Origin: Natronomonas salsuginis
GTDB taxonomy: Archaea; Halobacteriota; Halobacteria; Halobacteriales; Haloarculaceae
Assembly: GCF_005239135.1 (NCBI RefSeq)
Contig: NZ_QKNX01000006.1
Span: 1 to 64,000 of the forward strand
Direction of reading: 5' to 3'
DNA: 64,000 bases
Both the position numbers and the translations under genes were made by a program. Positions within the stretch are counted from its first letter, which is position 1. Every line of letters starts with the position of its first letter. Positions 1-64,000 of this stretch are shown piece by piece. The notes beneath the pieces were generated by a model, which worked only from the letters and a program-made list of their open reading frames with translations, made no database searches and was not told the origin of the DNA.

Positions 1-558
1 GCCGGTCTGAAGGTAGTCGTCCCCTCGACGCCGTACGACACGAAGGGGCTGCTCGCGGCGTCGATCCGCGATCCCGACCCCGTGATCTTCCTCGAACCGA
101 AGCTCATCTACCGCGCCTTCCGCGAGGACGTGCCCGAGGAACCGTACACGGTCGAGCTCGGGGAGGCCGCCGTCAGGCGCGAGGGGAGCGATCTCTCGGT
201 GTTCACGTGGGGTGCGATGACGCGGCCGACGCTCGAGGCGGCCGAGTCGGTCGCCGAGGACGGCATCGACGTCGAGGTGGTCGACCTGCGAACGCTGTCG
301 CCGATGGACACCGACGCCATCCTCGAATCGTTCAAAAAGACCGGCCGGGCCGTGATCGTCCACGAAGCGCCGAAGACGGGCGGCCTCGCCGGCGAGATTA
401 CGGCGACGATACAGGAGGAAGCGCTGTACTACCAAGAGGCGCCGATCGAACGCGTGACCGGCTTCGACGTCCCCTACCCGCTATACGCGCTGGAGGACTA
501 CTACATGCCCGAGGACACGCGCATCGAGGACGCGATCAGGGAGACGTACGAGGCATAG
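1..558 (+). CDS. 2-oxoacid dehydrogenase E1 component, beta subunit (5' truncated by window)
   Basis: C-terminal part of the thiamine-dependent E1 beta subunit of a pyruvate/branched-chain 2-oxoacid dehydrogenase complex, which decarboxylates the 2-oxoacid and passes the acyl group to lipoyl-E2. The frame is open from base 1, so the first visible ATG (82) is internal. The visible part covers the end of the pyrimidine-binding domain (PSTPYDTKGLLAASIRDPDP) and the transketolase C-terminal domain (EVVDLRTLSPMD, then VIVHEAPKTGG). It is followed after one base by the E2 gene, so the two are co-transcribed. Which 2-oxoacid is used cannot be read from the sequence. In haloarchaea such complexes are conserved, but their substrates are poorly defined. 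Confidence 0.93.
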   Translation, partial: AGLKVVVPSTPYDTKGLLAASIRDPDPVIFLEPKLIYRAFREDVPEEPYTVELGEAAVRREGSDLSVFTWGAMTRPTLEAAESVAEDGIDVEVVDLRTLSPMDTDAILESFKKTGRAVIVHEAPKTGGLAGEITATIQEEALYYQEAPIERVTGFDVPYPLYALEDYYMPEDTRIEDAIRETYEA

Positions 559-559
559 G

Positions 560-2074
560 ATGGTTCGCGAATTCAAACTCCCCGACGTCGGTGAGGGCCT
601 GACGGAAGCGGAGATCGTCCGGTGGCTCGTCGAGGTCGGCGAGACGGTCTCGGAGGACCAGCCGGTCGCCGAGGTCGAAACGGACAAGGCGGTCGTCGAG
701 GTGCCCGCGCTGGTGAACGGGACGGTCAAGGAGATCCTGGCCGAGGAGGGCGAGATGGTCCCCGTCGGAACGGTGATCATCACCTTCGACGTCGAGGGCG
801 AGGGTGAGGCCATCGAATCCGAGCCGGAACCGGAACCACAGTCGGAGCCGGACGCGACGGAATCCGAACCATCCGAACCCGCCTCCGAGCCGTCCGCTGG
901 CGGACGGACGTTCGCCGCCCCGGCGACGCGTCGGCTCGCCCGCGAGCTCGATGTCGAGATCGGCACGGTCGCGGGCAGCGGTCCGGGCGGTCGCGTGACG
1001 GAAGCGGACGTGCGCGCCGCGGCCGACGCCGGCGATGACGCCGCGTCCGAGCCGGCCGACGAGGAGCCGAAATCCGCGACGCGGCGACTCGACGACGAGG
1101 CGTCGATCGGTGCGGAGGCAGCGGCGGTCGACGGGGCGGACGAACCGCCGACCGAGGCGGCGAGCCGCGATCGGACGCTCGCCGCGCCGGCGACGCGACA
1201 GCTCGCCGCAGAGGAGGCGATCGACCTCGACTCGGTGCCGACCGATCGGACGAAAGACGGCGAGGCGTTCGTCACGCCCGCTGAGATCGAGGCGTACGCC
1301 GACGCTCAGCGGCGGGCGCAGGAAGCCGACGCGGAGGCGGTGTCGGCCGAACCGATAGTCGATTCTACCGTGTCGGGCGAGGACGAGCGGATTCCATACC
1401 GGGGTGTTCGGCGGACGATTGGCGAGCAGATGGAGCGCTCGAAGTACACCGCGCCGCACGTGACGCATCACGACGAGGCGGACGTGACGGAGCTGGTCGA
1501 GATGCGGAGTCGACTCAAGGAGCGCGCGGAGGAGCGCGGCAGTTCGCTGTCGTACATGCCGTTCGTCATCAAGGCGGTCGTCGCGGCGCTTCGCGAGTAT
1601 CCGATTCTCAACGCACAGCTCCACGAGGAGGCCGAGGAGATCGTGGTTCGAGGCGAGTACAACGTCGGCATCGCGGCGGCGACCGACGCCGGGCTGATGG
1701 TCCCCGTCATCGATCACGCCGATCGGAAGGGACTGCTGGAGATCGCGGACGAGTTGAACGACCTCGTTTCGAAGGCGCGCGACCGGTCGATTTCGCGCGA
1801 GGAGATGCAGGGCGGAACGTTCTCGATCACGAACTTCGGCGCGATCGGCGGGGAGTACGCGACGCCGATCATCAACTATCCGGAGACGGCGATCCTCGGG
1901 TTGGGCGCGATCAAGGAAAAACCGCGCGTCGTCGACGGTGACGTGGTCCCGCGGACGGTGTTGACGCTGTCGCTGTCGATCGATCATCGGGTGATCGACG
2001 GGGCCGAGGCCGCGCGGTTCACCAACGCCGTCATCGAGTATCTGGAGTCGCCGGAACTGCTCCTGTTGGAGTAG
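560..2074 (+). CDS. 2-oxoacid dehydrogenase E2, dihydrolipoamide acyltransferase with two E3-binding-like domains
   Basis: Core acyltransferase of the 2-oxoacid dehydrogenase complex, moving acyl groups from lipoyl-lysine to CoA. Domains in order: a lipoyl domain (residues 1-78) with the lipoylated lysine in ETDKAVVEV (K43); an acidic Pro/Glu linker; a peripheral-subunit-binding domain (about 118-155, FAAPATRRLARE...GPGGRVTEADV); a second similar segment (about 207-248, LAAPATRQLAAEEAIDLDSV then VTPAEIEAYA); and the catalytic domain (about 277-504) with the HRVIDG motif near residues 476-481. The ATG is one base after the E1-beta stop. No E3 (lipoamide dehydrogenase) gene follows, since pcn comes next. 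Lipoyl synthase is encoded about 7 kb away. Confidence 0.94.
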   Translation: MVREFKLPDVGEGLTEAEIVRWLVEVGETVSEDQPVAEVETDKAVVEVPALVNGTVKEILAEEGEMVPVGTVIITFDVEGEGEAIESEPEPEPQSEPDATESEPSEPASEPSAGGRTFAAPATRRLARELDVEIGTVAGSGPGGRVTEADVRAAADAGDDAASEPADEEPKSATRRLDDEASIGAEAAAVDGADEPPTEAASRDRTLAAPATRQLAAEEAIDLDSVPTDRTKDGEAFVTPAEIEAYADAQRRAQEADAEAVSAEPIVDSTVSGEDERIPYRGVRRTIGEQMERSKYTAPHVTHHDEADVTELVEMRSRLKERAEERGSSLSYMPFVIKAVVAALREYPILNAQLHEEAEEIVVRGEYNVGIAAATDAGLMVPVIDHADRKGLLEIADELNDLVSKARDRSISREEMQGGTFSITNFGAIGGEYATPIINYPETAILGLGAIKEKPRVVDGDVVPRTVLTLSLSIDHRVIDGAEAARFTNAVIEYLESPELLLLE

Positions 2075-2147
2075 TCTTCGATCCGACGCTCGAAGCGCTC
2101 GAACGGCCGGATTCGCCCTCTGTGCCACGGCGCATCAATGGGACGTT

Positions 2148-2155
2148 TTTTTAAG
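2148..2155 (+). promoter_or_regulatory. TATA box of pcn
   Basis: A T-run ending in TTTTTAAG is centred about 27 bases before the ATG at 2179, the usual haloarchaeal spacing for a leaderless or nearly leaderless transcript. The T-run could also end the E1-E2 transcript. Confidence 0.55.
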
Positions 2156-2178
2156 GATCGGGAAGAAGGGAGACGTAT

Positions 2179-2922
2179 ATGTTCAAGGCTATCGTGAGTG
2201 CGGACACGCTCGGGGCGGCGCTCGACTCCGTTGGCGTGCTGGTCGATGAGTGCAAGATCCGCCTCGAGGAGGAGGGCCTCACGATTCGTGCGGTCGATCC
2301 GGCGAACGTCGGCATGGTGGATCTGGAACTCTCGGCGAACGCCTTTGAGTCCTACGAGACCGACGGCGGCGTCATCGGCGTCAACCTCGACAGACTCGAG
2401 GACATCGTCGGGATGGCCGACTCCGGCCAGCTCGTCCACCTCGAACTCGACGAGGAGACCCGCAAACTCCACATCTCGCTGGACGGGCTCGAGTACACGC
2501 TCGCGCTCATCGACCCCGACTCGATCAGACAGGAGCCGGACCTCCCGGACCTCGATCTTCCCTCGGAGGTCGTCATCGAGGGCAAGGATATCGCCCGCGC
2601 GGTCAAGGCTGCCGACATGGTCTCCGACCACATCGCATTGGGCGTCGATCCGGACGCCGAGGAGTTCTACGTCGACGCGGAGGGCGACACCGACGACGTC
2701 CACCTCGAACTCGGCCGCGAGGACCTCATCGATCTCACGCCCGGCGAGGCGCGTTCGCTGTTCTCACTCGATTACCTCAAGGACATGAACAAGGCGATCG
2801 CCTCGGACGCCGAAGTCACGATGGAACTCGGCGAGGAGTTCCCGATCAAGATGCACTTCGGCTTCGCGGAGGGCGACGGCCACGTCACGTTCATGCTCGC
2901 GCCGCGCATCCAGAGCGAGTAA
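2179..2922 (+). CDS. pcn: DNA polymerase sliding clamp (PCNA)
   Basis: Homotrimeric ring clamp that tethers replicative polymerases, ligase and FEN1 to DNA. At 247 residues it has the normal archaeal PCNA length. The N-terminal half begins [20 protein letters not shown] and has the DNA-facing helix region with [13 protein letters not shown]. The interdomain connector follows the stretch [19 protein letters not shown], and the C-terminus ends [13 protein letters not shown], as expected for the PIP-peptide-binding face. It stands as a single transcription unit with its own promoter. The acidic composition is typical of halophile clamps. Confidence 0.97.
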
Positions 2923-2926
2923 ACTA

Positions 2927-2990
2927 CCCCACCCTACTCGCTCACGGCTGACGCCGTTCGCTCCTTGGGGCCGGAGGCTCCACCTCGAAT
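2927..2990. repeat. Possible IS200/IS605-type end remnant downstream of pcn
   Basis: The short stretch after the pcn stop contains a small hairpin (ACGGC 2944-2948, loop TGAC, GCCGT 2953-2957) embedded in a C- and T-rich sequence. It resembles, from memory, the conserved flanks of haloarchaeal IS200/IS605 elements. No transposase gene is next to it. It may simply be a pcn 3' UTR or terminator. Confidence 0.25.
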
Positions 2991-3005
2991 TATGCTGAAC
3001 GACGA

Positions 3006-3461
3006 CTACCGTTCTTCGACCGTCCGCTCGACGTGTTCGACGGCTTCGATCGGCGTTCCTACGGCCTCGAACCCCTCGAGGTCGATCTCGTGGGTTCCGA
3101 GCCCCGCGATCGGGCGGTGAAACGCCAGCGCGAGACCGAGTTCAGAGAGCGTCCCCGCCGCCCCGTCGATCGCGACGACGGCGTCGCCGTTGCAGACAAC
3201 GAGGGAGTTTCGTGCGTGGCCGAGCCCGGTCGCGATCGGCGTCACGACCCACTCGTTCGCCGCGTCTCGATCCTCGCCCGGGAGGATCCCGATCGTCTCC
3301 GCTCCCGTCCCCGAGGCACCCTTGCAGACAGCTTCCATGACGCCGGTCAACCCGCCGCAGACGACGGTGTGGCCGCGCTCGCCGAGGAGCCGCCCGACCT
3401 CGACCGCGCGTTCGTACGTCTCCGCGCCGACTCCCGACCCGCCGATGACGGACACTCGCAT
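3006..3461 (-). CDS. TIGR00725-type SLOG/LOG family protein
   Basis: A 151-residue Rossmann-like protein of the SLOG superfamily (TIGR00725 / lysine-decarboxylase-like group). It starts with a nucleotide-binding strand-loop, MRVSVIGGSGVGAETYERA, followed by the characteristic GGLTGVMEAVCKGA and, later, an IDGAAGTLSELGLAL segment corresponding to the PGGxGTxxE signature, here with alanine in place of the second glycine. LOG enzymes release cytokinin-type bases from nucleotide monophosphates, and other SLOG proteins bind nucleotide ligands. The substrate here is unknown. It lies 59 bases downstream of the flavin oxidoreductase on the same strand and may share its transcript. Confidence 0.85.
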   Translation of the reverse strand: MRVSVIGGSGVGAETYERAVEVGRLLGERGHTVVCGGLTGVMEAVCKGASGTGAETIGILPGEDRDAANEWVVTPIATGLGHARNSLVVCNGDAVVAIDGAAGTLSELGLALAFHRPIAGLGTHEIDLEGFEAVGTPIEAVEHVERTVEER

Positions 3462-3520
3462 ATCTGCCGACCGACAGCCGCCAGCAACAAGAAGCTACAG
3501 GTCTCTTGGTGCGTCCGCAC

Positions 3521-4534
3521 TCACTCGAAATGCGGCATGACGTCTTCGGCCATGATCCGAAGCGCCTTTTGGGCGTGCTCCATCTCGAGGCCCGGGAAGT
3601 GCGTCCGGACGAGCACCTCGTCCATCTCGATCGCGTCGTGGAAGCGTTCGAGCTGCCCGATGACGGTGTCGGGGCTCCCGACGAGGAACCGATCTTCGGC
3701 GTGTTCGCGAAGCGATTCGAGCGCGTCCTCGCCCGTCTCCATCGCGTCCGTGCCCTCGATGTCGCCGTACACCTCCGCGTGTTCGCGAAGCAGCGCCTCG
3801 CCGACCTCCTCCCAGGCAGTCTCGTCGTCCTCTGCGACGTACGCCTCCCGTCGGAGCGGGACGTGGACCTCGTCGAACGTCCGGCCGTACTTTTCGAGTG
3901 CGTCGGTGTACGTCTCGCGGCGGTCGCGAAGTTCCTCGGGCGACTCGAACGGGCTGATGCTCCAGACATCGCCGAGGCCGGCCGCGCGCCGGATCGCTGG
4001 GTCGGCCATCCCGCCGATCCAGATCGGGATCGCGTCTTGGACCGGCCGCGGCGTGACGGTCATGTCCTCGACCGAGTGGAACTCTCCGTCGTAGGTGACC
4101 GACCGCTCCGTGAGCAGTCTTCGGACCAGTTCTACTCCCTCCTCGAGGCGTCGAACCCGCTCTCGTTTGTCGATGCCGAACGCCTCGAACTCGTGGTCTT
4201 GCCACCCGATCGAGACGCCGAGTCGGAAGTTACCGCCGGTCAACAGATCGAGCACCGCGGCGCGCTCGGCGACGTTGATCGGGTTGTGCAGCGGCAGTAT
4301 CGTGACGTTGGTCCCGACCTTCGCGCGCTCGGTCGCGCCCGCGATCGCCCCGAGCATCACCGAGGGCGCGGGGACCCACCCGTCTTCGAAAAAGTGGTGT
4401 TCGGCCACGGAGAAGCTGCTGTAGCCCAGCGACTCCGCCGTCTGTGCCTGCTCGACCGTCTCCGGGTAAAGCGTCTCCCAATCTTCGGTCGGTGACTGGC
4501 AACTGTAGTGGACACCGAAGTCGAAACTCGCCAT
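3521..4534 (-). CDS. LLM-class (luciferase-like) flavin-dependent oxidoreductase
   Basis: A 337-residue TIM-barrel enzyme of the bacterial-luciferase-like monooxygenase family, which uses FMN or F420. The family pattern is visible in GYSSFSVAEHHFFEDGW near the N-terminus, PLHNPINVAERAAVLDLLTGG (the typical LLM signature, shown in part), GVSIGWQDHEFEAFG, and a substrate or cofactor-site tail with FLVGSPDTVIGQLERF. Haloarchaea make F420, so F420 use is possible but not proven. A TATA-like sequence sits about 30 bases upstream of the ATG on the minus strand. The substrate is unknown. Confidence 0.92.
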   Translation of the reverse strand: MASFDFGVHYSCQSPTEDWETLYPETVEQAQTAESLGYSSFSVAEHHFFEDGWVPAPSVMLGAIAGATERAKVGTNVTILPLHNPINVAERAAVLDLLTGGNFRLGVSIGWQDHEFEAFGIDKRERVRRLEEGVELVRRLLTERSVTYDGEFHSVEDMTVTPRPVQDAIPIWIGGMADPAIRRAAGLGDVWSISPFESPEELRDRRETYTDALEKYGRTFDEVHVPLRREAYVAEDDETAWEEVGEALLREHAEVYGDIEGTDAMETGEDALESLREHAEDRFLVGSPDTVIGQLERFHDAIEMDEVLVRTHFPGLEMEHAQKALRIMAEDVMPHFE

Positions 4535-4642
4535 CGACGTATCATTCCCGGTGAGCGAGTTAAGTGTTCACATGTGGGGTGGCGGGACTGCGCGACGGCA
4601 GTTCGATCGGAATCAACGCGGGCCGACGCGCCGACAGTGGAA

Positions 4643-4650
4643 ACATATAT
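4643..4650 (+). promoter_or_regulatory. TATA box of the MBL hydrolase at 4677
   Basis: ACATATAT is centred about 30 bases before the ATG at 4677. It decides that start over an in-frame ATG at 4551, which lies upstream of the promoter. Confidence 0.65.
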
Positions 4651-4676
4651 TCGACGCTGCCGTCTCGGTAGAAGAC

Positions 4677-5465
4677 ATGCAGGTTCGAATCCTCTCGGAC
4701 AACACCGTCGTCGAATCCAGGCCCAAGGGGCTCGTCGGCGAGTGGGGCTTCTCGGCGGTCGTCGACGACGTGCTCTTGGACGCCGGCCAGGCCGGCGTCG
4801 CGGCCGACAACGCACAGCGGTTGGGGCTCGACCCGTCCGATTTCGAGACGATCGTGTTGAGCCACGGCCACTACGACCACACCGGCGGGCTCCCGGCGTT
4901 CCTCCACGACGAGCCGACCGTCTACGCTCACCCGGACGCGTTCGCGACGAAGCTCAAGGACGGGACCCACATCGGCGTCCCCTACACCCGCGAGTTCATC
5001 GACAGTCAGGCCGAAATCGTGACCCATCGCGAGCCAGTCGAGGTCGCGCCGTCGATCCACGCGCTCGGCGAGGTCCCGCGTCCGCACCCAGACAACCCCG
5101 TCGGCGACCGCGTAACCCCCGACGGCTCGCTGGAGCCCGATCCGATTATAGACGATCAGTCGATCGCCGTCGAGACCGATCGCGGGATCGGCCTCGTCTT
5201 GGGCTGTTGTCACGCCGGCCTCCGGAACACGATCGAGTACGCCGAAACCGTCCTCGACGACGAGGTGCGCTGGGTCGTCGGCGGTACGCATCTCGTGGCG
5301 AGCGACGAGGCGGGCGTCCACGACGTTGCGGACTGGCTCGACGGCAAACTCGAGATGCTGGCTGGCTCACACTGCACCGGCGTCGAGGCCGAGCGGATCC
5401 TCTCGGCGGAACTGGGCGACACGTTCCAGTCCATCGGCGTCGGGAGCGTCGTCGAGTTCGAGTAG
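4677..5465 (+). CDS. MBL-fold metallo-hydrolase (dihydropterin-phosphate synthase-like group)
   Basis: A 262-residue metallo-beta-lactamase-fold protein starting MQVRILSDNTVVES. The zinc signature is SHGHYDHTGG (HxHxDH), and further metal ligands are likely in GCCHAGLRNT and GGTHLV. The N-terminal DNTV pattern and the GCCHAG motif resemble the archaeal MJ0301 group, linked to 7,8-dihydropterin-6-methyl-aminobenzene-phosphate synthesis in the methanopterin pathway; the actual substrate in a halophile is open. The ATG at 4677 follows a well-placed TATA box, so the longer reading from 4551 was rejected. It is divergent from the LLM oxidoreductase and 52 bases upstream of purB. Confidence 0.88.
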   Translation: MQVRILSDNTVVESRPKGLVGEWGFSAVVDDVLLDAGQAGVAADNAQRLGLDPSDFETIVLSHGHYDHTGGLPAFLHDEPTVYAHPDAFATKLKDGTHIGVPYTREFIDSQAEIVTHREPVEVAPSIHALGEVPRPHPDNPVGDRVTPDGSLEPDPIIDDQSIAVETDRGIGLVLGCCHAGLRNTIEYAETVLDDEVRWVVGGTHLVASDEAGVHDVADWLDGKLEMLAGSHCTGVEAERILSAELGDTFQSIGVGSVVEFE

Positions 5466-5517
5466 GGCCGGCTGACGATAGCCACGTTCATATCGACCTC
5501 CTTGGTATCATCCACCG

Positions 5518-6870
5518 ATGACGACCTTTCACACGAACGGCGTGTTATTCGAGAACGTCTTCGGGACGCCCGAGATGCGCGAGATCTTCTCCGAAGAGCG
5601 CTTTATTCAGCGGTTTCTTGACGTCGAGGCTGCCCTTGCTCGCGTCCAGGCTGCGGAGGGCATGATCCCCGAGTCGGCCGCCGAGGAAATCACTGAGAAG
5701 GCATCGCTGGAGTACGTCGACTTCGAACAGGTCGCCGAGAACGTCGCGGACGTCCACCTCTTTTCGATGTCGATCATCGGCGCGTGGAAGGAGTCGATGG
5801 GCGAGGCCGGCGAGTACGTCCACTGGGGCGCGACGACGCAGGACATCTCCGATACGGCGCTCGTCCTCCAGATCCGCGACGGTCTCGACGCGATCGAGCG
5901 CGATCTCGACGCCATCGCTGAGGCGCTCGAAGAACTCACAGAAGAGCACGCCGAGACGCCGATGATGGGCCGGACGCACATGGTTCACGCGCTGCCGATC
6001 ACGTTCGGGCTGAAGACGGCGACGTGGCTCGACGAGATCAACCGCCACCGCGACCGGATCGAGGCGATGCGCGAGCGAGTCGAGGGCGTCGAGTTCTTCG
6101 GTGCGGTCGGCTCGCTCGCGTCGCTCGGCGAGGACGGCCTCGTCATCCAGGAGAAACTCGGCGCGGAACTTGACCTCGCCATCCCCGACGTGGCGTGGTA
6201 CGCCGCCCGCGACCGGATCGCCGAGACGGTGAGCACGATCGGGCTCGTGACCTCGACGCTCGCGCGGATCGGCAAGCAGGTCCTCCTCATGAACCGCGAG
6301 GAGTTCGGCGAGCTCTCCGAACCGTTCGAGGCCGGCGAGATCGGATCGAGCACGATGCCCCACAAGCGCAACCCCGTCCGGAGCGAGGAGACAGTCCTGC
6401 TCGCGCGGCTCGTCCGCGGACACGCCGACACGGCGCTCGAGCTCATGGAGACGTACGACGAACGGGACTTCTCGGCGACGCTCGGCGAGTTCGCGATCGT
6501 CCCCGAGACGTTTCTCTACGCGAGCCGCGCACTCTCGTACGTTCACGAGGTCGCCGCGGGGCTGGTCGTCCACGAGGAGGGCATGCTGGAGAACCTCCAC
6601 CACCACGGCGGCCTCGTCGCCAGCGAGGCGGCGATGATGGCGCTCGCCGAGGAGTTGGGCCGACAGACCGCTCACGACGTCTGCTACGAGGCCGCCATGT
6701 TGGCGCTCGACGGGGAGGCGAGCTTCGCGGACGCGCTGCTCGACGACGAACGGGTGGCCGCGGCGTTCTCCCGCGAAGAAATCGACGACATCACCGATCC
6801 GGAGGCGTACACCGGCGTTTCCTCCACGCTCGCCCGCAGGGCGCTCGAACGCTCACGAGCGCGGAACTGA
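5518..6870 (+). CDS. purB: Adenylosuccinate lyase
   Basis: Fumarase/aspartase superfamily enzyme acting twice in purine synthesis, cleaving SAICAR to AICAR and adenylosuccinate to AMP with release of fumarate. At 450 residues it has the usual length. It contains the superfamily signature GSSTMPHKRNPVRSE in the middle of the protein (the flexible loop with the catalytic serine), VHWGATTQDISDTA (substrate loop) and MMGRTHMVHALP (catalytic histidine region). It lies 52 bases after the MBL gene on the same strand and converges with the deacetylase-like gene downstream. Confidence 0.97.
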   Translation: MTTFHTNGVLFENVFGTPEMREIFSEERFIQRFLDVEAALARVQAAEGMIPESAAEEITEKASLEYVDFEQVAENVADVHLFSMSIIGAWKESMGEAGEYVHWGATTQDISDTALVLQIRDGLDAIERDLDAIAEALEELTEEHAETPMMGRTHMVHALPITFGLKTATWLDEINRHRDRIEAMRERVEGVEFFGAVGSLASLGEDGLVIQEKLGAELDLAIPDVAWYAARDRIAETVSTIGLVTSTLARIGKQVLLMNREEFGELSEPFEAGEIGSSTMPHKRNPVRSEETVLLARLVRGHADTALELMETYDERDFSATLGEFAIVPETFLYASRALSYVHEVAAGLVVHEEGMLENLHHHGGLVASEAAMMALAEELGRQTAHDVCYEAAMLALDGEASFADALLDDERVAAAFSREEIDDITDPEAYTGVSSTLARRALERSRARN

Positions 6871-6891
6871 CGGGTCGTCGAAACGCCTCGG

Positions 6892-7632
6892 CTACTCGAT
6901 TCTGAGCGGTCGCATCGCGTCCAGCACGATCCCGACGCCGCCGTCGTCGACGTACGATTCGATCGAAACCGGTTCGGTCTCGTCGACCCACGTCTCGAAC
7001 TCCGCGAGGGCGTCGTAGTACTCCAGCATGTTCGGGTGGAAGAGAAACGCCGCCCCCGGTTCGGTCACCGCATCCAGTTCTTCGAACGTCTCCCCCGGCG
7101 ACTCGCCTCGGTTCAACAGCACGAGGTCGTAGGGGTTCTGCGGCTCGATCAGCGTGATGCCAGCGGGAACGTCTCCGTCCGTCTTGCCGAGGAGCCATTC
7201 GAGGCCCAACTCGTCGGCCGCGTCGAGCGTGCCCTGGCTGAGGTCCTGCAGCGGGGAGAAGAAACCGGCTGGCGTGACGCCGCCTGCGTCCTCGATCGCT
7301 TCGATCCCGAGCGAGAGGTTTTCGTGAGCCGTCTCGTAGGGGAGGTCGCCGCAGGCGACGTGGCGGTGGCCGTGGAGGACGATCTCGTGGCCGGCGTCCG
7401 CGAGCCGACTGATCACGTTGCCGTACCGGGCCGCATCACGCCCGAGGAACGCGAAACTCCCCGAAGCGTCGGCGTCGTCCAGCAGCGTCGCCATTTGATC
7501 GAAATCGTCGGCCGTGTACTCTCCGAGGTTGTGAAACGATCGCGCCCGAATCAGGCGGTCTGACCCGCCCCTCGCGATCACGTTGAAATACGTCTCTACC
7601 TCTCTCTGTCGAAGTTCGGATATCTCGTCCAT
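6892..7632 (-). CDS. Polysaccharide deacetylase-like protein
   Basis: A 246-residue protein of the NodB/polysaccharide deacetylase superfamily. The visible core is a strand-loop SGSFAFLGRDAARYGN, then DAGHEIVLHGHRHVACGDLP, which supplies the HxxxH-like metal ligands, then GFFSPLQDLSQGTLDAADELG and a late FLFHPNMLEYYD histidine. The canonical FDDG aspartate pair near the start is not obvious; the equivalent position reads SFHNLGEYTADDF, so catalysis on N-acetylated sugars is uncertain. No signal peptide is seen, implying a cytoplasmic role. A TATA-like CAGATATGAT lies about 30 bases upstream on the minus strand. Confidence 0.8.
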   Translation of the reverse strand: MDEISELRQREVETYFNVIARGGSDRLIRARSFHNLGEYTADDFDQMATLLDDADASGSFAFLGRDAARYGNVISRLADAGHEIVLHGHRHVACGDLPYETAHENLSLGIEAIEDAGGVTPAGFFSPLQDLSQGTLDAADELGLEWLLGKTDGDVPAGITLIEPQNPYDLVLLNRGESPGETFEELDAVTEPGAAFLFHPNMLEYYDALAEFETWVDETEPVSIESYVDDGGVGIVLDAMRPLRIE

Positions 7633-7720
7633 GGTGTGCTCCGTTCGAGCTGAACATCATATCTGGACGAGCCGGAGAACATAAATGTCGACGATCGAAC
7701 GGTGTGTTCTCCCGCGTCGA

Positions 7721-8905
7721 TCAGACCGCGTCCTGAATGATTTCGAGGGCGTCCTCGCGGTCGTCCCACTCGAGGAACACCGCGACCGAGGTCGCGCTCG
7801 TGATCAGATCGAGGATGTTGATGTGTTCGGCCGCCAGGGGGGCGATGATCTCCTGCAGCACGCCCGATTGGTTGGGGAGTTCCCCGCCCGTGATACGGAC
7901 GACGGCGATGTCGTCGTCGACGGTGACACTCGAGAGCTCGCCGAGCTTGATGACCGCCTGGTGAAGAACGTTCTCGGCCTGCTCGGCCACGTCAGCGTCC
8001 ACGTAAAACGACACCGAATCCATCCCGCTCGCGACGGCGTCGACGTTGATGTCGGCCTCCGCAAGCGTGGTCGAGAGGTCGGCGAGGACGCCCGGGGTGT
8101 TTCTGATCGAGCGCCCCGCGGCCGTCAGACACGCCAACGGCTCCTCGCGCATGTCGATGAGGTTCTGGAACTGCCCCTCGATCGTGGTGCCGCCGTGGAG
8201 GAGGTCGCCGTGTTGGTAGTGGGCGACCCGGACGACCATATCCCCGGTCTTGTACGACAGCGCCGACGGCGCGACGACCTCCGCGCCGCGGAACGAGAGG
8301 TTCCGGAGCTCGTCGACGGTGATCTTGCCGACGTTCCGCGCGCCCTCGACGACACGGGGATCGCCGGTCATGACGCCCTCGACGTCGGTGATGATCACGA
8401 CCTCGTCGGCGTTCATGTAGTTGCCGAGCATGACGGCGGTCGTATCCGACCCGCCGCGGCCGAGCGTCGTCACGTTGCCGGCGTGGTCCTGCGCCAAAAA
8501 GCCCGTGATGACGGGGACGTACCCCTCGGCGGCCATGTCGGCGGCGAGCTTCTTCGCGCGGCGTTTGGTCTCCTCGACGTCGACCTGGCCGTGTTTGTCG
8601 GTGATGACGGGCCACTCCTCAGTGCCGGGTTCGAGGAACTTCGCGTCGATCCCGCGGGCCCCGAGTGCGGCTTTCAACATTCTGACCGACGTCCGCTCGC
8701 CCATGGAAACGATCTCGGCCTCGTCGGCCTCGTCGGCCTCGAAGGTGACCGCATCGAGCAAGAAATCCGTCGTCGAGCCCATCGCGCTCGCCACGACGGC
8801 GACTTCGTGGCCCTCGTTGACGGCGGCGGCGATGGAGTCGGCGGCTCGGTTGACTCGGTCTCCGTTTCCGAGGCTCGTGCCGCCGAACTTGGCGACTACG
8901 CGCAT
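7721..8905 (-). CDS. lysC: Aspartate kinase
   Basis: ATP-dependent phosphorylation of L-aspartate, the first step to threonine, methionine and (where present) lysine. It is 394 residues from the ATG at 8905, which directly precedes the amino-acid kinase signature VAKFGGTSLGNGDRV; an upstream in-frame ATG at 8956 would add an unlikely tail. Catalytic and substrate motifs include VVASAMGSTTDFLL, GERTSVRML, TTLGRGGSDTTAVMLG and IITDVEGVMTGDPRVV. The C-terminus carries two ACT domains (NVDAVASGMDSVSFYVD and VVRITGGELPNQSGVLQEI), so feedback inhibition by an amino acid is likely. Confidence 0.96.
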   Translation of the reverse strand: MRVVAKFGGTSLGNGDRVNRAADSIAAAVNEGHEVAVVASAMGSTTDFLLDAVTFEADEADEAEIVSMGERTSVRMLKAALGARGIDAKFLEPGTEEWPVITDKHGQVDVEETKRRAKKLAADMAAEGYVPVITGFLAQDHAGNVTTLGRGGSDTTAVMLGNYMNADEVVIITDVEGVMTGDPRVVEGARNVGKITVDELRNLSFRGAEVVAPSALSYKTGDMVVRVAHYQHGDLLHGGTTIEGQFQNLIDMREEPLACLTAAGRSIRNTPGVLADLSTTLAEADINVDAVASGMDSVSFYVDADVAEQAENVLHQAVIKLGELSSVTVDDDIAVVRITGGELPNQSGVLQEIIAPLAAEHINILDLITSATSVAVFLEWDDREDALEIIQDAV

Positions 8906-9080
8906 GCTCTCACCTGCAATCCGGTGTGGTAGTGCATACCCCCCGTTGCCGGTCATGGGAAATAACGGTGTTCATCTCCCGTCCGCTCGATCGCCGTTCC
9001 GGCTCCGGGTCTTGATTTCGTCGCCCGGCCGGACCGTCGACCGCCAAACGTTAATTGCTCCGGGCGTGTTTGTGTCACGC

Positions 9081-9470
9081 ATGAACGTACGGGACGCCGT
9101 CGAGGCCGACGCCGAGCGGCTGGCGGCGCTGACGGGGGCGCCGACCGACGTGATGCGGAATCTCATCCACGATCGGACCGTTCGCGTCGCCGACCACGAT
9201 GGCTCCGTCGAGGGGTTCGTCAGCTACGACGCGGAGGACTCGACCGTTCACGTGACGCAGCTCGAGGGGACCGCGACGACGTGTAGAACGTTACTCGAGG
9301 AGCCGACACGATTCGCCGACACCGAGGGGATGTCGGTCGAACTGCTGGTGATGGAGGACGACGAGGCGACGCAGGCGGCCGCCGAGGGGATGGCGTTCGA
9401 GCGGCGCGGTCCGGGGCCGCGGTTCGACGGTTCACAGACGATTCGCTATCGTCGGGACGCGAATCCGTAG
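9081..9470 (+). CDS. GNAT-like N-acetyltransferase domain protein
   Basis: A 129-residue protein beginning MNVRDAVEADAERLAALTGA, the usual first strand-helix of GNAT acetyltransferases. Central strands follow (RVADHDGSVEGFVSYDAED), then a helix and the late AAEGMAFERRGPGPRFDG element. The acetyl-CoA pyrophosphate loop (R/Q-x-x-G-x-G/A) is not clearly present, so it may be a degenerate or binding-only member. A TTAAT-containing promoter element is present about 25-35 bases upstream. It is divergent from aspartate kinase and convergent with lipA. Confidence 0.65.
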   Translation: MNVRDAVEADAERLAALTGAPTDVMRNLIHDRTVRVADHDGSVEGFVSYDAEDSTVHVTQLEGTATTCRTLLEEPTRFADTEGMSVELLVMEDDEATQAAAEGMAFERRGPGPRFDGSQTIRYRRDANP

Positions 9471-9495
9471 CGAGCGGTCGCTGCTCCCCGCTCGC

Positions 9496-10428
9496 TTACT
9501 CCGCGGCGGCTGACGCCGCCGCGCGTGCCTCCCCGATACTCTTTCCCTCCCGAACCAACGCCTCGACGAAGAACTCGCCCGCCTTGAACGACGACCGGAC
9601 CATCGGTCCCGACGCGCAGTACAGGAACTCGAACTCCTCCTCGGCGACGGCCTTCCACACGTCGAACGCGTCCGGGTGAGCGTACTCGAAGACCTCCAGG
9701 TGCGAGTGCGAGGGCTGGAGGTACTGGCCGAAGGTCACGATATCGACGCCCACCTCGCGGAGGTCAGAGAGCGTCTGATACACCTCGTGATCGTACTCGC
9801 CGACGCCGAGCATGAGGCTCGTCTTGGCGTAGACGGCCGAGTTCGCGATCAGCTCCAGCACCGACAGCGACTGCTCGTAGCCCGCCCGTCGATCGCGGAC
9901 GGGCCACTGGAGCCGTTCCACGGTTTCGACGTTGTGAGCGAGGACGTCCGGGCCGGCGTCGACGATCGTGTCGACCGCGTCGAGGTCGCCCTGAAAGTCC
10001 GGGATCAGCGCCTCGACGAGTATCTCCGGATCGCGTCGCTTGATCGCCCGGATCGTCGCCGCGAAGTGGCTCGCGCCGCCGTCGTCGAGGTCGTCGCGGT
10101 CGACCGAGGTCAACACCACGTAGTCAAGCCCGATCTCGGCGACGGCGTCGGCAACGTTCTCGGGTTCGTCCGGATCGAGCGGGTCCATCCCACCGGTCTT
10201 CACGTCGCAGAAGTTACAGCCGCGCGAGCAGCGCTCGCCCATCAGCATGAACGTCGCCGTCCCCGGGCCGTTTCGGCCACTCCAGCAGTCCCCAAGGTTC
10301 GGGCAGTTCGCCTCCTCACACACGGTGTGGAGGTTCCGATCCCGGAGCGTCGATTTGATCTCCGTGAAGCGCTCGCCGCTCGGCGGACGGCTCTTCAACC
10401 ACGCGGGTTTGCGGCGACGGCTGCTCAT
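9496..10428 (-). CDS. lipA: Lipoyl synthase
   Basis: Radical-SAM enzyme that inserts two sulfurs into octanoyl groups on lipoyl domains. It is 310 residues from the ATG at 10428 (MSSRRRKPAWLKSRPPSGER). The auxiliary cluster cysteines are in CEEANCPNLGDC, the radical SAM cluster in CSRGCNFC, and the C-terminal serine motif near GPMVRSSFKAGEFF. The GDCWSGRNGPGTATFMLMG and TSVDRDDLDDGGASHFA stretches are standard LipA. The natural client nearby is the lipoyl domain of the E2 protein at 560-2074. Upstream in-frame ATGs overlap the helicase promoter and were rejected. Confidence 0.97.
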   Translation of the reverse strand: MSSRRRKPAWLKSRPPSGERFTEIKSTLRDRNLHTVCEEANCPNLGDCWSGRNGPGTATFMLMGERCSRGCNFCDVKTGGMDPLDPDEPENVADAVAEIGLDYVVLTSVDRDDLDDGGASHFAATIRAIKRRDPEILVEALIPDFQGDLDAVDTIVDAGPDVLAHNVETVERLQWPVRDRRAGYEQSLSVLELIANSAVYAKTSLMLGVGEYDHEVYQTLSDLREVGVDIVTFGQYLQPSHSHLEVFEYAHPDAFDVWKAVAEEEFEFLYCASGPMVRSSFKAGEFFVEALVREGKSIGEARAAASAAAE

Positions 10429-10549
10429 ACCTCTCCCTTCGTCCCCGAGACCAAAAACGTGCGGTCGACACGCCATGCGAACGCGGGACGTTCTCCCGAT
10501 TCGATCGGCGACGGAAACGCCTATACGCCCGGCACCCGCCCCTTCGACT

Positions 10550-12931
10550 GTGGCAGGTCGCACGGAATACGAGACCGGAATCGCCGTCGAAGACGTGCTG
10601 CCGTCGTTCGCGGACGCCTTTCCGTTCGAGTCGTTCAACCGGATGCAGTCGGCCGCGCTGCCCGCGCTCGTCGAGCACGACGATAACGTCGTCGTCAGCG
10701 CGCCGACGGCCAGCGGCAAGACGGCGCTCGCCGAGGCGGCCATCTGTCGAACGCTCGACGCCGACGGGACGGCGCTGTTTTTAGCGCCGCTTCGGGCGCT
10801 CACCAACGAGAAGGAGGCCGAGTGGGCGCGCTTCGAGGAACTTGGCTACTCCGTCTACGTCGTCACCGGCGAGCGCGACCTCAACCCTCGACGCGCGGAG
10901 CGGGCCGACATCCTCGTGATGACACCCGAGAAGGCCGATTCGGCGACCCGCAAGCACGACTCGCCGCGCTACTCGTTCGTCACGGACGTCGACTGCTGCG
11001 TCATCGACGAGGTTCATCTGCTCGACTCGGACCGCCGCGGGGCGGTTCTGGAGGTGACGATCTCGCGGCTCCGCCGGCTCTGTGATCCGCGGGTCGTCGC
11101 GCTGTCGGCGACGATGCAGAACGTCGAGGACGTCGCGAGCTGGCTCGACGCGCCCGACGACTGCACGTTCCAGTTCGGCGACGAGTACCGCCCGGTGCCG
11201 CTGTCGGCGACTGTCGAGACGTACGCCCACGGCGACAACGCCTTCGCGGACAAGTATCGGCGGCTCTATCGCGCCCTCGACCTCGCACAGCCGCACATCG
11301 AGGACGGGGGACAGGCGCTCGTGTTCGTCGCCTCCAGACAGGACACCGTTCGGGCCGCCGAGAAGTCCCGCGACGTGATCGCCGAGCGGGACATCGAGAT
11401 TGGCTCGCGCGGGAACTACGACTTTCACACAGACGCCCAGGAGCTGAGCAACGACACGCTCCGGCAGTCGGTGGTCGACGGCGTCGGCTTCCATCACGCC
11501 GGGATCTCGAAAGACGACAAGGATCGCGTCGAAGGGTGGTTCAAATCCGGCGAGATACAGCTCCTCTTTTCGACCTCGACGCTGGCGTGGGGCGTCAACC
11601 TCCCGGCGCGCTGCGTCGTCATCCGCGACACGAAGCTCCACGACCCCCTCGAAGGCGAGGTCGACATGAGCTCGCTCGATATCCTCCAGATGCTCGGCCG
11701 AGCCGGCCGCCCCGGCTACGACGACGCCGGCTACGCGCACATCGTCTGCGACGGCGCTGACGCCGACCGCTACCGGCAGTTGCTCGTTGACGGCAAGCCG
11801 ATCGAATCCCGACTGGCGGCGGAGCTCGACACGCATCTGAACGCCGAGATCGCCCTCGGCGTCGTCGACGATATCGAGGACGTGATGGCGTGGCTCAAAA
11901 CGACGTTCTACTACGCCCGAGCGGCGAGCGCTCCCCGCCAGTACGACGACAGCGACTCGCTCAGAACGCGCGTCTCAGACACGCTCGAACGACTCGTCGA
12001 CGGCGGCTTCGTCGATCAGTCGGGGCTCGAGATCGAGCCGACGCAACTCGGCAGGCTCGCCTCACAGTTCTACCTCCGACTCGACACCGCGGCGGACTTT
12101 CACGCGCTGTGTGAGCGCGCTGGCGACGGTTCGGAGTCAATCGACGAGTCGGCTGTCCTTCGCACCGTCGCTGACGCGGTCGAGTTCGACAGCGTCTCCG
12201 CGCGCCGCGACGAGCGCGAGACGTTCGGCGCGGTCCTTGACGGCGAGGGCAGCGAACTGGACCCCGGCAACCGCAAGGTGCTCGCCATCCTCCGGGCCGG
12301 CATGTCGGGGACGACGCCCGCGGAGCTCCAGAGCGACGCGTGGGTTATCCGACAGAACGGCCTGCGGTTTCTGGCCGCGTTGCGAGCGTTCTGCGAGCGC
12401 TTCGCCGCCCCCCGCGACGCAAACCTCGTCCGCCGGATCGAAGCCCGAGTCGAACACGGGATCAGCCACGAGGCGGTCGGGCTCGTCGCGATCGGCGGCG
12501 TCGGCGCGGGGCGGGCGCAGAAACTCGCCAAAGAGGGACTGGTCGATCCCGCGGCCGTTCGATCCGCCGGCGTCGAGGGGCTGGTCGACGCCGGCCTCTC
12601 GGAGGGCGTCGCCGAGCGCGTCTTCGAGCAGGCCCTGGGGTTGCCGGCCGTCGAGATCGAGTGGTCCGGGGTCCCGGAATCGATCCCCACCGGCGAGAAC
12701 GCGATGGCGGAGGTAACCGTCACGAACCGCGGCGACGGCACCCCCTCCGGAATCCGCGTGACGGTCAACGGCATCGAGATGTCGGAGACGACGCGGTATC
12801 TCGGTGAGACGACCGTCCCGGTCGGGATCTTCGGCGGCGACGCCGACGACCTCGTCTACGAGGTCGAGGTCAGCTTTTCGGACCTGCCGCTTCACCCGGT
12901 CACGGATCGCCGAACCGTTCGGATCGAGTGA
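10550..12931 (+). CDS. Hel308/Ski2-like superfamily 2 DNA/RNA helicase with C-terminal HhH and Ig/FN3-like domain
   Basis: A 793-residue SF2 helicase. It has motif I SAPTASGKT (about residues 49-58), motif II DEVH (about 153), motif III LSATMQNVEDVASWL, and motif VI QMLGRAGRPGYD (about 380), followed by a winged-helix region. A helix-hairpin-helix-like segment (about 645-680, GGVGAGRAQKLAKEGL) is followed by about 90 residues of beta-rich sequence (AEVTVTNRGDGTPSGIRVTV). The order resembles the helicase-Sec63 arrangement of Ski2/Brr2/Mer3 relatives more than plain Hel308. The GTG at 10550 is chosen because a TATA-like CTATAC lies 24-29 bases upstream; the ATG at 10476 precedes that promoter. 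It likely acts in replication-fork repair. Confidence 0.87.
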   Translation: MAGRTEYETGIAVEDVLPSFADAFPFESFNRMQSAALPALVEHDDNVVVSAPTASGKTALAEAAICRTLDADGTALFLAPLRALTNEKEAEWARFEELGYSVYVVTGERDLNPRRAERADILVMTPEKADSATRKHDSPRYSFVTDVDCCVIDEVHLLDSDRRGAVLEVTISRLRRLCDPRVVALSATMQNVEDVASWLDAPDDCTFQFGDEYRPVPLSATVETYAHGDNAFADKYRRLYRALDLAQPHIEDGGQALVFVASRQDTVRAAEKSRDVIAERDIEIGSRGNYDFHTDAQELSNDTLRQSVVDGVGFHHAGISKDDKDRVEGWFKSGEIQLLFSTSTLAWGVNLPARCVVIRDTKLHDPLEGEVDMSSLDILQMLGRAGRPGYDDAGYAHIVCDGADADRYRQLLVDGKPIESRLAAELDTHLNAEIALGVVDDIEDVMAWLKTTFYYARAASAPRQYDDSDSLRTRVSDTLERLVDGGFVDQSGLEIEPTQLGRLASQFYLRLDTAADFHALCERAGDGSESIDESAVLRTVADAVEFDSVSARRDERETFGAVLDGEGSELDPGNRKVLAILRAGMSGTTPAELQSDAWVIRQNGLRFLAALRAFCERFAAPRDANLVRRIEARVEHGISHEAVGLVAIGGVGAGRAQKLAKEGLVDPAAVRSAGVEGLVDAGLSEGVAERVFEQALGLPAVEIEWSGVPESIPTGENAMAEVTVTNRGDGTPSGIRVTVNGIEMSETTRYLGETTVPVGIFGGDADDLVYEVEVSFSDLPLHPVTDRRTVRIE

Positions 12932-13187
12932 GCTATCGACGACGCTCGCGGTTTCAGAACGCCTCGCTTGAACCCCTTCGCTTCCCGTCGAACTCCCCCA
13001 CGCGCCGCTTTCTCTTGGATATCCCCCCGAGAAACGGGCCCGAGCGCGCCTCTCTCGAGTTAGGGTCTGTTTACCGTTCGTTCCGGGCTCGTCGCGCACT
13101 CCACCCGAAACGGTGGTGCGTGATTCGCTCATGTCCCGCGACGGCTGATGATCCCGTGCGTGATCGGCGGTCCGGGCGACGGCCGGA

Positions 13188-13195
13188 TATTTATA
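13188..13195 (+). promoter_or_regulatory. TATA box of the RidA-family gene
   Basis: TATTTATA is centred about 28 bases before the ATG at 13220, giving a leaderless transcript. The rest of the 288-base gap after the helicase gene shows no convincing feature. Confidence 0.7.
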
Positions 13196-13219
13196 CGACC
13201 ACGCGACGCAGGACGCCGT

Positions 13220-13603
13220 ATGGGTAAAGAGACGATCCACACCGACGACGCCCCGCCCGCGGCGGGCGCGTACAGCCAGGCGACGACCGACGGCGGGTTG
13301 ATTTTTACCGCCGGGCAGGTCGCGCTGACGCCCGACGGCGACTCGCTGGCCGACGAGTGCGTCGAGGTCCAGACCGAGCGGGCGCTCGACAATCTCGCCG
13401 CCGTGCTCGAGGCGGCGGGCTCGGGCCTCGATAACGTACTCAAAACGACCGTCTTTCTTGCCGACATCGACGACTTCGATGCGATGAACGAGGTGTACGG
13501 CGGCTACTTCGACGCCGAGCCGCCGGCGCGGTCGGCGGTCCAAGCCGGGGGACTGCCACTCGGGATGGCCGTCGAGATCGAGGCGGTCGCGACGCGGTCG
13601 TGA
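13220..13603 (+). CDS. RidA/YjgF family protein (reactive enamine/imine deaminase-like)
   Basis: A 127-residue trimeric-fold protein of the RidA family, which hydrolyses reactive 2-aminoacrylate-type enamines from PLP enzymes. Characteristic elements are AGAYSQATTDGGLIFTAGQ near the N-terminus, AVLEAAGSGLDNVLKTTVFL in the middle, and EPPARSAVQAGGLPLGMAVE, which contains the arginine used by active members. The ATG at 13220 follows a clear TATA box. It sits 22 bases upstream of a small membrane-protein gene and may form a two-gene unit with it. Confidence 0.95.
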   Translation: MGKETIHTDDAPPAAGAYSQATTDGGLIFTAGQVALTPDGDSLADECVEVQTERALDNLAAVLEAAGSGLDNVLKTTVFLADIDDFDAMNEVYGGYFDAEPPARSAVQAGGLPLGMAVEIEAVATRS

Positions 13604-13625
13604 TACGGGGTCCGACTCGACGGCG

Positions 13626-13850
13626 ATGGGCGTGCTGAGCCCGCGGCGGGCGTCGGCGCTGCTTTGGGGCGTCGTCGGGGCGCTCGCGTTCCTCGTCGTC
13701 CACGGGGCGTATCTGCTGTCCGGCGGCGCGTTCCTCGGCGTCGGGCCGATCGCCGGGGTCGCCTGTGCCGTCTTCGCGGCGACGGCGCTCGGGAGCTACT
13801 ACGCCGAACGGCGGTTCGGGCCGTTCGCGGCCCGGTTCGGTGGGAGGTGA
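13626..13850 (+). CDS. Small membrane protein, unknown function
   Basis: A 74-residue protein with two predicted transmembrane helices (about residues 10-33, ALLWGVVGALAFLVVHGAYL, and 38-57, LGVGPIAGVACAVFAATALG) and a basic C-terminal end (YYAERRFGPFAARFGGR). I do not recognise a named family. It follows ridA closely, ends 56 bases before the tRNA-Ser gene, and has the codon use of its neighbours, so it is probably a genuine haloarchaeal small protein. Confidence 0.65.
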   Translation: MGVLSPRRASALLWGVVGALAFLVVHGAYLLSGGAFLGVGPIAGVACAVFAATALGSYYAERRFGPFAARFGGR

Positions 13851-13873
13851 CACGGTGACGCGAAACGCGAAGA

Positions 13874-13881
13874 GTTTAAAC
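13874..13881 (+). promoter_or_regulatory. TATA box of tRNA-Ser
   Basis: GTTTAAAC is centred about 29 bases before the mature 5' end of the tRNA gene. Confidence 0.65.
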
Positions 13882-13906
13882 GGCCGACTCCGGTAGATTC
13901 AGATGA

Positions 13907-13987
13907 GCCGGGATGGCCGAGTGGTAAGGCGCACGCCTGGAAAGCGTGTTCCCTCAGGGATCCAGGGTTCAAATCCCTGTCCCGGCG
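13907..13987 (+). tRNA. tRNA-Ser (anticodon GGA)
   Basis: The acceptor stem GCCGGGA pairs with TCCCGGC. The D arm is GCC..GGC, the anticodon stem-loop is CACGC-CTGGAAA-GCGTG with anticodon GGA (codons UCC/UCU), the variable arm is long (type II, as expected for Ser), and the T arm is CAGGG-TTCAAAT-CCCTG. No CCA is encoded. The 3' part of this gene is repeated 120 bases downstream. Confidence 0.95.
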
Positions 13988-14015
13988 CTTTTGCGACGAA
14001 CAGACGTGAGGAGCA
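13966..14015 (+). repeat. Direct repeat copy 1: tRNA-Ser 3' end plus flank (att-like)
   Basis: A 50-base segment beginning in the T arm and running 28 bases past the tRNA. It recurs at 14086-14135 with a single A/G difference (14002 versus 14122). Duplication of a tRNA 3' end is the mark left by tyrosine-recombinase integration. Confidence 0.85.
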
Positions 14016-14085
14016 ACGCGTTTCGCAGGATTTGGATCCTACGAGACGCAGCCCGCACAGCGCAGCGAGCAGGACCGTTCGGTCC

Positions 14086-14135
14086 GGTTCAAATCCCTGT
14101 CCCGGCGCTTTTGCGACGAACGGACGTGAGGAGCA
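14086..14135 (+). repeat. Direct repeat copy 2: duplicated tRNA-Ser 3' end (att-like)
   Basis: The second copy of the 50-base tRNA 3'-end repeat, 120 bases downstream of the first. Only about 70 bases lie between the copies. They contain a small AGGAT/ATCCT inverted repeat but no gene, so any integrated element has been lost or this is a bare att scar. Confidence 0.8.
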
Positions 14136-14439
14136 GTGTCGAGCAACAGCAGGGTCTGCTCGTCACACCGGGGTCACGAACCTGAAACGACGAATCGATC
14201 TGACCCCCGCCGCGTCGTCATTTAAATAGTGTCCAGTCAGTATTTATATGCCAGTTCGCTCCGATCGGCGCAAGCCGCCGTTCGTAGACGGTCGCGTGGT
14301 CTAGACTATACCACTCTCGTCGAAACCCCTCTCTTCGGACCTCTCGAGTCGAGCGGGTTCGGCAAACGATCGGACGGATCGCCGTTTCTACCATCACACC
14401 AATATCCTCTTTTTCGACACGCGTCTCTCTAGCGTATCA
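14136..14439. other. Intergenic region with no gene seen
   Basis: About 300 bases between the att-like repeat and the SCO gene. AT-rich promoter-like motifs occur (ATTTAAAT near 14220 and TATTTATA near 14243), but only very short reading frames follow them. The segment around 14290-14315 vaguely resembles a tRNA D-arm but lacks the rest of a tRNA. An AATATCC element near 14402 may serve the SCO gene. Confidence 0.5.
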
Positions 14440-15159
14440 ATGGCCGGCCAATCCAATCCAAACCGCCGAACGCTCCTCCGGAGTATCGGTACGGCGACGA
14501 TCGGCGGAGCGCTGGCGGGGTGTACGGACGCCATCCCGCTGGGTTCACGCGGCGCCAACGAGCACGTCGTCTTGGACGTTCCCGAAAACTACGAACGGTT
14601 CGAGGACGTCGATCTCCCGTACCCGAAACACGGCGAAGAACTCCCCGACGCGACCGTGCCTGCGCCGCTTCAGGACCGAGACGTGTCGACCCGAGAGTTC
14701 GTCGGTGATCGTCACGTCATGTTGACCTTCATCTTCACGCGCTGTACGATGGCGTGTCCGCGGCTGGTCGCGCCGCTCGTGCGTGTCCAGTCGGTTTCGA
14801 TGGAGGACGGATTTTCCGACGAGTTCGCCTTTCTCCCGACGACATTCGATCCGGCGTACGACACCCCCGATCGACTCGCTGAATACGGCGCGGAGCGCGG
14901 CGTCGACTTCGACGCCGGCAACTGGTGGTTCCTCCGCCCGGAGGGTCGACAGCGCGCCGAGGAGGTCGAGGGGACTTTCGGCGTCACCTCGGAGTTCGTG
15001 CCGGAGAACGAACGCGAGATGGACAACATGGCGTGGGTCCACAACAACGTGTTAGTGCTCGCGAACGCCGACGGCTACGTCGAGCGGACCTACACGCGCG
15101 ATCCGCCGGCGTCCACGACGGTCCTCGAAGACGTTCGGACGCTCCGCGAACGGTGGTGA
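14440..15159 (+). CDS. SCO1/SenC-family copper chaperone lipoprotein
   Basis: A 239-residue extracytoplasmic thioredoxin-fold protein of the SCO family, which delivers copper to the CuA site of haem-copper oxidases or acts as a thiol reductase. The N-terminus has a twin-arginine signal (NRRTLLRSIGTATIGG) ending in a lipobox LAGC with C28. The copper-binding CxxxC is in FTRCTMACPRLV, and the distal histidine is probably in MAWVHNNVLVL. It is upstream of, and on the same strand as, the SafE-like membrane protein, suggesting a joint copper-handling function. Its own promoter is likely near 14402. Confidence 0.92.
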   Translation: MAGQSNPNRRTLLRSIGTATIGGALAGCTDAIPLGSRGANEHVVLDVPENYERFEDVDLPYPKHGEELPDATVPAPLQDRDVSTREFVGDRHVMLTFIFTRCTMACPRLVAPLVRVQSVSMEDGFSDEFAFLPTTFDPAYDTPDRLAEYGAERGVDFDAGNWWFLRPEGRQRAEEVEGTFGVTSEFVPENEREMDNMAWVHNNVLVLANADGYVERTYTRDPPASTTVLEDVRTLRERW

Positions 15160-15270
15160 TCGTCCGGAATACCGGCCGGATATCGTCGATAGCCGTCGCC
15201 CCGGGCGGAAACGGGCGATTCGTCGATTGGACCAGATAGTATAGGAAACACCAACACCAATCCTCTATCC

Positions 15271-16071
15271 ATGATCGAATCCGTTCTCCGTGTCGACGTC
15301 GCGCTCTTTTTGCTCATCGGTGTGCTCGGCGGTGCCCACTGTATCGGGATGTGTGGCCCGCTCGTGACGATGTACTCGAAGCAGATGACGCCCCAACCCG
15401 ACGGGGGGACCATCACCGAAACCGGTGCCAGGAGTGGCGGCCATCTCACCACGTACGAAGTTCGACAGCACGCGCTGTTCAACGTCGGGCGGGCCTCGGC
15501 CTACGCTCTCGTAGGCGCGGCTTTCGGGGGACTCGGAGGCCTCGTCTTCGTCACTGCCGATCAGCTGACGCCGATCGCCGGACTCCTCCGTGGTGCTATC
15601 GGGCTTCTCGTCGGCGGCTTCATACTCCTCACCGGGATCAGCTACGCCCTCGGAGACGGTGTCGCCGAGATCCGGATTCCGGGGGTCGATCGACTCACGG
15701 CGTGGCTCGCGGCTCGCGTCCATCGACACGTGAACAATCCAAGCATCGTCGGTCTCGGGGCGATCCACGCGCTCCTCCCCTGCCCGATGCTGTATCCAGC
15801 CTACCTCTTCGCCTTCGCCAGCGGGTCGGTCGCGACGGGCGCAATTGCGCTCGGGGCCCTTGGACTCGGCACGATTCCGGCCGTGTTCCTCTATGGGACG
15901 GTCATCCAGTCGATCGACGTCGCCCACCGCCGCCGGGTGCATCGACTGCTCGGGGTCGCGTTCGTCCTGCTCGGGTACGTACTCCTCGCCCACGGGCTGA
16001 TGGCGCTCGGGATTCATCTTCCGCACCCGCGATTGCCGCACTATCAGCCGCTCGGCGGTATGAACCACTGA
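15271..16071 (+). CDS. UreH/SafE-type membrane transport protein, likely copper trafficking
   Basis: A 266-residue polytopic membrane protein with about six helices, of the sulfite-exporter TauE/SafE or UreH_2-like group (also related to cytochrome c biogenesis DsbD-type proteins). The diagnostic sequence GAHCIGMCGPLVTMY lies in the first helix, and a second conserved motif HALLPCPMLYPAYLF lies in the middle. Paired Cys/Met/His residues inside membrane segments are typical of members linked to copper delivery for terminal oxidases. It directly follows the SCO gene (111-base gap). The C-terminus is His-rich (HLPHPRLPHYQP). The transported substrate is inferred, not shown. Confidence 0.83.
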   Translation: MIESVLRVDVALFLLIGVLGGAHCIGMCGPLVTMYSKQMTPQPDGGTITETGARSGGHLTTYEVRQHALFNVGRASAYALVGAAFGGLGGLVFVTADQLTPIAGLLRGAIGLLVGGFILLTGISYALGDGVAEIRIPGVDRLTAWLAARVHRHVNNPSIVGLGAIHALLPCPMLYPAYLFAFASGSVATGAIALGALGLGTIPAVFLYGTVIQSIDVAHRRRVHRLLGVAFVLLGYVLLAHGLMALGIHLPHPRLPHYQPLGGMNH

Positions 16072-16104
16072 GCGTTTCACCCGCCATACGCAACTGGGCG
16101 TCGG

Positions 16105-16443
<339 letters not shown>

Positions 16444-16498
16444 CTCAACGTGCTTCGAAATAACTGATCGCGGTAGACACTCCCGTGAATCCGCTCGT

Positions 16499-16882
16499 TC
16501 AGTCCGCTGTTGCTGCTGTGTTTCCGGGAGAATTCGCGGGCGTGTTCAGATAGAGGTAGACCAACACGAGAATCAAGATGACTTGGACCGCCTTATCAAC
16601 GTAGTCGACCACCCCATACTCCGACTTGGCCACGAGCCAGATTGGGATCTGGACGGCCGTATACGGAATCCCTATCAGGTAGAGTAGCCGCCGCCGATAG
16701 TCGAGGAAGAACAGCACAAGTGCACCGGCGTAGCCAACGCCCGCAAGCGCAACCGGAATCCGCCCCTCTACGATGCCAGCATACACGTGCAAGACGCCGG
16801 TGGTGACGACCAACGCAACTGCCAACCACTGGAGCCGGGTAAGTGATCCTATCCGGCCCGCCGGATTGTATTGTGTACACAT
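16499..16882 (-). CDS. Small multi-pass membrane protein, unknown function
   Basis: A 127-residue protein with four hydrophobic segments (WLAVALVVTTGVLHVYAGIV, VALAGVGYAGALVLFFL, LLYLIGIPYTAVQIPIWLVA, AVQVILILVLVYLYL). It resembles a widespread haloarchaeal four-helix DUF group, but I cannot name it with certainty. The presumed ATG at 16882 lies inside an inverted repeat (16868-16890). A TTATCA element on the minus strand about 30 bases upstream could be its TATA box. It stands alone between the TnpB relic and the thermosome gene. Confidence 0.72.
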   Translation of the reverse strand: MCTQYNPAGRIGSLTRLQWLAVALVVTTGVLHVYAGIVEGRIPVALAGVGYAGALVLFFLDYRRRLLYLIGIPYTAVQIPIWLVAKSEYGVVDYVDKAVQVILILVLVYLYLNTPANSPGNTAATAD

Positions 16883-16890
16883 TACAATAC
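16868..16890. promoter_or_regulatory. Inverted repeat over the start codon of the 16882 gene, possible operator
   Basis: GTATTGT (16868-16874) and ACAATAC (16884-16890) form perfect 7-base arms around a 9-base centre that includes the palindrome TGTGTACACA. The repeat covers the start codon and probable transcription start of the minus-strand membrane protein gene, where a repressor would act. The regulator is unknown. Confidence 0.45.
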
Positions 16891-17141
16891 TACTGTATAC
16901 TGGACGGGTGATAAGTGCTGTTATTATCGCGCTCGAACTCTCATGATACGCCTACAAAAGCGTAGTGTTGATCTCTCGGACATCGTTCAGTTAATAAACC
17001 CACGATTACATGACGGGTCGATTCGTCGGACCGTCCGACGGCCTCGACCAAGATAATCGTTGTCACAGCGCTGCAGCACGGCACTTTTGGCTACCATACC
17101 GTTCCCGTGTCCACTCTCGCGTGACAGCGCACATCAGACAC

Positions 17142-17150
17142 TTTTATATA
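17142..17150 (+). promoter_or_regulatory. TATA box of the thermosome gene
   Basis: TTTTATATA is centred about 32 bases before the ATG at 17178. The preceding stretch back to 16883 shows no other gene. Confidence 0.7.
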
Positions 17151-17177
17151 GAACCACAGACAATCATTCGGGTGTCT

Positions 17178-18851
17178 ATGAGTCAACAGCAACGAATGGG
17201 AGGACAGCCGATGATCATTCTCGGTGAGGATTCCCAACGGATCAAAGATCGCGACGCCCAGTCGCACAACATCGCGGCGGCGAAAGCGGTCGCCGAGTCG
17301 GTACGGTCGACCCTCGGCCCGAAGGGGATGGACAAGATGCTCGTCTCCTCGATGGGGGACATCACGGTGACGAACGACGGCGTCACCATCCTCCAGGAGA
17401 TGGACATCGACAACCCGACCGCCGAGATGATCGTTCAAGTCGCCGAAACGCAGGAGGACGAGGCCGGCGACGGGACGACGACGGCCGTCTCCATCGCGGG
17501 CGAGTTGCTGAAGAACGCCGAGGATCTCCTCGAGCAGGATATCCACCCGACGGCGATGATCAAGGGCTTCCACCTCGCGAGCGAACGCGCCCGCGAGGAG
17601 GTCGACAACGTCGCCCACGATGTCGATCCCGAGGACGCCGAACTCCTCAAGCAGGTCGCCGAGACCTCGATGACCGGTAAGGGCGCCGAACTCGACAAGG
17701 ACGTACTCGCCCAGCTCGTCGTCGACGCCGTGCAGGCGGTCACCGTCGAGGCCGACGACGGCGAGTCGATCGTCGACCTCGAGTACGTCAACATCAAGAC
17801 CCAGACCGGACGCGCCGCGAGCGAATCCGAACTGCTCAACGGCGGCGTCATCAACAAATCGCCCGAGCACGACGACATGCCCCACGTCGCCGACGACGCG
17901 ACCGTGCTTCTCCTCAACGAGGCCATCGAGATCGAGGACACCGACGCCGACGCCAACCTCCAACTCGACAGTCCAGATCAGCTCAAGACGTTCATTGACA
18001 AGGAAGAGGCGCAGATCCGCGAGAAGGTCGACGCGATCGCCGACGCCGGCGTTGACGTCGTCTTCTGTCAGAAGGGTATCGACGATCTCGCCGAACACTT
18101 CCTCGCGAAGCAGGGTATCCTCGGGACCTCTCGCGTCAAAAAGAAGGACCTCTCCTTCCTGCGCGAGGTCACCGGCGGAGACATTCTCTCCGACCTCGAC
18201 GCGATCGATGACGCGACGCTCGGGAACGCGAACGTCGAATACAACGACGACGACGGCCTGTTCTACATCGAGGGAATCGGCGAGGACGCTCACGGCGTGA
18301 CGCTCCTGCTCCGCGGCTCCACCGAACACGTCGTCGACGAACTCGAGCGCGGCATCGGTGACGCCCTCGATGTCGTCGCCCAGACGGTTTCGGACGGTCG
18401 CGTGCTCGCCGGCGGCGGCGCTGTCGAGGTCGAAGTCGCCCGCCGCGTCCGCGAGTACGCCGACAGCGTCTCCGGGCGCGAACAGCTCGCCGTCGAGGCG
18501 TTCGCCGACGCGCTCGAACTCGTCCCGCGCGTACTCTCGGAGAACGCCGGACTCGACTCGATCGACACGCTCGTCGACCTCCGTGCGGCCCACGACGAGG
18601 GCAACGAGACGGCCGGACTCGACGTCTTCACCGGCGACGTCGTCGACACCTTCGAGGCCGGCGTCGTCGAGTCCGCCCACGCGAAACAGCAGGCGGTCTC
18701 CTCGGCGACCGAGGCCGCGAACCTGGTTCTCAAGATCGATGACATCATCGCCGCCGGCGACCTCTCCACCGAGGGCGAGGAGCCCGAAGGTGGCGCCGGC
18801 GGTATGGGTGGTATGGGCGGTATGGGCGGTGGCATGGGCGGCATGATGTAA
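17178..18851 (+). CDS. ths: Thermosome (group II chaperonin) subunit
   Basis: A 557-residue subunit of the ATP-driven double-ring archaeal chaperonin that folds proteins in the cytoplasm. Signatures: [15 protein letters not shown] with the nearby [33 protein letters not shown] (nucleotide-binding loop with the catalytic Asp), [17 protein letters not shown] in the apical domain, and [20 protein letters not shown]. The tail is a Gly-Met repeat ([17 protein letters not shown]), typical of chaperonin cavities. The ATG at 17178 lies just after a strong TATA box; an upstream extension was rejected. Heat or salt-stress control is likely, as in other haloarchaeal thermosome genes, but no specific site is recognised. 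Confidence 0.97.
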
Positions 18852-18912
18852 ACGGCGCTCGGACGCTACCCACCCACCGAACCGATCGAACCGCACCTGA
18901 CCGCTGCGGATC

Positions 18913-18918
18913 TTTTTT
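18913..18918 (+). terminator. T-run after the thermosome gene (terminator and/or cupin promoter)
   Basis: Six Ts about 62 bases after the thermosome stop and about 28 bases before the cupin ATG at 18944. Archaeal terminators are T-runs, but the position also fits a weak TATA element of the cupin gene. Confidence 0.4.
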
Positions 18919-18943
18919 GTTCTCATCCGTTCGATAACCGCAT

Positions 18944-19411
18944 ATGAATAAAATCGGAATCGACGACCTGGACGACTGGATGGGTCCCGCGAGCGTCAAG
19001 CGGCCGGTCGGATCGGCGCTCGACGCCGAGCAGTTGGCGATGAACTACTACGAGTTGGCACCCGGCGAGAGTTTCGCGTTCGGCTACCACGCCCACGATG
19101 ATCAGGAGGAACTGTTCTACGTTCTCGACGGAACTGCGACGTTCGAAACAGCCGACGGCGACGTGACCGTTGAGGCCGGCGAAGTGATTCGCTTTGCCCC
19201 CGGGGAGTTTCAGCAGGGTCGAAACAACACCGACGACCGCGTCCGCGCGCTCGCTGTCGGGGCCCCCGGCGACTCGACGGACGTCACCATCCTCAGAGAC
19301 TGCGCAGCGTGCGACGACCGGACCACCCAACGGATCGAACCGACCGAGGACGGCGACGAGTTGGTGACGATCTGCGTCGACTGCGGGGCCGAAACCGGCC
19401 GGTTCGACTGA
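18944..19411 (+). CDS. Cupin-domain protein with C-terminal zinc-ribbon-like tail
   Basis: A 155-residue protein. Residues about 30-95 form a single cupin barrel with GYHAHDDQEELFYVLDG (motif 1, His/Glu metal ligands) and the motif 2 region EAGEVIRFAPGEFQQGRNN, where the usual ligand histidine is replaced by Gln. After the barrel comes a cysteine-bearing tail, CAACDD and CVDCG, forming a CxxC/CxxC zinc ribbon. The substrate is unknown; the zinc tail suggests a binding or regulatory role. It is probably transcribed separately from the thermosome and followed by the DUF5797 gene. Confidence 0.82.
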   Translation: MNKIGIDDLDDWMGPASVKRPVGSALDAEQLAMNYYELAPGESFAFGYHAHDDQEELFYVLDGTATFETADGDVTVEAGEVIRFAPGEFQQGRNNTDDRVRALAVGAPGDSTDVTILRDCAACDDRTTQRIEPTEDGDELVTICVDCGAETGRFD

Positions 19412-19463
19412 GCTCGATCCGGAGACAATCCTTTTTGTATCCGACCGCCCGTAGCCGTACCCA

Positions 19464-19946
19464 ATGACGCTCTCGGAGGAGGCGAAATCGCGCCTTACGG
19501 ATCTCGTCACGTTACAGCCGACGAAAAACAAGGAGTTACAGGATCGGTGGGGGCTCGAAAGCGGCAGCGACGTCCACCAGTACCTCGAATCCGAGCTGAA
19601 GGAGTACTACTATCGCGACGAGAACAGCCTGATTCGAGCGACGCCCGAAGCGGCCGCGCTCGTCGGGATCGATACCGGTGACGATGTCGTCCGCGTCCCG
19701 AAGCTCCAAGCGGAGATCATCGAGACGCTCGCCGGGCCGGACGACGACCCACAGAGCGTCGTCTCGGTATTGCACGCGCTGCAGGCGGGAGAGATCGAAA
19801 CCGACGTCGACGCCGTCCGCTCGGCGCTCCGCAGCTTGGAGGACAAGGGCATCGTCGCGGTCGTTCGGCGGACCGTGCCGACGTTTCGCCTCGCCGTCGA
19901 GCGGGACTCGATCGAAGTCGAAATGCTCGACAAACCGGACGCCTAA
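19464..19946 (+). CDS. DUF5797-like winged-helix protein
   Basis: A 160-residue haloarchaeal protein that matches the DUF5797 pattern from memory. It has an N-terminal helix-turn-helix-like segment (LTDLVTLQPTKNKELQDRWG), a central domain (RATPEAAALVGIDTGDDVVR), and a C-terminal winged helix (VDAVRSALRSLEDKGIVAVV). It is probably a DNA-binding regulator; targets are unknown. A T-rich TATA-like element lies about 27 bases before the ATG. Its last four bases overlap the end of the convergent DUF5787-like gene. Confidence 0.75.
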   Translation: MTLSEEAKSRLTDLVTLQPTKNKELQDRWGLESGSDVHQYLESELKEYYYRDENSLIRATPEAAALVGIDTGDDVVRVPKLQAEIIETLAGPDDDPQSVVSVLHALQAGEIETDVDAVRSALRSLEDKGIVAVVRRTVPTFRLAVERDSIEVEMLDKPDA

Positions 19947-20962
19947 CGTCGTCGCTGTCGCTTCCGGTCGAGAAGTCGCTTCGTCGCGCGCCCCGGTCCC
20001 CCCTCGATTGGCCATCCCATCGACCGCCACGCGGGCGGCTCCGGTTCGAAATCCGCACACGATCCCGAACACTCAGCGGCGGTCTGCTCGCGCTGTTTCG
20101 CGGCACACCACGGGAACGGCCCCGTCGGATCCTCGAGCTCGAAGTGCCGACAGTCCGGGCGCATCGTCGCCGCGTACGAGCGCCAGCCGCGCTCGTAGGC
20201 GCGCTCGGCGATCTCTAGGCGTTTTCGATGTTTCCATCCTGGATCGGCGTACTCGAACCGGGCGGCCGACATGTCCCTCGGACCGCCCGCCGACCGGTCC
20301 AGTATCCGCGTCCCCGGCGCGGACACGTCGAGCGTTCGTGGCTGCCAGATCGGCTCGCAGTCCCACGATCCACGCTCGTTCGAGACGGACAAAATCCCCA
20401 CCTCGACGGGCATCGCCTCGAGGAGTGCGGGCTCGATCTCCTCGTCCGTCGCCGTCGTCGCCACCCAAATCTCGTCGGCGAGGGCGAGCGCCACGTCGTG
20501 TTCCAACTGCTCGGCCAGCCGCCGGGCCGCGCTCGCGTCGAGGTCGGGTTTGTTCTCGATCGCGACGATCCGGCCGGCCCACGCTGGATAGCGGTATCGC
20601 CGCCGTATCTCGATTCTGTTCCCGTCTCGGCGCGTCTCGACGAAGCCGCGGTCGTCGGCTCGGTGGATTGCCTCCCGAACGTATCGCCACGGGTAGCCAG
20701 GATCGGGGAGACACTCGCGGTAGTACGTCCACGACGCCGGGGCGTGACGGGCGACGTGGAGTAAGTCCGAATCGAGGCGATCCTCGCCGAACGGCTCCCG
20801 GCCGCGGAGGTCGGCGTCGGTTGTTTCTATGACGAGCGTGTCCCAGCGTCGCCGTCTCGTCCCGAGCTGTCGGGCGACGATGGCTGTCGACGTTCGCCCG
20901 CCGTGCGGCCAGTTGCGCTCCGCCCACGCGCAGACCCGCAGTTCGAACCCGAACTCCTTCAC
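19943..20962 (-). CDS. DUF5787-like protein, probable PD-(D/E)XK nuclease with cysteine cluster
   Basis: A 339-residue haloarchaeal protein. An acidic strand WDTLVIE (D41) and VAIENKPDLD (E136-x-K138) look like the split active site of a PD-(D/E)XK nuclease. A winged-helix-like insert lies between them (about 70-125), and HDVALALADEIWVATT resembles the following helix and strand of that fold. Cysteines occur at C11 near the N-terminus and at C271, C286, C298 and C302, an arrangement reminiscent of iron-sulfur RecB/Cas4-type nucleases. The family name is from memory and the nuclease call is inference. It converges with, and overlaps by four bases, the DUF5797-like gene. Confidence 0.72.
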   Translation of the reverse strand: MKEFGFELRVCAWAERNWPHGGRTSTAIVARQLGTRRRRWDTLVIETTDADLRGREPFGEDRLDSDLLHVARHAPASWTYYRECLPDPGYPWRYVREAIHRADDRGFVETRRDGNRIEIRRRYRYPAWAGRIVAIENKPDLDASAARRLAEQLEHDVALALADEIWVATTATDEEIEPALLEAMPVEVGILSVSNERGSWDCEPIWQPRTLDVSAPGTRILDRSAGGPRDMSAARFEYADPGWKHRKRLEIAERAYERGWRSYAATMRPDCRHFELEDPTGPFPWCAAKQREQTAAECSGSCADFEPEPPAWRSMGWPIEGGPGRATKRLLDRKRQRRR

Positions 20963-21184
20963 GATACTTTCTTGACGGCTCGCGACCTAAGCGGTTCGCT
21001 TGTCGGTGTGAGAGGCGAGACGGGAGTGGTGCGTCGGGCACCGGGCAGACCCGACGCGGGCGGACGTACGACGGCGATGGAGCGTTCTGCCATCACGACG
21101 AGAAAAGCGTCGCTCTGGCGTTCAATCGTACCGCGTGACGACGTATAAACCCTCGTGTGTCGGCCGACAGTGACGCGACCTGCA

Positions 21185-21991
21185 TTATCGCCGATCGCGG
21201 AGCGCCGGGAAGTCTGCTCTGACGGCCGAGACGCGCTCGGGCGGACAGCGCGCGTGGACGATCGTCGGTCCGTCGTCCGACGTGGCGATCGGCGTCCCCC
21301 ACGGATCGTACACCGTCGAACGCCCGACGAGCGCGCTCTGCTCGAACGACGCCGAACCGTTGATCGCTCCCACGTACAGCAGGTTCTCGACGGCTCGCGC
21401 CCGCGGCAGGGTTTTCCAGTGCTCGACGCGAGGATACGGCCACGCGCTCGGCACGAGCACCATCGTCGCGCCCGCGTCGACCAACTCTCGATACAGTTCG
21501 GGAAAGCGCAGGTCGTAACACGTCGTGACGGCAACCGTGTGCCCGCACAGCTCCGTCGTCGCGAGCCGTTCGCCGGGAACGAGCAGTTCGGCCTCCGCGG
21601 AGTCGTACCCGAACAGGTGGTGTTTCCGGTAGACGAGCCGCCGGTCACCGTCGCTATCGTAGAGAACGGCCGTGTTCGCGAGTCCATCTTCGGCGGGCAC
21701 CGACTCGCCCGCCGCCGCCGAGGCCGAGAGGTCCTCGACGACGGTCCCCGCGAGTACGGCGACGTCGTGTTCGACCGCGGCCTCGCGGATCGACCGGTGG
21801 GTTTCGCCGCCGATCGGTTCGGCGGCGCGCTGGTAGGCGTCGAACGCGAAGTAACCGACGTCAAAGGTTTCCGGGAGTGCGACGCATTCAGCCCCGTCCG
21901 CCGCGGCCGACTCGATCGCGTTGACGGCGCGCCCGACGTTGCCGACCACGTCGCCCGATTCGATCTCGATCTGCGCGAGCGCGAGTCTCAT
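21185..21991 (-). CDS. Carbon-nitrogen hydrolase (nitrilase superfamily)
   Basis: A 268-residue amidohydrolase of the nitrilase/omega-amidase superfamily with the Glu-Lys-Cys triad: Glu in CVALPETFDVGYF, Lys in VYRKHHLFGYD and Cys in VTTCYDLRFPELYREL. The order and spacing match cytoplasmic omega-amidase/Nit2-like members, but the substrate amide is not identified. The ATG at 21991 overlaps the stop of the SRPBCC gene by four bases, so translation is coupled. The 222-base gap to the DUF5787 start shows no gene. Confidence 0.93.
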   Translation of the reverse strand: MRLALAQIEIESGDVVGNVGRAVNAIESAAADGAECVALPETFDVGYFAFDAYQRAAEPIGGETHRSIREAAVEHDVAVLAGTVVEDLSASAAAGESVPAEDGLANTAVLYDSDGDRRLVYRKHHLFGYDSAEAELLVPGERLATTELCGHTVAVTTCYDLRFPELYRELVDAGATMVLVPSAWPYPRVEHWKTLPRARAVENLLYVGAINGSASFEQSALVGRSTVYDPWGTPIATSDDGPTIVHARCPPERVSAVRADFPALRDRR

Positions 21992-22410
21992 GCGTCCAGT
22001 TCCTCCCGGACGGTCGCTTCGAGATTCGCCAACTCCCCGTCGAGCTTTCGCTTGAAATACGACTCGACGCCCGGAAGCCGTCCCTCGACCCGGAAACGGT
22101 TCGTGAGCCGCGTTCCTCCCTCGATGGCCTCCAAGGTGTGTTCGCCCTCGACGTTCATCGCCTTCGAGCGACCGACGAACCGGACGTACTCCGGCTCGTC
22201 GACTTCGATGTCCTCGGTTTCGACGCTGATCGTCCGGCTGATCCCGGGGATCGGCAGGGAGACGTGCCAGATCGAGGTCCGATCGCCGGTCGTCTCGAAC
22301 TCGGTGACGACGCTTATCGATCGAGCTCGTGTTTCGGGATCGGAGATGGCTGCCCACACAGCCTCCCGCGATGCCGGGATCTCGAATACGCGCTCAACGC
22401 GGGTGGTCAT
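21988..22410 (-). CDS. SRPBCC (CoxG/START-like) domain protein
   Basis: A 140-residue hydrophobic-ligand-binding fold. It opens with VFEIPASREAVWAAISDPE, the usual SRPBCC start, followed by beta strands (TSIWHVSLPIPGISRTISVE, YVRFVGRSKAMNVEGEHTLE) and a long C-terminal helix (SYFKRKLDGELANLEATVRE). The ligand is unknown. It is first in a two-gene unit with the nitrilase-like hydrolase, so the pair may act on one metabolite. Confidence 0.88.
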   Translation of the reverse strand: MTTRVERVFEIPASREAVWAAISDPETRARSISVVTEFETTGDRTSIWHVSLPIPGISRTISVETEDIEVDEPEYVRFVGRSKAMNVEGEHTLEAIEGGTRLTNRFRVEGRLPGVESYFKRKLDGELANLEATVREELDA

Positions 22411-22480
22411 ACGTCAGCTTTGGTAGGGGGTGATTAAAAGGGCGGTCGTTCTGCGTGCCGTCCTGCCGTCGGTGGTCGTC

Positions 22481-22705
22481 TCACTCCGGCGTCACGCGCC
22501 ACGTCGTCGAGCGAGCCCGGGACCACTTCTCAATGTCCACATCCTCCGAGTGTTCGGCGAGTCGCGGGAGCCGGCTCCCGACCTGTTTCGCCGTGAGGTC
22601 GATCGCGTCGGCGATGTGCTTCGAACGGAGGTACTGCTCACCACCCTTCGCACGCTCTCGAAGGTACGCGAGGATGCGCTCGTCCTCGTCGCTCAGTTCG
22701 CTCAT
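22481..22705 (-). CDS. DUF7123-like small winged-helix protein
   Basis: A 74-residue protein: MSELSDEDERILAYLRERAK, then YLRSKHIADAIDLTAKQVGSR, a clear winged helix-turn-helix, ending WSRARSTTWRVTPE. Very similar small proteins are widespread in haloarchaea (DUF7123, from memory). Probably a DNA-binding regulator; the target is unknown. Confidence 0.78.
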   Translation of the reverse strand: MSELSDEDERILAYLRERAKGGEQYLRSKHIADAIDLTAKQVGSRLPRLAEHSEDVDIEKWSRARSTTWRVTPE

Positions 22706-22761
22706 ACCCCTATCTAGGGCCGCGAAGGGCTTAAGACCGTTCCTTCGGGTCCAACGGGAAC

Positions 22762-22950
22762 TTAGCCGTAGATGTGGTAGGCGGCGACCGAAAGCGAGCC
22801 GGCGAGCATCGCGACGGCGAACGAGATCCCCGAGGCGGTCTGCGCCCCGGTGAATCCGAAGGCTGCCATCCCTGCCGCACCGAGTACGGCGATGATCGCG
22901 AACAGTACGGGGAACCCGACACCGCTATCCGTCGAATCGGCGATTTCCAT
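22762..22950 (-). CDS. Small two-helix membrane protein (DUF7525-like)
   Basis: A 62-residue protein with two transmembrane helices (VGFPVLFAIIAVLGAAGMAA and ASGISFAVAMLAGSLSVAAY). The ATG at 22950 is preceded at 22971-22980 by a good minus-strand TATA (ATTTATATT), which supports this start over a longer reading frame from 23067. The DUF number is from memory. Confidence 0.75.
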   Translation of the reverse strand: MEIADSTDSGVGFPVLFAIIAVLGAAGMAAFGFTGAQTASGISFAVAMLAGSLSVAAYHIYG

Positions 22951-23002
22951 ACCGGTTCGTACATCAGCGCGAATATAAATCCCGACGATACCGGCGTCCG
23001 AT

Positions 23003-23392
23003 TCACTCGAGAAGCTGTTCGAGCTGGTGGCGTCGCCGACTGATGTCGAACGACGGATCGACCCCACCCTGCACGTGGAGCCGATCGAGCAACAACAGCG
23101 GATCGGCCCCCGCCGCCTCGGCTGCCGGAACCAACGCCTCCAGCGAGCGCCGGTGTAGCGCGAGCGAATCGAGCAGCCCGATCCCGATCGCCAGCGGCAC
23201 CGCCGCCGCCTCGTTCTCCGGGAAGGCGCTGGATATCCGATCGAATCGCGGCTCGGGCGGCGCGTCAGTCGCGACGAGCGTGAGACACTCCGGACACAGC
23301 GCGGCCCGCTCGGCTTCTTCGGGCACGTGTTCGCGGTATTCGGGTGGCACGTCGAAAACGACGGTTCGGGCGCGGCAGTTGGGACACTCCAT
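23003..23392 (-). CDS. DUF6276-like zinc-ribbon protein
   Basis: A 129-residue haloarchaeal protein with an N-terminal MECPNCRARTVVF and a second pair ALCPECLTLV, giving a CxxC...CxxC zinc site, followed by a helical domain (AAAVPLAIGIGLLDSLALHR) and a basic C-terminus (RRRHQLEQLLE). Function unknown. DUF6276 is recalled, not searched. Confidence 0.77.
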   Translation of the reverse strand: MECPNCRARTVVFDVPPEYREHVPEEAERAALCPECLTLVATDAPPEPRFDRISSAFPENEAAAVPLAIGIGLLDSLALHRRSLEALVPAAEAAGADPLLLLDRLHVQGGVDPSFDISRRRHQLEQLLE

Positions 23393-23429
23393 GCCGCCGG
23401 CTACCGGTTCGAGAGGTATGAACGACGCG

Positions 23430-24075
23430 TTTTAAACGATGATCGTGTTAGAGCGATTATATTACAGGTTCTTCGAACATCTGAATGAATCGCTACAAAT
23501 TGAACCTTCCCAACCGAATGAAACGGTTAGCGTATGTTGATGGCTTGGGATTAAGACTACTCTGACCCTAGTATTAATCACTCCTACACGATCAACTAAG
23601 TGCATGAATAATCCGGGATCGTCTAGATGGAAATGCAAAGAGTGTGGGCAGCTCTATGGACACAATCCTGGTAAGTGTGATGTGTGTGGTTATACCGTAT
23701 TCCGTCCGGTTCCACTTGACGACGCAGATTCATTCGAAGGAGGCAAAGAGACGACTGAGTTGGGTGCTGATGTTTCTGAGCTGTTAAAACAAGTGGGCGA
23801 AACTGACGACCGGACTGGCGAGAAACGTCCTGAAAATAATATCTCAGAGAAACAGGAGGGAAGCAATACTGAAAACGACCGATCCTTGCTCTCTTTTTTG
23901 CCTTGGTTCTAACTGGCAAATATCAAGCCTTCAGGTGCTACTGATTCGTAATATACGCTAATCTCGCTTATTTTGCTTTCACAACCACTCGTGGGAATCA
24001 CAATGGACGTCAGTACCGACTGTTTACTATTATCAGTACGTTTGCTTGAGAACTCCTTAGTCCAACAAAACGATC
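23430..24075. other. AT-rich island containing one orphan zinc-ribbon gene
   Basis: Base composition falls sharply from the surrounding GC-rich DNA over about 650 bases, and codon use in the enclosed gene at 23604 is unlike its neighbours. No transposase, integrase, tRNA or flanking repeat was seen. Acquisition from elsewhere or relaxed drift are both possible. Confidence 0.7.
23604..23912 (+). CDS. Orphan zinc-ribbon protein with disordered tail
   Basis: A 102-residue protein in the AT-rich island. The N-terminal 33 residues form a compact zinc ribbon (WKCKECGQLYG ... GKCDVCGYTVF), resembling rubredoxin-type or RNA-polymerase-type ribbons. The rest is hydrophilic and probably disordered, with a short hydrophobic end (SLLSFLPWF). 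AT-rich codons mark it as foreign or poorly adapted. Function unknown; the reading frame is intact. Confidence 0.68.
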   Translation: MNNPGSSRWKCKECGQLYGHNPGKCDVCGYTVFRPVPLDDADSFEGGKETTELGADVSELLKQVGETDDRTGEKRPENNISEKQEGSNTENDRSLLSFLPWF

Positions 24076-24078
24076 GGC

Positions 24079-24771
24079 TCAGTCGTCAGCCGGCAGCGGC
24101 TCTTCGCTCTCGGTCTCGGATTCCGCGGCCACGACCGCCTTCTCCTCTTCTTCCTTTTTCGCCTTGATCTTCTTCATCCGGAAGATCTCCTCGCGCTCTT
24201 GCTCTTCGAGTTTCTGCTCGATGTACTCTTGGGCCTCGTACAGCTCCGGCAGAAGCTTGAACTCGAGGGCGTTGACGCGGCGCTTCGTCTTCTCGATCTC
24301 GTCGAGCATCTTCTTCATCGCCGTCTCGACCTCGGCGGCGAGGATGACCGTCTCGAGCAGTTCCTCGTAGGCGTCGGCGGCCTCGTCGATCCGCGCCGAC
24401 GTGCCGACGAGCCCGTAGCCGCGCTGGTCGAGCGACTTCTTGACCTTGGTCGACTCGATCTGGGGGACGACGACCCCCATAATGTTCTTCGATTGGCTCG
24501 TGATCTCGGGGTGCTCTTTCAGCGCGGCCGCGGCCCCGCGAACCGCCACGTCACCCTCCATGGCGCGCGCCATGTTGATGTTGCGCTGGGCGCGCTCGTA
24601 GGTGTCGTCGACGTCCGAGCGAACGTCCTGAGCCTGATCGAGGATGTCCATGAACTCCATGATGAGGCCGTCGCGTTTCTTCTCGAGCGTGTCGTGGCCC
24701 CGCTCGGAGAGCTCGATGCGGTCCTCGATCGCCATGAGGTTTTTGCGCGTGGGTTTGACGTCCGTAGCCAT
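24079..24771 (-). CDS. atpD: A-type ATP synthase subunit D
   Basis: The 230-residue central-stalk subunit that links the catalytic A3B3 head to the membrane rotor. It is almost entirely coiled-coil, opening [20 protein letters not shown], with a middle [20 protein letters not shown] and a long charged C-terminal helix ([20 protein letters not shown], shown in part). It lies on the same strand as the main ATPase genes but downstream of a gene on the opposite strand, so it must have its own promoter. Confidence 0.94.
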
Positions 24772-24886
24772 TCTTGGGTACCGATTCAGACTCCACCGGG
24801 TTAATCCTTTTCAGTCGTCTCGGCTGCCGGCGTTGGCTCTCGGCGCACTCGATGTTCAAGTACCAGCGGCGTGAACCCAACCTCGT

Positions 24887-25678
24887 ATGCCAACCGACTT
24901 CGACACCACGACGGTCGAGTTCGACGAGGAGACCGGCGTCGGCCACCTGACGCTAAACCGCCCCGATGCAATGAACGCTCTCAGTTCGCAGCTCAGCGAG
25001 GACATCGTCGCGGGACTGCGCGCGCTGAACGACCACAACGACGACGGCGTCGACATGTGCGTCGTCGTCGTCGAGGGAGCTGGCGGGAACTTCTGCGCCG
25101 GCGCGGACATCAACGAGTTCAGCGAGGGGCCGCCGACCACCGAGGTCGACCGATCTCACTATCGGTTCATCCAGGAGTACCCACTCCCCGTGATCGCAAA
25201 GATCCGCGGCTACTGTCTGGGCGGCGGGCTCGAAACCGCAATGTCGTGTGATTTCCGCATCGCCGACACCGACGCGCGCTTCGGACTCCCCGAGGTCAAC
25301 CTCGGCATCATCCCCGGTGCCGGTGGCGTCCAGCTCATCAGCCGCCTCGCGAACCCCTCGGTCGCAAAGGAGATCGCCATGACCGGCAAGCACCTCCCGG
25401 CCGAACGCGGCGCCGAACTTGGGATATTCAACGACGTTCACGCCCCCGACGAACTGGACGACGCCGTCGACGAGTTCGCCGAAACGTTGGCGAGCAAGCC
25501 GCCGCTCTCGATTCAGGCGATCAAAAAATCCGCCACGATGGCGACTCAGACCGGACTCCGCGAGGGGATCGAGTACGACGCCGATACGTTCAAACCGCTG
25601 TTGGCGACCGAGGATCACCAAGAGGGCGTCCGCGCCTTCGCCGAAGACGACTACGAGCCCGAATTCCAGGGCAAATAG
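24887..25678 (+). CDS. Enoyl-CoA hydratase/isomerase family protein
   Basis: A 263-residue crotonase-fold enzyme that hydrates enoyl-CoA in beta-oxidation or related acyl-CoA routes. Visible elements: GAGGNFCAGADINEFSEG (oxyanion-hole loop), KIRGYCLGGGLETAMSCDFR (second oxyanion-hole signature), and FGLPEVNLGIIPGAGGVQLI with the catalytic glutamate region. It is inserted, on the opposite strand, between atpD and atpB, with no evident functional link to ATP synthesis. Confidence 0.94.
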   Translation: MPTDFDTTTVEFDEETGVGHLTLNRPDAMNALSSQLSEDIVAGLRALNDHNDDGVDMCVVVVEGAGGNFCAGADINEFSEGPPTTEVDRSHYRFIQEYPLPVIAKIRGYCLGGGLETAMSCDFRIADTDARFGLPEVNLGIIPGAGGVQLISRLANPSVAKEIAMTGKHLPAERGAELGIFNDVHAPDELDDAVDEFAETLASKPPLSIQAIKKSATMATQTGLREGIEYDADTFKPLLATEDHQEGVRAFAEDDYEPEFQGK

Positions 25679-25761
25679 CGGTCGCGGCGGTCCGGTGACT
25701 CTCGATCTTTTTGCAGCGAGCGAAGAACGCGAAACGCGACCGTCGAAGTGTGGCGAACGTT

Positions 25762-27186
25762 TCAGTCGTCGGCCGGCGTGGCTTCGACTTGTTCGCTGTC
25801 CGCTTCGACGTAGTACGTCTCGATGAACTCCTCGTCGATACGGTTGAGCTCCTCTTTCGGCAGCTCGCTGAGCAGCTCCCAGGCGAGGTCGAGCGTCTCC
25901 TCGACCGTTCGGTTCGTATCGAATCCCTGTTGGACGAACTCCGCCTCGAAGGCGTCCGCGAAGTCGAGATACTTGTTGTCCCGCTCCGAAAGCGCCTCCC
26001 GACCGACGATGTTCACGAGGTCGCGGAGGTCCTCACCCTCGGCGTACGCCGCGTACGCCTGATCGGACACGTCGCCGTGGTCCTCGCGGGTGAACCCTTC
26101 ACCGATACCGTCGTCCATCAGCCGCGAGAGACTGGGCAGGACGTTGATCGGCGGCTCGATACCCTGGCTGTTGAGGTTCCGATCGATGTAGATCTGCCCC
26201 TCGGTGATGTACCCCGTCAGATCGGGAATCGGGTGCGTGTCGTCGTCGCCCGGCATCGTGAGAATCGGAATCTGGGTGACGGAGCCGTCACGACCTTCGA
26301 TCCGGCCGGCACGCTCGTACAGCTGTGCGAGGTCGGTGTACATGTACCCGGGGTAGCCACGTCGCCCTGGGACCTCCTCGCGGGCCGCACCGATCTCACG
26401 CAGCGCCTCGCAGTAGTTGGTCATATCCGTGAGGATGACCAGCACGTGGTAATCCTCCTCGAAGGCGAGATACTCGGCGGTCGTCAGCGCCATCCGCGGC
26501 GTGACGGTCCGCTCGACTGCGGGGTCGTCCGCGAGGTTCATGAAGACGACCGATCGCTCCAGCGCGCCCGTGCGCTCGAAGTCGTCCATGAACTCGTTGG
26601 CCTCCTCTTGGGTGATACCCATCGCGCCGAAGATGACCGCGAACTCCGATCCCTCGTCGTCGCCTTCTTCCTCCTCGGGCACCGACGCCTGACGGGCGAT
26701 CTGGAGCGCGAGGTCGTTGTGCGGCAGCCCCGATCCGGAGAAGATCGGCAGCTTCTGACCGCGGATAAGCGTGTTCATCCCGTCGATCGCCGAGACACCC
26801 GTCTGGATGAACTCACGCGGGTACTCCCGCGCCGTCGGGTTGATCGCTGCACCGACGATCGGTCGTTCCTCGTCGGGTTCGATTTCGGGACCGCCGTCGA
26901 TCGGCTGTCCCGATCCCGATAGGACGCGCCCGAGCAGTTCTTCGGTTAGCGGCATCTGTAGCGTTTCGCCGAGGAATCGGACAGACGAGTCGCGGTCGAT
27001 GCCCGAGGTCCCCTCGAACACCTGAATCGCGACGTATTCGGAGGTCGATTCGAGCACCTGTCCCCGGCGCGTTTCACCGTCCGGCGTCTCGATCTCGACC
27101 ATCTCGTCGTAGCCGACCGGCTCGTCGATCTCGGCGAACACCAGCGGACCGCTGATCTCCGTTATGGTCTTGTATTCTTTTTGCAT
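25762..27186 (-). CDS. atpB: A-type ATP synthase subunit B
   Basis: The 474-residue non-catalytic nucleotide-binding head subunit that alternates with A. It starts [20 protein letters not shown], has a regulatory-site region in place of a Walker A loop ([20 protein letters not shown]), [20 protein letters not shown], and the signature [24 protein letters not shown] at 27186, two bases after the atpA stop. It is the last gene of the K-E-C-F-A-B transcript. Confidence 0.97.
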
Positions 27187-27188
27187 GG

Positions 27189-28946
27189 TCAGTAGAGCTC
27201 CCGGAGCTCGTCCGCAACATCGTCTTTTAGCTCTTGGATGTACTCCTCGTAGTTCTCCTGGGTGTTCATCCGGTTGAGTCGAGAGACGGAGTCGATGTCG
27301 ATGATCTCCTCGACGGGGACGCCGGCCTCGAGCGCCTCGAACGCCTCCTCGTTGAAGTGCTGAATCGACGTCAGCATGAGGTAGGTCTTCTCCGGTTCGC
27401 AGTAGGTATCCACGTCGTGGAACGCGTTCTGCTGGAGCCATCCCTCGCGGATGTAGCGGGCGACCTCGAGCGTCAGCTGCTGGTCGTCCGGCAGCGCGTC
27501 CTTCCCGACGAGCTGAACGATCTCCTGAAGCTCGCTCTCCTCGTCGAGAACGTCGACGCCCCACTGTCGAACCTCGGGGTACTCCTCCTCGACGTTCTCG
27601 CGCCACCACGGATCGAGCTGTTCGGTGTACAGCGAGTACGACTCGTTCCAGTTGATCGAGGGGAAGTGCCGCCGTTCGGCCAGGTCCGCATCGAGCGCCC
27701 AGAAGCACTTGACGATACGGAGCGTGTTCTGCGTCACCGGCTCCGAGAAGTCCCCGCCTGGCGGCGAGACCGCGCCGATCGCGGAGATCGACCCCTCGCT
27801 GCCGTTGAGGTTCTGGAACTTGCCGGCACGCTCGTAGAACTCCGAGAGGCGGGCGGCCAGATACGCCGGGTAGCCCTCCTCGCCAGGCATCTCCTCGAGT
27901 CGCGAGGAGATCTCGCGCATCGCCTCCGCCCACCGCGAGGTGGAGTCGGCCATGAGCGCCACGTCGTAGCCCATATCTCGGTAGTACTCTGCGATCGTGA
28001 TACCGGTGTACACACAGGACTCACGCGCCGCGACGGGCATGTTCGACGTGTTCGCGATGAGACACGTCCGCGACATGAGCGGTTTGCCGGTCTTCGGGTC
28101 CTCCAGTTCCGGGAAGTCCTCGATGACCTCGGTCATCTCGTTGCCGCGCTCGCCGCAGCCGACGTAGACGACGATGTCCGCGTCGGCCCACTTGGCGAGT
28201 TGGTGCTGCGTCACCGTCTTTCCAGAGCCGAACGGGCCCGGAATGGCGGCCGTCCCGCCCTTCGCGATCGGGAAGAGGCCGTCGAGGATGCGCTGACCGG
28301 AGATCAGCGGCGTCGTCGGCGTCTCCTTTTCCACCGTCGGGCGGGGTTCACGGACCGGCCACTCCTGGCGCATCGCGATCTCCTCGCCGTTGTCGAGTTC
28401 GGCGACCGTCTCGTCGACGGTGAAGTTCCCCGACTCGATGGCGGCGACCTCGCCGCCCTCGTAGCCCGGCGGCACCAACACTTTGTGGTCGATGCTCTCG
28501 GTCTCGGGGACGATGCCGACGACGTCGCCGGCGGTAACCTCGTCGCCGACCTCGACCTCGGGGTGGAACTCCCAGGTCTTCTCGAGGTCGATGCCGGGCG
28601 CGTCGACACCGCGGTCGAGGAACGCCCCCATCTTCTCTTCGAGAACGTCCAGCGGACGCTGGACGCCGTCGTAGATACTGTCCAACATACCCGGACCGAG
28701 ATCGACCGACAGCGGCTCGCCGGTGTTCTCGACCGGTTCGCCCGGTGCGACGTCGGAGGTCTCCTCGTACACCTGAATGGTGGTCAGATCGCCTTCGATC
28801 TCGATGACCTCGCCCATCAGCCCTTCCTCGCCGACGTAGACGACATCGTTCATCCGGGCACCGAGATCGACCGCGGTCACGACGGGACCGCTGACGCTCT
28901 CGATCACGCCCTCGTCTGTGGTTTCGCTTGCAGTTGCTTGACTCAT
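27189..28946 (-). CDS. atpA: A-type ATP synthase catalytic subunit A
   Basis: The 585-residue catalytic subunit that makes or hydrolyses ATP in the A3B3 head. It has Walker [16 protein letters not shown], Walker B-like [18 protein letters not shown], the bulge-domain non-homologous region typical of A subunits, and the C-terminal half [20 protein letters not shown]. No intein interrupts the P-loop. It is separated by two bases from atpF upstream and by two from atpB downstream. Confidence 0.98.
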
Positions 28947-28948
28947 GA

Positions 28949-29269
28949 TTACTCGTCCATCAGGTCGATGCCGATGGCGCGTTTGATCTGCTCGCGCAGA
29001 TTACCCGAACCGGCGCCGCCACCCAGCGTGACGACGACCGGCTCGACACTCGTTTCGACCCGCTGTCGAACTGTACGTGAGAGATACTCGAAGTCCTCAT
29101 CGTGCATGACGACGATTCCGACGCCCTCGTCTTCCAGCACCGAGGTGATGGCGTCGTCGAGTTTCTTGGACTTCTCGTCGTCCGGCACGCTCTCGAAACG
29201 GCGGACACCGGCGAGACGAAAGCCCGTCGTGAAGTCCGGGCTGCCGACGACGGCGATTTCCTCGCTCAT
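28949..29269 (-). CDS. atpF: A-type ATP synthase subunit F
   Basis: The 106-residue CheY-like central-stalk subunit that contacts D ([20 protein letters not shown], then [20 protein letters not shown]). ATG at 29269, overlapping the atpC stop by four bases, which indicates translational coupling. Confidence 0.95.
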
Positions 29270-30324
29270 TGTACCAGCTCCTCTTCGATCTCGTCGACGG
29301 GAATCCCGGCTTCGCGGCCGCGGGCGATCGCTCGGATGTTCTCGATCTCGCGCTCCTTCGCGAGCACGTACGAGAGTACCGGACAGATCGACAGCGGGTA
29401 CCGGTTCGACAGCTTCTCGGAGTACTCGAGCAGCGCCGAATTCAGTGCGTGTTCGAACCCGATGAGACTCTCCGCGTTCTCGAGTTCGTCGAGCGCCTCG
29501 GTGAGGTCGTTCCCGTAGCTGCTCTCGCGGATCGCCGTCACCAACTCGTCGGGGTTCGACGCGAGCTGTCGGAGCTCCTCGCCGCCGAAGAGCCGCCCGC
29601 CGTCGATGAAGTACTCCGCCGGATCGATGTCCGCGCCGCTGCGCGCGATCCGCAGTGCGTTCCGGAGGTTTCGGAAGTCGATCTCCGCCTCCAGGAACTC
29701 CCGGTACAGCGCGTTCGGCGTGTCCGGCTCCGGCTGCCCGACGTCGTCGAGCAGGTGCGCGAAGAAGGCTCGATCGACCGCGTTTTCGAGCGGAACGAGC
29801 ACGTCGGCGCTCTCGAAATCCTCGTAGGCGTCTTCCAGCGCGTCGCCGAAGATCGTCCCCGAGAGCGCCTCGGTGGCGTCCTCGATGCTCGTCGCCTCGA
29901 GGAGCCGATCGAGCGTCGCTCCGGCGAACTCGCCAGTCCGGATGAGGTCGTCTTCGACCTCCTCGCGGGGGGCATCCGTGTAGATGCCGCGAATGACCGT
30001 CTTGACGTTCCACGCGTCGAACTTCCGGAGGTAGTTCGCGATGTACTCGTACAGCGACCCGTCCGCCCACGTCAACAGGTCGTCGAAGTGCTTCGAGAGG
30101 TTCCGGTTCAACGCGTACTCGATGAGATCGACGCCAGAGTGGCGGGCACCCAACGCGTTCATCTCCGTCTCGTACTCAGTGTCCTCCATGAACCGGGCGA
30201 TCTCGCTCGGTCCCATCCGGACCAGCTTTCGGTAATCGTCGGCGTCGAACAGCTTCGCTCGCCGCGACCGAACTCTCGCGGTGACGTATTCGTAGTTTGA
30301 ACTCCCTTCGGTTTTGACGCTCAT
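29266..30324 (-). CDS. atpC: A-type ATP synthase subunit C
   Basis: The 352-residue V-type d-like socket subunit that connects the central stalk to the proteolipid ring. It is mainly helical; the start NYEYVTARVRSRRAKLFDAD and the repeated three-domain helical pattern are typical (e.g. SLYEYIANYLRKFDAWNVKT). It overlaps atpE upstream and atpF downstream by four bases each. Confidence 0.95.
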   Translation of the reverse strand: MSVKTEGSSNYEYVTARVRSRRAKLFDADDYRKLVRMGPSEIARFMEDTEYETEMNALGARHSGVDLIEYALNRNLSKHFDDLLTWADGSLYEYIANYLRKFDAWNVKTVIRGIYTDAPREEVEDDLIRTGEFAGATLDRLLEATSIEDATEALSGTIFGDALEDAYEDFESADVLVPLENAVDRAFFAHLLDDVGQPEPDTPNALYREFLEAEIDFRNLRNALRIARSGADIDPAEYFIDGGRLFGGEELRQLASNPDELVTAIRESSYGNDLTEALDELENAESLIGFEHALNSALLEYSEKLSNRYPLSICPVLSYVLAKEREIENIRAIARGREAGIPVDEIEEELVQ

Positions 30325-30899
30325 TCTTCGAAGAGGCGCGCGCTGATCTCGCGCAGGTTCTCCTCCCAGACGTCCTCGAGGACGGAGTCGAACGTGTTGT
30401 TCACTCGGACGCGCGACTCGTCGGATTCGACGACGATGCCGCCGAGGCAGTCGATCGGCTCGCCGACCTCGAAACCGTCGTAGTCCGCGACGATCGACTC
30501 CAGGAGCTCCGCGTCGCCTTCGGCGCCGCGAACGCGGACCGACTCCGCGTCGAACTCCTCGGCTGCGGCGTCCAAAAGCGATCGTGTCAGCTCCTCGCGC
30601 TCGTCGCCCTCGAGACTCTCGATCTGTGCTTCGACATCGTCGTGGACCTCCTCGAGGATTTCCCGACGCGCTTCGAGGCGAGCCTGCTTCGCCTCGAGCT
30701 TCGCGCCCGAAAGCTCCTGTTCGCGCTCTTGTTCGATCGCCCGCTCGACCTCGCGTTCGGCGTCGGAGACGATCTCCTCCGCGTCGCGCTCGGCCTCTGA
30801 GACGATCTCGTCGGCGCGCTCTTCCCCCGCCTCGCGTGTCTCGTCAGCGCGCGCGCGGGCTTCATCTCGGATGTCCTCTACGACCGTATCAAGGCTCAT
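30321..30899 (-). CDS. atpE: A-type ATP synthase subunit E
   Basis: A 192-residue peripheral-stalk subunit. An N-terminal coiled coil extends to about residue 100 (RARADETREAGEERADEIVS), with a globular C-terminal domain ending GGIVVESDESRVRVNNTFDS. It pairs with subunit H in the stator. It overlaps atpC by four bases and follows the proteolipid gene by 23 bases. Confidence 0.95.
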   Translation of the reverse strand: MSLDTVVEDIRDEARARADETREAGEERADEIVSEAERDAEEIVSDAEREVERAIEQEREQELSGAKLEAKQARLEARREILEEVHDDVEAQIESLEGDEREELTRSLLDAAAEEFDAESVRVRGAEGDAELLESIVADYDGFEVGEPIDCLGGIVVESDESRVRVNNTFDSVLEDVWEENLREISARLFEE

Positions 30900-30922
30900 T
30901 GTTTGGAAAAGTTGGGTGTGGT

Positions 30923-31171
30923 TTAGACCACGAAGACGACGACCAGCGCCAGAATGACCAGTGTTTCCGGCAGGACCGTCAGGATGAGCCCTCGACCGAA
31001 AAGGTCCTCGTTCTCGGCCATCGCGCCGACCGCGGCGGCACCGATGCCGCGCTCCGCGTAGCCCGCACCGAACGCGGCGAGACCGACCGCAAGCGCGGCC
31101 GCTGCCGAGGGTTCCGTGAACGCTCCTTGGAGTGGTGCAACACTGCTTAGGGCAGTAGCAAGTTCAAACAT
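30923..31171 (-). CDS. atpK: A-type ATP synthase proteolipid subunit K (c-ring)
   Basis: An 82-residue ring subunit with two membrane helices (AAALAVGLAAFGAGYAERGI and LILTVLPETLVILALVVVFV) and an ion-binding carboxylate in LPETLVILA of the second helix. It is single-hairpin length, unlike the multi-hairpin proteolipids of some methanogens. First gene of the K-E-C-F-A-B run, with its own promoter element upstream. Confidence 0.95.
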   Translation of the reverse strand: MFELATALSSVAPLQGAFTEPSAAAALAVGLAAFGAGYAERGIGAAAVGAMAENEDLFGRGLILTVLPETLVILALVVVFVV

Positions 31172-31233
31172 GGTTTGTGTTCAGTTGGTATGGATTGACT
31201 GCTATCCGAACAGTCCGATATGTTCGCAGAGAC

Positions 31234-31243
31234 TTCATAAAAC
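31234..31243 (-). promoter_or_regulatory. TATA box before atpK
   Basis: Minus-strand GTTTTATGAA lies about 65-70 bases upstream of the atpK ATG (31171) and would give a leader of about 40 bases. It separates K-E-C-F-A-B from H-I. Confidence 0.5.
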
Positions 31244-31311
31244 TTCCCAAACGCCGATGAGAGCCGCCGTCACTATGCGTTGGTGATTCGCACAGCTCTC
31301 GGGACGGACAC

Positions 31312-31317
31312 AAAAAA
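31312..31317 (-). terminator. T-run terminator after atpI
   Basis: Six Ts on the minus strand 18-23 bases past the atpI stop, consistent with archaeal oligo-T termination of the H-I transcript. Confidence 0.55.
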
Positions 31318-31334
31318 GAAGTACTGACGTGGGT

Positions 31335-33542
31335 TCAGTCTTCGGTCGTGTATCTCCGCTCGTAGCCGAACGGACTGTAGGGCTTGCCGCCGCCCTCGTA
31401 GAACTTGTTGAAGAACTCGACGTACTCGAGACGGATTCCCTGTAGACCCGCGCTCGTGATGCCGAGCAGGAGCACGAGGACGTGCCCGACGACGAAGATG
31501 AGCGCCCCGGCGAGGATCGCGACGACGAACATCGCGCCCTCGGCACCGTTGAGCAGGCCGCTGAACATGATGTCACCGTGGACCTGATCGAGGCTGTCGT
31601 AGTTGTTGTAGATGAAGTGGACGCCGCCTTCGGAGTCCTGGTAGGCACCGAGGACGAGCAGGTTGACCACGAACGCCATCCCGGCCTTCGCGAGCAGAAC
31701 TGCGGCAATCCGGGTGTACGAGAGTACGTTCACGAAGACGTTCAGGCTCTCGAGGAGTCCGATCCCGCCCTCCCCGTAGACCAAGAGCGCGAGGCCGATC
31801 AGGCCGATGACGCCCGCGGCGATGCCGACCGTCTCGGAGAAGCCGGCGAACCCGAGCTCGTAGGCGACCTCCTGGGCACCGACCGTGTTTCCGGCGACGG
31901 TCGCGCCCTCGGCGTTGAACGTGGTGAAGAGCAGGTTCGGCTTGACCGACTGCAGGTGCGTGCTGAACACCCAGATCCACGCGCCCAACATGAGCATGAG
32001 CCACGAGACGTTCTCGGTGACGGCGTCGGCGATGCCGTGGCTGAGGTCGTCGAGGAAGCCGAAGACGTATCCGATCGACAGATGCAGCAGCCCAATCACC
32101 AGACTGATGACGAGCCACGCCCACGCGAACGCGATGCTCGCGGGTTCGAGCCCCTTGTCCATCGGTGCGCCCGGATGGCCGGTGATGGCCTCTCCGAGCC
32201 CGCCCTCGTAGCCCCAGACGACGTAGCCGAGTTCGTGCAGGCCGAAGAACTCGCCGTACAACACGCCGAAGATCGTCGTACAGATCCCGGCCCAGATAGC
32301 GACGCCACCGAGACTTCTGAATCCGGCGCTGTCGAACTTCGCCATCAGGAACCACCCCATCAGCATGTAGAGGATGCCGTATCCGACGTCGCCGATCATG
32401 AACCCGAAGAAGATCGGGAACGTGAGGAACAACACGAGCGTCGGATCGAGTTCGCTGTACTTCGGTCGGTTGATGACGCCGACCAGCATCTCGAACGGTT
32501 TGGCACCCGGACGGTTGTCCTGGATGACCGGCGGCGATCCGCCGCTCATCTCGTGTCCGCCGTCGGCGACCGCCTCGCCCTCGTGGCCCTCGTCGAGCTC
32601 CTCGCGGTCGTGCGCGTGGCCGTCCTCGTAGGACGCCCGTTCGAGTTCGTCGACCTCGACGTGATCGCCGACGCGGGTATCGAGCGTCTCGACGAGGTCG
32701 GTGACCTGTTCGCTGGGGATCCACCCCTCCGCGACGAAGGCGTTCTCCGTCATCGCGAACGTCAGCGGCGCTTCCCGTTTTTGCACTTCGATCGAGAGCT
32801 TCTCCTCGGCGGCGAGCAGGAAGCCCGCGACCTCGTGTTTCAGCTCCGCCAACCGGCTCTCGACCGTCTCGAGTTCGGATTCGAGGCCCTGTCTCGTGTG
32901 GGTCAGTTCCTCGACATAAGCCTCGGGGCTCGTGGCCCCGTCACCGTCCCCGAGGTCCGGGATCCCGTACTCGGTGAACGGCGTGCCGACGAGCGCGTCC
33001 TCGATGTCGACATCGGGGTACACGAACAGCGCGACGTAGTTGTCGTCCGTGTATAGCTCGTAGCTATCGACTTCCTCGGACGCCGCGAGCGACGACTCGA
33101 TTTCGTCAGCGTCGCCCTCACCGACCGCGACGGTCAGCGAATCGTATCCCGACAACAGATCCAGGTCAATCCCGAGCGCGGCAAACGGCCGTGTCGAGTC
33201 GATCTGCTCCTCGATCTCGCGTATCTGGGCTTCCAGCTCCGAGCGTCGATCGTCGAGTTCGTTGACGCGCGTGCGAGTCTCTTCGAGCTCCGATTCGAGC
33301 TCGTCGTCGTCGATGATCCGGGTTCGTCCGGCGTCCTCCTCGTCGATACCAAGGGTGCTTTCGAGCGCGCGCACCGTGACGAGCTTCCCGGCGGCGTCCT
33401 CGGCCCCCTCGATCGGGTCGCCCGGCGAGAACCCCTCCCAGCTGCCGTCGTAGTCGGTGACGTGAACCAGGTTCAACTCGTGGACGGCCTCGATGGTCTC
33501 GTCCATCACGCGCTTGGATCCCGTTACCGAGACCCGGCTCAT
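31335..33542 (-). CDS. atpI: A-type ATP synthase membrane subunit I
   Basis: A 735-residue stator subunit forming the proton half-channels next to the K ring. The N-terminal half is a long coiled-coil cytoplasmic arm (LESELEETRTRVNELDDRRS). The C-terminal half has multiple membrane helices (IGDVGYGILYMLMGWFLMAK, VISLVIGLLHLSIGYVFGFL, SVSTLSYTRIAAV-type sequence SYTRIAAVLLAKAGMAFVVN). Start chosen at ATG 33542 (MSRVSVTGSKRVMDETI), four bases after the atpH stop; ATG 33566 would overlap atpH. Confidence 0.95.
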   Translation of the reverse strand: MSRVSVTGSKRVMDETIEAVHELNLVHVTDYDGSWEGFSPGDPIEGAEDAAGKLVTVRALESTLGIDEEDAGRTRIIDDDELESELEETRTRVNELDDRRSELEAQIREIEEQIDSTRPFAALGIDLDLLSGYDSLTVAVGEGDADEIESSLAASEEVDSYELYTDDNYVALFVYPDVDIEDALVGTPFTEYGIPDLGDGDGATSPEAYVEELTHTRQGLESELETVESRLAELKHEVAGFLLAAEEKLSIEVQKREAPLTFAMTENAFVAEGWIPSEQVTDLVETLDTRVGDHVEVDELERASYEDGHAHDREELDEGHEGEAVADGGHEMSGGSPPVIQDNRPGAKPFEMLVGVINRPKYSELDPTLVLFLTFPIFFGFMIGDVGYGILYMLMGWFLMAKFDSAGFRSLGGVAIWAGICTTIFGVLYGEFFGLHELGYVVWGYEGGLGEAITGHPGAPMDKGLEPASIAFAWAWLVISLVIGLLHLSIGYVFGFLDDLSHGIADAVTENVSWLMLMLGAWIWVFSTHLQSVKPNLLFTTFNAEGATVAGNTVGAQEVAYELGFAGFSETVGIAAGVIGLIGLALLVYGEGGIGLLESLNVFVNVLSYTRIAAVLLAKAGMAFVVNLLVLGAYQDSEGGVHFIYNNYDSLDQVHGDIMFSGLLNGAEGAMFVVAILAGALIFVVGHVLVLLLGITSAGLQGIRLEYVEFFNKFYEGGGKPYSPFGYERRYTTED

Positions 33543-33546
33543 CCGT

Positions 33547-33885
33547 TTAGGTCTGAGACTGGACATCCACCGCCTCCTTGAACAGATCGACCGTGTATTC
33601 GACTACCTCCGTTCGGTTCTCCGCGGCGCGCGATTCGAGCGCCTCGCGTTCGGCGTCACCCTCGGCAAGGATCTCCTCCCGCTCGGCTTCGATCTCCTCG
33701 CGGGCGTCCTCGAGGCGCTCTTCTTTGAGCGATTGTGCCTCCTCCTGGGCGTTCTCCCGGATGCTATCGGCCTCTGATCGCGCCTCGGCGATGCGCTCCT
33801 CGCGCTCGGCCTCTGCCTCGGCGACGATGTCGTCGGCCTCCTCCTCGGCCTCTTTGATTCGGTCAAGAACCTCTGGCCTGGCCAT
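33547..33885 (-). CDS. atpH: A-type ATP synthase subunit H
   Basis: A 112-residue coiled-coil peripheral-stalk protein (ARPEVLDRIKEAEEEADDIV, shown in part, then LEDAREEIEAEREEILAEGD) rich in Ala, Glu and Arg heptads. It pairs with subunit E in the stator. It is first in the H-I transcript, 123 bases after eif6. Confidence 0.92.
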   Translation of the reverse strand: MARPEVLDRIKEAEEEADDIVAEAEAEREERIAEARSEADSIRENAQEEAQSLKEERLEDAREEIEAEREEILAEGDAEREALESRAAENRTEVVEYTVDLFKEAVDVQSQT

Positions 33886-34008
33886 AGTTATATCATCAGA
33901 CGCTTCGGAAAGCGGCTATTTGGTAGTTGCGAAACGGATTTGGGAGTTTCGCCGATCGGTTCGGCGTTGCAGCCGCTCGAATCGTCCGAAAAAATCGGCC
34001 GTTGGCGA

Positions 34009-34674
34009 CTACTCGATGTAGCCGAGGGCGTCCTCGATGCGGCCCAACTCCGGTCCGGTCGTCTCCGAGCCCGCGACGTATCCGTTGCTGTTCGCGATCA
34101 GCCCGGAGCCGACGAGCGGGCCGCCGTAGTTGATCGTCCCGATGTCGGCGTAGACGCCGAACAGTTCCTCCAGAAAGTCGAGCGTCTCGTCGGTCGTCTT
34201 GGGGTGACACAGAACGCCCTTGTTCGTGACCGCCGCCGCGGTCCCGACGGTTCGAACGTCCGCGATCATCCCGCGCTCCACCGGCACGTTGAGCGTGTCG
34301 CGCACCGCCTGAACGGCTTTTCGGGAGAGATCGGGATGAACGAAGGCTCCGTGATCGTTCGCCAACACGACGTTCCCGGCGGCGTTGATCCGTCCCGGCA
34401 GTTCGCCGACCGTGAGGTCCGTCCCCCTCTCGATCCGCTCGCGCTCGCGGTCCGTGATCCGCTCGCTGACGAGCAGCCCGTTCTCGTTGCCGACGGCGAG
34501 CGAGCCGACCGTGCCGGAGCCGGCGACCGTCGTCGGCACTGCCGGCACCTCGAGTTCGGCCTCGAAATCCGAGCGCAGCGACTCCTCGATATCCGGGCGA
34601 ACGAGCAGACAATCGTCGGTTGCACGCCCGAAGACGCCGACGTATGCGGATCCGGAGAGCGCCGCGCGGAGCAC
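34009..34674 (-). CDS. eif6: Translation initiation factor aIF6
   Basis: A 221-residue five-fold pentein protein that binds the large ribosomal subunit and prevents premature joining. Repeated elements [40 protein letters not shown] and [20 protein letters not shown] show the internal pseudo-repeat. A GTG start at 34674 lies two bases before the end of rpl31e, so the three ribosomal genes form one transcript. A longer ATG reading frame overlapping rpl31e was rejected. Confidence 0.96.
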
Positions 34675-34675
34675 G

Positions 34676-34948
34676 TTATGCGGTCTCTGCTTCGACGACG
34701 GCCTCGCCTTCCTCCTCGAAGCGGGCCGCTCGAACGCGGAGTTTCCGCGGGGGTTTCGCCCGCCCGCGCTCCCAGACCGCTTCGTTGATCGAGGGGTCAA
34801 GTCGGACGGAGTCCTCGTCGACTTTGAAGTGCTGAGCGAGGTGCGACCGGACGAGGCCCATCGCCTGGTCCGCGCGGTCGGTGTTCGAGCCGGCGAGGAC
34901 GTCTCGGAGCGGGACGGTCATGACGCGCTCGTCGAATTCGGCGCTCAT
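34676..34948 (-). CDS. rpl31e: Ribosomal protein L31e
   Basis: A 90-residue large-subunit protein near the exit tunnel, starting [20 protein letters not shown], with the family core [20 protein letters not shown]. It overlaps rpl39e by four bases and is followed by eif6 after one base. Confidence 0.97.
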
Positions 34949-35097
34949 TCGTCAGTGTCACTCCGACGCCAGTTCCGGCGCTTGTGGTTCCGCATCGTGT
35001 CGCGGTCCGTCTTCATGATGACCCACGCGGGAACGCGGCTGTTCTGACGCTCCAGCTTCGCGAGCCGCTTCTTCTTGGCCTTCGATTTTTTACCCAT
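34945..35097 (-). CDS. rpl39e: Ribosomal protein L39e
   Basis: A 50-residue highly basic protein lining the peptide exit tunnel ([20 protein letters not shown], then [16 protein letters not shown]). ATG at 35097 with a TTTAAA box about 28 bases upstream. First gene of rpl39e-rpl31e-eif6. Confidence 0.97.
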
Positions 35098-35122
35098 AGT
35101 GGAGCATAGTTCCGTCGGAGCG

Positions 35123-35128
35123 TTTAAA
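35123..35128 (-). promoter_or_regulatory. TATA box of rpl39e operon
   Basis: TTTAAA, centred 28 bases before the rpl39e ATG; the 67-base repeat array begins 17 bases further upstream. Confidence 0.65.
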
Positions 35129-35145
35129 TTCTTGTTCCTTTGGGT

Positions 35146-35332
35146 GCGAGACTCCGAGTGTAATCGAGGAGTCTCGGAAAGGCGAGCGGAGAGCGAATGC
35201 GACCCGCGAGATGCGAGACTCCGAGTGTAATCGAGGAGTCTCGGAAAGACGAGCGGAGAGCGAATGCGACCCGCGAGATGCGAGACTCCGAGTGTAATCG
35301 AGGAGTCTCGGAAAGACGAGCGGAGAGCGAAT
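35146..35332. repeat. Three tandem 67-base repeats each with a hairpin
   Basis: Units begin at 35146, 35213 and 35280 (third unit about 53 bases). Units are nearly identical. Each contains a 9-base inverted repeat CGAGACTCC / GGAGTCTCG around a 12-13-base loop. They sit immediately upstream of the rpl39e TATA. There are no spacers, so this is not a CRISPR. The remaining gap to 35441 shows nothing else. Confidence 0.92.
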
Positions 35333-35441
35333 CCACACCTACCGAAAGACAGCTCCCGAAATCGTGAGTGGATTATATTGCATTTTATAGCCAATACTGG
35401 GGTTGGGTGAGCTAATTCTCGTCCCGAACGAGGCGCCTCGG

Positions 35442-35852
35442 TCAGTTCTCGGCCGCCGCCGCCGGCGGTTCGTCGATCTCCTTCTGATACTTTTTGCGGA
35501 ACTCGCCGATGAGTTGTCCCATCTTGGCGTACCAGTCGTTGAGCATCCGTTGCATGTCGTCGGCGATCTCGTCGGGGTCTGTCGGCCGGAACACGTGGTA
35601 GTAGCCGCCCTGATCGTAGTTGACCTGCTCTTTTTGCACGAATCCGCTCTGGAGTAACCGCTGGATCGAACGGTAGGCCGTCGATCGTTCTCGGTCGACG
35701 GCTTCGGCGATCTCGTCGACGGTGAGCGGTCCCGACGCCTCCGTCAGTACCTTGAATATCTCCTTGTCGAGCCCCTTCAGTCCGTGAATACATTCGAGCA
35801 GGCCCTCACACTGCATGTCCTGCTTGAGGTATTCGCTCATTGCGTCCGCCAT
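35442..35852 (-). CDS. TrmB-family transcriptional regulator
   Basis: A 136-residue winged-helix regulator. The HTH is [20 protein letters not shown] with wing [19 protein letters not shown], followed by a helical tail ([20 protein letters not shown]) and an Ala-rich end. The short length means it lacks the sugar-binding domain of full TrmB. The start at ATG 35852 (MADAMSEYL) is supported by a minus-strand ACTTATCA TATA about 30 bases upstream; ATG 35840 is an alternative. Divergent from the wHTH regulator at 36027, sharing a 174-base promoter region. Confidence 0.85.
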
Positions 35853-36026
35853 TATGTCCAATGTAGGAATTCGGCGTTGATAAGTCTTTGCACATTTGGC
35901 ACAATATTGCCCAGCCGTCCGGGTGTAACCGGCGATTCGGGACCGCTCGGTGCGTCCCACGGGACGGGACGAAACCGATGCTTCATACGTGTCGAGCCGA
36001 AGGCTATCGTAGGCGATCCGGAACCC

Positions 36027-36536
36027 ATGACCGAAACGAGATCCCAAGTGCGCACGCACGTCGAGTCGAATCCGGGCGTCCACTTCAACGCCGTGAGCCG
36101 CGACCTCGACATCGCGACCGGACAGACGCAGTATCACCTTCGCCGGCTTCTCAAGGGCGGCTCCCTGCGGAGCTTGGAGGTGTGCGGCCGGACACACTAC
36201 TTCCCGAACGGCTACTCGCGAACCGAGCAGGCGGCGATCGCGCTGTTACGTCGGGAGACGACGCGCGAGCTCGTCATGCTGTTGCTCGATCGCGAAACGG
36301 ATCAGCCGGCGGAACTCGCCGACGCGGCCGACATCGCGCGCAGCACCGTCGAGTGGCACCTCTCGAACCTCATCGAGTACGATCTCGCCGAGAAGGTGTA
36401 CGACGGTCGGACCGTTTCGGTTCGGTTGACGCGACCGGACCTGCTCAGAGAGACGCTCGTCGAGATCGACCCGAGCCTCCCGGACCGGCTCGTGGATCGC
36501 TTCTCGCGACTCGTCGACTCGCTGCTCGAGCAGTGA
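36027..36536 (+). CDS. Tandem winged-helix transcriptional regulator next to Nos genes
   Basis: A 169-residue protein with two winged helices: the first around residues 5-60 (NAVSRDLDIATGQTQYHLRR), the second around 75-145 (AELADAADIARSTVEWHLSN, wing YDLAEKVYDGRTVSVRL). The first wing carries Cys-His (LEVCGRTHYF), which might sense metal or redox, though this is a guess. It is 62 bases upstream of and co-oriented with nosL, so it most likely controls the Nos block. Confidence 0.85.
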   Translation: MTETRSQVRTHVESNPGVHFNAVSRDLDIATGQTQYHLRRLLKGGSLRSLEVCGRTHYFPNGYSRTEQAAIALLRRETTRELVMLLLDRETDQPAELADAADIARSTVEWHLSNLIEYDLAEKVYDGRTVSVRLTRPDLLRETLVEIDPSLPDRLVDRFSRLVDSLLEQ

Positions 36537-36598
36537 CGGCCGACCTTGTTTCAGCATTGCACCAATTAGACTATTTCTCTCTCGACCCTACACCAAAC

Positions 36599-37198
36599 AT
36601 GGAACACCAGCGCATCACCGAGCACGGACCGACGCGACGAACGGTCTTGGCGACGATCGCGGTCGGTAGTGCGGGCGCACTCGCCGGCTGTCTCGGCGGC
36701 GGACGCGACGGCCCGGCCGCGATCTCCCTCGACGGCAGCGAGCAGTGTGACAACTGCGGGATGCGGATCGGGATGCACCCCGGTCCGGTCGGCGAAGCCT
36801 TCTACGGCGACGACGCGCCCCCGTCGCTCCCCGACGGCCGCGAAGACGGTATCGCGTGGTTCTGCAGCTCGACCTGCACGTACAACTATCTCCTCGAAAA
36901 CGAGGAGCGGGGCCACGAGTCACAGACCGCCTACGCGACCGACTACTCGAGCGTCGAGTACGAGCTCCGCGACGACGGTGGCACGACCGTCATCAGCGCG
37001 CATCTCGATGCGGCGGCGTTCGCCAACCTTCACGACCTCACGTTCGTCGCCAACAGCGACGTCGAGGGCGCGATGGGTAAGTCGCTCATCGGCTTCACCT
37101 CTGAGGGCGACGCTGAGGCCTTCGCGGCCGAACACGGCGGCGAGCTGTTGACGCACGACGACGTGACGCGCGAGGTCCTGTCGGGCCTCGGGATGTAG
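36599..37198 (+). CDS. nosL: NosL-family copper-binding lipoprotein (classical)
   Basis: A 199-residue extracytoplasmic lipoprotein that binds Cu(I) and supplies apo-nitrous oxide reductase or similar cupro-enzymes. The twin-arginine signal (TRRTVLATIAVGSAGALAGC) ends in a lipobox cysteine. The NosL copper site is QCDNCGMRIGMHPGP (CxxCGM plus Met/His). A further CSSTC lies in the middle, and the family's closing motif is AFAAEHGGELLTHDDV. It converges with nosY. Confidence 0.92.
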   Translation: MEHQRITEHGPTRRTVLATIAVGSAGALAGCLGGGRDGPAAISLDGSEQCDNCGMRIGMHPGPVGEAFYGDDAPPSLPDGREDGIAWFCSSTCTYNYLLENEERGHESQTAYATDYSSVEYELRDDGGTTVISAHLDAAAFANLHDLTFVANSDVEGAMGKSLIGFTSEGDAEAFAAEHGGELLTHDDVTREVLSGLGM

Positions 37199-37216
37199 CC
37201 CGGATCGTCGCTGTTT

Positions 37217-38089
37217 TCACCTTCGTATCGCGACGGCAGCAACGGCGAGCGAGCCGAGCCACCAAATCCCCAGTCCGACGGCGCTTGCGACCGGCGACGC
37301 CATCCGGGGGCCGGTCCCTGCCGTGACGGCGATCGTCGTCTCGAACACCAACCCTCGATACGCGCTGAGCGGACTGATCGCGAGCGAACTCACGAGGGAG
37401 GTCTCCGCTATGACTCCTCGCGCCACCCCGAACACGAGCGCGATGTCGGCCACGAACAGCACCACGAACAGCGAGGCGACCGCGGCGGCGATCGCCGTTC
37501 GGGCCGCGCTGGCTAGCGCCGACATCGCGATCGCGACGGCGAGCATGACCAGCGCGAAGCCGACCGTTAGGACGACGAACCGGAGATACAACCCCGGCGA
37601 ATCAGCCCCCGTGTGGGTCGCATAGAACACGGGTCGGTACGACTCGGTGACGAATATCGGGAACATGAGCGCCGAAAGCGCGGTCGAGACGATCGCGGCG
37701 AGGCCGATCGCTCGACCGAGATACACGCCCACGACGACCTGCCAGGACGAAACGGGATACGTCCGCAGGACGTCGAGCACACCGCGACGCTCGTCGTCGA
37801 CGATCGCCCGATACCCAAACGCGAACGCGATGACCGGAATCAGGAGCTCAAGCGGCGTCAACAGGTCGATGATCGTCGAGACGTACCCGACCTGCACCCC
37901 GCCGCCGAACCAGGCGATCCCGAACAGAACGCCGATGAAGCCGATCCAGACCCCGATGTCGGTCCGGTCCAGTACTGCGGTCGAGAGCTCCCGCCGAATC
38001 AGCGTTCGAAGCGTCACCAGCGTGTTCGGCGTCCGAGGAGACGTGGCGGTTTCGCACGCGTCGGACTCCGACTCCGTCGGCGCGCTCAC
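37217..38089 (-). CDS. nosY: NosY-type ABC transporter permease (copy 1)
   Basis: A 290-residue ABC-2-type permease with six membrane helices (e.g. GVWIGFIGVLFGIAWFGGGV, LELLIPVIAFAFGYRAIVDD). A hydrophilic N-terminus of about 28 residues precedes the first helix. The order with NosF matches NosDFY maturation cassettes. Its start overlaps the nosF stop by four bases. Confidence 0.88.
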   Translation of the reverse strand: MSAPTESESDACETATSPRTPNTLVTLRTLIRRELSTAVLDRTDIGVWIGFIGVLFGIAWFGGGVQVGYVSTIIDLLTPLELLIPVIAFAFGYRAIVDDERRGVLDVLRTYPVSSWQVVVGVYLGRAIGLAAIVSTALSALMFPIFVTESYRPVFYATHTGADSPGLYLRFVVLTVGFALVMLAVAIAMSALASAARTAIAAAVASLFVVLFVADIALVFGVARGVIAETSLVSSLAISPLSAYRGLVFETTIAVTAGTGPRMASPVASAVGLGIWWLGSLAVAAVAIRR

Positions 38090-38880
38090 GTCGATCCCCC
38101 CCGAACGCTGACCGTCTTCGAATCCCCGGCGACGGCCGCGTCGAACGCGTCGAGCAGCGATTCGGTCCCGAGCTCTCCGTTGAGATCCGCGGGCGCACCG
38201 ATCCGCGCGACCGTGCCGTCGTCGAGCAGCACCACCCGGCCGGCGGTGCGTTCGACCAACGCGAGGTTGTGCGAGCTCACCAACACGGCCGCCCCCGCCG
38301 CGGCGAGCTCCTCGGCGATCTCGAAGATGCGGACGCTCATCCCCGGGTCGAGGCCGCTCGCGGGCTCGTCGAGGACCACGAGTGGCGGGTCGCCGACGGT
38401 CGCCTGCGCGATCCCGGCGAGCCGCGTCATCCCGCCCGAGAGCGCCCCGACTGCCCGATCGGTCGCCGCACCCAACCCGACCCGTTCGAGCCGCCGGACT
38501 GTGTCGGCCTCGGTCTCCCCGACGAGCGATCCGTAAAACGCGATCGCCTGTTTGACGGTCTGTCCCGGTCGAAACGCCGGCCGCTGTTGGAGGTATCCGA
38601 TCGGCCTCGGAACGTCCGGGATGCGGTAGTCTACGGTTCCCGCGGTCGGTTCCTGGAGGCCGACGATGTCGCGAATGAGCGTGGTCTTCCCTGCGCCGTT
38701 CGGCCCGATGATCGCCGTCACCTCTCCCGCGGGCACGTCGAACGAGACGTCCTCGAGAACGTCTATTCGGCCGTAGGTGTGTCCCAGCCCGTCGATCTCG
38801 ACGATCGGTGGCCTCGTGGCTGTTGTCGGCTCCGCTTTCGCCGTCGATCCTGTCGTCGTCGCGTTTGCTGACTCACTCAT
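38086..38880 (-). CDS. nosF: NosF-type ABC transporter ATPase (copy 1)
   Basis: A 264-residue nucleotide-binding subunit: Walker A IIGPNGAGKTTLIRDIVGL, signature LSGGMTRLAGIAQATVGDP, Walker B PLVVLDEPASGLDP and switch SHNLALVERT. The GIAQATVGDPPLVVLDEPAS stretch is nearly identical in copy 2. Coupled to nosD and nosY by four-base overlaps on each side. Confidence 0.93.
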   Translation of the reverse strand: MSESANATTTGSTAKAEPTTATRPPIVEIDGLGHTYGRIDVLEDVSFDVPAGEVTAIIGPNGAGKTTLIRDIVGLQEPTAGTVDYRIPDVPRPIGYLQQRPAFRPGQTVKQAIAFYGSLVGETEADTVRRLERVGLGAATDRAVGALSGGMTRLAGIAQATVGDPPLVVLDEPASGLDPGMSVRIFEIAEELAAAGAAVLVSSHNLALVERTAGRVVLLDDGTVARIGAPADLNGELGTESLLDAFDAAVAGDSKTVSVRGGST

Positions 38881-40922
38881 GCTCTCGTCTCCAGTTCGTC
38901 GAGCCGCCCGTCGGACCGACAGATCGGCTCAGTGTCGCCCCGCCCCGTCCGCTCGAACCACTCGGCGTTGACCGGCGCACACAGCGGCGCGGTGTCGATC
39001 ACCTCGTCGGCCCGCATGCCAGGAACGGCTCCTTGGAAGCCCGCGAGCGCGTCGATCGCCGGGGCTCGCGCGAGGGTTCCGGCCCCGTCGACCCGATGGA
39101 GGCGGCCGTCGACGGGATCCGTCGGGGTGTAGGGTCGCTGGATGACGGTCCCGTCGGTCGATCCGACCGCGCCCTCCCAGTAGTTACCCTCGCCGTCGTG
39201 GCTCCAGACGCGGAGCCGCCCGCTGCTGACGGCGACGTGTCGCTCGTTGTCGACGAAGTCGTTGTGCGTGACCCGGTTGGTCGGAAGCTGCGCCCACGTC
39301 TCCGCACCGTCGCGGTTGTCGGCGATGACGTTGCCCTCGATGATCGAGGCGGTCGCGTCGATCCGGAGCCCGAGATAGCTTTCCGTCAGAACGTTGTCGG
39401 CGATGTAGGAGTTCGAGCCGCCGACGATGAGTGCCGTTTCGGTGTCGGATATCCGGTTTCCGACGACGGCGTTCCGCTGTGGCCCGGTCATCACGTGGAT
39501 GCCGGTGAACTCCTGGCCGGAAACGACGTTGCCGGATACCAGCGAGTCGGACGTGAACATCAGGTGAACACCCATCCGATTGCCGCGGATCTCGTTGTTC
39601 CGAATCACGATCCCGTGAGCGCGGTGGGTGTAGACTCCATCCAACCCGCCGAGGAACGTCGAGTGCTCGACGACACCGGGCGAGCGCATCGCGACGAGCC
39701 CCATGTGTCCCTCCCGGTAGTTCTCGCGCCCGACGACGGCGATGTTTCGGACGACGACACCGGGCGAGTCGTAGAGGATGACGCCTGCGGCGTCTGTATC
39801 GATACTCAGGTCGGCGATGAGAACGTCTTGCGCAGTCTCGACGGCGATCGCGGTGTCACCCGTCGCGTAATCCTCCTCGACGTCCTCGTCCCAGTAGTCG
39901 TCCCCGACCGTGTCGCCGCTGTCGTGGCTCGCATCGCCGAGCCGGTGGCTGTGGTCGTCCACCACCGCCGCGTCCGGGGTGCCGTTCCCAACGCCGGAGA
40001 CATCGACCCCGACGATGGCCGACCGGGACGCGCGAACCACCAAGACGGTGCTGTTCCCGTCCCCAACGATGTTCGCGTCCCCCTCCCCTCGGAGCGTCAC
40101 CGGTCTGTCGATCTCGACCGGCTCCTCGACCTCGTGGATACCCTCGGGGACGAGCACCGTCGTGTTCGGCGATGCGGCCTCGATGGCGTCCTGCACCGTC
40201 GTCCCATTCTCGCCGACGACGGCTCCGACTGGACGATCGCGGAGCGCGGACCGCGATTCGACCACGCGGTCGGCCTCGACCCGCTGTGTCCGAACACGAT
40301 CGCGGACGGTGTCGGCGTCGTCGAGTTCGATGTCGGCCTCCAACAGCGCGTCCCACCCCAAAATCCGACCGCCGTGCTCGTCGGCGAACGCCCGCGCGTC
40401 GTCGCGGTCACCGAACGGCAGGATCGCCGTCCGTCCCGAGGGCATCCGCGCGTCGCTGTCGACGACGTAGACGGCCGATTCGGGCGCGATCCAGCCCGGA
40501 TCGTGGTCGCTCCGCGGGAGACCATCGTCCGTCAGTCCAGGGTCGAGATCGGCGTAGTCCGTGACGTACGCCGCGGCGGGGAACCCGAACTGCCGCTCGT
40601 GCGTCGGCTCGCGCTGGGCGGCGACGAACGAGTCGACGCCGTAATAACCGACCACGTAGGGGTACTGCGAGTAGAACACCTCCATTCGGGGCAGTTCGAT
40701 ATCCTCGGACTCGTCTCCCAGGCGCAGCTCGTCCTCGAGCGTCAGCCCGACCGAAACGGTCTCGTCGAAATCGACCGGCTCCGGCGTGGCCGATCCGAAA
40801 TCGACGACGAACAGGCCGATCGATCCCCCGAGCACGACGACGCCGACCGCGACGGCGAGCACCGTCCCGGAGCCGCGATCGCGGTTGGCATCCGCGTCGT
40901 CCACCGGTCGTGTTGGCGTCAT
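38877..40922 (-). CDS. nosD: NosD with fused N-terminal NosL-like domain (copy 1)
   Basis: A 681-residue membrane-anchored extracytoplasmic protein. Residues 19-41 are a membrane anchor. Residues about 79-195 resemble NosL: AAAYVTDYADLD, VYVVDSDARMPSGRTAILPF and AFADEHGGRILGWDAL match the C-terminal half of NosL, but the NosL cysteines are missing. From about 240 comes the NosD right-handed beta-helix (repeats such as IVIRNNEIRGNRMGVHLMFT and NVVSGQEFTGIHVM). Bacterial NosD is about 430 residues without the extra part. It is coupled to nosL2 upstream and nosF downstream by four-base ATGA overlaps. Confidence 0.9.
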   Translation of the reverse strand: MTPTRPVDDADANRDRGSGTVLAVAVGVVVLGGSIGLFVVDFGSATPEPVDFDETVSVGLTLEDELRLGDESEDIELPRMEVFYSQYPYVVGYYGVDSFVAAQREPTHERQFGFPAAAYVTDYADLDPGLTDDGLPRSDHDPGWIAPESAVYVVDSDARMPSGRTAILPFGDRDDARAFADEHGGRILGWDALLEADIELDDADTVRDRVRTQRVEADRVVESRSALRDRPVGAVVGENGTTVQDAIEAASPNTTVLVPEGIHEVEEPVEIDRPVTLRGEGDANIVGDGNSTVLVVRASRSAIVGVDVSGVGNGTPDAAVVDDHSHRLGDASHDSGDTVGDDYWDEDVEEDYATGDTAIAVETAQDVLIADLSIDTDAAGVILYDSPGVVVRNIAVVGRENYREGHMGLVAMRSPGVVEHSTFLGGLDGVYTHRAHGIVIRNNEIRGNRMGVHLMFTSDSLVSGNVVSGQEFTGIHVMTGPQRNAVVGNRISDTETALIVGGSNSYIADNVLTESYLGLRIDATASIIEGNVIADNRDGAETWAQLPTNRVTHNDFVDNERHVAVSSGRLRVWSHDGEGNYWEGAVGSTDGTVIQRPYTPTDPVDGRLHRVDGAGTLARAPAIDALAGFQGAVPGMRADEVIDTAPLCAPVNAEWFERTGRGDTEPICRSDGRLDELETRA

Positions 40923-41521
40923 TCGTCGTGCTCGTGGCCGTGTCCGCTCCCGCGCTGTAACCGATCGATGATCACGGGATCGATCTCCTCGAACGAGAGG
41001 GCGATACCACCGTGCTCGGCGGCGAACGCCTCCGCTTCCGCCTCGTCCGAGAAGGGGTGCAACGCCGGCCCCATCCCGCCCATCACCTCGCTCTCGGCGA
41101 CGTAGGTGAGGTCGGCCGCCTCGCCGAAGGTCTCCGCCGCCGTCGGGGACGGCATCTGTAACCGGCCGTCCCGCTCCGTCAGTTCGTACTCGACCTGCGA
41201 GAAGTCGGTCACGTAGACGACGCGGGGCTCCCAGCCGCGATCGAGCCGACCGAAGTGATACGGGAACAGCCCGAACACCAGCGTGTGAAACCACGCCGGG
41301 TTCTCGCCCCGATCGGGCGCGTTTTCGGCGTAAAACACCTGTCCGTTCGCACCGCCGTGCCGTCCGATCACCATCCCGCCGTGGTCGTCGTACTTTCCAC
41401 CGGAGAGGTCGACCGGTTCGGGGACGTCCCCCTCCATACCGGAGGCCCCCCGACCGAGACAACCAGCGAGGCCACCGCCGGCGAGGATGATACCAGATGC
41501 CAACAGCGCTCGACGGTTCAT
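40919..41521 (-). CDS. NosL-like lipoprotein lacking the CxxC copper site (copy 2)
   Basis: A 200-residue lipoprotein with a Tat-type signal and lipobox (NRRALLASGIILAGGGLAGC). Downstream homology to NosL is clear (VVYVTDFSQVEYELTERDGR, ESEVMGGMGPALHPF, AFAAEHGGIALSFEEI), but at the copper site the usual CxxCGM is replaced by YDDHGGMVIGRHGG, with no cysteine after the lipobox. The C-terminus is His-rich (GHGHEHDE). It may bind copper through His/Met or a different metal. First gene of a coupled nosL2-nosD-nosF-nosY set. Confidence 0.87.
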   Translation of the reverse strand: MNRRALLASGIILAGGGLAGCLGRGASGMEGDVPEPVDLSGGKYDDHGGMVIGRHGGANGQVFYAENAPDRGENPAWFHTLVFGLFPYHFGRLDRGWEPRVVYVTDFSQVEYELTERDGRLQMPSPTAAETFGEAADLTYVAESEVMGGMGPALHPFSDEAEAEAFAAEHGGIALSFEEIDPVIIDRLQRGSGHGHEHDE

Positions 41522-41613
41522 ACCTGACAGTACACCCCATTCTGACAAACGACTATTGGTACGATTTTCGAACCGCAGACCGGGGGACGACGATTCGATC
41601 GAACGAGCGACGG

Positions 41614-42510
41614 CTACCGGTCCCGACGCGCGTCTTCGTAGCTGCGAAGCGCCGGTTCGAGCACGTGATCGGTGACGACACGGCGGATGCCACTCAAAAC
41701 GGACTCGGATCGGCCGACGAAAATAACGATCACTGCGAGACTCGACGCGGTCCACGCGAACAGTCCGGCGATCGCGGCGGTCACGTCGATTGCCCGTCCC
41801 GTGTCGGTCGCGACGCCGACGACCGTCTCGAGTACGAGCCCGCGGTAGGCGGCGTTCGGACTCACCGCGAGCGCCGTCTCTAGGAACTCGTCGCCGATCG
41901 AGTCAGCCGTGACCCCCGCCAACACCAGGAGGTCACCGCCTGCGACGACCGCGACGAGAATGGCGAGTGCGGCCGCGAGGGCCGCTCGTCCCGTTCGGAC
42001 GACGACCGCCGCCGCCATCGTCATCGCCAACACGACGGCCCCAAAGCAGATCGTCAACGCGATGAACCGGACGAACAACACCGGTGAATCGATCCCTCGG
42101 TGCACCGCGAACACTCGCGATTCGGGCCCGCCGACCAACGACACGGCGACGCCGACGACGGCGAGTGGGCCGCCGACGATACCCGCCAGTCCCACCAACC
42201 GCCCTGCGAAGACGCCACTGACGAGGGACGCGTTCGAGACCGGATACGTCCGGAGGACCGAGCGATCGTCGTTGTCGCCGCTGAAGGCCCGGTACCCGAG
42301 CGCAACCGCGACCAGCGGAACGAGCAACTCGAGCGGCAAGAGCAGGTCGACGGCAGCCGGAACGTACCCCCCTCCGATCCCACCCCCTGCTCGGAGTATG
42401 CCCGCGAACACGGCGAGGAGTCCGGCCGACAAGAACAGGTAACTCCGGGTTCTGGCGACGGTCGAAAGCTCGCGCCACGCGACCGGACCGAATCCGTCGA
42501 GTCGGCTCAT
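41614..42510 (-). CDS. nosY: NosY-type ABC transporter permease (copy 2)
   Basis: A 298-residue six-helix permease paralogous to the gene at 37217 (e.g. PLELLVPLVAVALGYRAFSG; LRTYPVSNASLVSGVFAGRL). The last helices are followed by a basic tail. It overlaps nosF2 by four bases. The 92-base gap after its stop holds the likely promoter of nosL2 (a BRE/TATA-like GTTCGAAAAT on the minus strand). Confidence 0.87.
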   Translation of the reverse strand: MSRLDGFGPVAWRELSTVARTRSYLFLSAGLLAVFAGILRAGGGIGGGYVPAAVDLLLPLELLVPLVAVALGYRAFSGDNDDRSVLRTYPVSNASLVSGVFAGRLVGLAGIVGGPLAVVGVAVSLVGGPESRVFAVHRGIDSPVLFVRFIALTICFGAVVLAMTMAAAVVVRTGRAALAAALAILVAVVAGGDLLVLAGVTADSIGDEFLETALAVSPNAAYRGLVLETVVGVATDTGRAIDVTAAIAGLFAWTASSLAVIVIFVGRSESVLSGIRRVVTDHVLEPALRSYEDARRDR

Positions 42511-43232
42511 CGGTTCCCCCCGACCACTTCGACGCGGTCGGTTTCGCCCACGATGGCGTTCAACACGCCGCGGAGCGAATCGGTCTCGAATCGTGAGTAC
42601 AATTCCTCGAGCGTCCCCGATGCGGCGACCGTCCCCCGATTCAACACGAGCACGTCGTCGGCCGTCTCTTCGACGAGCGCCATGTCGTGCGAGCTGATGA
42701 GCACCGTCCGCTTCTCGCCAGCCATCCGAGCTGCCGTCTCGAAGACGTGCTCGCTCATGTTCGGATCCAGTCCGCTCGCGGGCTCGTCGAGGACCACGAG
42801 CGGGGGATCGCCGACGGTCGCCTGCGCGATGCCGAGCAGCTGTCGCATCCCGCCCGAGAGGTTCTCGACGTTCCGGTCGGCGGCGTCCACCAAGCCGACG
42901 CGATCGAGCAACGCCTCCGGATCGCCGCCGTCGAGCAGCGACGAGTAGAACGCGAGCGTCTCGGCTGCGGTGAATCCAGCGCGAAAGGTCGGCTGTTGGG
43001 GGAGATAGCCGATCGTCCGGTCGGTGTCCGGCCCCTCGTAGGAGACGACGCCGTCCGTCGGCCGAAGATCGCCGACGAGCGTCCGGAGCAGCGTCGTCTT
43101 CCCGGAGCCGTTGGGACCGATGACGGCGACGACCGAGCCCGACGACACGGAAAACGAGACGTTCGCGATGACGTCGACCGGGCCGAACGACTTCGACACG
43201 CCGTCGACCCGAAGCACGGTCTCCTCGCTCAC
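42507..43232 (-). CDS. nosF: NosF-type ABC transporter ATPase (copy 2)
   Basis: A 241-residue ABC ATPase (Walker A VIGPNGSGKTTLLRTLVGD, signature LSGGMRQLLGIAQATVGDP, Walker B PLVVLDEPASGLDP). GTG start at 43232 chosen because it overlaps the nosD2 stop by four bases (GTGA), as in the other pairs; GTG 43241 is the alternative. Coupled to nosY2. Confidence 0.92.
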   Translation of the reverse strand: MSEETVLRVDGVSKSFGPVDVIANVSFSVSSGSVVAVIGPNGSGKTTLLRTLVGDLRPTDGVVSYEGPDTDRTIGYLPQQPTFRAGFTAAETLAFYSSLLDGGDPEALLDRVGLVDAADRNVENLSGGMRQLLGIAQATVGDPPLVVLDEPASGLDPNMSEHVFETAARMAGEKRTVLISSHDMALVEETADDVLVLNRGTVAASGTLEELYSRFETDSLRGVLNAIVGETDRVEVVGGNR

Positions 43233-45121
43233 GCCGAACACACCTCCCCGGCGCTCGCGTTTCCGTTCGAAAGCGCCCGCGCGGTCTCCAACCGGGCCGG
43301 CTGCTTCGGTGCGTCGCGCGGTGTGGCATCGATCACGCTGTTGTCCCGCATCCCCGGTGCCGATCCGCGGAGCGTCCGAAGGCCGCGCACAATCGGTCCG
43401 TCCGCGAGCGTCCGGGCCGCCCCGGTCCGGTGGAGTCGGCCGTCGACGGGATCGGTCGGACTGTACGGCCGGTTCAGCCCCTCGGCACCGCTCCAGTAGT
43501 TGCCCTCGCCGTCGTTGCTCCAGACCCGAAGCGGTCCGCTCGTCGCTCGAACGTGCCGTTCGTTGTCGGCGACATCGTTGCCGACGACGACGCTGGTCGG
43601 AAAGACCGACGAGGCCCGGAAACCGACTGCGTTTCCGACGATTGTGTTGTCGGCGTACAGCGAGTTCCGTGCGCTCGTCGAGATCGCCTGCCCGGTGTTG
43701 ATGACGGTGTTGTTCCCGACGTACGCGTCCGAGCCGCTCGTCGCGATCCCCTGCCGGGTCTCTGCGACGACGTTGTCGGCGATGGCCACGCCCGAGGGGC
43801 TCGTCATAATGACGACGCCGGACAGCTCCTGTTCGATCGCGCAGTTCCCAGCCACGAGCGCATCCGAGGTGTACATCAGGTGGACGCCGAAGCGGCCGCC
43901 GACGAACCGGTTATCGCGTACCGTGATCCCGCCGGATCGGTGGCTATACACCCCGTCTCGCCCGTCCTCGAACGTCGAGCGCTGCACGACCGCCGGTGAG
44001 CGTATCGCGACGACGCTCATGAACCCGTCCACCGGCTCGCTCGCGCCGCGTATCCGAACGCCATCGACGACGGCGCGGTCGACGTCCCTGAGGACGATCC
44101 CGGAGGCGGGCGTTTCGGCGCTGACCCCAGCGACGAGCAGCCGATCGACGCCGTCCGCGGTGACCGCGGCGTCGGAGTAGCCGTACGCCTCCTCAGTCTG
44201 GCGATCCCAGCTGGCTCGATCCTCGTCGACCGACGGATCCTCAGCTTGCAGCGAATCGCCGATCCCGTCGATCTCGACGCCCGAGATCGCCACATCGTCG
44301 GATCCGACGGTGACGACGGTTCCGTTGCCGTCGCCGTCGATCGTCGCCCCGTCACCGACGATCGTGACCGGTTTCGCGATCTCGATCGGGCCCGCGTAGG
44401 TCCCCGGCGGCAGCCGGATCGTCGTGTTGGGTTCCGCCGCCGCGAGGGCCGCCCGAAGCGTCGGTTCGTCCTCGCCGACGACGATCCCCGTCGGCCGGTC
44501 GAGCAGCTCGCGAGCGTCCCGGACCCGGTCGTCCGCGCCGGCGTGCTGGGACGCGATCCGATCGCGGGCGACCGAGCCGTCGTCGCGTCGCGTCTCGAAC
44601 CGGGCGCGCTCGTCCCAGCCGACCACCCACCCGCCGTGTTCCGACGCGAACGCCGCCGCACCGGCTCGGTCGGCGAACGCGACGGGCGTCGGACCGGCCG
44701 GCGTCCGCGCGTCGCTTCCGGTCACGAAATACGCCTCATCGGCCCGCACCCACTCGTCCGTGTTCTCGCCCACGAGGTGGCCGGACTCGTCGAGCGACAC
44801 CTCTGCCGGCGCGGCTTCGACGTACACGACGAGCGGATAGCCGAACTGCTGCTCGACGAGCGGGTCGTCGACCGCCGCCGCCGCGAGTTCGACCCCGCGG
44901 TAGCCGACGACGTACGGGTACTGTGAGTATGCGATCTGCGCTCGGGGGAGCAACTGTTCCGCGCCGAGCGCCTGCCGCTCTTCGAGCGTCAACCCCATCG
45001 CGACGGTCTCGTCGAAGTCGGCCGGCTCCGGCGCGGACGCGCCCGGTGACACGACGAACGACCCGACACCGACGAGCACGAAAAGAGAACAGCCTATCGC
45101 GACTGCGACTCGAAGCGTCAT
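43229..45121 (-). CDS. nosD: NosD with fused N-terminal NosL-like domain (copy 2)
   Basis: A 630-residue membrane-anchored protein with the same layout as copy 1: an N-terminal anchor (about residues 5-25), a NosL-like part (about 60-172; shared AYSQYPYVVGYRG, AYFVTGSDARTPAGPTPVAF, AFASEHGGWVVGWDE) without cysteines, and a beta-helix from about residue 215 (e.g. ITVRDNRFVGGRFGVHLMYT). First gene of the coupled nosD2-F2-Y2 set. The 150 bases upstream hold its promoter region; no specific box is certain. Confidence 0.88.
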   Translation of the reverse strand: MTLRVAVAIGCSLFVLVGVGSFVVSPGASAPEPADFDETVAMGLTLEERQALGAEQLLPRAQIAYSQYPYVVGYRGVELAAAAVDDPLVEQQFGYPLVVYVEAAPAEVSLDESGHLVGENTDEWVRADEAYFVTGSDARTPAGPTPVAFADRAGAAAFASEHGGWVVGWDERARFETRRDDGSVARDRIASQHAGADDRVRDARELLDRPTGIVVGEDEPTLRAALAAAEPNTTIRLPPGTYAGPIEIAKPVTIVGDGATIDGDGNGTVVTVGSDDVAISGVEIDGIGDSLQAEDPSVDEDRASWDRQTEEAYGYSDAAVTADGVDRLLVAGVSAETPASGIVLRDVDRAVVDGVRIRGASEPVDGFMSVVAIRSPAVVQRSTFEDGRDGVYSHRSGGITVRDNRFVGGRFGVHLMYTSDALVAGNCAIEQELSGVVIMTSPSGVAIADNVVAETRQGIATSGSDAYVGNNTVINTGQAISTSARNSLYADNTIVGNAVGFRASSVFPTSVVVGNDVADNERHVRATSGPLRVWSNDGEGNYWSGAEGLNRPYSPTDPVDGRLHRTGAARTLADGPIVRGLRTLRGSAPGMRDNSVIDATPRDAPKQPARLETARALSNGNASAGEVCSA

Positions 45122-45271
45122 GGTTGCACTGACCCTATCGGTGCTGATATGCCGTCTGGTGTGGCATTCGAATTCGAGCCCATTCGTTCCATCTCAGTCT
45201 CGTATGGACGGTGTGGGCGCCACGAATATAATCACCGCGTCGGCGTGAAAACCGGCTCGGGTGGGTGCCGA

Positions 45272-46141
45272 TCAGTAGAACTCGCGAACGAGGTCCATCG
45301 CGTCTTCGGGCGCGCCGTCCGGGACGTCCGTCATCGGCCCCTCGACACCCTCTCGCTTCTCGTAGCCGACGGAGTTTTCGTCCTGGTAGATGACGCCTTG
45401 GTACTCCTTACTGCGGTCGAGGATGAGCTCCTTGGCGTCGTCGTAGTCCGTCGGATCGTGGTCGAACTCCTCGTCGCCGACGTCGACGATCGAGTCGCGG
45501 AAGTAGTCGTACGTGTCGACGTCGTTGAACGTCACGCAGGGCGAGTAGACGTTGACGAAGCCGAAGCCGTCGTGCTCGATCGCCTGTTGGACGATCTCGG
45601 CGTGTCGCTGCGAGTCCGAGGAGAACGACTGGGCAATGAACGTTCCGCCCGCGGCGAGCGCCAACGCGAGGGGGTTGACCGGCTGTTGGTTCGTCCCGCT
45701 TGGGGAGGTCGAGGTCTCGAAGTCCTCCCGCGAGGTCGGCGAGAACTGCCCCTTCGTCAGCCCGTAGATCCGGTTATCCATCACGACGTAGGTCATATCG
45801 ACGTTCCGCCGCACCGCGTGGACGAAGTGCCCCGCGCCGATCGAGTAGCCGTCGCCGTCGCCGCCGGCGACCATCACTTCGAGTTCGGGGTTGGCGATCT
45901 TCACGCCGGTGCCGACCGGCAGGGCGCGACCGTGGACGCCGTGCAGCGCGTAGCTGTGCATGTACGTCCCGATCTTTCCGGAACAGCCGATCCCGGCGAC
46001 GACGAACGTGTTGTCGGGGTCGTTGCCGGTCTCGGCGAGCGCTTTCATCATCCCGTTCATCGTCCCGAAGTCGCCGCAGCCGGGACACCACGTCGGTTGC
46101 TTGTCTGATTTGAAGTCGGTGAATCGAACGTTCGAACTCAT
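45272..46141 (-). CDS. korB: 2-oxoacid:ferredoxin oxidoreductase, beta subunit
   Basis: A 289-residue thiamine-diphosphate subunit that oxidises a 2-oxoacid (probably pyruvate or 2-oxoglutarate) to acyl-CoA with ferredoxin. It has PTWCPGCGDFGTMNGMMKAL near the start (PGCG signature) and the thiamine motif GGDGDGYSIGAGHFVHAVRR plus VVMDNRIYGLTKGQFSPTS. Start one base after the alpha-subunit stop. Confidence 0.96.
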   Translation of the reverse strand: MSSNVRFTDFKSDKQPTWCPGCGDFGTMNGMMKALAETGNDPDNTFVVAGIGCSGKIGTYMHSYALHGVHGRALPVGTGVKIANPELEVMVAGGDGDGYSIGAGHFVHAVRRNVDMTYVVMDNRIYGLTKGQFSPTSREDFETSTSPSGTNQQPVNPLALALAAGGTFIAQSFSSDSQRHAEIVQQAIEHDGFGFVNVYSPCVTFNDVDTYDYFRDSIVDVGDEEFDHDPTDYDDAKELILDRSKEYQGVIYQDENSVGYEKREGVEGPMTDVPDGAPEDAMDLVREFY

Positions 46142-46142
46142 G

Positions 46143-47906
46143 TTAGACCTCCACCTCCGCCGCTTCGCCGAGGGCCGCTTTGACCTCTTCGGCGAGTTCG
46201 TCCGCGTTGAATCGGACGCCGTTGTACTTGTTGATGCGTTTCACGCGGCTGAGCGTGTCGTGCTCGATGAGGTCCGCGAACTGCCCCGTGGCGTTACACT
46301 CGACGACGATCGTCTCCTCGGCCGCCTCGACCTCCTCGGTGAGGTCCGGGCGCGGGAAGATGTACGGTACCGAGATGAACCGAACGTCGATGTCCTCCTC
46401 GGCCAGCATCTCGATCGCCTCCCGCATCGCACCCTCGTTAGATCCCCACGAGACGACGAGCGCGTCCGAATCTGGATCGCCGAACTCGCGGTAGCTCCAA
46501 TCTTCCTCCTCGTGCGCGGTCTCGACTTTCCGCTCGCGCTTGTCGACCTGCTCGATCCGCATGTCGGTGTCCTCCGTCCGGCGGCCCAACTCGTCGTGTT
46601 CGAGGCCGGTCGACATGTGCGCGCCGCCCGCCGTGCCGGGGAACGCTCGCGGGCTGACCCCGTCGTCGGTGAGCGCGTGCGGCTGGAACTGGCCCTTCTC
46701 GTTTTGCCACTCGTCGATCGTCTCGTCGTCGACGACCTTGCCGCGGTCGATCTCGACTGCGTCCATGTCGAACTCCTCGGGAGCGAACGTCTGCTCCGTG
46801 ACCGCGAGCGCGAGGTCGCCCGTCAGATACACCGGCATCTGGTACTTTTCGGCGAGGTTGAACGCCTCGATCGCCTTGTGGAAACACTCGGCGATGTTCG
46901 TGGGCGCGAGGACGAATCGGGGAATCTCGCCGTGCCCGCCGTACAGCATCTGGTTGAGATCGCCCTGTTCCTGCTTGGTCGGCATCCCCGTCGAGGGGCC
47001 CGATCGCATCACGTTACAGATGACGAGCGGCGTCTCCGAGGTCGCGACGAGACCGAACGTCTCGGTCATCAGATCGATTCCTGGCCCGGACGTGGCGGTC
47101 ATCGATCGCGCACCTGCGCGAGCGCCGCCGAGCGCCATGTTCACGGCCGAGAGTTCGTCCTCGGCCTGTACGACGATCCCGCCGTACTTTTCGATCCGCC
47201 CTTTCAGGTACTCCATCACGTCCGTCGCGGGCGTGATCGGATAACCGGCGTAGAATCGGCACCCGGCGACGAGCGCGCCCATGCCGATCGCTTCGTCGCC
47301 GTTCAACAGGACGTAGTCGTTGTCCGTCGTTTCGAGGTCGTACGGCGTCGAGAGGTCGTGCTCCTCCTCGACGTACTCCGCGCCGAGCCTCGCGGCCTGC
47401 TTGTTGTTCTCGACGATCGCCTCACCCTTCCCCCCGAAGCGCTTTTCGAGCGACTCGTCGAGGTATTCGATGTCGAACCCTGAGACGGAACAGGCGGCGC
47501 CCAATGCGACGATGTTCCGCATGATCGCCCCACCGGCGTCCTCGGCGAGCCGCTTCAGCGGCACGTCGAGCCCCGTCATCTCGCCCGGTGCCTCGAAGTC
47601 CGACATCATCGATCGCTCGCCGTCGTAGATGACGATAGAGTCGTCGTGCAGTTCGTCGAGGTTCTCCTCGACGGTCCGTTCAGTGAGGGCGATCAGGATG
47701 TCGAGTCTATCAACGACGCTCTCGACGCGGTCGACCGACGTCCGAACCTTGTATGCGGTGTATCCGCCACGGATTCGCGATGCGAAATCCTTTGAGGTAA
47801 AGACGTGGCGCCCCGCACGGGAGAGCGCCTGGGCGAAGATCTTCCCAGTCGAGTCGATCCCATCGCCGGCTTCGCCGCCGACGGCCCAGTTTAGGTCCTC
47901 TGGCAT
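46143..47906 (-). CDS. korA: 2-oxoacid:ferredoxin oxidoreductase, fused gamma-alpha subunit
   Basis: A 587-residue protein. Residues 1-~190 are the gamma domain (WAVGGEAGDGIDSTGKIFAQ, RIRGGYTAYKVRTSVD); about 200 onwards is alpha (EAIGMGALVAGCRFYAGYPITPATD, in part; LSAVNMALGGARAGARSMTA; SGPGIDLMTETFGLVATSE). The C-terminal transketolase-like part ends RFNADELAEEVKAALGEAAE. With the beta subunit it forms the two-subunit haloarchaeal enzyme. Divergent from the FNR-like gene. Confidence 0.96.
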   Translation of the reverse strand: MPEDLNWAVGGEAGDGIDSTGKIFAQALSRAGRHVFTSKDFASRIRGGYTAYKVRTSVDRVESVVDRLDILIALTERTVEENLDELHDDSIVIYDGERSMMSDFEAPGEMTGLDVPLKRLAEDAGGAIMRNIVALGAACSVSGFDIEYLDESLEKRFGGKGEAIVENNKQAARLGAEYVEEEHDLSTPYDLETTDNDYVLLNGDEAIGMGALVAGCRFYAGYPITPATDVMEYLKGRIEKYGGIVVQAEDELSAVNMALGGARAGARSMTATSGPGIDLMTETFGLVATSETPLVICNVMRSGPSTGMPTKQEQGDLNQMLYGGHGEIPRFVLAPTNIAECFHKAIEAFNLAEKYQMPVYLTGDLALAVTEQTFAPEEFDMDAVEIDRGKVVDDETIDEWQNEKGQFQPHALTDDGVSPRAFPGTAGGAHMSTGLEHDELGRRTEDTDMRIEQVDKRERKVETAHEEEDWSYREFGDPDSDALVVSWGSNEGAMREAIEMLAEEDIDVRFISVPYIFPRPDLTEEVEAAEETIVVECNATGQFADLIEHDTLSRVKRINKYNGVRFNADELAEEVKAALGEAAEVEV

Positions 47907-48068
47907 GCTACGTCGTGGTTCAACACGACGGACGTTAAGCCTTCTGAATACGCCCGTCTCTCTTTGATTCTCTGGCCAACGAATTCCCTCCGGAGAGTTT
48001 TCCACGCTCACTAACGAACCCGCCGACCGCTTCGAAAGCGCCTTGCGGACGGAGCGATCCATCCCTGT

Positions 48069-48716
48069 ATGGACTCAATCGAGACGACCGTGACCGCGAT
48101 CCACGACGTCGGTACGAACGCGGTCGCCATCGAGATCACGACACCGCCGGGCTTTAGCGCCGTCCCCGGTCAGTTCGTCAAGCTTTCGGCGACGATCGAC
48201 GACGAGACGGTCGCCCGCTTTTACACCGTCTCCTCGCGCGACACGCGAAACACGTTCGAACTCACCGTCAGCTACGACCCCGAGGAAGGCGGCGAGTTCA
48301 GCGAGTACCTACTCTCGCTTTCGTCCGGCGATTCGATCACTATCACCGGCCCATTCGGCGACGACTACTACGAGGGCGAACCGCGCGTCGTCGTCCTCGC
48401 TGGCGGTCCCGGTATCGGCCCCGCGGTTGCGATCGCCGAACGCGCGCTCGCCGACGGCCACGAAGCCGCCGTCGTCTATCGCGACGACGACCCGATTCAC
48501 GAGGATCGCCTGGCCACGTTGGCGGCGGGCGGTGCCGACGTGTTCGTGCTCGCCGACGAGACCGATCTCACCGACGCCGTCGCCGACGTGCTCACCAACG
48601 ACGACGGTGAACAGGTGTTCATCTACGGGTTCGCCGACTTCCTCGGGGACGCAGAAGCGGCGATCGAAGCCGCCGGCGGCGATCCCGACGCCGCGAAAGC
48701 CGAGAACTTCGGCTGA
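48069..48716 (+). CDS. FNR-like flavin oxidoreductase
   Basis: A 215-residue FAD-NAD(P) reductase-type protein. FAD-binding segment RFYTVSSRDTRNTFELTVSY (R-x-Y-T/S-x-S) and the nucleotide loop VVVLAGGPGIGPAVAIAERA are visible. The C-terminal CG(P) motif of typical FNRs is replaced by VFIYGFADFLGDAEAA. Likely passes electrons between ferredoxin and NAD(P); adjacency to the divergent korAB operon fits but does not prove this. Confidence 0.87.
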   Translation: MDSIETTVTAIHDVGTNAVAIEITTPPGFSAVPGQFVKLSATIDDETVARFYTVSSRDTRNTFELTVSYDPEEGGEFSEYLLSLSSGDSITITGPFGDDYYEGEPRVVVLAGGPGIGPAVAIAERALADGHEAAVVYRDDDPIHEDRLATLAAGGADVFVLADETDLTDAVADVLTNDDGEQVFIYGFADFLGDAEAAIEAAGGDPDAAKAENFG

Positions 48717-48740
48717 TCGGCGAGCCGTCTGCTCCCGGCC

Positions 48741-48750
48741 GTTTATATAC
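48741..48750 (+). promoter_or_regulatory. Strong TATA box without an ORF behind it
   Basis: GTTTATATAC lies in the short gap between the convergent FNR and epimerase genes and points on the plus strand into DNA with no protein-coding frame beyond a two-codon ATG reading frame. It may drive a small RNA. Confidence 0.45.
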
Positions 48751-48771
48751 GAAGGCGCGACCAGCGACACC

Positions 48772-48860
48772 ATGCGCTGAACGACGACCGCGGTCCGCCC
48801 GGGCTGGCGTGTGGCATACGGGCCGCGGAGAGGAAGTGTGCCGCCTGCTCGCCCTTTCTC
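48772..48860 (+). ncRNA. Candidate small non-coding RNA (promoter plus hairpin)
   Basis: Downstream of the TATA box at 48741-48750 lies a GC-rich sequence able to form a hairpin: GCGGTCCG (about 48791-48798) pairs with CGGGCCGC (about 48825-48832), with one G-U pair. It is not a tRNA, SRP or RNase P RNA. It runs towards the 3' end of the methylmalonyl-CoA epimerase gene, so it could also act as an antisense RNA to it. Speculative. Confidence 0.3.
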
Positions 48861-48864
48861 AGCG

Positions 48865-49248
48865 TCAGTGCTCCACGAACTCGATCAGCATCCCGCCAGT
48901 CGATCCGGGATGAAGGAACGCGACGTCGTGTCCCCACGCCCCCCGTCGCGGTTCCTCGTCGATCAACTCGACGTCGACGTCTGCGGCGGTTTCGAGCGCC
49001 GCCTCGATGTCATCGGTCTCCAGCGCGATGTGGTGCAGTCCCGAGCCGTGCCGCTTGAGATATCGCGCGATAGTTCCGTCATCCTGCGGTTCGAGGAGCT
49101 CGAAGTAGCCGTTCTCGAGTTCGAGAAAGATGACCTTTAGCTCCTGAAACCGCTCCTCGTGGGCGATCTCACAACCGAACAGATCCTCGTACAGGAAGGC
49201 GAGTCCCTCGGCATCGTCGGTCGCGACGCCGGCGTGATCGAAGCGCAT
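48865..49248 (-). CDS. mce: Methylmalonyl-CoA epimerase
   Basis: A 127-residue VOC-fold protein interconverting (R)- and (S)-methylmalonyl-CoA. Metal-ligand regions MRFDHAGVATDD, GLHHIALETDDIEAAL and the closing MLIEFVEH are typical. ATG at 49248; it lies 52 bases after the mutase large subunit on the same strand and probably in the same transcript. Confidence 0.94.
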   Translation of the reverse strand: MRFDHAGVATDDAEGLAFLYEDLFGCEIAHEERFQELKVIFLELENGYFELLEPQDDGTIARYLKRHGSGLHHIALETDDIEAALETAADVDVELIDEEPRRGAWGHDVAFLHPGSTGGMLIEFVEH

Positions 49249-49300
49249 ACCGGCGTCTCGATGGCCGGGGACAAAAACGCGCGGGAACGCGTCCGGTCGA

Positions 49301-50971
49301 TTACCCCTGGTACTCCCCAAAGACGTCCCGCATCGCGTTACAGATCTCGCCGGTCGTCGCGTACGCCTTCACGGCGTCGATGATCGGCGGCATGACGTTC
49401 TCGCCGCTGTCGGCGGCGTCCTTCAGCGCTTCGAGCGCCTCGTCGACGGCCTCCTGATCGCGGCTCTCGCGCAACTCCTGCACCCGCTCGCGCTGTTCGC
49501 GCTGCTCTTTTTCGCTGACCTCCTCGATATCCTCCTGTGGCTCCTCGTCGACTTCGAACTCGTTGACGCCGACGATGATCCGCTCGCCGGTCTCGATCTC
49601 GCGTTGGCGCTCGAAGGCGGTGTCCTGAATCTGCCGCTGGACCCACCGCTCTTCGACGGCCTGTCGCATCCCGCCGTGCTCGTCGACCTCCTCGAGCAAC
49701 TCGAACGCCTCGGCTTCGAGTTCGTCCGTCAGACTCTCGATGTAGTATGAGCCCGCCAGCGGATCGATCGTGTCCGCCGCGCCCGATTCGTGGGCGAGAA
49801 TCTGCTGTGTCCGAAGCGCCGTCCGGACGGACTGCTCAGTTGGGAGGCTGAGCGCCTCGTCCTTCCCGTTCGTGTGGAGGCTCTGCGTCCCGCCCAGGAC
49901 CGCCGCGAGCGCCTGATACGCGACCCGGACGACATTGTTTTCGACCTGTTGGGCGGTCAGCGTCGATCCCGCGGTCTGGGTGTGGAACTTCAGCTGTTTC
50001 GAGGCCGGCTTCTCGGCGTCGAAGCGCTCGTCCATGAGCTTGTACCACATGCGGCGGGCGGCGCGGAACTTCGCGACCTCCTCGAGTACGTTGTTGTGTG
50101 CGTTGAAGAAGAACGACAGCTGCGGCGCGAAGTCGTCCACGTCGAGGCCAGCTTCGATCGCGGCTTCGACGTACTCGAGTCCGTCGCCGAGGGTGAACGC
50201 GAGCTCTTGGGCCGCCGTCGAGCCGGCCTCGCGGATGTGGTATCCGGAGATCGAGATCGTGTTGAAGTTCGGGATCTCCTCGGCGCAGAACTCGAAGATG
50301 TCCGTGATGATCCGCATCGACGGCTCCGGCGGGAAGATGTAGGTGTTCCGCGCGATGTACTCTTTGAGAATATCGTTCTGTATCGTCCCGCGGAGCTGTT
50401 CTCGGTCGACGCCCTGCTTGTCGCCCACCGCGATGTACATCGCCAACAGGACCGACGCGGGCGCGTTGATTGTCATCGAGGTGGAGACCTCGTCGAGCGG
50501 AATCTCGCCGAAGACTGTCTCCATGTCGTCGAGTGAGTCGATGGCGACGCCGCTTTTGCCGACCTCCCCCTCCGCCATGACCGAATCGGAGTCGTAGCCC
50601 ATCTGGGTTGGCAGGTCGAACGCCATCGAGAGTCCGGTCTGTCCCTCGTCGAGCAGATAGTGGAATCGCTCGTTGGTCTCGGCGGCAGTTCCCATCCCGG
50701 CGTACTGCCGCATCGTCCACAGCCGCCCCCGGTACATCGTCGAGTACACGCCGCGCGTGTAGGGTTCCTCGCCCGGGAACCCGGTGTCCGTTCCGTAGTC
50801 GATGTCGGACACGTCGTCAGGCGTGTACAGCGGATCGACCGCCTGGCCGCCCGTATCCGTCGTAAACTCCTCTTTGCGTTCCCCGAATCGATCGACGGTC
50901 GGACCGTACGTGTCAGCCTCCCACTGATCGTGGCCCTCGCGAATCTCTTCGAGGTCGTCGGCGTCGAACAT
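49301..50971 (-). CDS. mcmA1: Methylmalonyl-CoA mutase, large (catalytic) subunit
   Basis: A 556-residue catalytic half that isomerises (R)-methylmalonyl-CoA to succinyl-CoA with adenosyl-B12. It contains [20 protein letters not shown] (TIM-barrel start), [40 protein letters not shown] and [20 protein letters not shown]. It has no C-terminal B12-binding domain; as in many archaea that half is a separate small subunit, which is not in this window. Upstream of mce. Confidence 0.96.
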
Positions 50972-51025
50972 TATCGATGAATTCGAACCCGTCGGCTTAA
51001 GCGTTGGCGGGATGGCCTCGTCGGC

Positions 51026-51751
51026 TCAGACGCCCTCGATCGGCTCGGACTTCGCGTCCTTCGCGCCCGCGACCGTCTCTTCGACCGCTTCGACCCCTTC
51101 GTCGTGGACCAGATCGCCGACGATGACCGTGTCCGCGTGCCGGCCCATCTCGTAGGCCGATTCGTAATCGTCGACGCCGCCGCCGTAAAACGTAGCGGCG
51201 TCCTCGACCGCGTCGGCCGCGGCCCGGACCACGTCAGGATCGCCGAACGTCCCCGAATACTCGATATAGATGATTCGCTGGCCGAGCATCTGCTCCGCCA
51301 CCTCGGCGTAGGCGGCGACCTCGTCGACGTCGAGGTTGCAGTCGGCTTCGGTGTACGTCGCGACCGAGGAGTCGGGATTGAGGACGATGTACGCCTCGGG
51401 GAACGTCGCCTCCCAGTCGATCTCGCTGTCGAGTCGCGCCCACTCCTTGTGCGCGCCCGTCACCCAGAACGGGTCTCCGGCGTTGAGCACGATCGGCACG
51501 AAATAGCCATCCAGCCCGTCGCGGTGGACGACCGATCCAACGTTCGAGGGCTCGATGTAGACCGGCACGTCGTAGGCTGTCGTGGCCTCGACGACGCGCG
51601 CCATCTTCTCCTCGGTCATCCCTGTGGTGCCGCCGATCTCGAGGGCGTCGGTTCCGGTCGCACAGACGTCCTCGAACGTCTCGCCCTCAACGAGCGTCTT
51701 GTCGGGATCGATCTTGACGATGTGATCCCACGCTGCCCACGGCGCGCTCAT
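51026..51751 (-). CDS. Geranylgeranylglyceryl phosphate synthase family protein
   Basis: A 241-residue TIM-barrel prenyltransferase of the PcrB/GGGPS family that makes the first ether bond of archaeal lipids from glycerol-1-phosphate and geranylgeranyl-PP. Matches: [80 protein letters not shown] and [12 protein letters not shown]. Its own promoter lies in the 54-base gap before the mutase gene. Confidence 0.94.
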
Positions 51752-51793
51752 ACACCCTCTGTATCGGTGGGTAGCTAAAACCGCTTCGACATT

Positions 51794-54301
51794 TCACTCC
51801 GCGACGGCGCCAGCGTTCGCTTGGGCCTGCCACTCGCGAAGCCGATCCTCGGAGATCCCCTGCACCTCGGCGGCGACCGAGGCCACGTCGGCGTTCCGGA
51901 GGTCGTCGAGCGATTCGATCCCGGCCGCCGCAAGCTTCTCTGCGGTTTTCGCCCCGACGCCATCGAGGTCCTCGATCTCGGTGGCCGTCTGTCGCTCCCG
52001 GTACTCGGCGTAGTTGCAGATCGGACAGCCGAGTTCCCACGGATCGTCGTCGTCCTCGCCGTCGGTGACGAGCAGATGCGGCAGCCCGTGCTCGTCGCAG
52101 CTCTCGTCGGTCACCTCGATCTCGCCGCGTCGCGGCAGCGGCAGCGAGTACTCGCACTCGGGATAGCGCGTACAGCCGACGAGCCGCGAGCCGTTCCGGA
52201 GCGTCTTGATCGCCAACTCGCCGCCGTGCTCGTCGCCACATTCGGGACACGCGCCGATGATCTCGTCCTCCGCCTCGTCGGCCTCGTCCGCCTTACACTG
52301 CGGACAGCCGTGTACGTACGTACTGCGCCCGGCGAGCATCTTCACCTGTTTGAGACCGTGCTCCTCGCAGGTCTCGTCTATGACGGTCGGCTCGCCGTTG
52401 TTCGGGAGTGGCAGGGTGTACCGACAGTCCGGAAACCCGTCACAGCCGACGAAGTACGAGCCGCGCCGAGACCGACGGATGAGGAGGCTCTCGCCGCACT
52501 CCGGGCACGGGCCGAGTGTCCGATCCGCCTTCATCGACGTTCTGAGGTGTTCGCCGATCTCCTCTCTGGAGTCGTGGAGCTCCTGGAAGATCGCTTCGAG
52601 GATCTCTCTCGACTCGTCGGTGACCGCCTCGTACCCCTTCTCGCCGTCGGCGATCGCCTTCATGTCGGCCTCCAACTGCGCCGTCATCTCCTCGTCGACG
52701 ATCCGGTCGGCGAACTTCTCGGCGGCCTCGACGACCGCCATCGCGAGCTTCGTCGGCCGCGGCGGGTCGCCCTCGATGTAGCCGCGGTCATAGAGCTTCT
52801 CGATCGTGTGGTGTCGCGTCGACTTCGTTCCGAGCCCGCGGGACTCGAGCTCCTCGATGAGCCGCGATTGGCCGCGGCGGCGCGGCGGCTGGGTCTGCTT
52901 CGCCTCGATCCGAGCGTCGTCGATCCCGAGCAGCTCACCTTCCGCGACGTCGGGTAGGTGGTTCTCGGCGGTCGATCGGTACGGATACACCTCGTGGTAC
53001 CCCGGTTCGACGAGTCGCTTGCCGTTGGCCTTCAGGAGACAGCCGTTGGCGTCGGCGACGACCTTCAGGTGCTCCCATTCGGCCGGCTCGGCGACGGTCG
53101 CGAAGAAGTGTCGCACGACGAGCTCGAAGATCTCCCACTCGTCCTCCGAGAGATCCTCCTTCGAAGGAATCTCGCCCGTCGGGTGGATCGGCGGGTGGTC
53201 CGTCGTCTCCTCGTCGCCCGCGGTCGGCTCGATTGCCTCGGCCGTCAGCAGCGATTCGGCGTCCTCGCCGAACAGGTAGTGCTGGGTGAACGCCGAGAGG
53301 AGTTCCTCGGGATCGAGATCGTCCGGGTAGACCGTGTTGTCCGTCCGCGGGTAGGTGATGTAGCCCGCGGTGTACAGCTCCTCGGCGACGCTCATCGCCT
53401 TCTGGGCCGACATCCCGAGCGAGCTGGCCGCGCTGATGTACTGGGTCGTGTTGAACGGGTTTGGCGGCTCGTCGGTCCGGCTGCGGCGACGAACCGACTC
53501 GACGATCGCGTCCCTGGCCCCCCGCAACTGCTCGAACGCCTCCGTCGCGTCGGCCTCGTTCCAGACGCGCTCGGCCTCGTTGCCGTCCTCGTCCTCGTAG
53601 AAGTACTGGGCCTCGAAGCCGACGTCGTCCTTTTGCAGTTCGGCGAACAGCTCCCAGTAGTCCTCGGGGTCGAACGCCTGGATCTCCCGTTCGCGGTCGA
53701 CGATGAGCTTCAGCGTCGGCGACTGGACGCGGCCGACGGAGATGAAGTCCTCGCCCAACTGCTTCGCCGACAGCGAGAGAAACCGGGTGAGTGCGGCCCC
53801 CCAGAGCAGATCGATCACCTGTCTGGCCTCCCCCGCCGCCGCGAGGTCGAAATCCAGCTCGTCGGGGTTCGAGAACGCCTCTCTGACCTCGTTTTCGGTG
53901 ATCGAGGAGAACCGGACCCGGTCGATCGGTGCGTCGGTCTCCTCGCGGACGAGCTCGTAGGCCTCCTTGCCGATCAGCTCCCCCTCGCGGTCGTAGTCGG
54001 TGGCGATCGTGACCGTACTCGCGTCGGCGGCAAGCTGCTTGAGCGTCCGGACGATGTTCTCCTGGGTCGGCGTCTTCACTACGTCTGCGTCGACCAACTC
54101 GACAGGCTGGACGTCGCGCCAGTCGGCGTACTCCGGCGGGAAGTCGACGCCGACGACGTGCCCGGAGAGCCCGACACAGCGCGTGCCGCCCCAGCGGTAG
54201 ACGTTGACGCCGTTTTGGCGGTCGGTCGATGCGCTGTCGCCGGAGAGGATCTCCGCGATCCGGCGCGCCGCGTTGTCCTTTTCGGTGACGATGAGTTCCA
54301 C
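51794..54301 (-). CDS. topA: DNA topoisomerase I (type IA)
   Basis: An 835-residue type IA topoisomerase that relaxes negative supercoils. TOPRIM domain at the start (ELIVTEKDNAARRIAEILSG, then VTIATDYDREGELIGKEAYE), catalytic tyrosine in AGYITYPRTDNTVYPDDLD, then C-terminal zinc ribbons (GPCPECGESLLIRRSRRGS, in part; CPECGDEHGG; GCPICNYAEY) and a final helix-hairpin-helix (LDGVGAKTAEKLAAAGIESL). ATG at 54301 with a minus-strand TATA 30 bases upstream. Confidence 0.97.
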   Translation of the reverse strand: MELIVTEKDNAARRIAEILSGDSASTDRQNGVNVYRWGGTRCVGLSGHVVGVDFPPEYADWRDVQPVELVDADVVKTPTQENIVRTLKQLAADASTVTIATDYDREGELIGKEAYELVREETDAPIDRVRFSSITENEVREAFSNPDELDFDLAAAGEARQVIDLLWGAALTRFLSLSAKQLGEDFISVGRVQSPTLKLIVDREREIQAFDPEDYWELFAELQKDDVGFEAQYFYEDEDGNEAERVWNEADATEAFEQLRGARDAIVESVRRRSRTDEPPNPFNTTQYISAASSLGMSAQKAMSVAEELYTAGYITYPRTDNTVYPDDLDPEELLSAFTQHYLFGEDAESLLTAEAIEPTAGDEETTDHPPIHPTGEIPSKEDLSEDEWEIFELVVRHFFATVAEPAEWEHLKVVADANGCLLKANGKRLVEPGYHEVYPYRSTAENHLPDVAEGELLGIDDARIEAKQTQPPRRRGQSRLIEELESRGLGTKSTRHHTIEKLYDRGYIEGDPPRPTKLAMAVVEAAEKFADRIVDEEMTAQLEADMKAIADGEKGYEAVTDESREILEAIFQELHDSREEIGEHLRTSMKADRTLGPCPECGESLLIRRSRRGSYFVGCDGFPDCRYTLPLPNNGEPTVIDETCEEHGLKQVKMLAGRSTYVHGCPQCKADEADEAEDEIIGACPECGDEHGGELAIKTLRNGSRLVGCTRYPECEYSLPLPRRGEIEVTDESCDEHGLPHLLVTDGEDDDDPWELGCPICNYAEYRERQTATEIEDLDGVGAKTAEKLAAAGIESLDDLRNADVASVAAEVQGISEDRLREWQAQANAGAVAE

Positions 54302-54329
54302 AATCGGCTCGGAGTACGCCGACTCCGGG

Positions 54330-54336
54330 TTTTAAC
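54330..54336 (-). promoter_or_regulatory. TATA/BRE of topA
   Basis: Minus-strand CGAAAGGTTAAAA, about 30 bases before the topA ATG, gives a leaderless start. Confidence 0.65.
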
Positions 54337-54444
54337 CTTTCGTCGAAAACGTGTTCAAACCAGAGTACGGCGCGCCTACGGGCGTTCGAGCCCGCGTGCG
54401 CCTCTTCGCGAAGCGCGGGGAGGGTGGAGGTGGCGCGACCGGAC

Positions 54445-55935
54445 CTACTCCTCCAGCCGCTCGCGGAGCAGTTCGTTGACCGTTCCCGGGTCGGCCGAGC
54501 CGCCCGTCTTCGCCATCACCTGTCCGACGAGGAAGTTCAGCGCGCCGCCCTCGCCCGAGTGGTAGTCCTCGACCGCGTCCGGGTTCTCCTCGATCGCCTC
54601 CTCGACCGCGGCGGCGACCGCGTCGTCGTCCGTCTTGCCGAGTCCCTCGGCGTCGACGATCTCGTCGGGCGCGAGCCCGTCGTCGAGCATCCGCCGAAGG
54701 ACGATCTCCTCGGCGTTTTTCACCGTGATCTCGTCGGTGTCGACCAGCTCGACGAGCCGCGTGAACTCGTCGAGTCGCTCGGCGACGTCTGTGATCGCCA
54801 TGTCGCGGTAGTGGAGCTCGCCGAGCAGGTTGTCTGCGACCCAGGTCGCCGCCAGCTCCGGATCGAACCGCTCGGTGATGCGCTCGTAGAAGTCCGCGAC
54901 CTGTTTGGTCGAGGTGAGCTTCGCCGCCGCTTCGGCGTCGAGTCCGTACTCCTCGCGGAAGCGCTCGCGGCGGGCGTCAGGCAGCTCAGGAATGTCGATC
55001 TCCTCCTTCCAGCTCGACACCCGAAGCGGCGGTAGATCGGCCTCCCGGAAGTACCGGTAATCCTTCTCGGCCTCCTTCGAGCGCATCGAGACGGTGATCC
55101 CTCGCGACTCGTCCCAGTGGCGGGTCTCCTGTTCGACCTCGCGCCCTCGCCGAATGGCGTTCTTCTGTCGCGTCTCCTCGTAGGCGAGCGCCTTCTCCGC
55201 GCCCTTGTGGCTGGAGATGTTCTTCACCTCGGTTCGGTTCGCCGACTCGAGGGTTTCGCCGGGGATCGATCCGTCGTCGTCGATCGCCTCGGCGTCGACG
55301 ATCGAGAGGTTCGCGTCGACGCGGAGGCTGCCGTTTCGGGTCACGTCGAAGACGCCGAGGTATTCGAGCACTTCGGTGAGCTTCGCGAGGAAGGCGCGGG
55401 CCTCTGCGGCGCTCCGGAAGTCCGGTGCGGTGACGATCTCCATGAGCGGCGTGCCGGCGCGGTTGTAATCGATCAGCGTGTACTCGGCGGTGTCGATCGA
55501 GCCGCCGGCGTGCGAGAGGCTGCCCGGATCCTCCTCTAGGTGTGCGCGCTCGATCTCGACGGTCCGGCGCTCGCCGTCGACGCCGAACTCGATCGAGCCG
55601 CCGTCGCAGATCGGCGCGTCGTACTGGGTGATCTGGAAGTTCTTCGGCAGGTCGGGGTAGTAGTAGTTCTTCCGGTGAAAGCGGGTCTCCTCGGGGATCG
55701 CCGAGCCGAGCGCCTTGCCGACCTTGACGGCCGCCTCGACGGCTCCCTCGTTGAGCACCGGCAGCGCACCCGGGAGGCCCAGACAGACGGGGCAGGTCCG
55801 GGTGTTGGGCTCCTCGTCGTCGTCGGCCTGGGTCGAACAGCCGCAGAATATCTTCGTCGCCGTTTCGAGCTGGACGTGGACCTCGAGCCCGATGACGGCC
55901 GCGAGGTCACGCTGCTCGGCGGTCTGTGCGGTCAT
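54445..55935 (-). CDS. gatB: Aspartyl/glutamyl-tRNA(Asn/Gln) amidotransferase subunit B
   Basis: A 496-residue tRNA-binding kinase-like subunit that activates mischarged Asp-tRNA(Asn) or Glu-tRNA(Gln) for amidation. Signatures: GLEVHVQLETATKIFCGCST, CPVCLGLPGALPVLNEGAVE, DYNRAGTPLMEIVTAPDFRS and the C-terminal YqeY-like domain ending GSADPGTVNELLRERLEE. GatA and GatC are not nearby. Confidence 0.96.
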   Translation of the reverse strand: MTAQTAEQRDLAAVIGLEVHVQLETATKIFCGCSTQADDDEEPNTRTCPVCLGLPGALPVLNEGAVEAAVKVGKALGSAIPEETRFHRKNYYYPDLPKNFQITQYDAPICDGGSIEFGVDGERRTVEIERAHLEEDPGSLSHAGGSIDTAEYTLIDYNRAGTPLMEIVTAPDFRSAAEARAFLAKLTEVLEYLGVFDVTRNGSLRVDANLSIVDAEAIDDDGSIPGETLESANRTEVKNISSHKGAEKALAYEETRQKNAIRRGREVEQETRHWDESRGITVSMRSKEAEKDYRYFREADLPPLRVSSWKEEIDIPELPDARRERFREEYGLDAEAAAKLTSTKQVADFYERITERFDPELAATWVADNLLGELHYRDMAITDVAERLDEFTRLVELVDTDEITVKNAEEIVLRRMLDDGLAPDEIVDAEGLGKTDDDAVAAAVEEAIEENPDAVEDYHSGEGGALNFLVGQVMAKTGGSADPGTVNELLRERLEE

Positions 55936-56043
55936 TGATACGGCTTTTCGCGCGCCCGCTTATATGGATTATCGTCCTCGTTCGCGACGAAGACGCCCTC
56001 TCCGACTCGCCCGCGCCGACCGGTCCGTGGTGGGTCTCGCCTG

Positions 56044-56496
56044 TCAGTTCTTTACTACCAGCCTGCCGTCCCTGCTAGCGGTGAACACCGATGGCTCGCC
56101 GCGCCACTCGACGTCGAGTCGGTGTCGCGAGAGGAACGGGGCGAGCGTCGCCGTCGACACGACCCCGCGGTACGTTTCGCCCTCGACGACGAGGTGGCCG
56201 ACTCCCGCCGCGCGCATTCGCTCGGCGGCCTCGACGAGCGTCGCGTCCGGAGACACCGTGACGGGCGGCGACGACATGATCGCTCGGGCGGTCGGGTGGT
56301 GTTCGGTCTCGGTCACCGTCACCATGGCGACGACGTCCGACGCGGTGACGATCCCGGCGATCGATTCGTTCTCCTCGACGACGACTGCGGACACGTCGGG
56401 GTCGCACAGCGCCTCCGCGACGTCTGAGACCGGCGTCTCTGGTCGAACGGTCGGCGCGAACTCGGGCTGTAGGTCGGCGATGTGTCGGTCGATCAT
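56044..56496 (-). CDS. CBS-domain protein
   Basis: A 150-residue protein with a tandem CBS pair (VSDVAEALCDPDVSAVVVEE, ARAIMSSPPVTVSPDATLVE, RMRAAGVGHLVVEGETYRG), an adenosine-nucleotide sensor module. The C-terminal stretch SRHRLDVEWRGEPSVFTASR adds a short unknown element. ATG at 56496; an upstream start at 56517 would contain the inverted repeat at 56500-56516 in its coding part. Confidence 0.87.
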   Translation of the reverse strand: MIDRHIADLQPEFAPTVRPETPVSDVAEALCDPDVSAVVVEENESIAGIVTASDVVAMVTVTETEHHPTARAIMSSPPVTVSPDATLVEAAERMRAAGVGHLVVEGETYRGVVSTATLAPFLSRHRLDVEWRGEPSVFTASRDGRLVVKN

Positions 56497-56499
56497 CCT

Positions 56500-56516
56500 T
56501 GTTGTGTGTGACAACA
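56500..56516. promoter_or_regulatory. Inverted repeat before the CBS gene
   Basis: TGTTGT (56500-56505) and ACAACA (56511-56516) around a 5-base centre, just upstream of the ATG at 56496. A possible operator. The flanking 56520-56640 is unusually AT-rich. Confidence 0.35.
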
Positions 56517-56644
56517 CGTTACTACATAGTCTGTTTGGATGTATAGGTTATAATACCTAGTATTATTAGTTCTATATCACGAAAATCAGGGCTTTGTTTC
56601 TATTTTCTGGTATTATTCTGACGTATGGTGTCGAAATTGGCACT

Positions 56645-57424
56645 TCATTTCTCGGTGACGCTCCCGGCTCGCGATCCGTCCCATTCGATCCGCCCCTCGT
56701 GGTGGAGTTTGTCGAGGTGCGCTCGGACCGTCATCCCCGCGAGGTCCCGGACGCCCGCGAGGTCCTTCTCGTAGGCCGCGTCGAGGATCTCGGCCACCGA
56801 TCGATTCCCGGCCTCGACGGCCGCCAGCACCCGGACTTCGCGGTCGAGGCGGTGTCGAATGAGCCGCTCGCAGGTCGCCCCCGGTGCGTCGATAACCGGT
56901 CCGTGGGCCGGATAGAGCCGCTCGGAGGCCATCGCCCGAACGCGTCGGAGCGAGGTGAGGTACGCGCGCATGTCCCCCTCCGGCGCGCCCACGACGACGC
57001 TCCCCCCCGCGACGGCGAGATCGCCGACGAGAAGCGCATCTCCAGCCTCGAATGCGACGTGTTCGACCGCGTGTCCCGGCGTTTCGCGGACCCGGACCGC
57101 GCCGTCGCCGACGGGGATCTCGGTCCCCTCGCGGAACGTTCGGTCGGGTTCGACCCCCGTCGCGTCTTCGAACGCCGCCTCTCGACCGTACCGACACCAC
57201 ACCGTCGCGTCGGTGGCGTCGGCGGACGCCGCGACGCGCCCGACGTGATCGGTGTGGTGGTGCGTCACCGCGACGTGGGCTACCCGATCAAGTTCGGCGT
57301 CGATTCGCGCGTCGCTCGCCGCCGGATCGACGAGCAATGCGTCCTCGTGCCCGACGACGTGGGCCGCCGTCTGTCCGGTCGGTGCCCGCGTCGGCACGTC
57401 GACCGGGATCCGTTCGATTCGCAT
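56645..57424 (-). CDS. MBL-fold hydrolase with C-terminal winged-helix-like end (LACTB2-like)
   Basis: A 259-residue metallo-hydrolase with AVTHHHTDHVGRVAAS (HxHxDH), ETPGHAVEHVAFEAGDALLV (His ligand), VGDLAVAGG (Asp ligand) and YPAHGPVIDAPGA. The last about 60 residues (DREVRVLAAVEAGNRSVAEI, TVRAHLDKLHHEGRIEWDGS) form a winged-helix-like module, as in LACTB2-type RNA or thioester hydrolases. The substrate is unknown. Confidence 0.88.
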   Translation of the reverse strand: MRIERIPVDVPTRAPTGQTAAHVVGHEDALLVDPAASDARIDAELDRVAHVAVTHHHTDHVGRVAASADATDATVWCRYGREAAFEDATGVEPDRTFREGTEIPVGDGAVRVRETPGHAVEHVAFEAGDALLVGDLAVAGGSVVVGAPEGDMRAYLTSLRRVRAMASERLYPAHGPVIDAPGATCERLIRHRLDREVRVLAAVEAGNRSVAEILDAAYEKDLAGVRDLAGMTVRAHLDKLHHEGRIEWDGSRAGSVTEK

Positions 57425-57448
57425 ACCGGCGTCTCGACGCGCAGCGGT

Positions 57449-57655
57449 TTATTGCTTCGCCCACGACTCCGGCGCGACCCCCATCCGCCGCACCACGGGC
57501 GGGTACGCGATCGTCACCGCCAACACGAGCAGGAGTTCAACCGCAAAGCCCAGATCACCGAGAAGTTCGCGCACCGCGGCGAGGAGGACGAAGACGAGAA
57601 TCAAAAGCACCAGATAGTGCGGGAGCACGTTGAGGACGCGTTCGGTGTTTTCCAT
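57449..57655 (-). CDS. Small two-helix membrane protein, unknown
   Basis: A 68-residue protein with two hydrophobic helices (LPHYLVLLILVFVLLAAVRE and LGFAVELLLVLAVTIAYPPV). Last gene before RNase P RNA. No family recognised. Confidence 0.68.
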   Translation of the reverse strand: MENTERVLNVLPHYLVLLILVFVLLAAVRELLGDLGFAVELLLVLAVTIAYPPVVRRMGVAPESWAKQ

Positions 57656-57750
57656 ACCTGTTCCCCCGTTCCACGCGTCGAAAACGGTGCCGGTGGCCTC
57701 GTCGGCGACCGTCCCACCGAACGGCTTAAACCGCTGACCGGCCTACCGAC

Positions 57751-58166
57751 AGTCGGCAGAGGAAGCCCGGTCCCCGTGGGTCCGGCGGCGTCGCCGCCCG
57801 ACCTATGAGGAAAGTCCCCCCACCCTCCGGGCAGGTGACCGGGCGCAAGCCCGGGGCGGGAGACCGCCGGCACTGGAACAGAAACGGGACCACCCGCTCC
57901 GACCGATGAGGCGCGTCGGCCGTCGACACGGCCGACGGCGGTCGCGGGTATCGCTCGCGACCGCGCGAACCGACCCGAGAGGGAAGAGAGTTAACCCGCC
58001 GAGGGACGCGCGAGCGGCTTCGGCCGCGAGCCGACGAGCGGGAACGGATGGAACGGCGAATCCTCACCGGTGCAAGCCCGCCGCAACTGGTAGCCCGGAG
58101 ACGCGGCGGGCGCTCAGCCGAATGCCGGGTCGAAACAGAAGGGGGCTTACTCTCCTCAGCCGTCTC
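57751..58166 (+). ncRNA. rnpB: RNase P RNA (archaeal type A)
   Basis: The catalytic RNA that matures tRNA 5' ends. Conserved elements in order: GAGGAAAGTCC (5' strand of P4, near 57807), GGCACTGGAACAGAAAC, GAATGCCGGGTCGAAACAGA and GGGGGCTTAC (3' strand of P4, near 58141). The ends (AGTCGGC at 57751, GCCGTCT near 58159) can pair as P1. CTTAAA at 57725-57730 is a suitable promoter. End coordinates are approximate. Confidence 0.93.
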
Positions 58167-58190
58167 GAACCGAGAGCGGTGCGTCCGAAT

Positions 58191-59300
58191 CTACGCCTCG
58201 AATCCGTCTTCGAACCAGAACGTGCCGTTACGTTGGATGGTCTCGCCATCGATTTCGAGCCGCGAGGCCTCCGAGAGGTCGGAGATCAGATCGACGTGTA
58301 CCGCCGATTCGTTCCCCGACTCGCCGGCCGGCAGGTTCGAGTCGTAGGCGCGGCCGAGCGCGAGGTGGACGGTGTCGCCCATCTTCTCGTCGAACAGAAT
58401 GTTGTCGGTGAAGCGGTCGATGCTTCGGTTCATCCCGATTCCCAACTCGCCGAGCCGCCGCGCCCCCGGATCGGTGTCGAGGACCGCTTCGATGGCGTCT
58501 TCGCCCTGCTCGGCGTCGAACTCGACCACCTCGCCGTCCTCGAAGACGAGCCGAACGCCCCGGACGCGCCGGCCGTTGATCGTCATCGGCACGTCGAAGA
58601 AGACCTCGCCCCCCGTGTCGTACGGCGCGGTAAACACCTCGCCGGAGGGGAGGTTGTGCGAGTCGTAGGCGACCGATGCCGCGGAGTTGACCGCGATCCG
58701 GTCGGCGATCGACATCGTCAGATCGGTCCGCGGCTGGTCGTCGCGCTCTTTGACGATCCGGACGGTGTCGCCCCCGTCGAGTCTCGTCTTCACCCGCGCC
58801 ATCTCCTCGGCCAGCGTCTCCCAGTCGGACAGCACCGCGTCGTACACGAACTCCTGATACTCCTCGTAGGCCATCCCGGCCTGCTGGGCGAGGCTTCGCG
58901 TCGGGTGGACCGTCGAGACCCAGTCCGTGTCCATCCGCGCCTCCCGGATCTCGCTGTGCGCGCGGCGATAGGCCGCTCGCGCGCCGGCGTCCACGTCCGC
59001 CGTCGCGGCCGTGTTTCGCCCGCCGCCCAGCCGGAGATACGCGTCGGCGTTTTCGAACAGTGCCAGCTCGCCCTCGCTCGCCTCGAACACGCCGTCGTGG
59101 GCGCAGAGGTACGCTCTCGTCACTTCGTCGGATCCGTACGTGACCATGAGGTTCGCCCCGATCCCCCCCAGTCGCTCGGCGACGGCGACCGCGAGGTCGT
59201 GTGCCCCTTCGGCCACGTCGACGACGACGTCGTCGCCCGGTTCGATCCGCGCACTCCACCCGACCAGCACGTCGGCGTGCTCGCGTACTCGTTCGTCCAT
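58191..59300 (-). CDS. M29-type (thermophilic) aminopeptidase
   Basis: A 369-residue metallo-aminopeptidase of the M29 clan. Conserved elements: NLPSGEVFTAPYDTGGEVFF (metal Glu region), LGELGIGMNRSIDRFTDNIL, FDEKMGDTVHLALGRAYDSN and the late HVDLISDLSEASRLEIDGET. It removes N-terminal residues from peptides using two divalent metals. ATG at 59300. A relative of the protein at 61789. Confidence 0.9.
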   Translation of the reverse strand: MDERVREHADVLVGWSARIEPGDDVVVDVAEGAHDLAVAVAERLGGIGANLMVTYGSDEVTRAYLCAHDGVFEASEGELALFENADAYLRLGGGRNTAATADVDAGARAAYRRAHSEIREARMDTDWVSTVHPTRSLAQQAGMAYEEYQEFVYDAVLSDWETLAEEMARVKTRLDGGDTVRIVKERDDQPRTDLTMSIADRIAVNSAASVAYDSHNLPSGEVFTAPYDTGGEVFFDVPMTINGRRVRGVRLVFEDGEVVEFDAEQGEDAIEAVLDTDPGARRLGELGIGMNRSIDRFTDNILFDEKMGDTVHLALGRAYDSNLPAGESGNESAVHVDLISDLSEASRLEIDGETIQRNGTFWFEDGFEA

Positions 59301-59364
59301 GCCGAGCGTTCGCGGCAGAGAGGTATATAAATGCGTGACCGCTGCGCGCCCGCGACCGCTCCGT

Positions 59365-60127
59365 CGTCCATCTCGCGGAACTCGAAGCGCGCGCCGCCCT
59401 CGGCGCTCCCGGCGAGCGAGACGGACAGCTCGTGCACCTGGGCGATCCGGCTGACGATCGTGAGCCCCACGCCGCTACCGCCGTATCCCGTCGAGTAGCC
59501 CTGTTCGAACACCTGCTCGCGGTCCTCGGGCGAGATCCTCCTGGCCACCGCCTTCTCGGTACAGTTCGAGGTGTCCGCTCGCGATCGGAATCGGATTGCG
59601 AAGATCGTGTGACACCATGCTCGAGAGCTGATCGAGACGTTCGTTTTGCCGCTTCAGCTCCGTCTCACGGTCGCGCAACTCCTGTTCGTGTTCGATCTGG
59701 TCGAAGGCCGAGACGAGATGGCCGTGAGCTCTTCGACGCGCTCTTGCAGCTCCCGTTCGGCTCGATACTGGGCGACGGCGTTTCGACCCCGCGTGGCCAG
59801 CCGATCGTACTGGGACGCGCCGCGCTTTTGCAGATAGTCCGTCACGCCCGCAGAGATCGCCTCGCTGGCGATCCGCCCGGAGCCCTCCCCGGTAAAGAAG
59901 ATGAACGGAAGCTCGGGATACTTGCCGCGAACGGTCCGCAGAAAATCGAGCCCGGTTCGTTCGGGCAACTCGTAGTCGCTGACGACGCAGTGGATCGGTC
60001 CGGTGTCGAGCGTGTCCAGTGCGTCGTCGACCCGCGTCGTCGTCAGCACGGTCGCGGACGGGAGCTTGCGCTCCAAGAACATCGCAGTGAGATCGAGAAA
60101 ATCGGCGTCGTCATCGACGCAGGTGAG
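59365..60127 (-). pseudogene. Decayed response-regulator/histidine-kinase hybrid
   Basis: Three blocks of a haloarchaeal sensor kinase lie in three frames. First a receiver domain (CVDDDADFLDLTAMFLE, then HCVVSDYELPERTGLDFLRT), which lacks any ATG and starts after a stop. Then a HisKA part with SSMVSHDLRNPIPIASGHLE (phospho-His box) in another frame. Then the end of an HATPase domain (GYSTGYGGSGVGLTIVSRIA) in a third. The N-box between H-box and G-box is deleted. Not functional as a kinase. Confidence 0.85.
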
Positions 60128-60200
60128 GTTGATGCCTTACGTTGAACGCCGCGGTTAATACGCTTTGTCGAGTCGTTTTTAGGTCGCTTCGTCGGTCGTG

Positions 60201-60575
60201 TTACGACAGATCGATGTTCGCCGAGCTGTCGGTCCGGTCGAGCGTGATTTCGAGGACGCCGTTGTTGAACGACGCTGACGCCGAGTGCTCGTCGACGCGT
60301 CCCGGCAGTTGGATTCGCTCTTCGTACTCGCTCGTGGTCGTCGTGGCGGCGACAGTGACGTTCCGGCCGTCGCACTTGATTCGGAGGTCGTCTTTGTCGA
60401 CGCCCGGGAGGTCCGCGACGACGCGGATCTCGTCGTCGGTCTCGTACACCGAGACGTGGGCGTCGCCGCCGAAGCCGGCATCGGCCGCGTCGATGCCGCC
60501 CGCCATCCCCTCCATCATTCGCTCTATCTCGCTGAAGATGTCGTCGAACGGGTCGTCGCGGTCATCACGGCGCAT
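60201..60575 (-). CDS. hsp20: Hsp20/alpha-crystallin small heat shock protein
   Basis: A 124-residue holdase chaperone: an acidic N-terminus (RRDDRDDPFDDIFSEIERMM), then the alpha-crystallin core VVADLPGVDKDDLRIKCDGR and NNGVLEITLDRTDSS. The C-terminal I-x-I/V anchor of oligomeric sHsps is not visible. Confidence 0.93.
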   Translation of the reverse strand: MRRDDRDDPFDDIFSEIERMMEGMAGGIDAADAGFGGDAHVSVYETDDEIRVVADLPGVDKDDLRIKCDGRNVTVAATTTTSEYEERIQLPGRVDEHSASASFNNGVLEITLDRTDSSANIDLS

Positions 60576-60650
60576 TGTACACTCACCGGTAGGACGGAGG
60601 TCGTCAAAAGCCTTCTGTCGATGTCGGACGCTGCGGTTGCGCCGACCCCG

Positions 60651-61667
60651 TCAGAATCCGATCTCCATCGTCCCGTTCGTCCGCTCGATCGACTCGGCGG
60701 CGTCGGCCGTTCCGAGGACGGCCCGGATCGCGTCGACGTTCTCGGGGACGACGTCGGACTCCTGGTGGATGGCCTGAAACAGGTATAGATCCGAACCCTC
60801 CACCGACACCGATTCCGACCAGATGCAGTTCTCCCAGATGTCCGCCCGCGGGCGGCCGCGGTCCATCGCGAACTCCTTGAGCGCCCCCGCGCCGTCGATT
60901 CCCGCCCCTTCGGGGATCAGGAACGTACGCGTCTGCTCGTCGAGCAGTTCTCGAACCGCGTCGGCGTCCGGCGTCGATTCGAGCGTCACGTTCACCGAGT
61001 GGGTGTGCATGAGCGTCGCGGGCACCTTCAGCCCGAGCGTGTCGATGGCGAGATCCGGGAAGATCGTGTTCACGTCGGGGCCGTGGTGGGAGGGGAGGCT
61101 CACCGGGTTCGGCAGGATGTCGTTGATCGGGCCGCGGCCGGTCTGGGCGGGGTCGCCACCGCGCCGGACCAGCGTGACTCTGGCCTTTTCGACGCCGTAC
61201 TCCTCCTGCAACGGGGCGAGCAGCCGCGAGAGGCCGGTCGTGTTACAGGAGACGACGCGGACGTGATCCGCGCCGGTCGCCTCGTCGAAGTTCCCGCGGG
61301 CGTTGAACGAGACGTCGACGAGGTCGGCGTCCTCGCCGCCCTGGTACAGCGCGGGCGTGTCGTGCGCCTCGTAGAGCGATTTGTTGTCCGCGCCGATCCC
61401 AGACGGACAGGCGTCGACGACGATGTCTGCGGCCTCGACCATCTCCTCGACGGTGCCCGCGAGTTCCAGTCCGGCCTCGTCAAACAGGTCGATCCGATCC
61501 TCGATGGCCGCGTACAGCGGGTAGCCGTTCTCGATCGCCAGTTCGGCCTCGTGGTTCGGGCGCGTCTTCCCGACGCCGATCAGTTCCATGTCCGGTTGCA
61601 GCGCCACGGCGTCGGCGACCCGCTTGCCGATGGTCCCGTACCCGTTGACCGCGACCTGAATGCTCAT
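60651..61667 (-). CDS. gap: Type II glyceraldehyde-3-phosphate dehydrogenase
   Basis: A 338-residue archaeal phosphorylating GAPDH (type II). Rossmann start [20 protein letters not shown], active-site cysteine in [34 protein letters not shown], and C-terminal [23 protein letters not shown] 61667 chosen; the upstream reading frame adds non-homologous sequence. Works in gluconeogenesis or glycolysis. Confidence 0.96.
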
Positions 61668-61788
61668 GTGCGTGGGTGGTCGGCCCATCGGAATAACCGT
61701 TTCTCTCCCCAGCCGTCGGGATTGCGGCCGATCGGACAGACGAGACCGGACAGGAACGGCTTTCCGGTCGCCGACCCAACCGCCGATT

Positions 61789-62775
61789 ATGAGCGATACC
61801 GAGCCGATCGCGATCGAGGATCCGGACGCGGTCGCGGCAGCCGCTGGGACGGCGATCGAGCAGTGTCTGGCGGTCTCAGCCGGCGAAACGTGCGTCATCG
61901 TCACCGACGACAAACGCCGGCCGATCGGGGAGGCCCTCTATGTGGCCGCCCTCGACGCCACCGACGACGCCGTGATCGTCCGGTATCCGCCGGGCCCCCA
62001 ACACGGCGCCGAACCGCCCGAACCGGTTGCGGCGGCGATCCGCGAGGCCGACGCCTTTCTCGCCCCAACGACGAAGAGCATCAGCCACACTCGAGCGCGC
62101 TCGAACGCGACGGCCGAGGGCGCTCGCGGCGCGACGCTGCCCGGGATCACCGAGGAGGTGTTCACCGTCGGCCTCGACGCCGATTACGATGCGATCGCCG
62201 CCGAGTGCGACGCGATGCTCGACCGCGTCGAGGGGGCCGACGAGATCCGCGTCACATCCCCGCAGGGGACCGACATCACCTTCGAGGTGGGCGAGCGCCC
62301 CTGGAACGAGGACACGGGCATCGTCCACGAGCCCGGCTCCTTCTCGAACCTGCCCGCCGGCGAGGTGTTCGTCAGCCCCGAGTCCGCGACGGGGACGTAC
62401 GTCGTCGACGGGACGATCCGTCCGCACGGCCTGCTCGCCGAGGGGCAAACGGTCACGATCGATGTCGAGGACGGCTATCTCACGCACATCTCTGACGAGG
62501 CGATCCGCGCCGACGCCGAGGCGGCCGCCGAACAGGTCGGGGACGCGGCGTACAACCTGGCGGAGCTCGGCATCGGGACGAACCTTGGCGTCACCGAACT
62601 CGTCGGAAGCGTTCTGTTGGACGAGAAGGCCGCGGGGACGGTCCATATCGCCTTCGGCGACGACGCGGGCATCGGCGGCGACACCGACGCGCCGATCCAC
62701 ATGGATGGCATTCTCCGAGAGCCGACGGTGTACGTCGACGGCGAGGCGATCGAGCTGCCATCACCCGCGACCTGA
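61789..62775 (+). CDS. M29-related aminopeptidase (paralogue)
   Basis: A 328-residue protein with the same late elements as the M29 enzyme at 58191: [40 protein letters not shown] and [17 protein letters not shown], then [20 protein letters not shown]. The metal-binding Glu/His set therefore appears kept. The N-terminal half differs. Start at ATG 61789, divergent from gap. Confidence 0.85.
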
Positions 62776-62835
62776 CGCGGGCTTTCTGCACCCCAGAGCC
62801 ACGGCCTTATACGGCTGGACGGTCAACTCCGCTCA

Positions 62836-63486
62836 ATGAGTCATCAGCGCGTCGCGGTCCGATGTCCGTCCTGCTCTCCCGCCGAGGAGACCGTCCACGA
62901 GGTACTGAACCGCGGGGGCGGCGTCACCGTCAGGTGCAGCGAGTGCGGGCAGGTCCACAAGACGGCGCTCGAGGCGGAGGCGACCGTCGACCGCCGCGTC
63001 ATCGTCTCGCAGGGCGACGAGTCGATCAGCGCTCGGGTCGACATCCCACCGGCGGAACGACTCGTCGTCGGCGACGAGTTCCTCGTCGAGACCGACGAGG
63101 CCATCCTGACTGCACGGATCACCTCGCTCGAGAAATCCGACGGCTCCCGGGGCGACGGGGCCGACGCGGCGGACGTCGAGACGATCTGGGCCCGCGCCGT
63201 CGGCAACGTCACGGTCAACCTGACGCTGCACCCCAAAGAAGGGACGCACGACGAGTCCAGAAGCGTCCGCATCCAAGTACCCGGCGACGAGGAGTTCGTC
63301 ATCGGCCGCACCCACGAGTACGGCGGCGAGGAGTTCAGCGTCGAGCGCATCCTCGTCCGCGAGGACGCGACCGACTACGAGCGCACGGACTTCGACTTCG
63401 CCGGCGATTCCGTGCTCGCAAAGGACATCAAACGGATCTACGCGCGAGATGAGGACGCCCGAACCCGCGCGTGGTCGGGCTGGTGA
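62836..63486 (+). CDS. HVO_0476-type zinc-finger protein
   Basis: A 216-residue haloarchaeal protein with an N-terminal zinc ribbon (VAVRCPSCSPAEETVHEVLN, VTVRCSECGQVHK) followed by beta-rich domains (ERLVVGDEFLVETDEAILTA; SVRIQVPGDEEFVIGRTHEY). Conserved in many haloarchaea next to pcm, as here; function unknown. The family name is from memory. Confidence 0.82.
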   Translation: MSHQRVAVRCPSCSPAEETVHEVLNRGGGVTVRCSECGQVHKTALEAEATVDRRVIVSQGDESISARVDIPPAERLVVGDEFLVETDEAILTARITSLEKSDGSRGDGADAADVETIWARAVGNVTVNLTLHPKEGTHDESRSVRIQVPGDEEFVIGRTHEYGGEEFSVERILVREDATDYERTDFDFAGDSVLAKDIKRIYARDEDARTRAWSGW

Positions 63487-63503
63487 GTTCGGGGTGATCG
63501 AGC

Positions 63504-64000
63504 GTGTTCCGGCGTGACTCAGGCGTCGACTTCGAGGCGGCCCGCCAACGGATGGTCGATTCGCTCGTCGCGTCCGGGCGCATTGAGCGGCAGGCGACGG
63601 CGGACGCCCTCCGGGCGGTTCCGCGACACGAGTTCGTCCCCGAGTCGCGTCGCGCCGCGGCCTACCGCGACCGACCGCTGCCGATCGGCGCGGGACAGAC
63701 GATCTCCGCGCCGCACATGGTCGCGATTATGTGCGACATCCTCGCACCCGATCCCGGCGACGAGATCCTCGAGATCGGCACCGGCTGCGGCTATCACGCC
63801 GCGGTGACCGCCGAACTCGTCGGCGCAGAGCACGTCTACACCGTCGAGTACGTCGACTCGCTCGCGGCCGACGCCGAGCGCCGTCTCGACAGGCTCGGCT
63901 ACGGCGACGTCGCCGTCCGCGTCGGCGACGGTTGGGAGGGGTGGCCCGAACACGCCCCCTACGACGGCGCGTATCTCACCTGCGCCGCGCCGGAGCCCCC
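63504..64000 (+). CDS. pcm: Protein-L-isoaspartate O-methyltransferase (3' truncated by window)
   Basis: A SAM-dependent repair methyltransferase for isoaspartyl residues; the first about 165 residues are present. PLPIGAGQTISAPHMVAIMC (substrate-site region) and motif I LEIGTGCGYHAAVTAEL are clear, then DVAVRVGDGWEGWPEHAPYD. Start GTG 63504, 17 bases after the HVO_0476-type gene. Confidence 0.93.
   Translation, partial: MFRRDSGVDFEAARQRMVDSLVASGRIERQATADALRAVPRHEFVPESRRAAAYRDRPLPIGAGQTISAPHMVAIMCDILAPDPGDEILEIGTGCGYHAAVTAELVGAEHVYTVEYVDSLAADAERRLDRLGYGDVAVRVGDGWEGWPEHAPYDGAYLTCAAPEP

Follow-up and report, generated by a model that had tools for sequence, protein, structure and literature searches.

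A ligand-free NosL-like domain fused to the NosD beta-helix in a nosZ-independent haloarchaeal clade

Two tandem nos-type clusters in Natronomonas salsuginis

The window analyzed here, a stretch of 64,000 nucleotides from Natronomonas salsuginis (positions 1 to 64,000 of NZ_QKNX01000006.1), encodes two paralogous NosD-like proteins, NosD1 and NosD2, in tandem clusters with nosF, nosY, and nosL. Both lie on the minus strand where a preliminary description of this DNA had placed them (NosD1 at 40922-38877, NosD2 at 45121-43229). The relevant features are:

14440-15156, plus strand: SCO1/SenC protein, ~22 kb away from the nos genes
35784..36536, plus strand: HVO_0163-type winged-helix regulator (PF24266, E 3e-31)
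36599..37198, plus strand: NosL1, stand-alone NosL lipoprotein with CxxCxM (Pfam NosL, E 1.9e-39)
37217..38089, minus strand: NosY1, ABC permease; start overlaps the nosF1 stop (GTGA)
38086..38880, minus strand: NosF1, ABC ATPase; start overlaps the nosD1 stop (ATGA)
38877..40922, minus strand: NosD1, long NosD-like protein, 681 aa (Pfam NosL and NosD; AF2 model)
40212..40784, minus strand: NosL-like domain of NosD1, residues 47-237 including the linker helix (Pfam, profiles, AF2 and Foldseek)
40638..40673, minus strand: YSQYPYVVGYYG motif of NosD1, residues 84-95, conserved in the long-NosD family
40919..41521, minus strand: NosL2, stand-alone NosL lipoprotein without the CxxC cysteines (YDDHGGM; Pfam NosL, E 1.3e-30)
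41614..42510, minus strand: NosY2, ABC permease, 298 aa
42507..43241, minus strand: NosF2, ABC ATPase
43229..45121, minus strand: NosD2, long NosD-like protein, 630 aa (Pfam NosL and NosD)
44474..45031, minus strand: NosL-like domain of NosD2 (Pfam and profile searches)
44894..44929, minus strand: YSQYPYVVGYRG motif of NosD2, residues 65-76

Along the minus strand the genes follow the order nosD2-nosF2-nosY2-nosL2-nosD1-nosF1-nosY1, with nosL1 on the plus strand. The NosDFY gene set is thus present, nosD being accompanied by nosF and nosY in overlapping genes. The nosD1 ATG likewise overlaps the nosL2 stop as ATGA, and the nosL2-nosD1, nosD1-nosF1, and nosF1-nosY1 overlaps are as expected of one translation unit.

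NosL (PF05573) is the Cu(I) chaperone of the CuZ site (PDB 2hpu, 7og7, 7osf), and NosDFY together with NosL is usually regarded as serving nitrous oxide reductase alone. A bacterial NosL-NosDFY complex is named in the titles of PDB entries 7osf, 7osg, 7osj, and 7znq (NosDFYL).

The N. salsuginis genome holds six NosL matches in all, including two further NosL-family proteins elsewhere (C1:216245-216640 and C4:121145-121492). NosL2 keeps the Met, the His, and the second Met despite the loss of both CxxC cysteines, and stand-alone NosL proteins of this type occur in six other loci, mostly of Halorubrum (6 of 60 stand-alone NosL).

The N-terminal region of NosD1 and NosD2 is a NosL domain

The preliminary description had proposed that both NosD proteins carry an N-terminal NosL-like domain, and had named a profile search, a structure prediction, and a survey of haloarchaeal NosD lengths as ways to check this. 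Pfam-A alone places NosL N-terminally and NosD C-terminally in both proteins, above the curated cut-offs. PF05573 matches residues ~80-193 of NosD1 (E 5.1e-13, 49.9 bits) and residues 120-171 of NosD2 (E 1e-10, 42.5 bits; cut-off 24), and a whole-genome search returned NosL matches in the two genes at 40344-40688 and 44609-44767. The NosD family (PF05048) scores 98.9 bits in NosD1 and 86.7 bits in NosD2 (cut-off 23.6). A profile built from 22 NosD N-termini only aligned to that of stand-alone haloarchaeal NosL with a probability of 98.8% (hhalign, E 7e-17). Searched against all PDB sequences, the same profile ranked the four distinct NosL sequences of the PDB first (E 1.4e-8 to 9.2e-7; next match, 0.12), which places the homology to NosL far beyond chance.

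The predicted structure is in agreement. An AF2 model of the NosL-like domain, based on an alignment of 71 sequences, reached a mean pLDDT of 87.7, and Foldseek returned six significant PDB matches for it, all of them NosL (probability 1.00, E 3.6e-6 to 3.9e-4), followed by a seventh at E 0.66. The NosL alignments span 120-156 columns, with TM-scores of 0.53-0.66 by target length. Together, the profile, PDB, and AF2/Foldseek results extend the likeness beyond the AFAxEHGG end to most of the NosL fold. NosD1 comprises an N-terminal hydrophobic segment, the NosL-like domain, a linker helix, and the beta-helix; its full-length model (pLDDT 89.0, pTM 0.90) places a helix of 27 residues between the domain and the beta-helix and has NosD chains 7o0y and 7osf as best PDB matches. 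In the models, the N-terminal region folds as NosL and lies outside the beta-helix; neither of the two outcomes that the preliminary description had named as refuting its proposal was thus observed. It is close to certain that residues ~47-200 of NosD1 and NosD2 are a NosL domain fused to the NosD beta-helix, and profile, fold, and tree results (see below) concur on this part of the preliminary description.

Ligand loss and conservation in the fused domain

The candidate ligands described for NosL comprise the CxM/CxxCxM motif plus a second conserved Met (PMC6530538). In stand-alone haloarchaeal NosL (n=15), the CxxCxM columns contain Cys in 14, Cys in 14, and Met in 15 sequences, and the second Met is found in 15. 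In the 71 fused domains, no Cys, Met, or His exceeds 41% in any column. Judged from these counts, the fused part is a NosL-derived module without the known copper site. The absence of cysteine from the domain, reported earlier for the two proteins, holds: NosD1 contains cysteines only at positions 648 and 668, and NosD2 at 11, 427, and 628. Neither protein has a lipobox Cys; the first Cys of NosD1 is residue 648, and Cys11 of NosD2 is the sole Cys in its hydrophobic segment and is not common to the family. The shared YSQYPYVVGYxG segment is real and conserved across the family, but its reported position at the NosL copper site holds only roughly, as it aligns to the strand just after CxxCxM.

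Near-invariant motifs, such as FGxP and VVGYxG, run through the fused domain family, and its mean pairwise identity (44%) approaches that of the beta-helix (49%). This small difference makes functional constraint on the domain probable. Such conservation speaks against the main rival explanation, in which the domain would be a structural cap that stabilizes the beta-helix in high salt and has no docking or copper role. The loss of the ligands in the whole clade would suit a cap, and the full-length model fits a rigid packing of the domain; ordinary haloarchaeal NosD, however, lives in the same salt without one, and we regard a mere cap as rather unlikely. As to the earlier suggestion of a "chaperone-like or docking part", docking is the likelier of the two and a chaperone-like role the less likely, as the copper ligands have been lost family-wide.

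The fusion is a fixed feature of one haloarchaeal clade

We surveyed 391 haloarchaeal genomes, in which a TIGR04247 cut-off of 300 bits splits ordinary from long NosD. Ordinary NosD (>300 bits) is present in 112 of them, often in open frames near 460 aa. The long form, recognized by a profile of the NosL-like domain, occurs in open frames in 239; it is mostly ~640-670 aa long and scores near 200 bits or less with TIGR04247. Twelve further genomes with weak matches only were left out as probable stand-alone NosL. NosD1 and NosD2 fall with the long form at 178.8 and 185.9 bits. A local oddity or a gene-calling artefact is rejected as the source of the fusion, given its presence in open frames in 239 genomes.

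The 74 named loci include 67 haloarchaeal long-NosD loci, which come from many genera. Every intact long NosD inspected (70 places) carries the NosL-like domain, and the small number of haloarchaeal matches that lack it are found at contig ends, at frame breaks, or in a partial frame (Halobacterium salinarum). In none of the nine ordinary-NosD loci with long flanks does the ordinary NosD carry the domain. In a draw of 247 genomes of the phylum, the fusion did not occur outside Halobacteria, and no phage record matched. The gene context recurs as well: nosF and nosY accompany nosD in all 20 clusters retrieved, and in most long-NosD loci they lie downstream of nosD, with nosL nearby.

A beta-helix tree groups the long forms into one clade (SH-aLRT 100) that excludes ordinary haloarchaeal NosD and the NosD of Chloroflexota. 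The fused domains likewise group into a single clade that contains none of the stand-alone NosL sampled (UFBoot 99, with a warning by the tool that long branches meet there), which led us to reject a recent fusion to the neighboring nosL. The simplest explanation is a single fusion, with descent and paralogy thereafter. The fused NosL is a fixed architecture of the whole haloarchaeal clade of such NosD proteins and is not specific to N. salsuginis.

Long NosD occurs independently of nosZ

Full-length nosZ, probed with TIGR04246 (PF18764 found nothing even in the controls), is present in 113 of the 391 haloarchaeal genomes. Ordinary NosD is accompanied by NosZ in all 112 of its genomes; in the one remaining NosZ genome, the NosD match is partial and falls below the cut-off. 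By comparison, long NosD is found without nosZ in 151 of its 239 genomes, and 25 genomes carry nosZ without long NosD. Long NosD is, as this distribution shows, independent of NosZ.

N. salsuginis itself falls on the nosZ-less side. TIGR04246 identified no nosZ in its genome, where the match at C2:642753 covers only the CuA domain, and nirK was likewise not found. A service of NosD1 and NosD2 to nosZ or nirK in this organism was therefore rejected, both clients being absent and the distribution contrary as well. Because the genome lacks nosZ, the name "NosD" in its denitrification sense is misleading for the two proteins. These results also bear on the reading of the long form as an ordinary NosD that matures nitrous oxide reductase and has gained a chaperone domain. 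Its NosD and NosL families and its nosF and nosY are indeed those of the nos operon; this reading is nevertheless contradicted by the distribution, in which nosZ is always accompanied by the other NosD, and by the scores of both copies (179 and 186 vs 300 bits), and we consider it highly improbable. As long NosD is usually found without NosZ, it probably helps to load copper into something else, such as respiratory oxidases.

Long NosD is associated with SCO1

In a set of 97 genomes, long NosD co-occurs with SCO1 (odds ratio 16.7, p 1.7e-8), and its association with NosZ is not significant (p 0.18). By genus majority, SCO1 is present in 26 of 26 genera with long NosD vs 4 of 18 without (p 2.7e-8), the genera not being fully independent. 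Physical linkage follows the same trend: SCO1 lies within 10 kb of 18 of 60 long-NosD loci (15 genomes; 0.4 expected) and of none of 32 ordinary-NosD loci. In most long-NosD loci, including that of the N. salsuginis window, SCO1 is not linked. Other genomes encode SCO1/SenC, redoxin, DsbD_2, and a double-NosL protein near long NosD. The CuA of cytochrome oxidase subunit II is the target of SCO1 and TlpA-like thioredoxins (review, PMC7558416). The SCO1 data, which are an association only, point to CuA-type oxidase assembly.

The machine might instead serve another client, such as NirK, a halocyanin, or a multicopper oxidase, or might export sulfur species in place of copper. Several observations fit such alternatives: the association of NirK with long NosD is weakly positive (p 0.036 by genus), the N. 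salsuginis genome has a multicopper-oxidase-like match at C5:99268, and NosDFY has been proposed to supply sulfur (PMC6530538). However, 19 of 63 long-NosD genomes lack both NirK and NosZ, and the association with SCO1 is much stronger than that with NirK; we judge a different client or cargo unlikely.

Other genes recur in the vicinity. An HVO_0163-type winged-helix regulator lies near 21 of the 67 named long-NosD loci and may regulate the system. Ten loci encode a member of a lipoprotein family with NosL-type CxVCNM domains no farther than 10 kb from long NosD, several of them next to SCO1, and the member at L121:14167-15318 has two NosL-type domains in tandem. A small DUF7471 membrane protein adjoins nosL at L127:14631-14948 and in 12 other loci; its fusion to DsbD_2 in locus L125 hints at a role in the same copper/redox pathway.

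A proposed mechanism

From these data we infer that long NosD, with NosF, NosY, and a separate Cys-containing NosL lipoprotein, may form a copper-insertion machine for a target other than nitrous oxide reductase. Its cargo is assumed to be copper, by kinship with NosL and NosD. Stand-alone NosL would carry Cu(I), and the built-in pseudo-NosL would hold or orient NosL, or the client, on the beta-helix, offering a fixed NosL-like surface next to it during the ATP-driven cycle. NosFY would drive this conformational cycle, and copper would be passed to an exported cuproprotein, most likely a CuA-type oxidase also served by SCO1. To the mechanism as a whole, namely, a NosZ-independent NosLDFY machine with a docking pseudo-NosL and copper probably going to SCO1-dependent oxidases, we assign a probability of roughly 45%. 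More tentative is the specific version in which a haloarchaea-wide, nosZ-independent NosLDFY builds the CuA or a related oxidase site together with SCO1 and the fused NosL acts as the receptor for copper-carrying NosL.

Relation to known systems and implications

The N-terminal domain of NosD1 and NosD2 shares the sequence profile and predicted fold of NosL but differs from it in lacking CxxCxM, the second Met, and the lipobox, and in being joined to a beta-helix protein. Similarly, the long form has the beta-helix and nosF-nosY context of NosD (PF05048, TIGR04247; PDB 7o0y, 7osf), yet it carries ~190 extra N-terminal residues, misses the TIGR04247 cut-off, and forms a separate clade that is not tied to nosZ. 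SCO1/SenC (PF02630), the presumed partner that co-occurs with and often adjoins the long-NosD cluster, is thioredoxin-like and unrelated to long NosD.

The fusion has surfaced in annotation. The plasmid gene product QCC61054.1 in GenBank (Natrinema thermotolerans DVR14_20635) is named "nitrous oxide reductase accessory protein NosL/NosD"; it is a long NosD like NosD1 and NosD2 and is followed by ABC genes and nosL, but the record is an annotation only, in which ligand loss, distribution, and function are not analyzed. In most other plasmid records, the long form is a "NosD domain-containing protein", with "NosD" used for the ordinary form. Haloferax mediterranei HFX_RS15875, a NosD that is listed with both the NosL and NosD families (PMC9240420), may be of the same kind, although its plasmid gave no match in the plasmid set searched; the same paper reports nosFY without nosZ in H. 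volcanii. Transcriptome papers mention nosY in Halobacterium NRC-1, where nitrate/nitrite use was undetected, and, as copper uptake, in Haloquadratum walsbyi (PMC1971269, PMC5496347). A search of the open-access literature, which leaves most subscription papers outside, found no study of a NosL-NosD fusion and no experiment on the long-NosD clade; the fusion thus appears to be already in databases but unstudied.

A conserved NosD clade in genomes without nosZ implies that the NosDFY/NosL machine has a second client and that denitrification is a misleading label for long-NosD genes. The fused pseudo-NosL offers a natural handle on the NosL-NosD interaction, and in nosZ-less haloarchaea the copper step would be open to study apart from N2O reduction.
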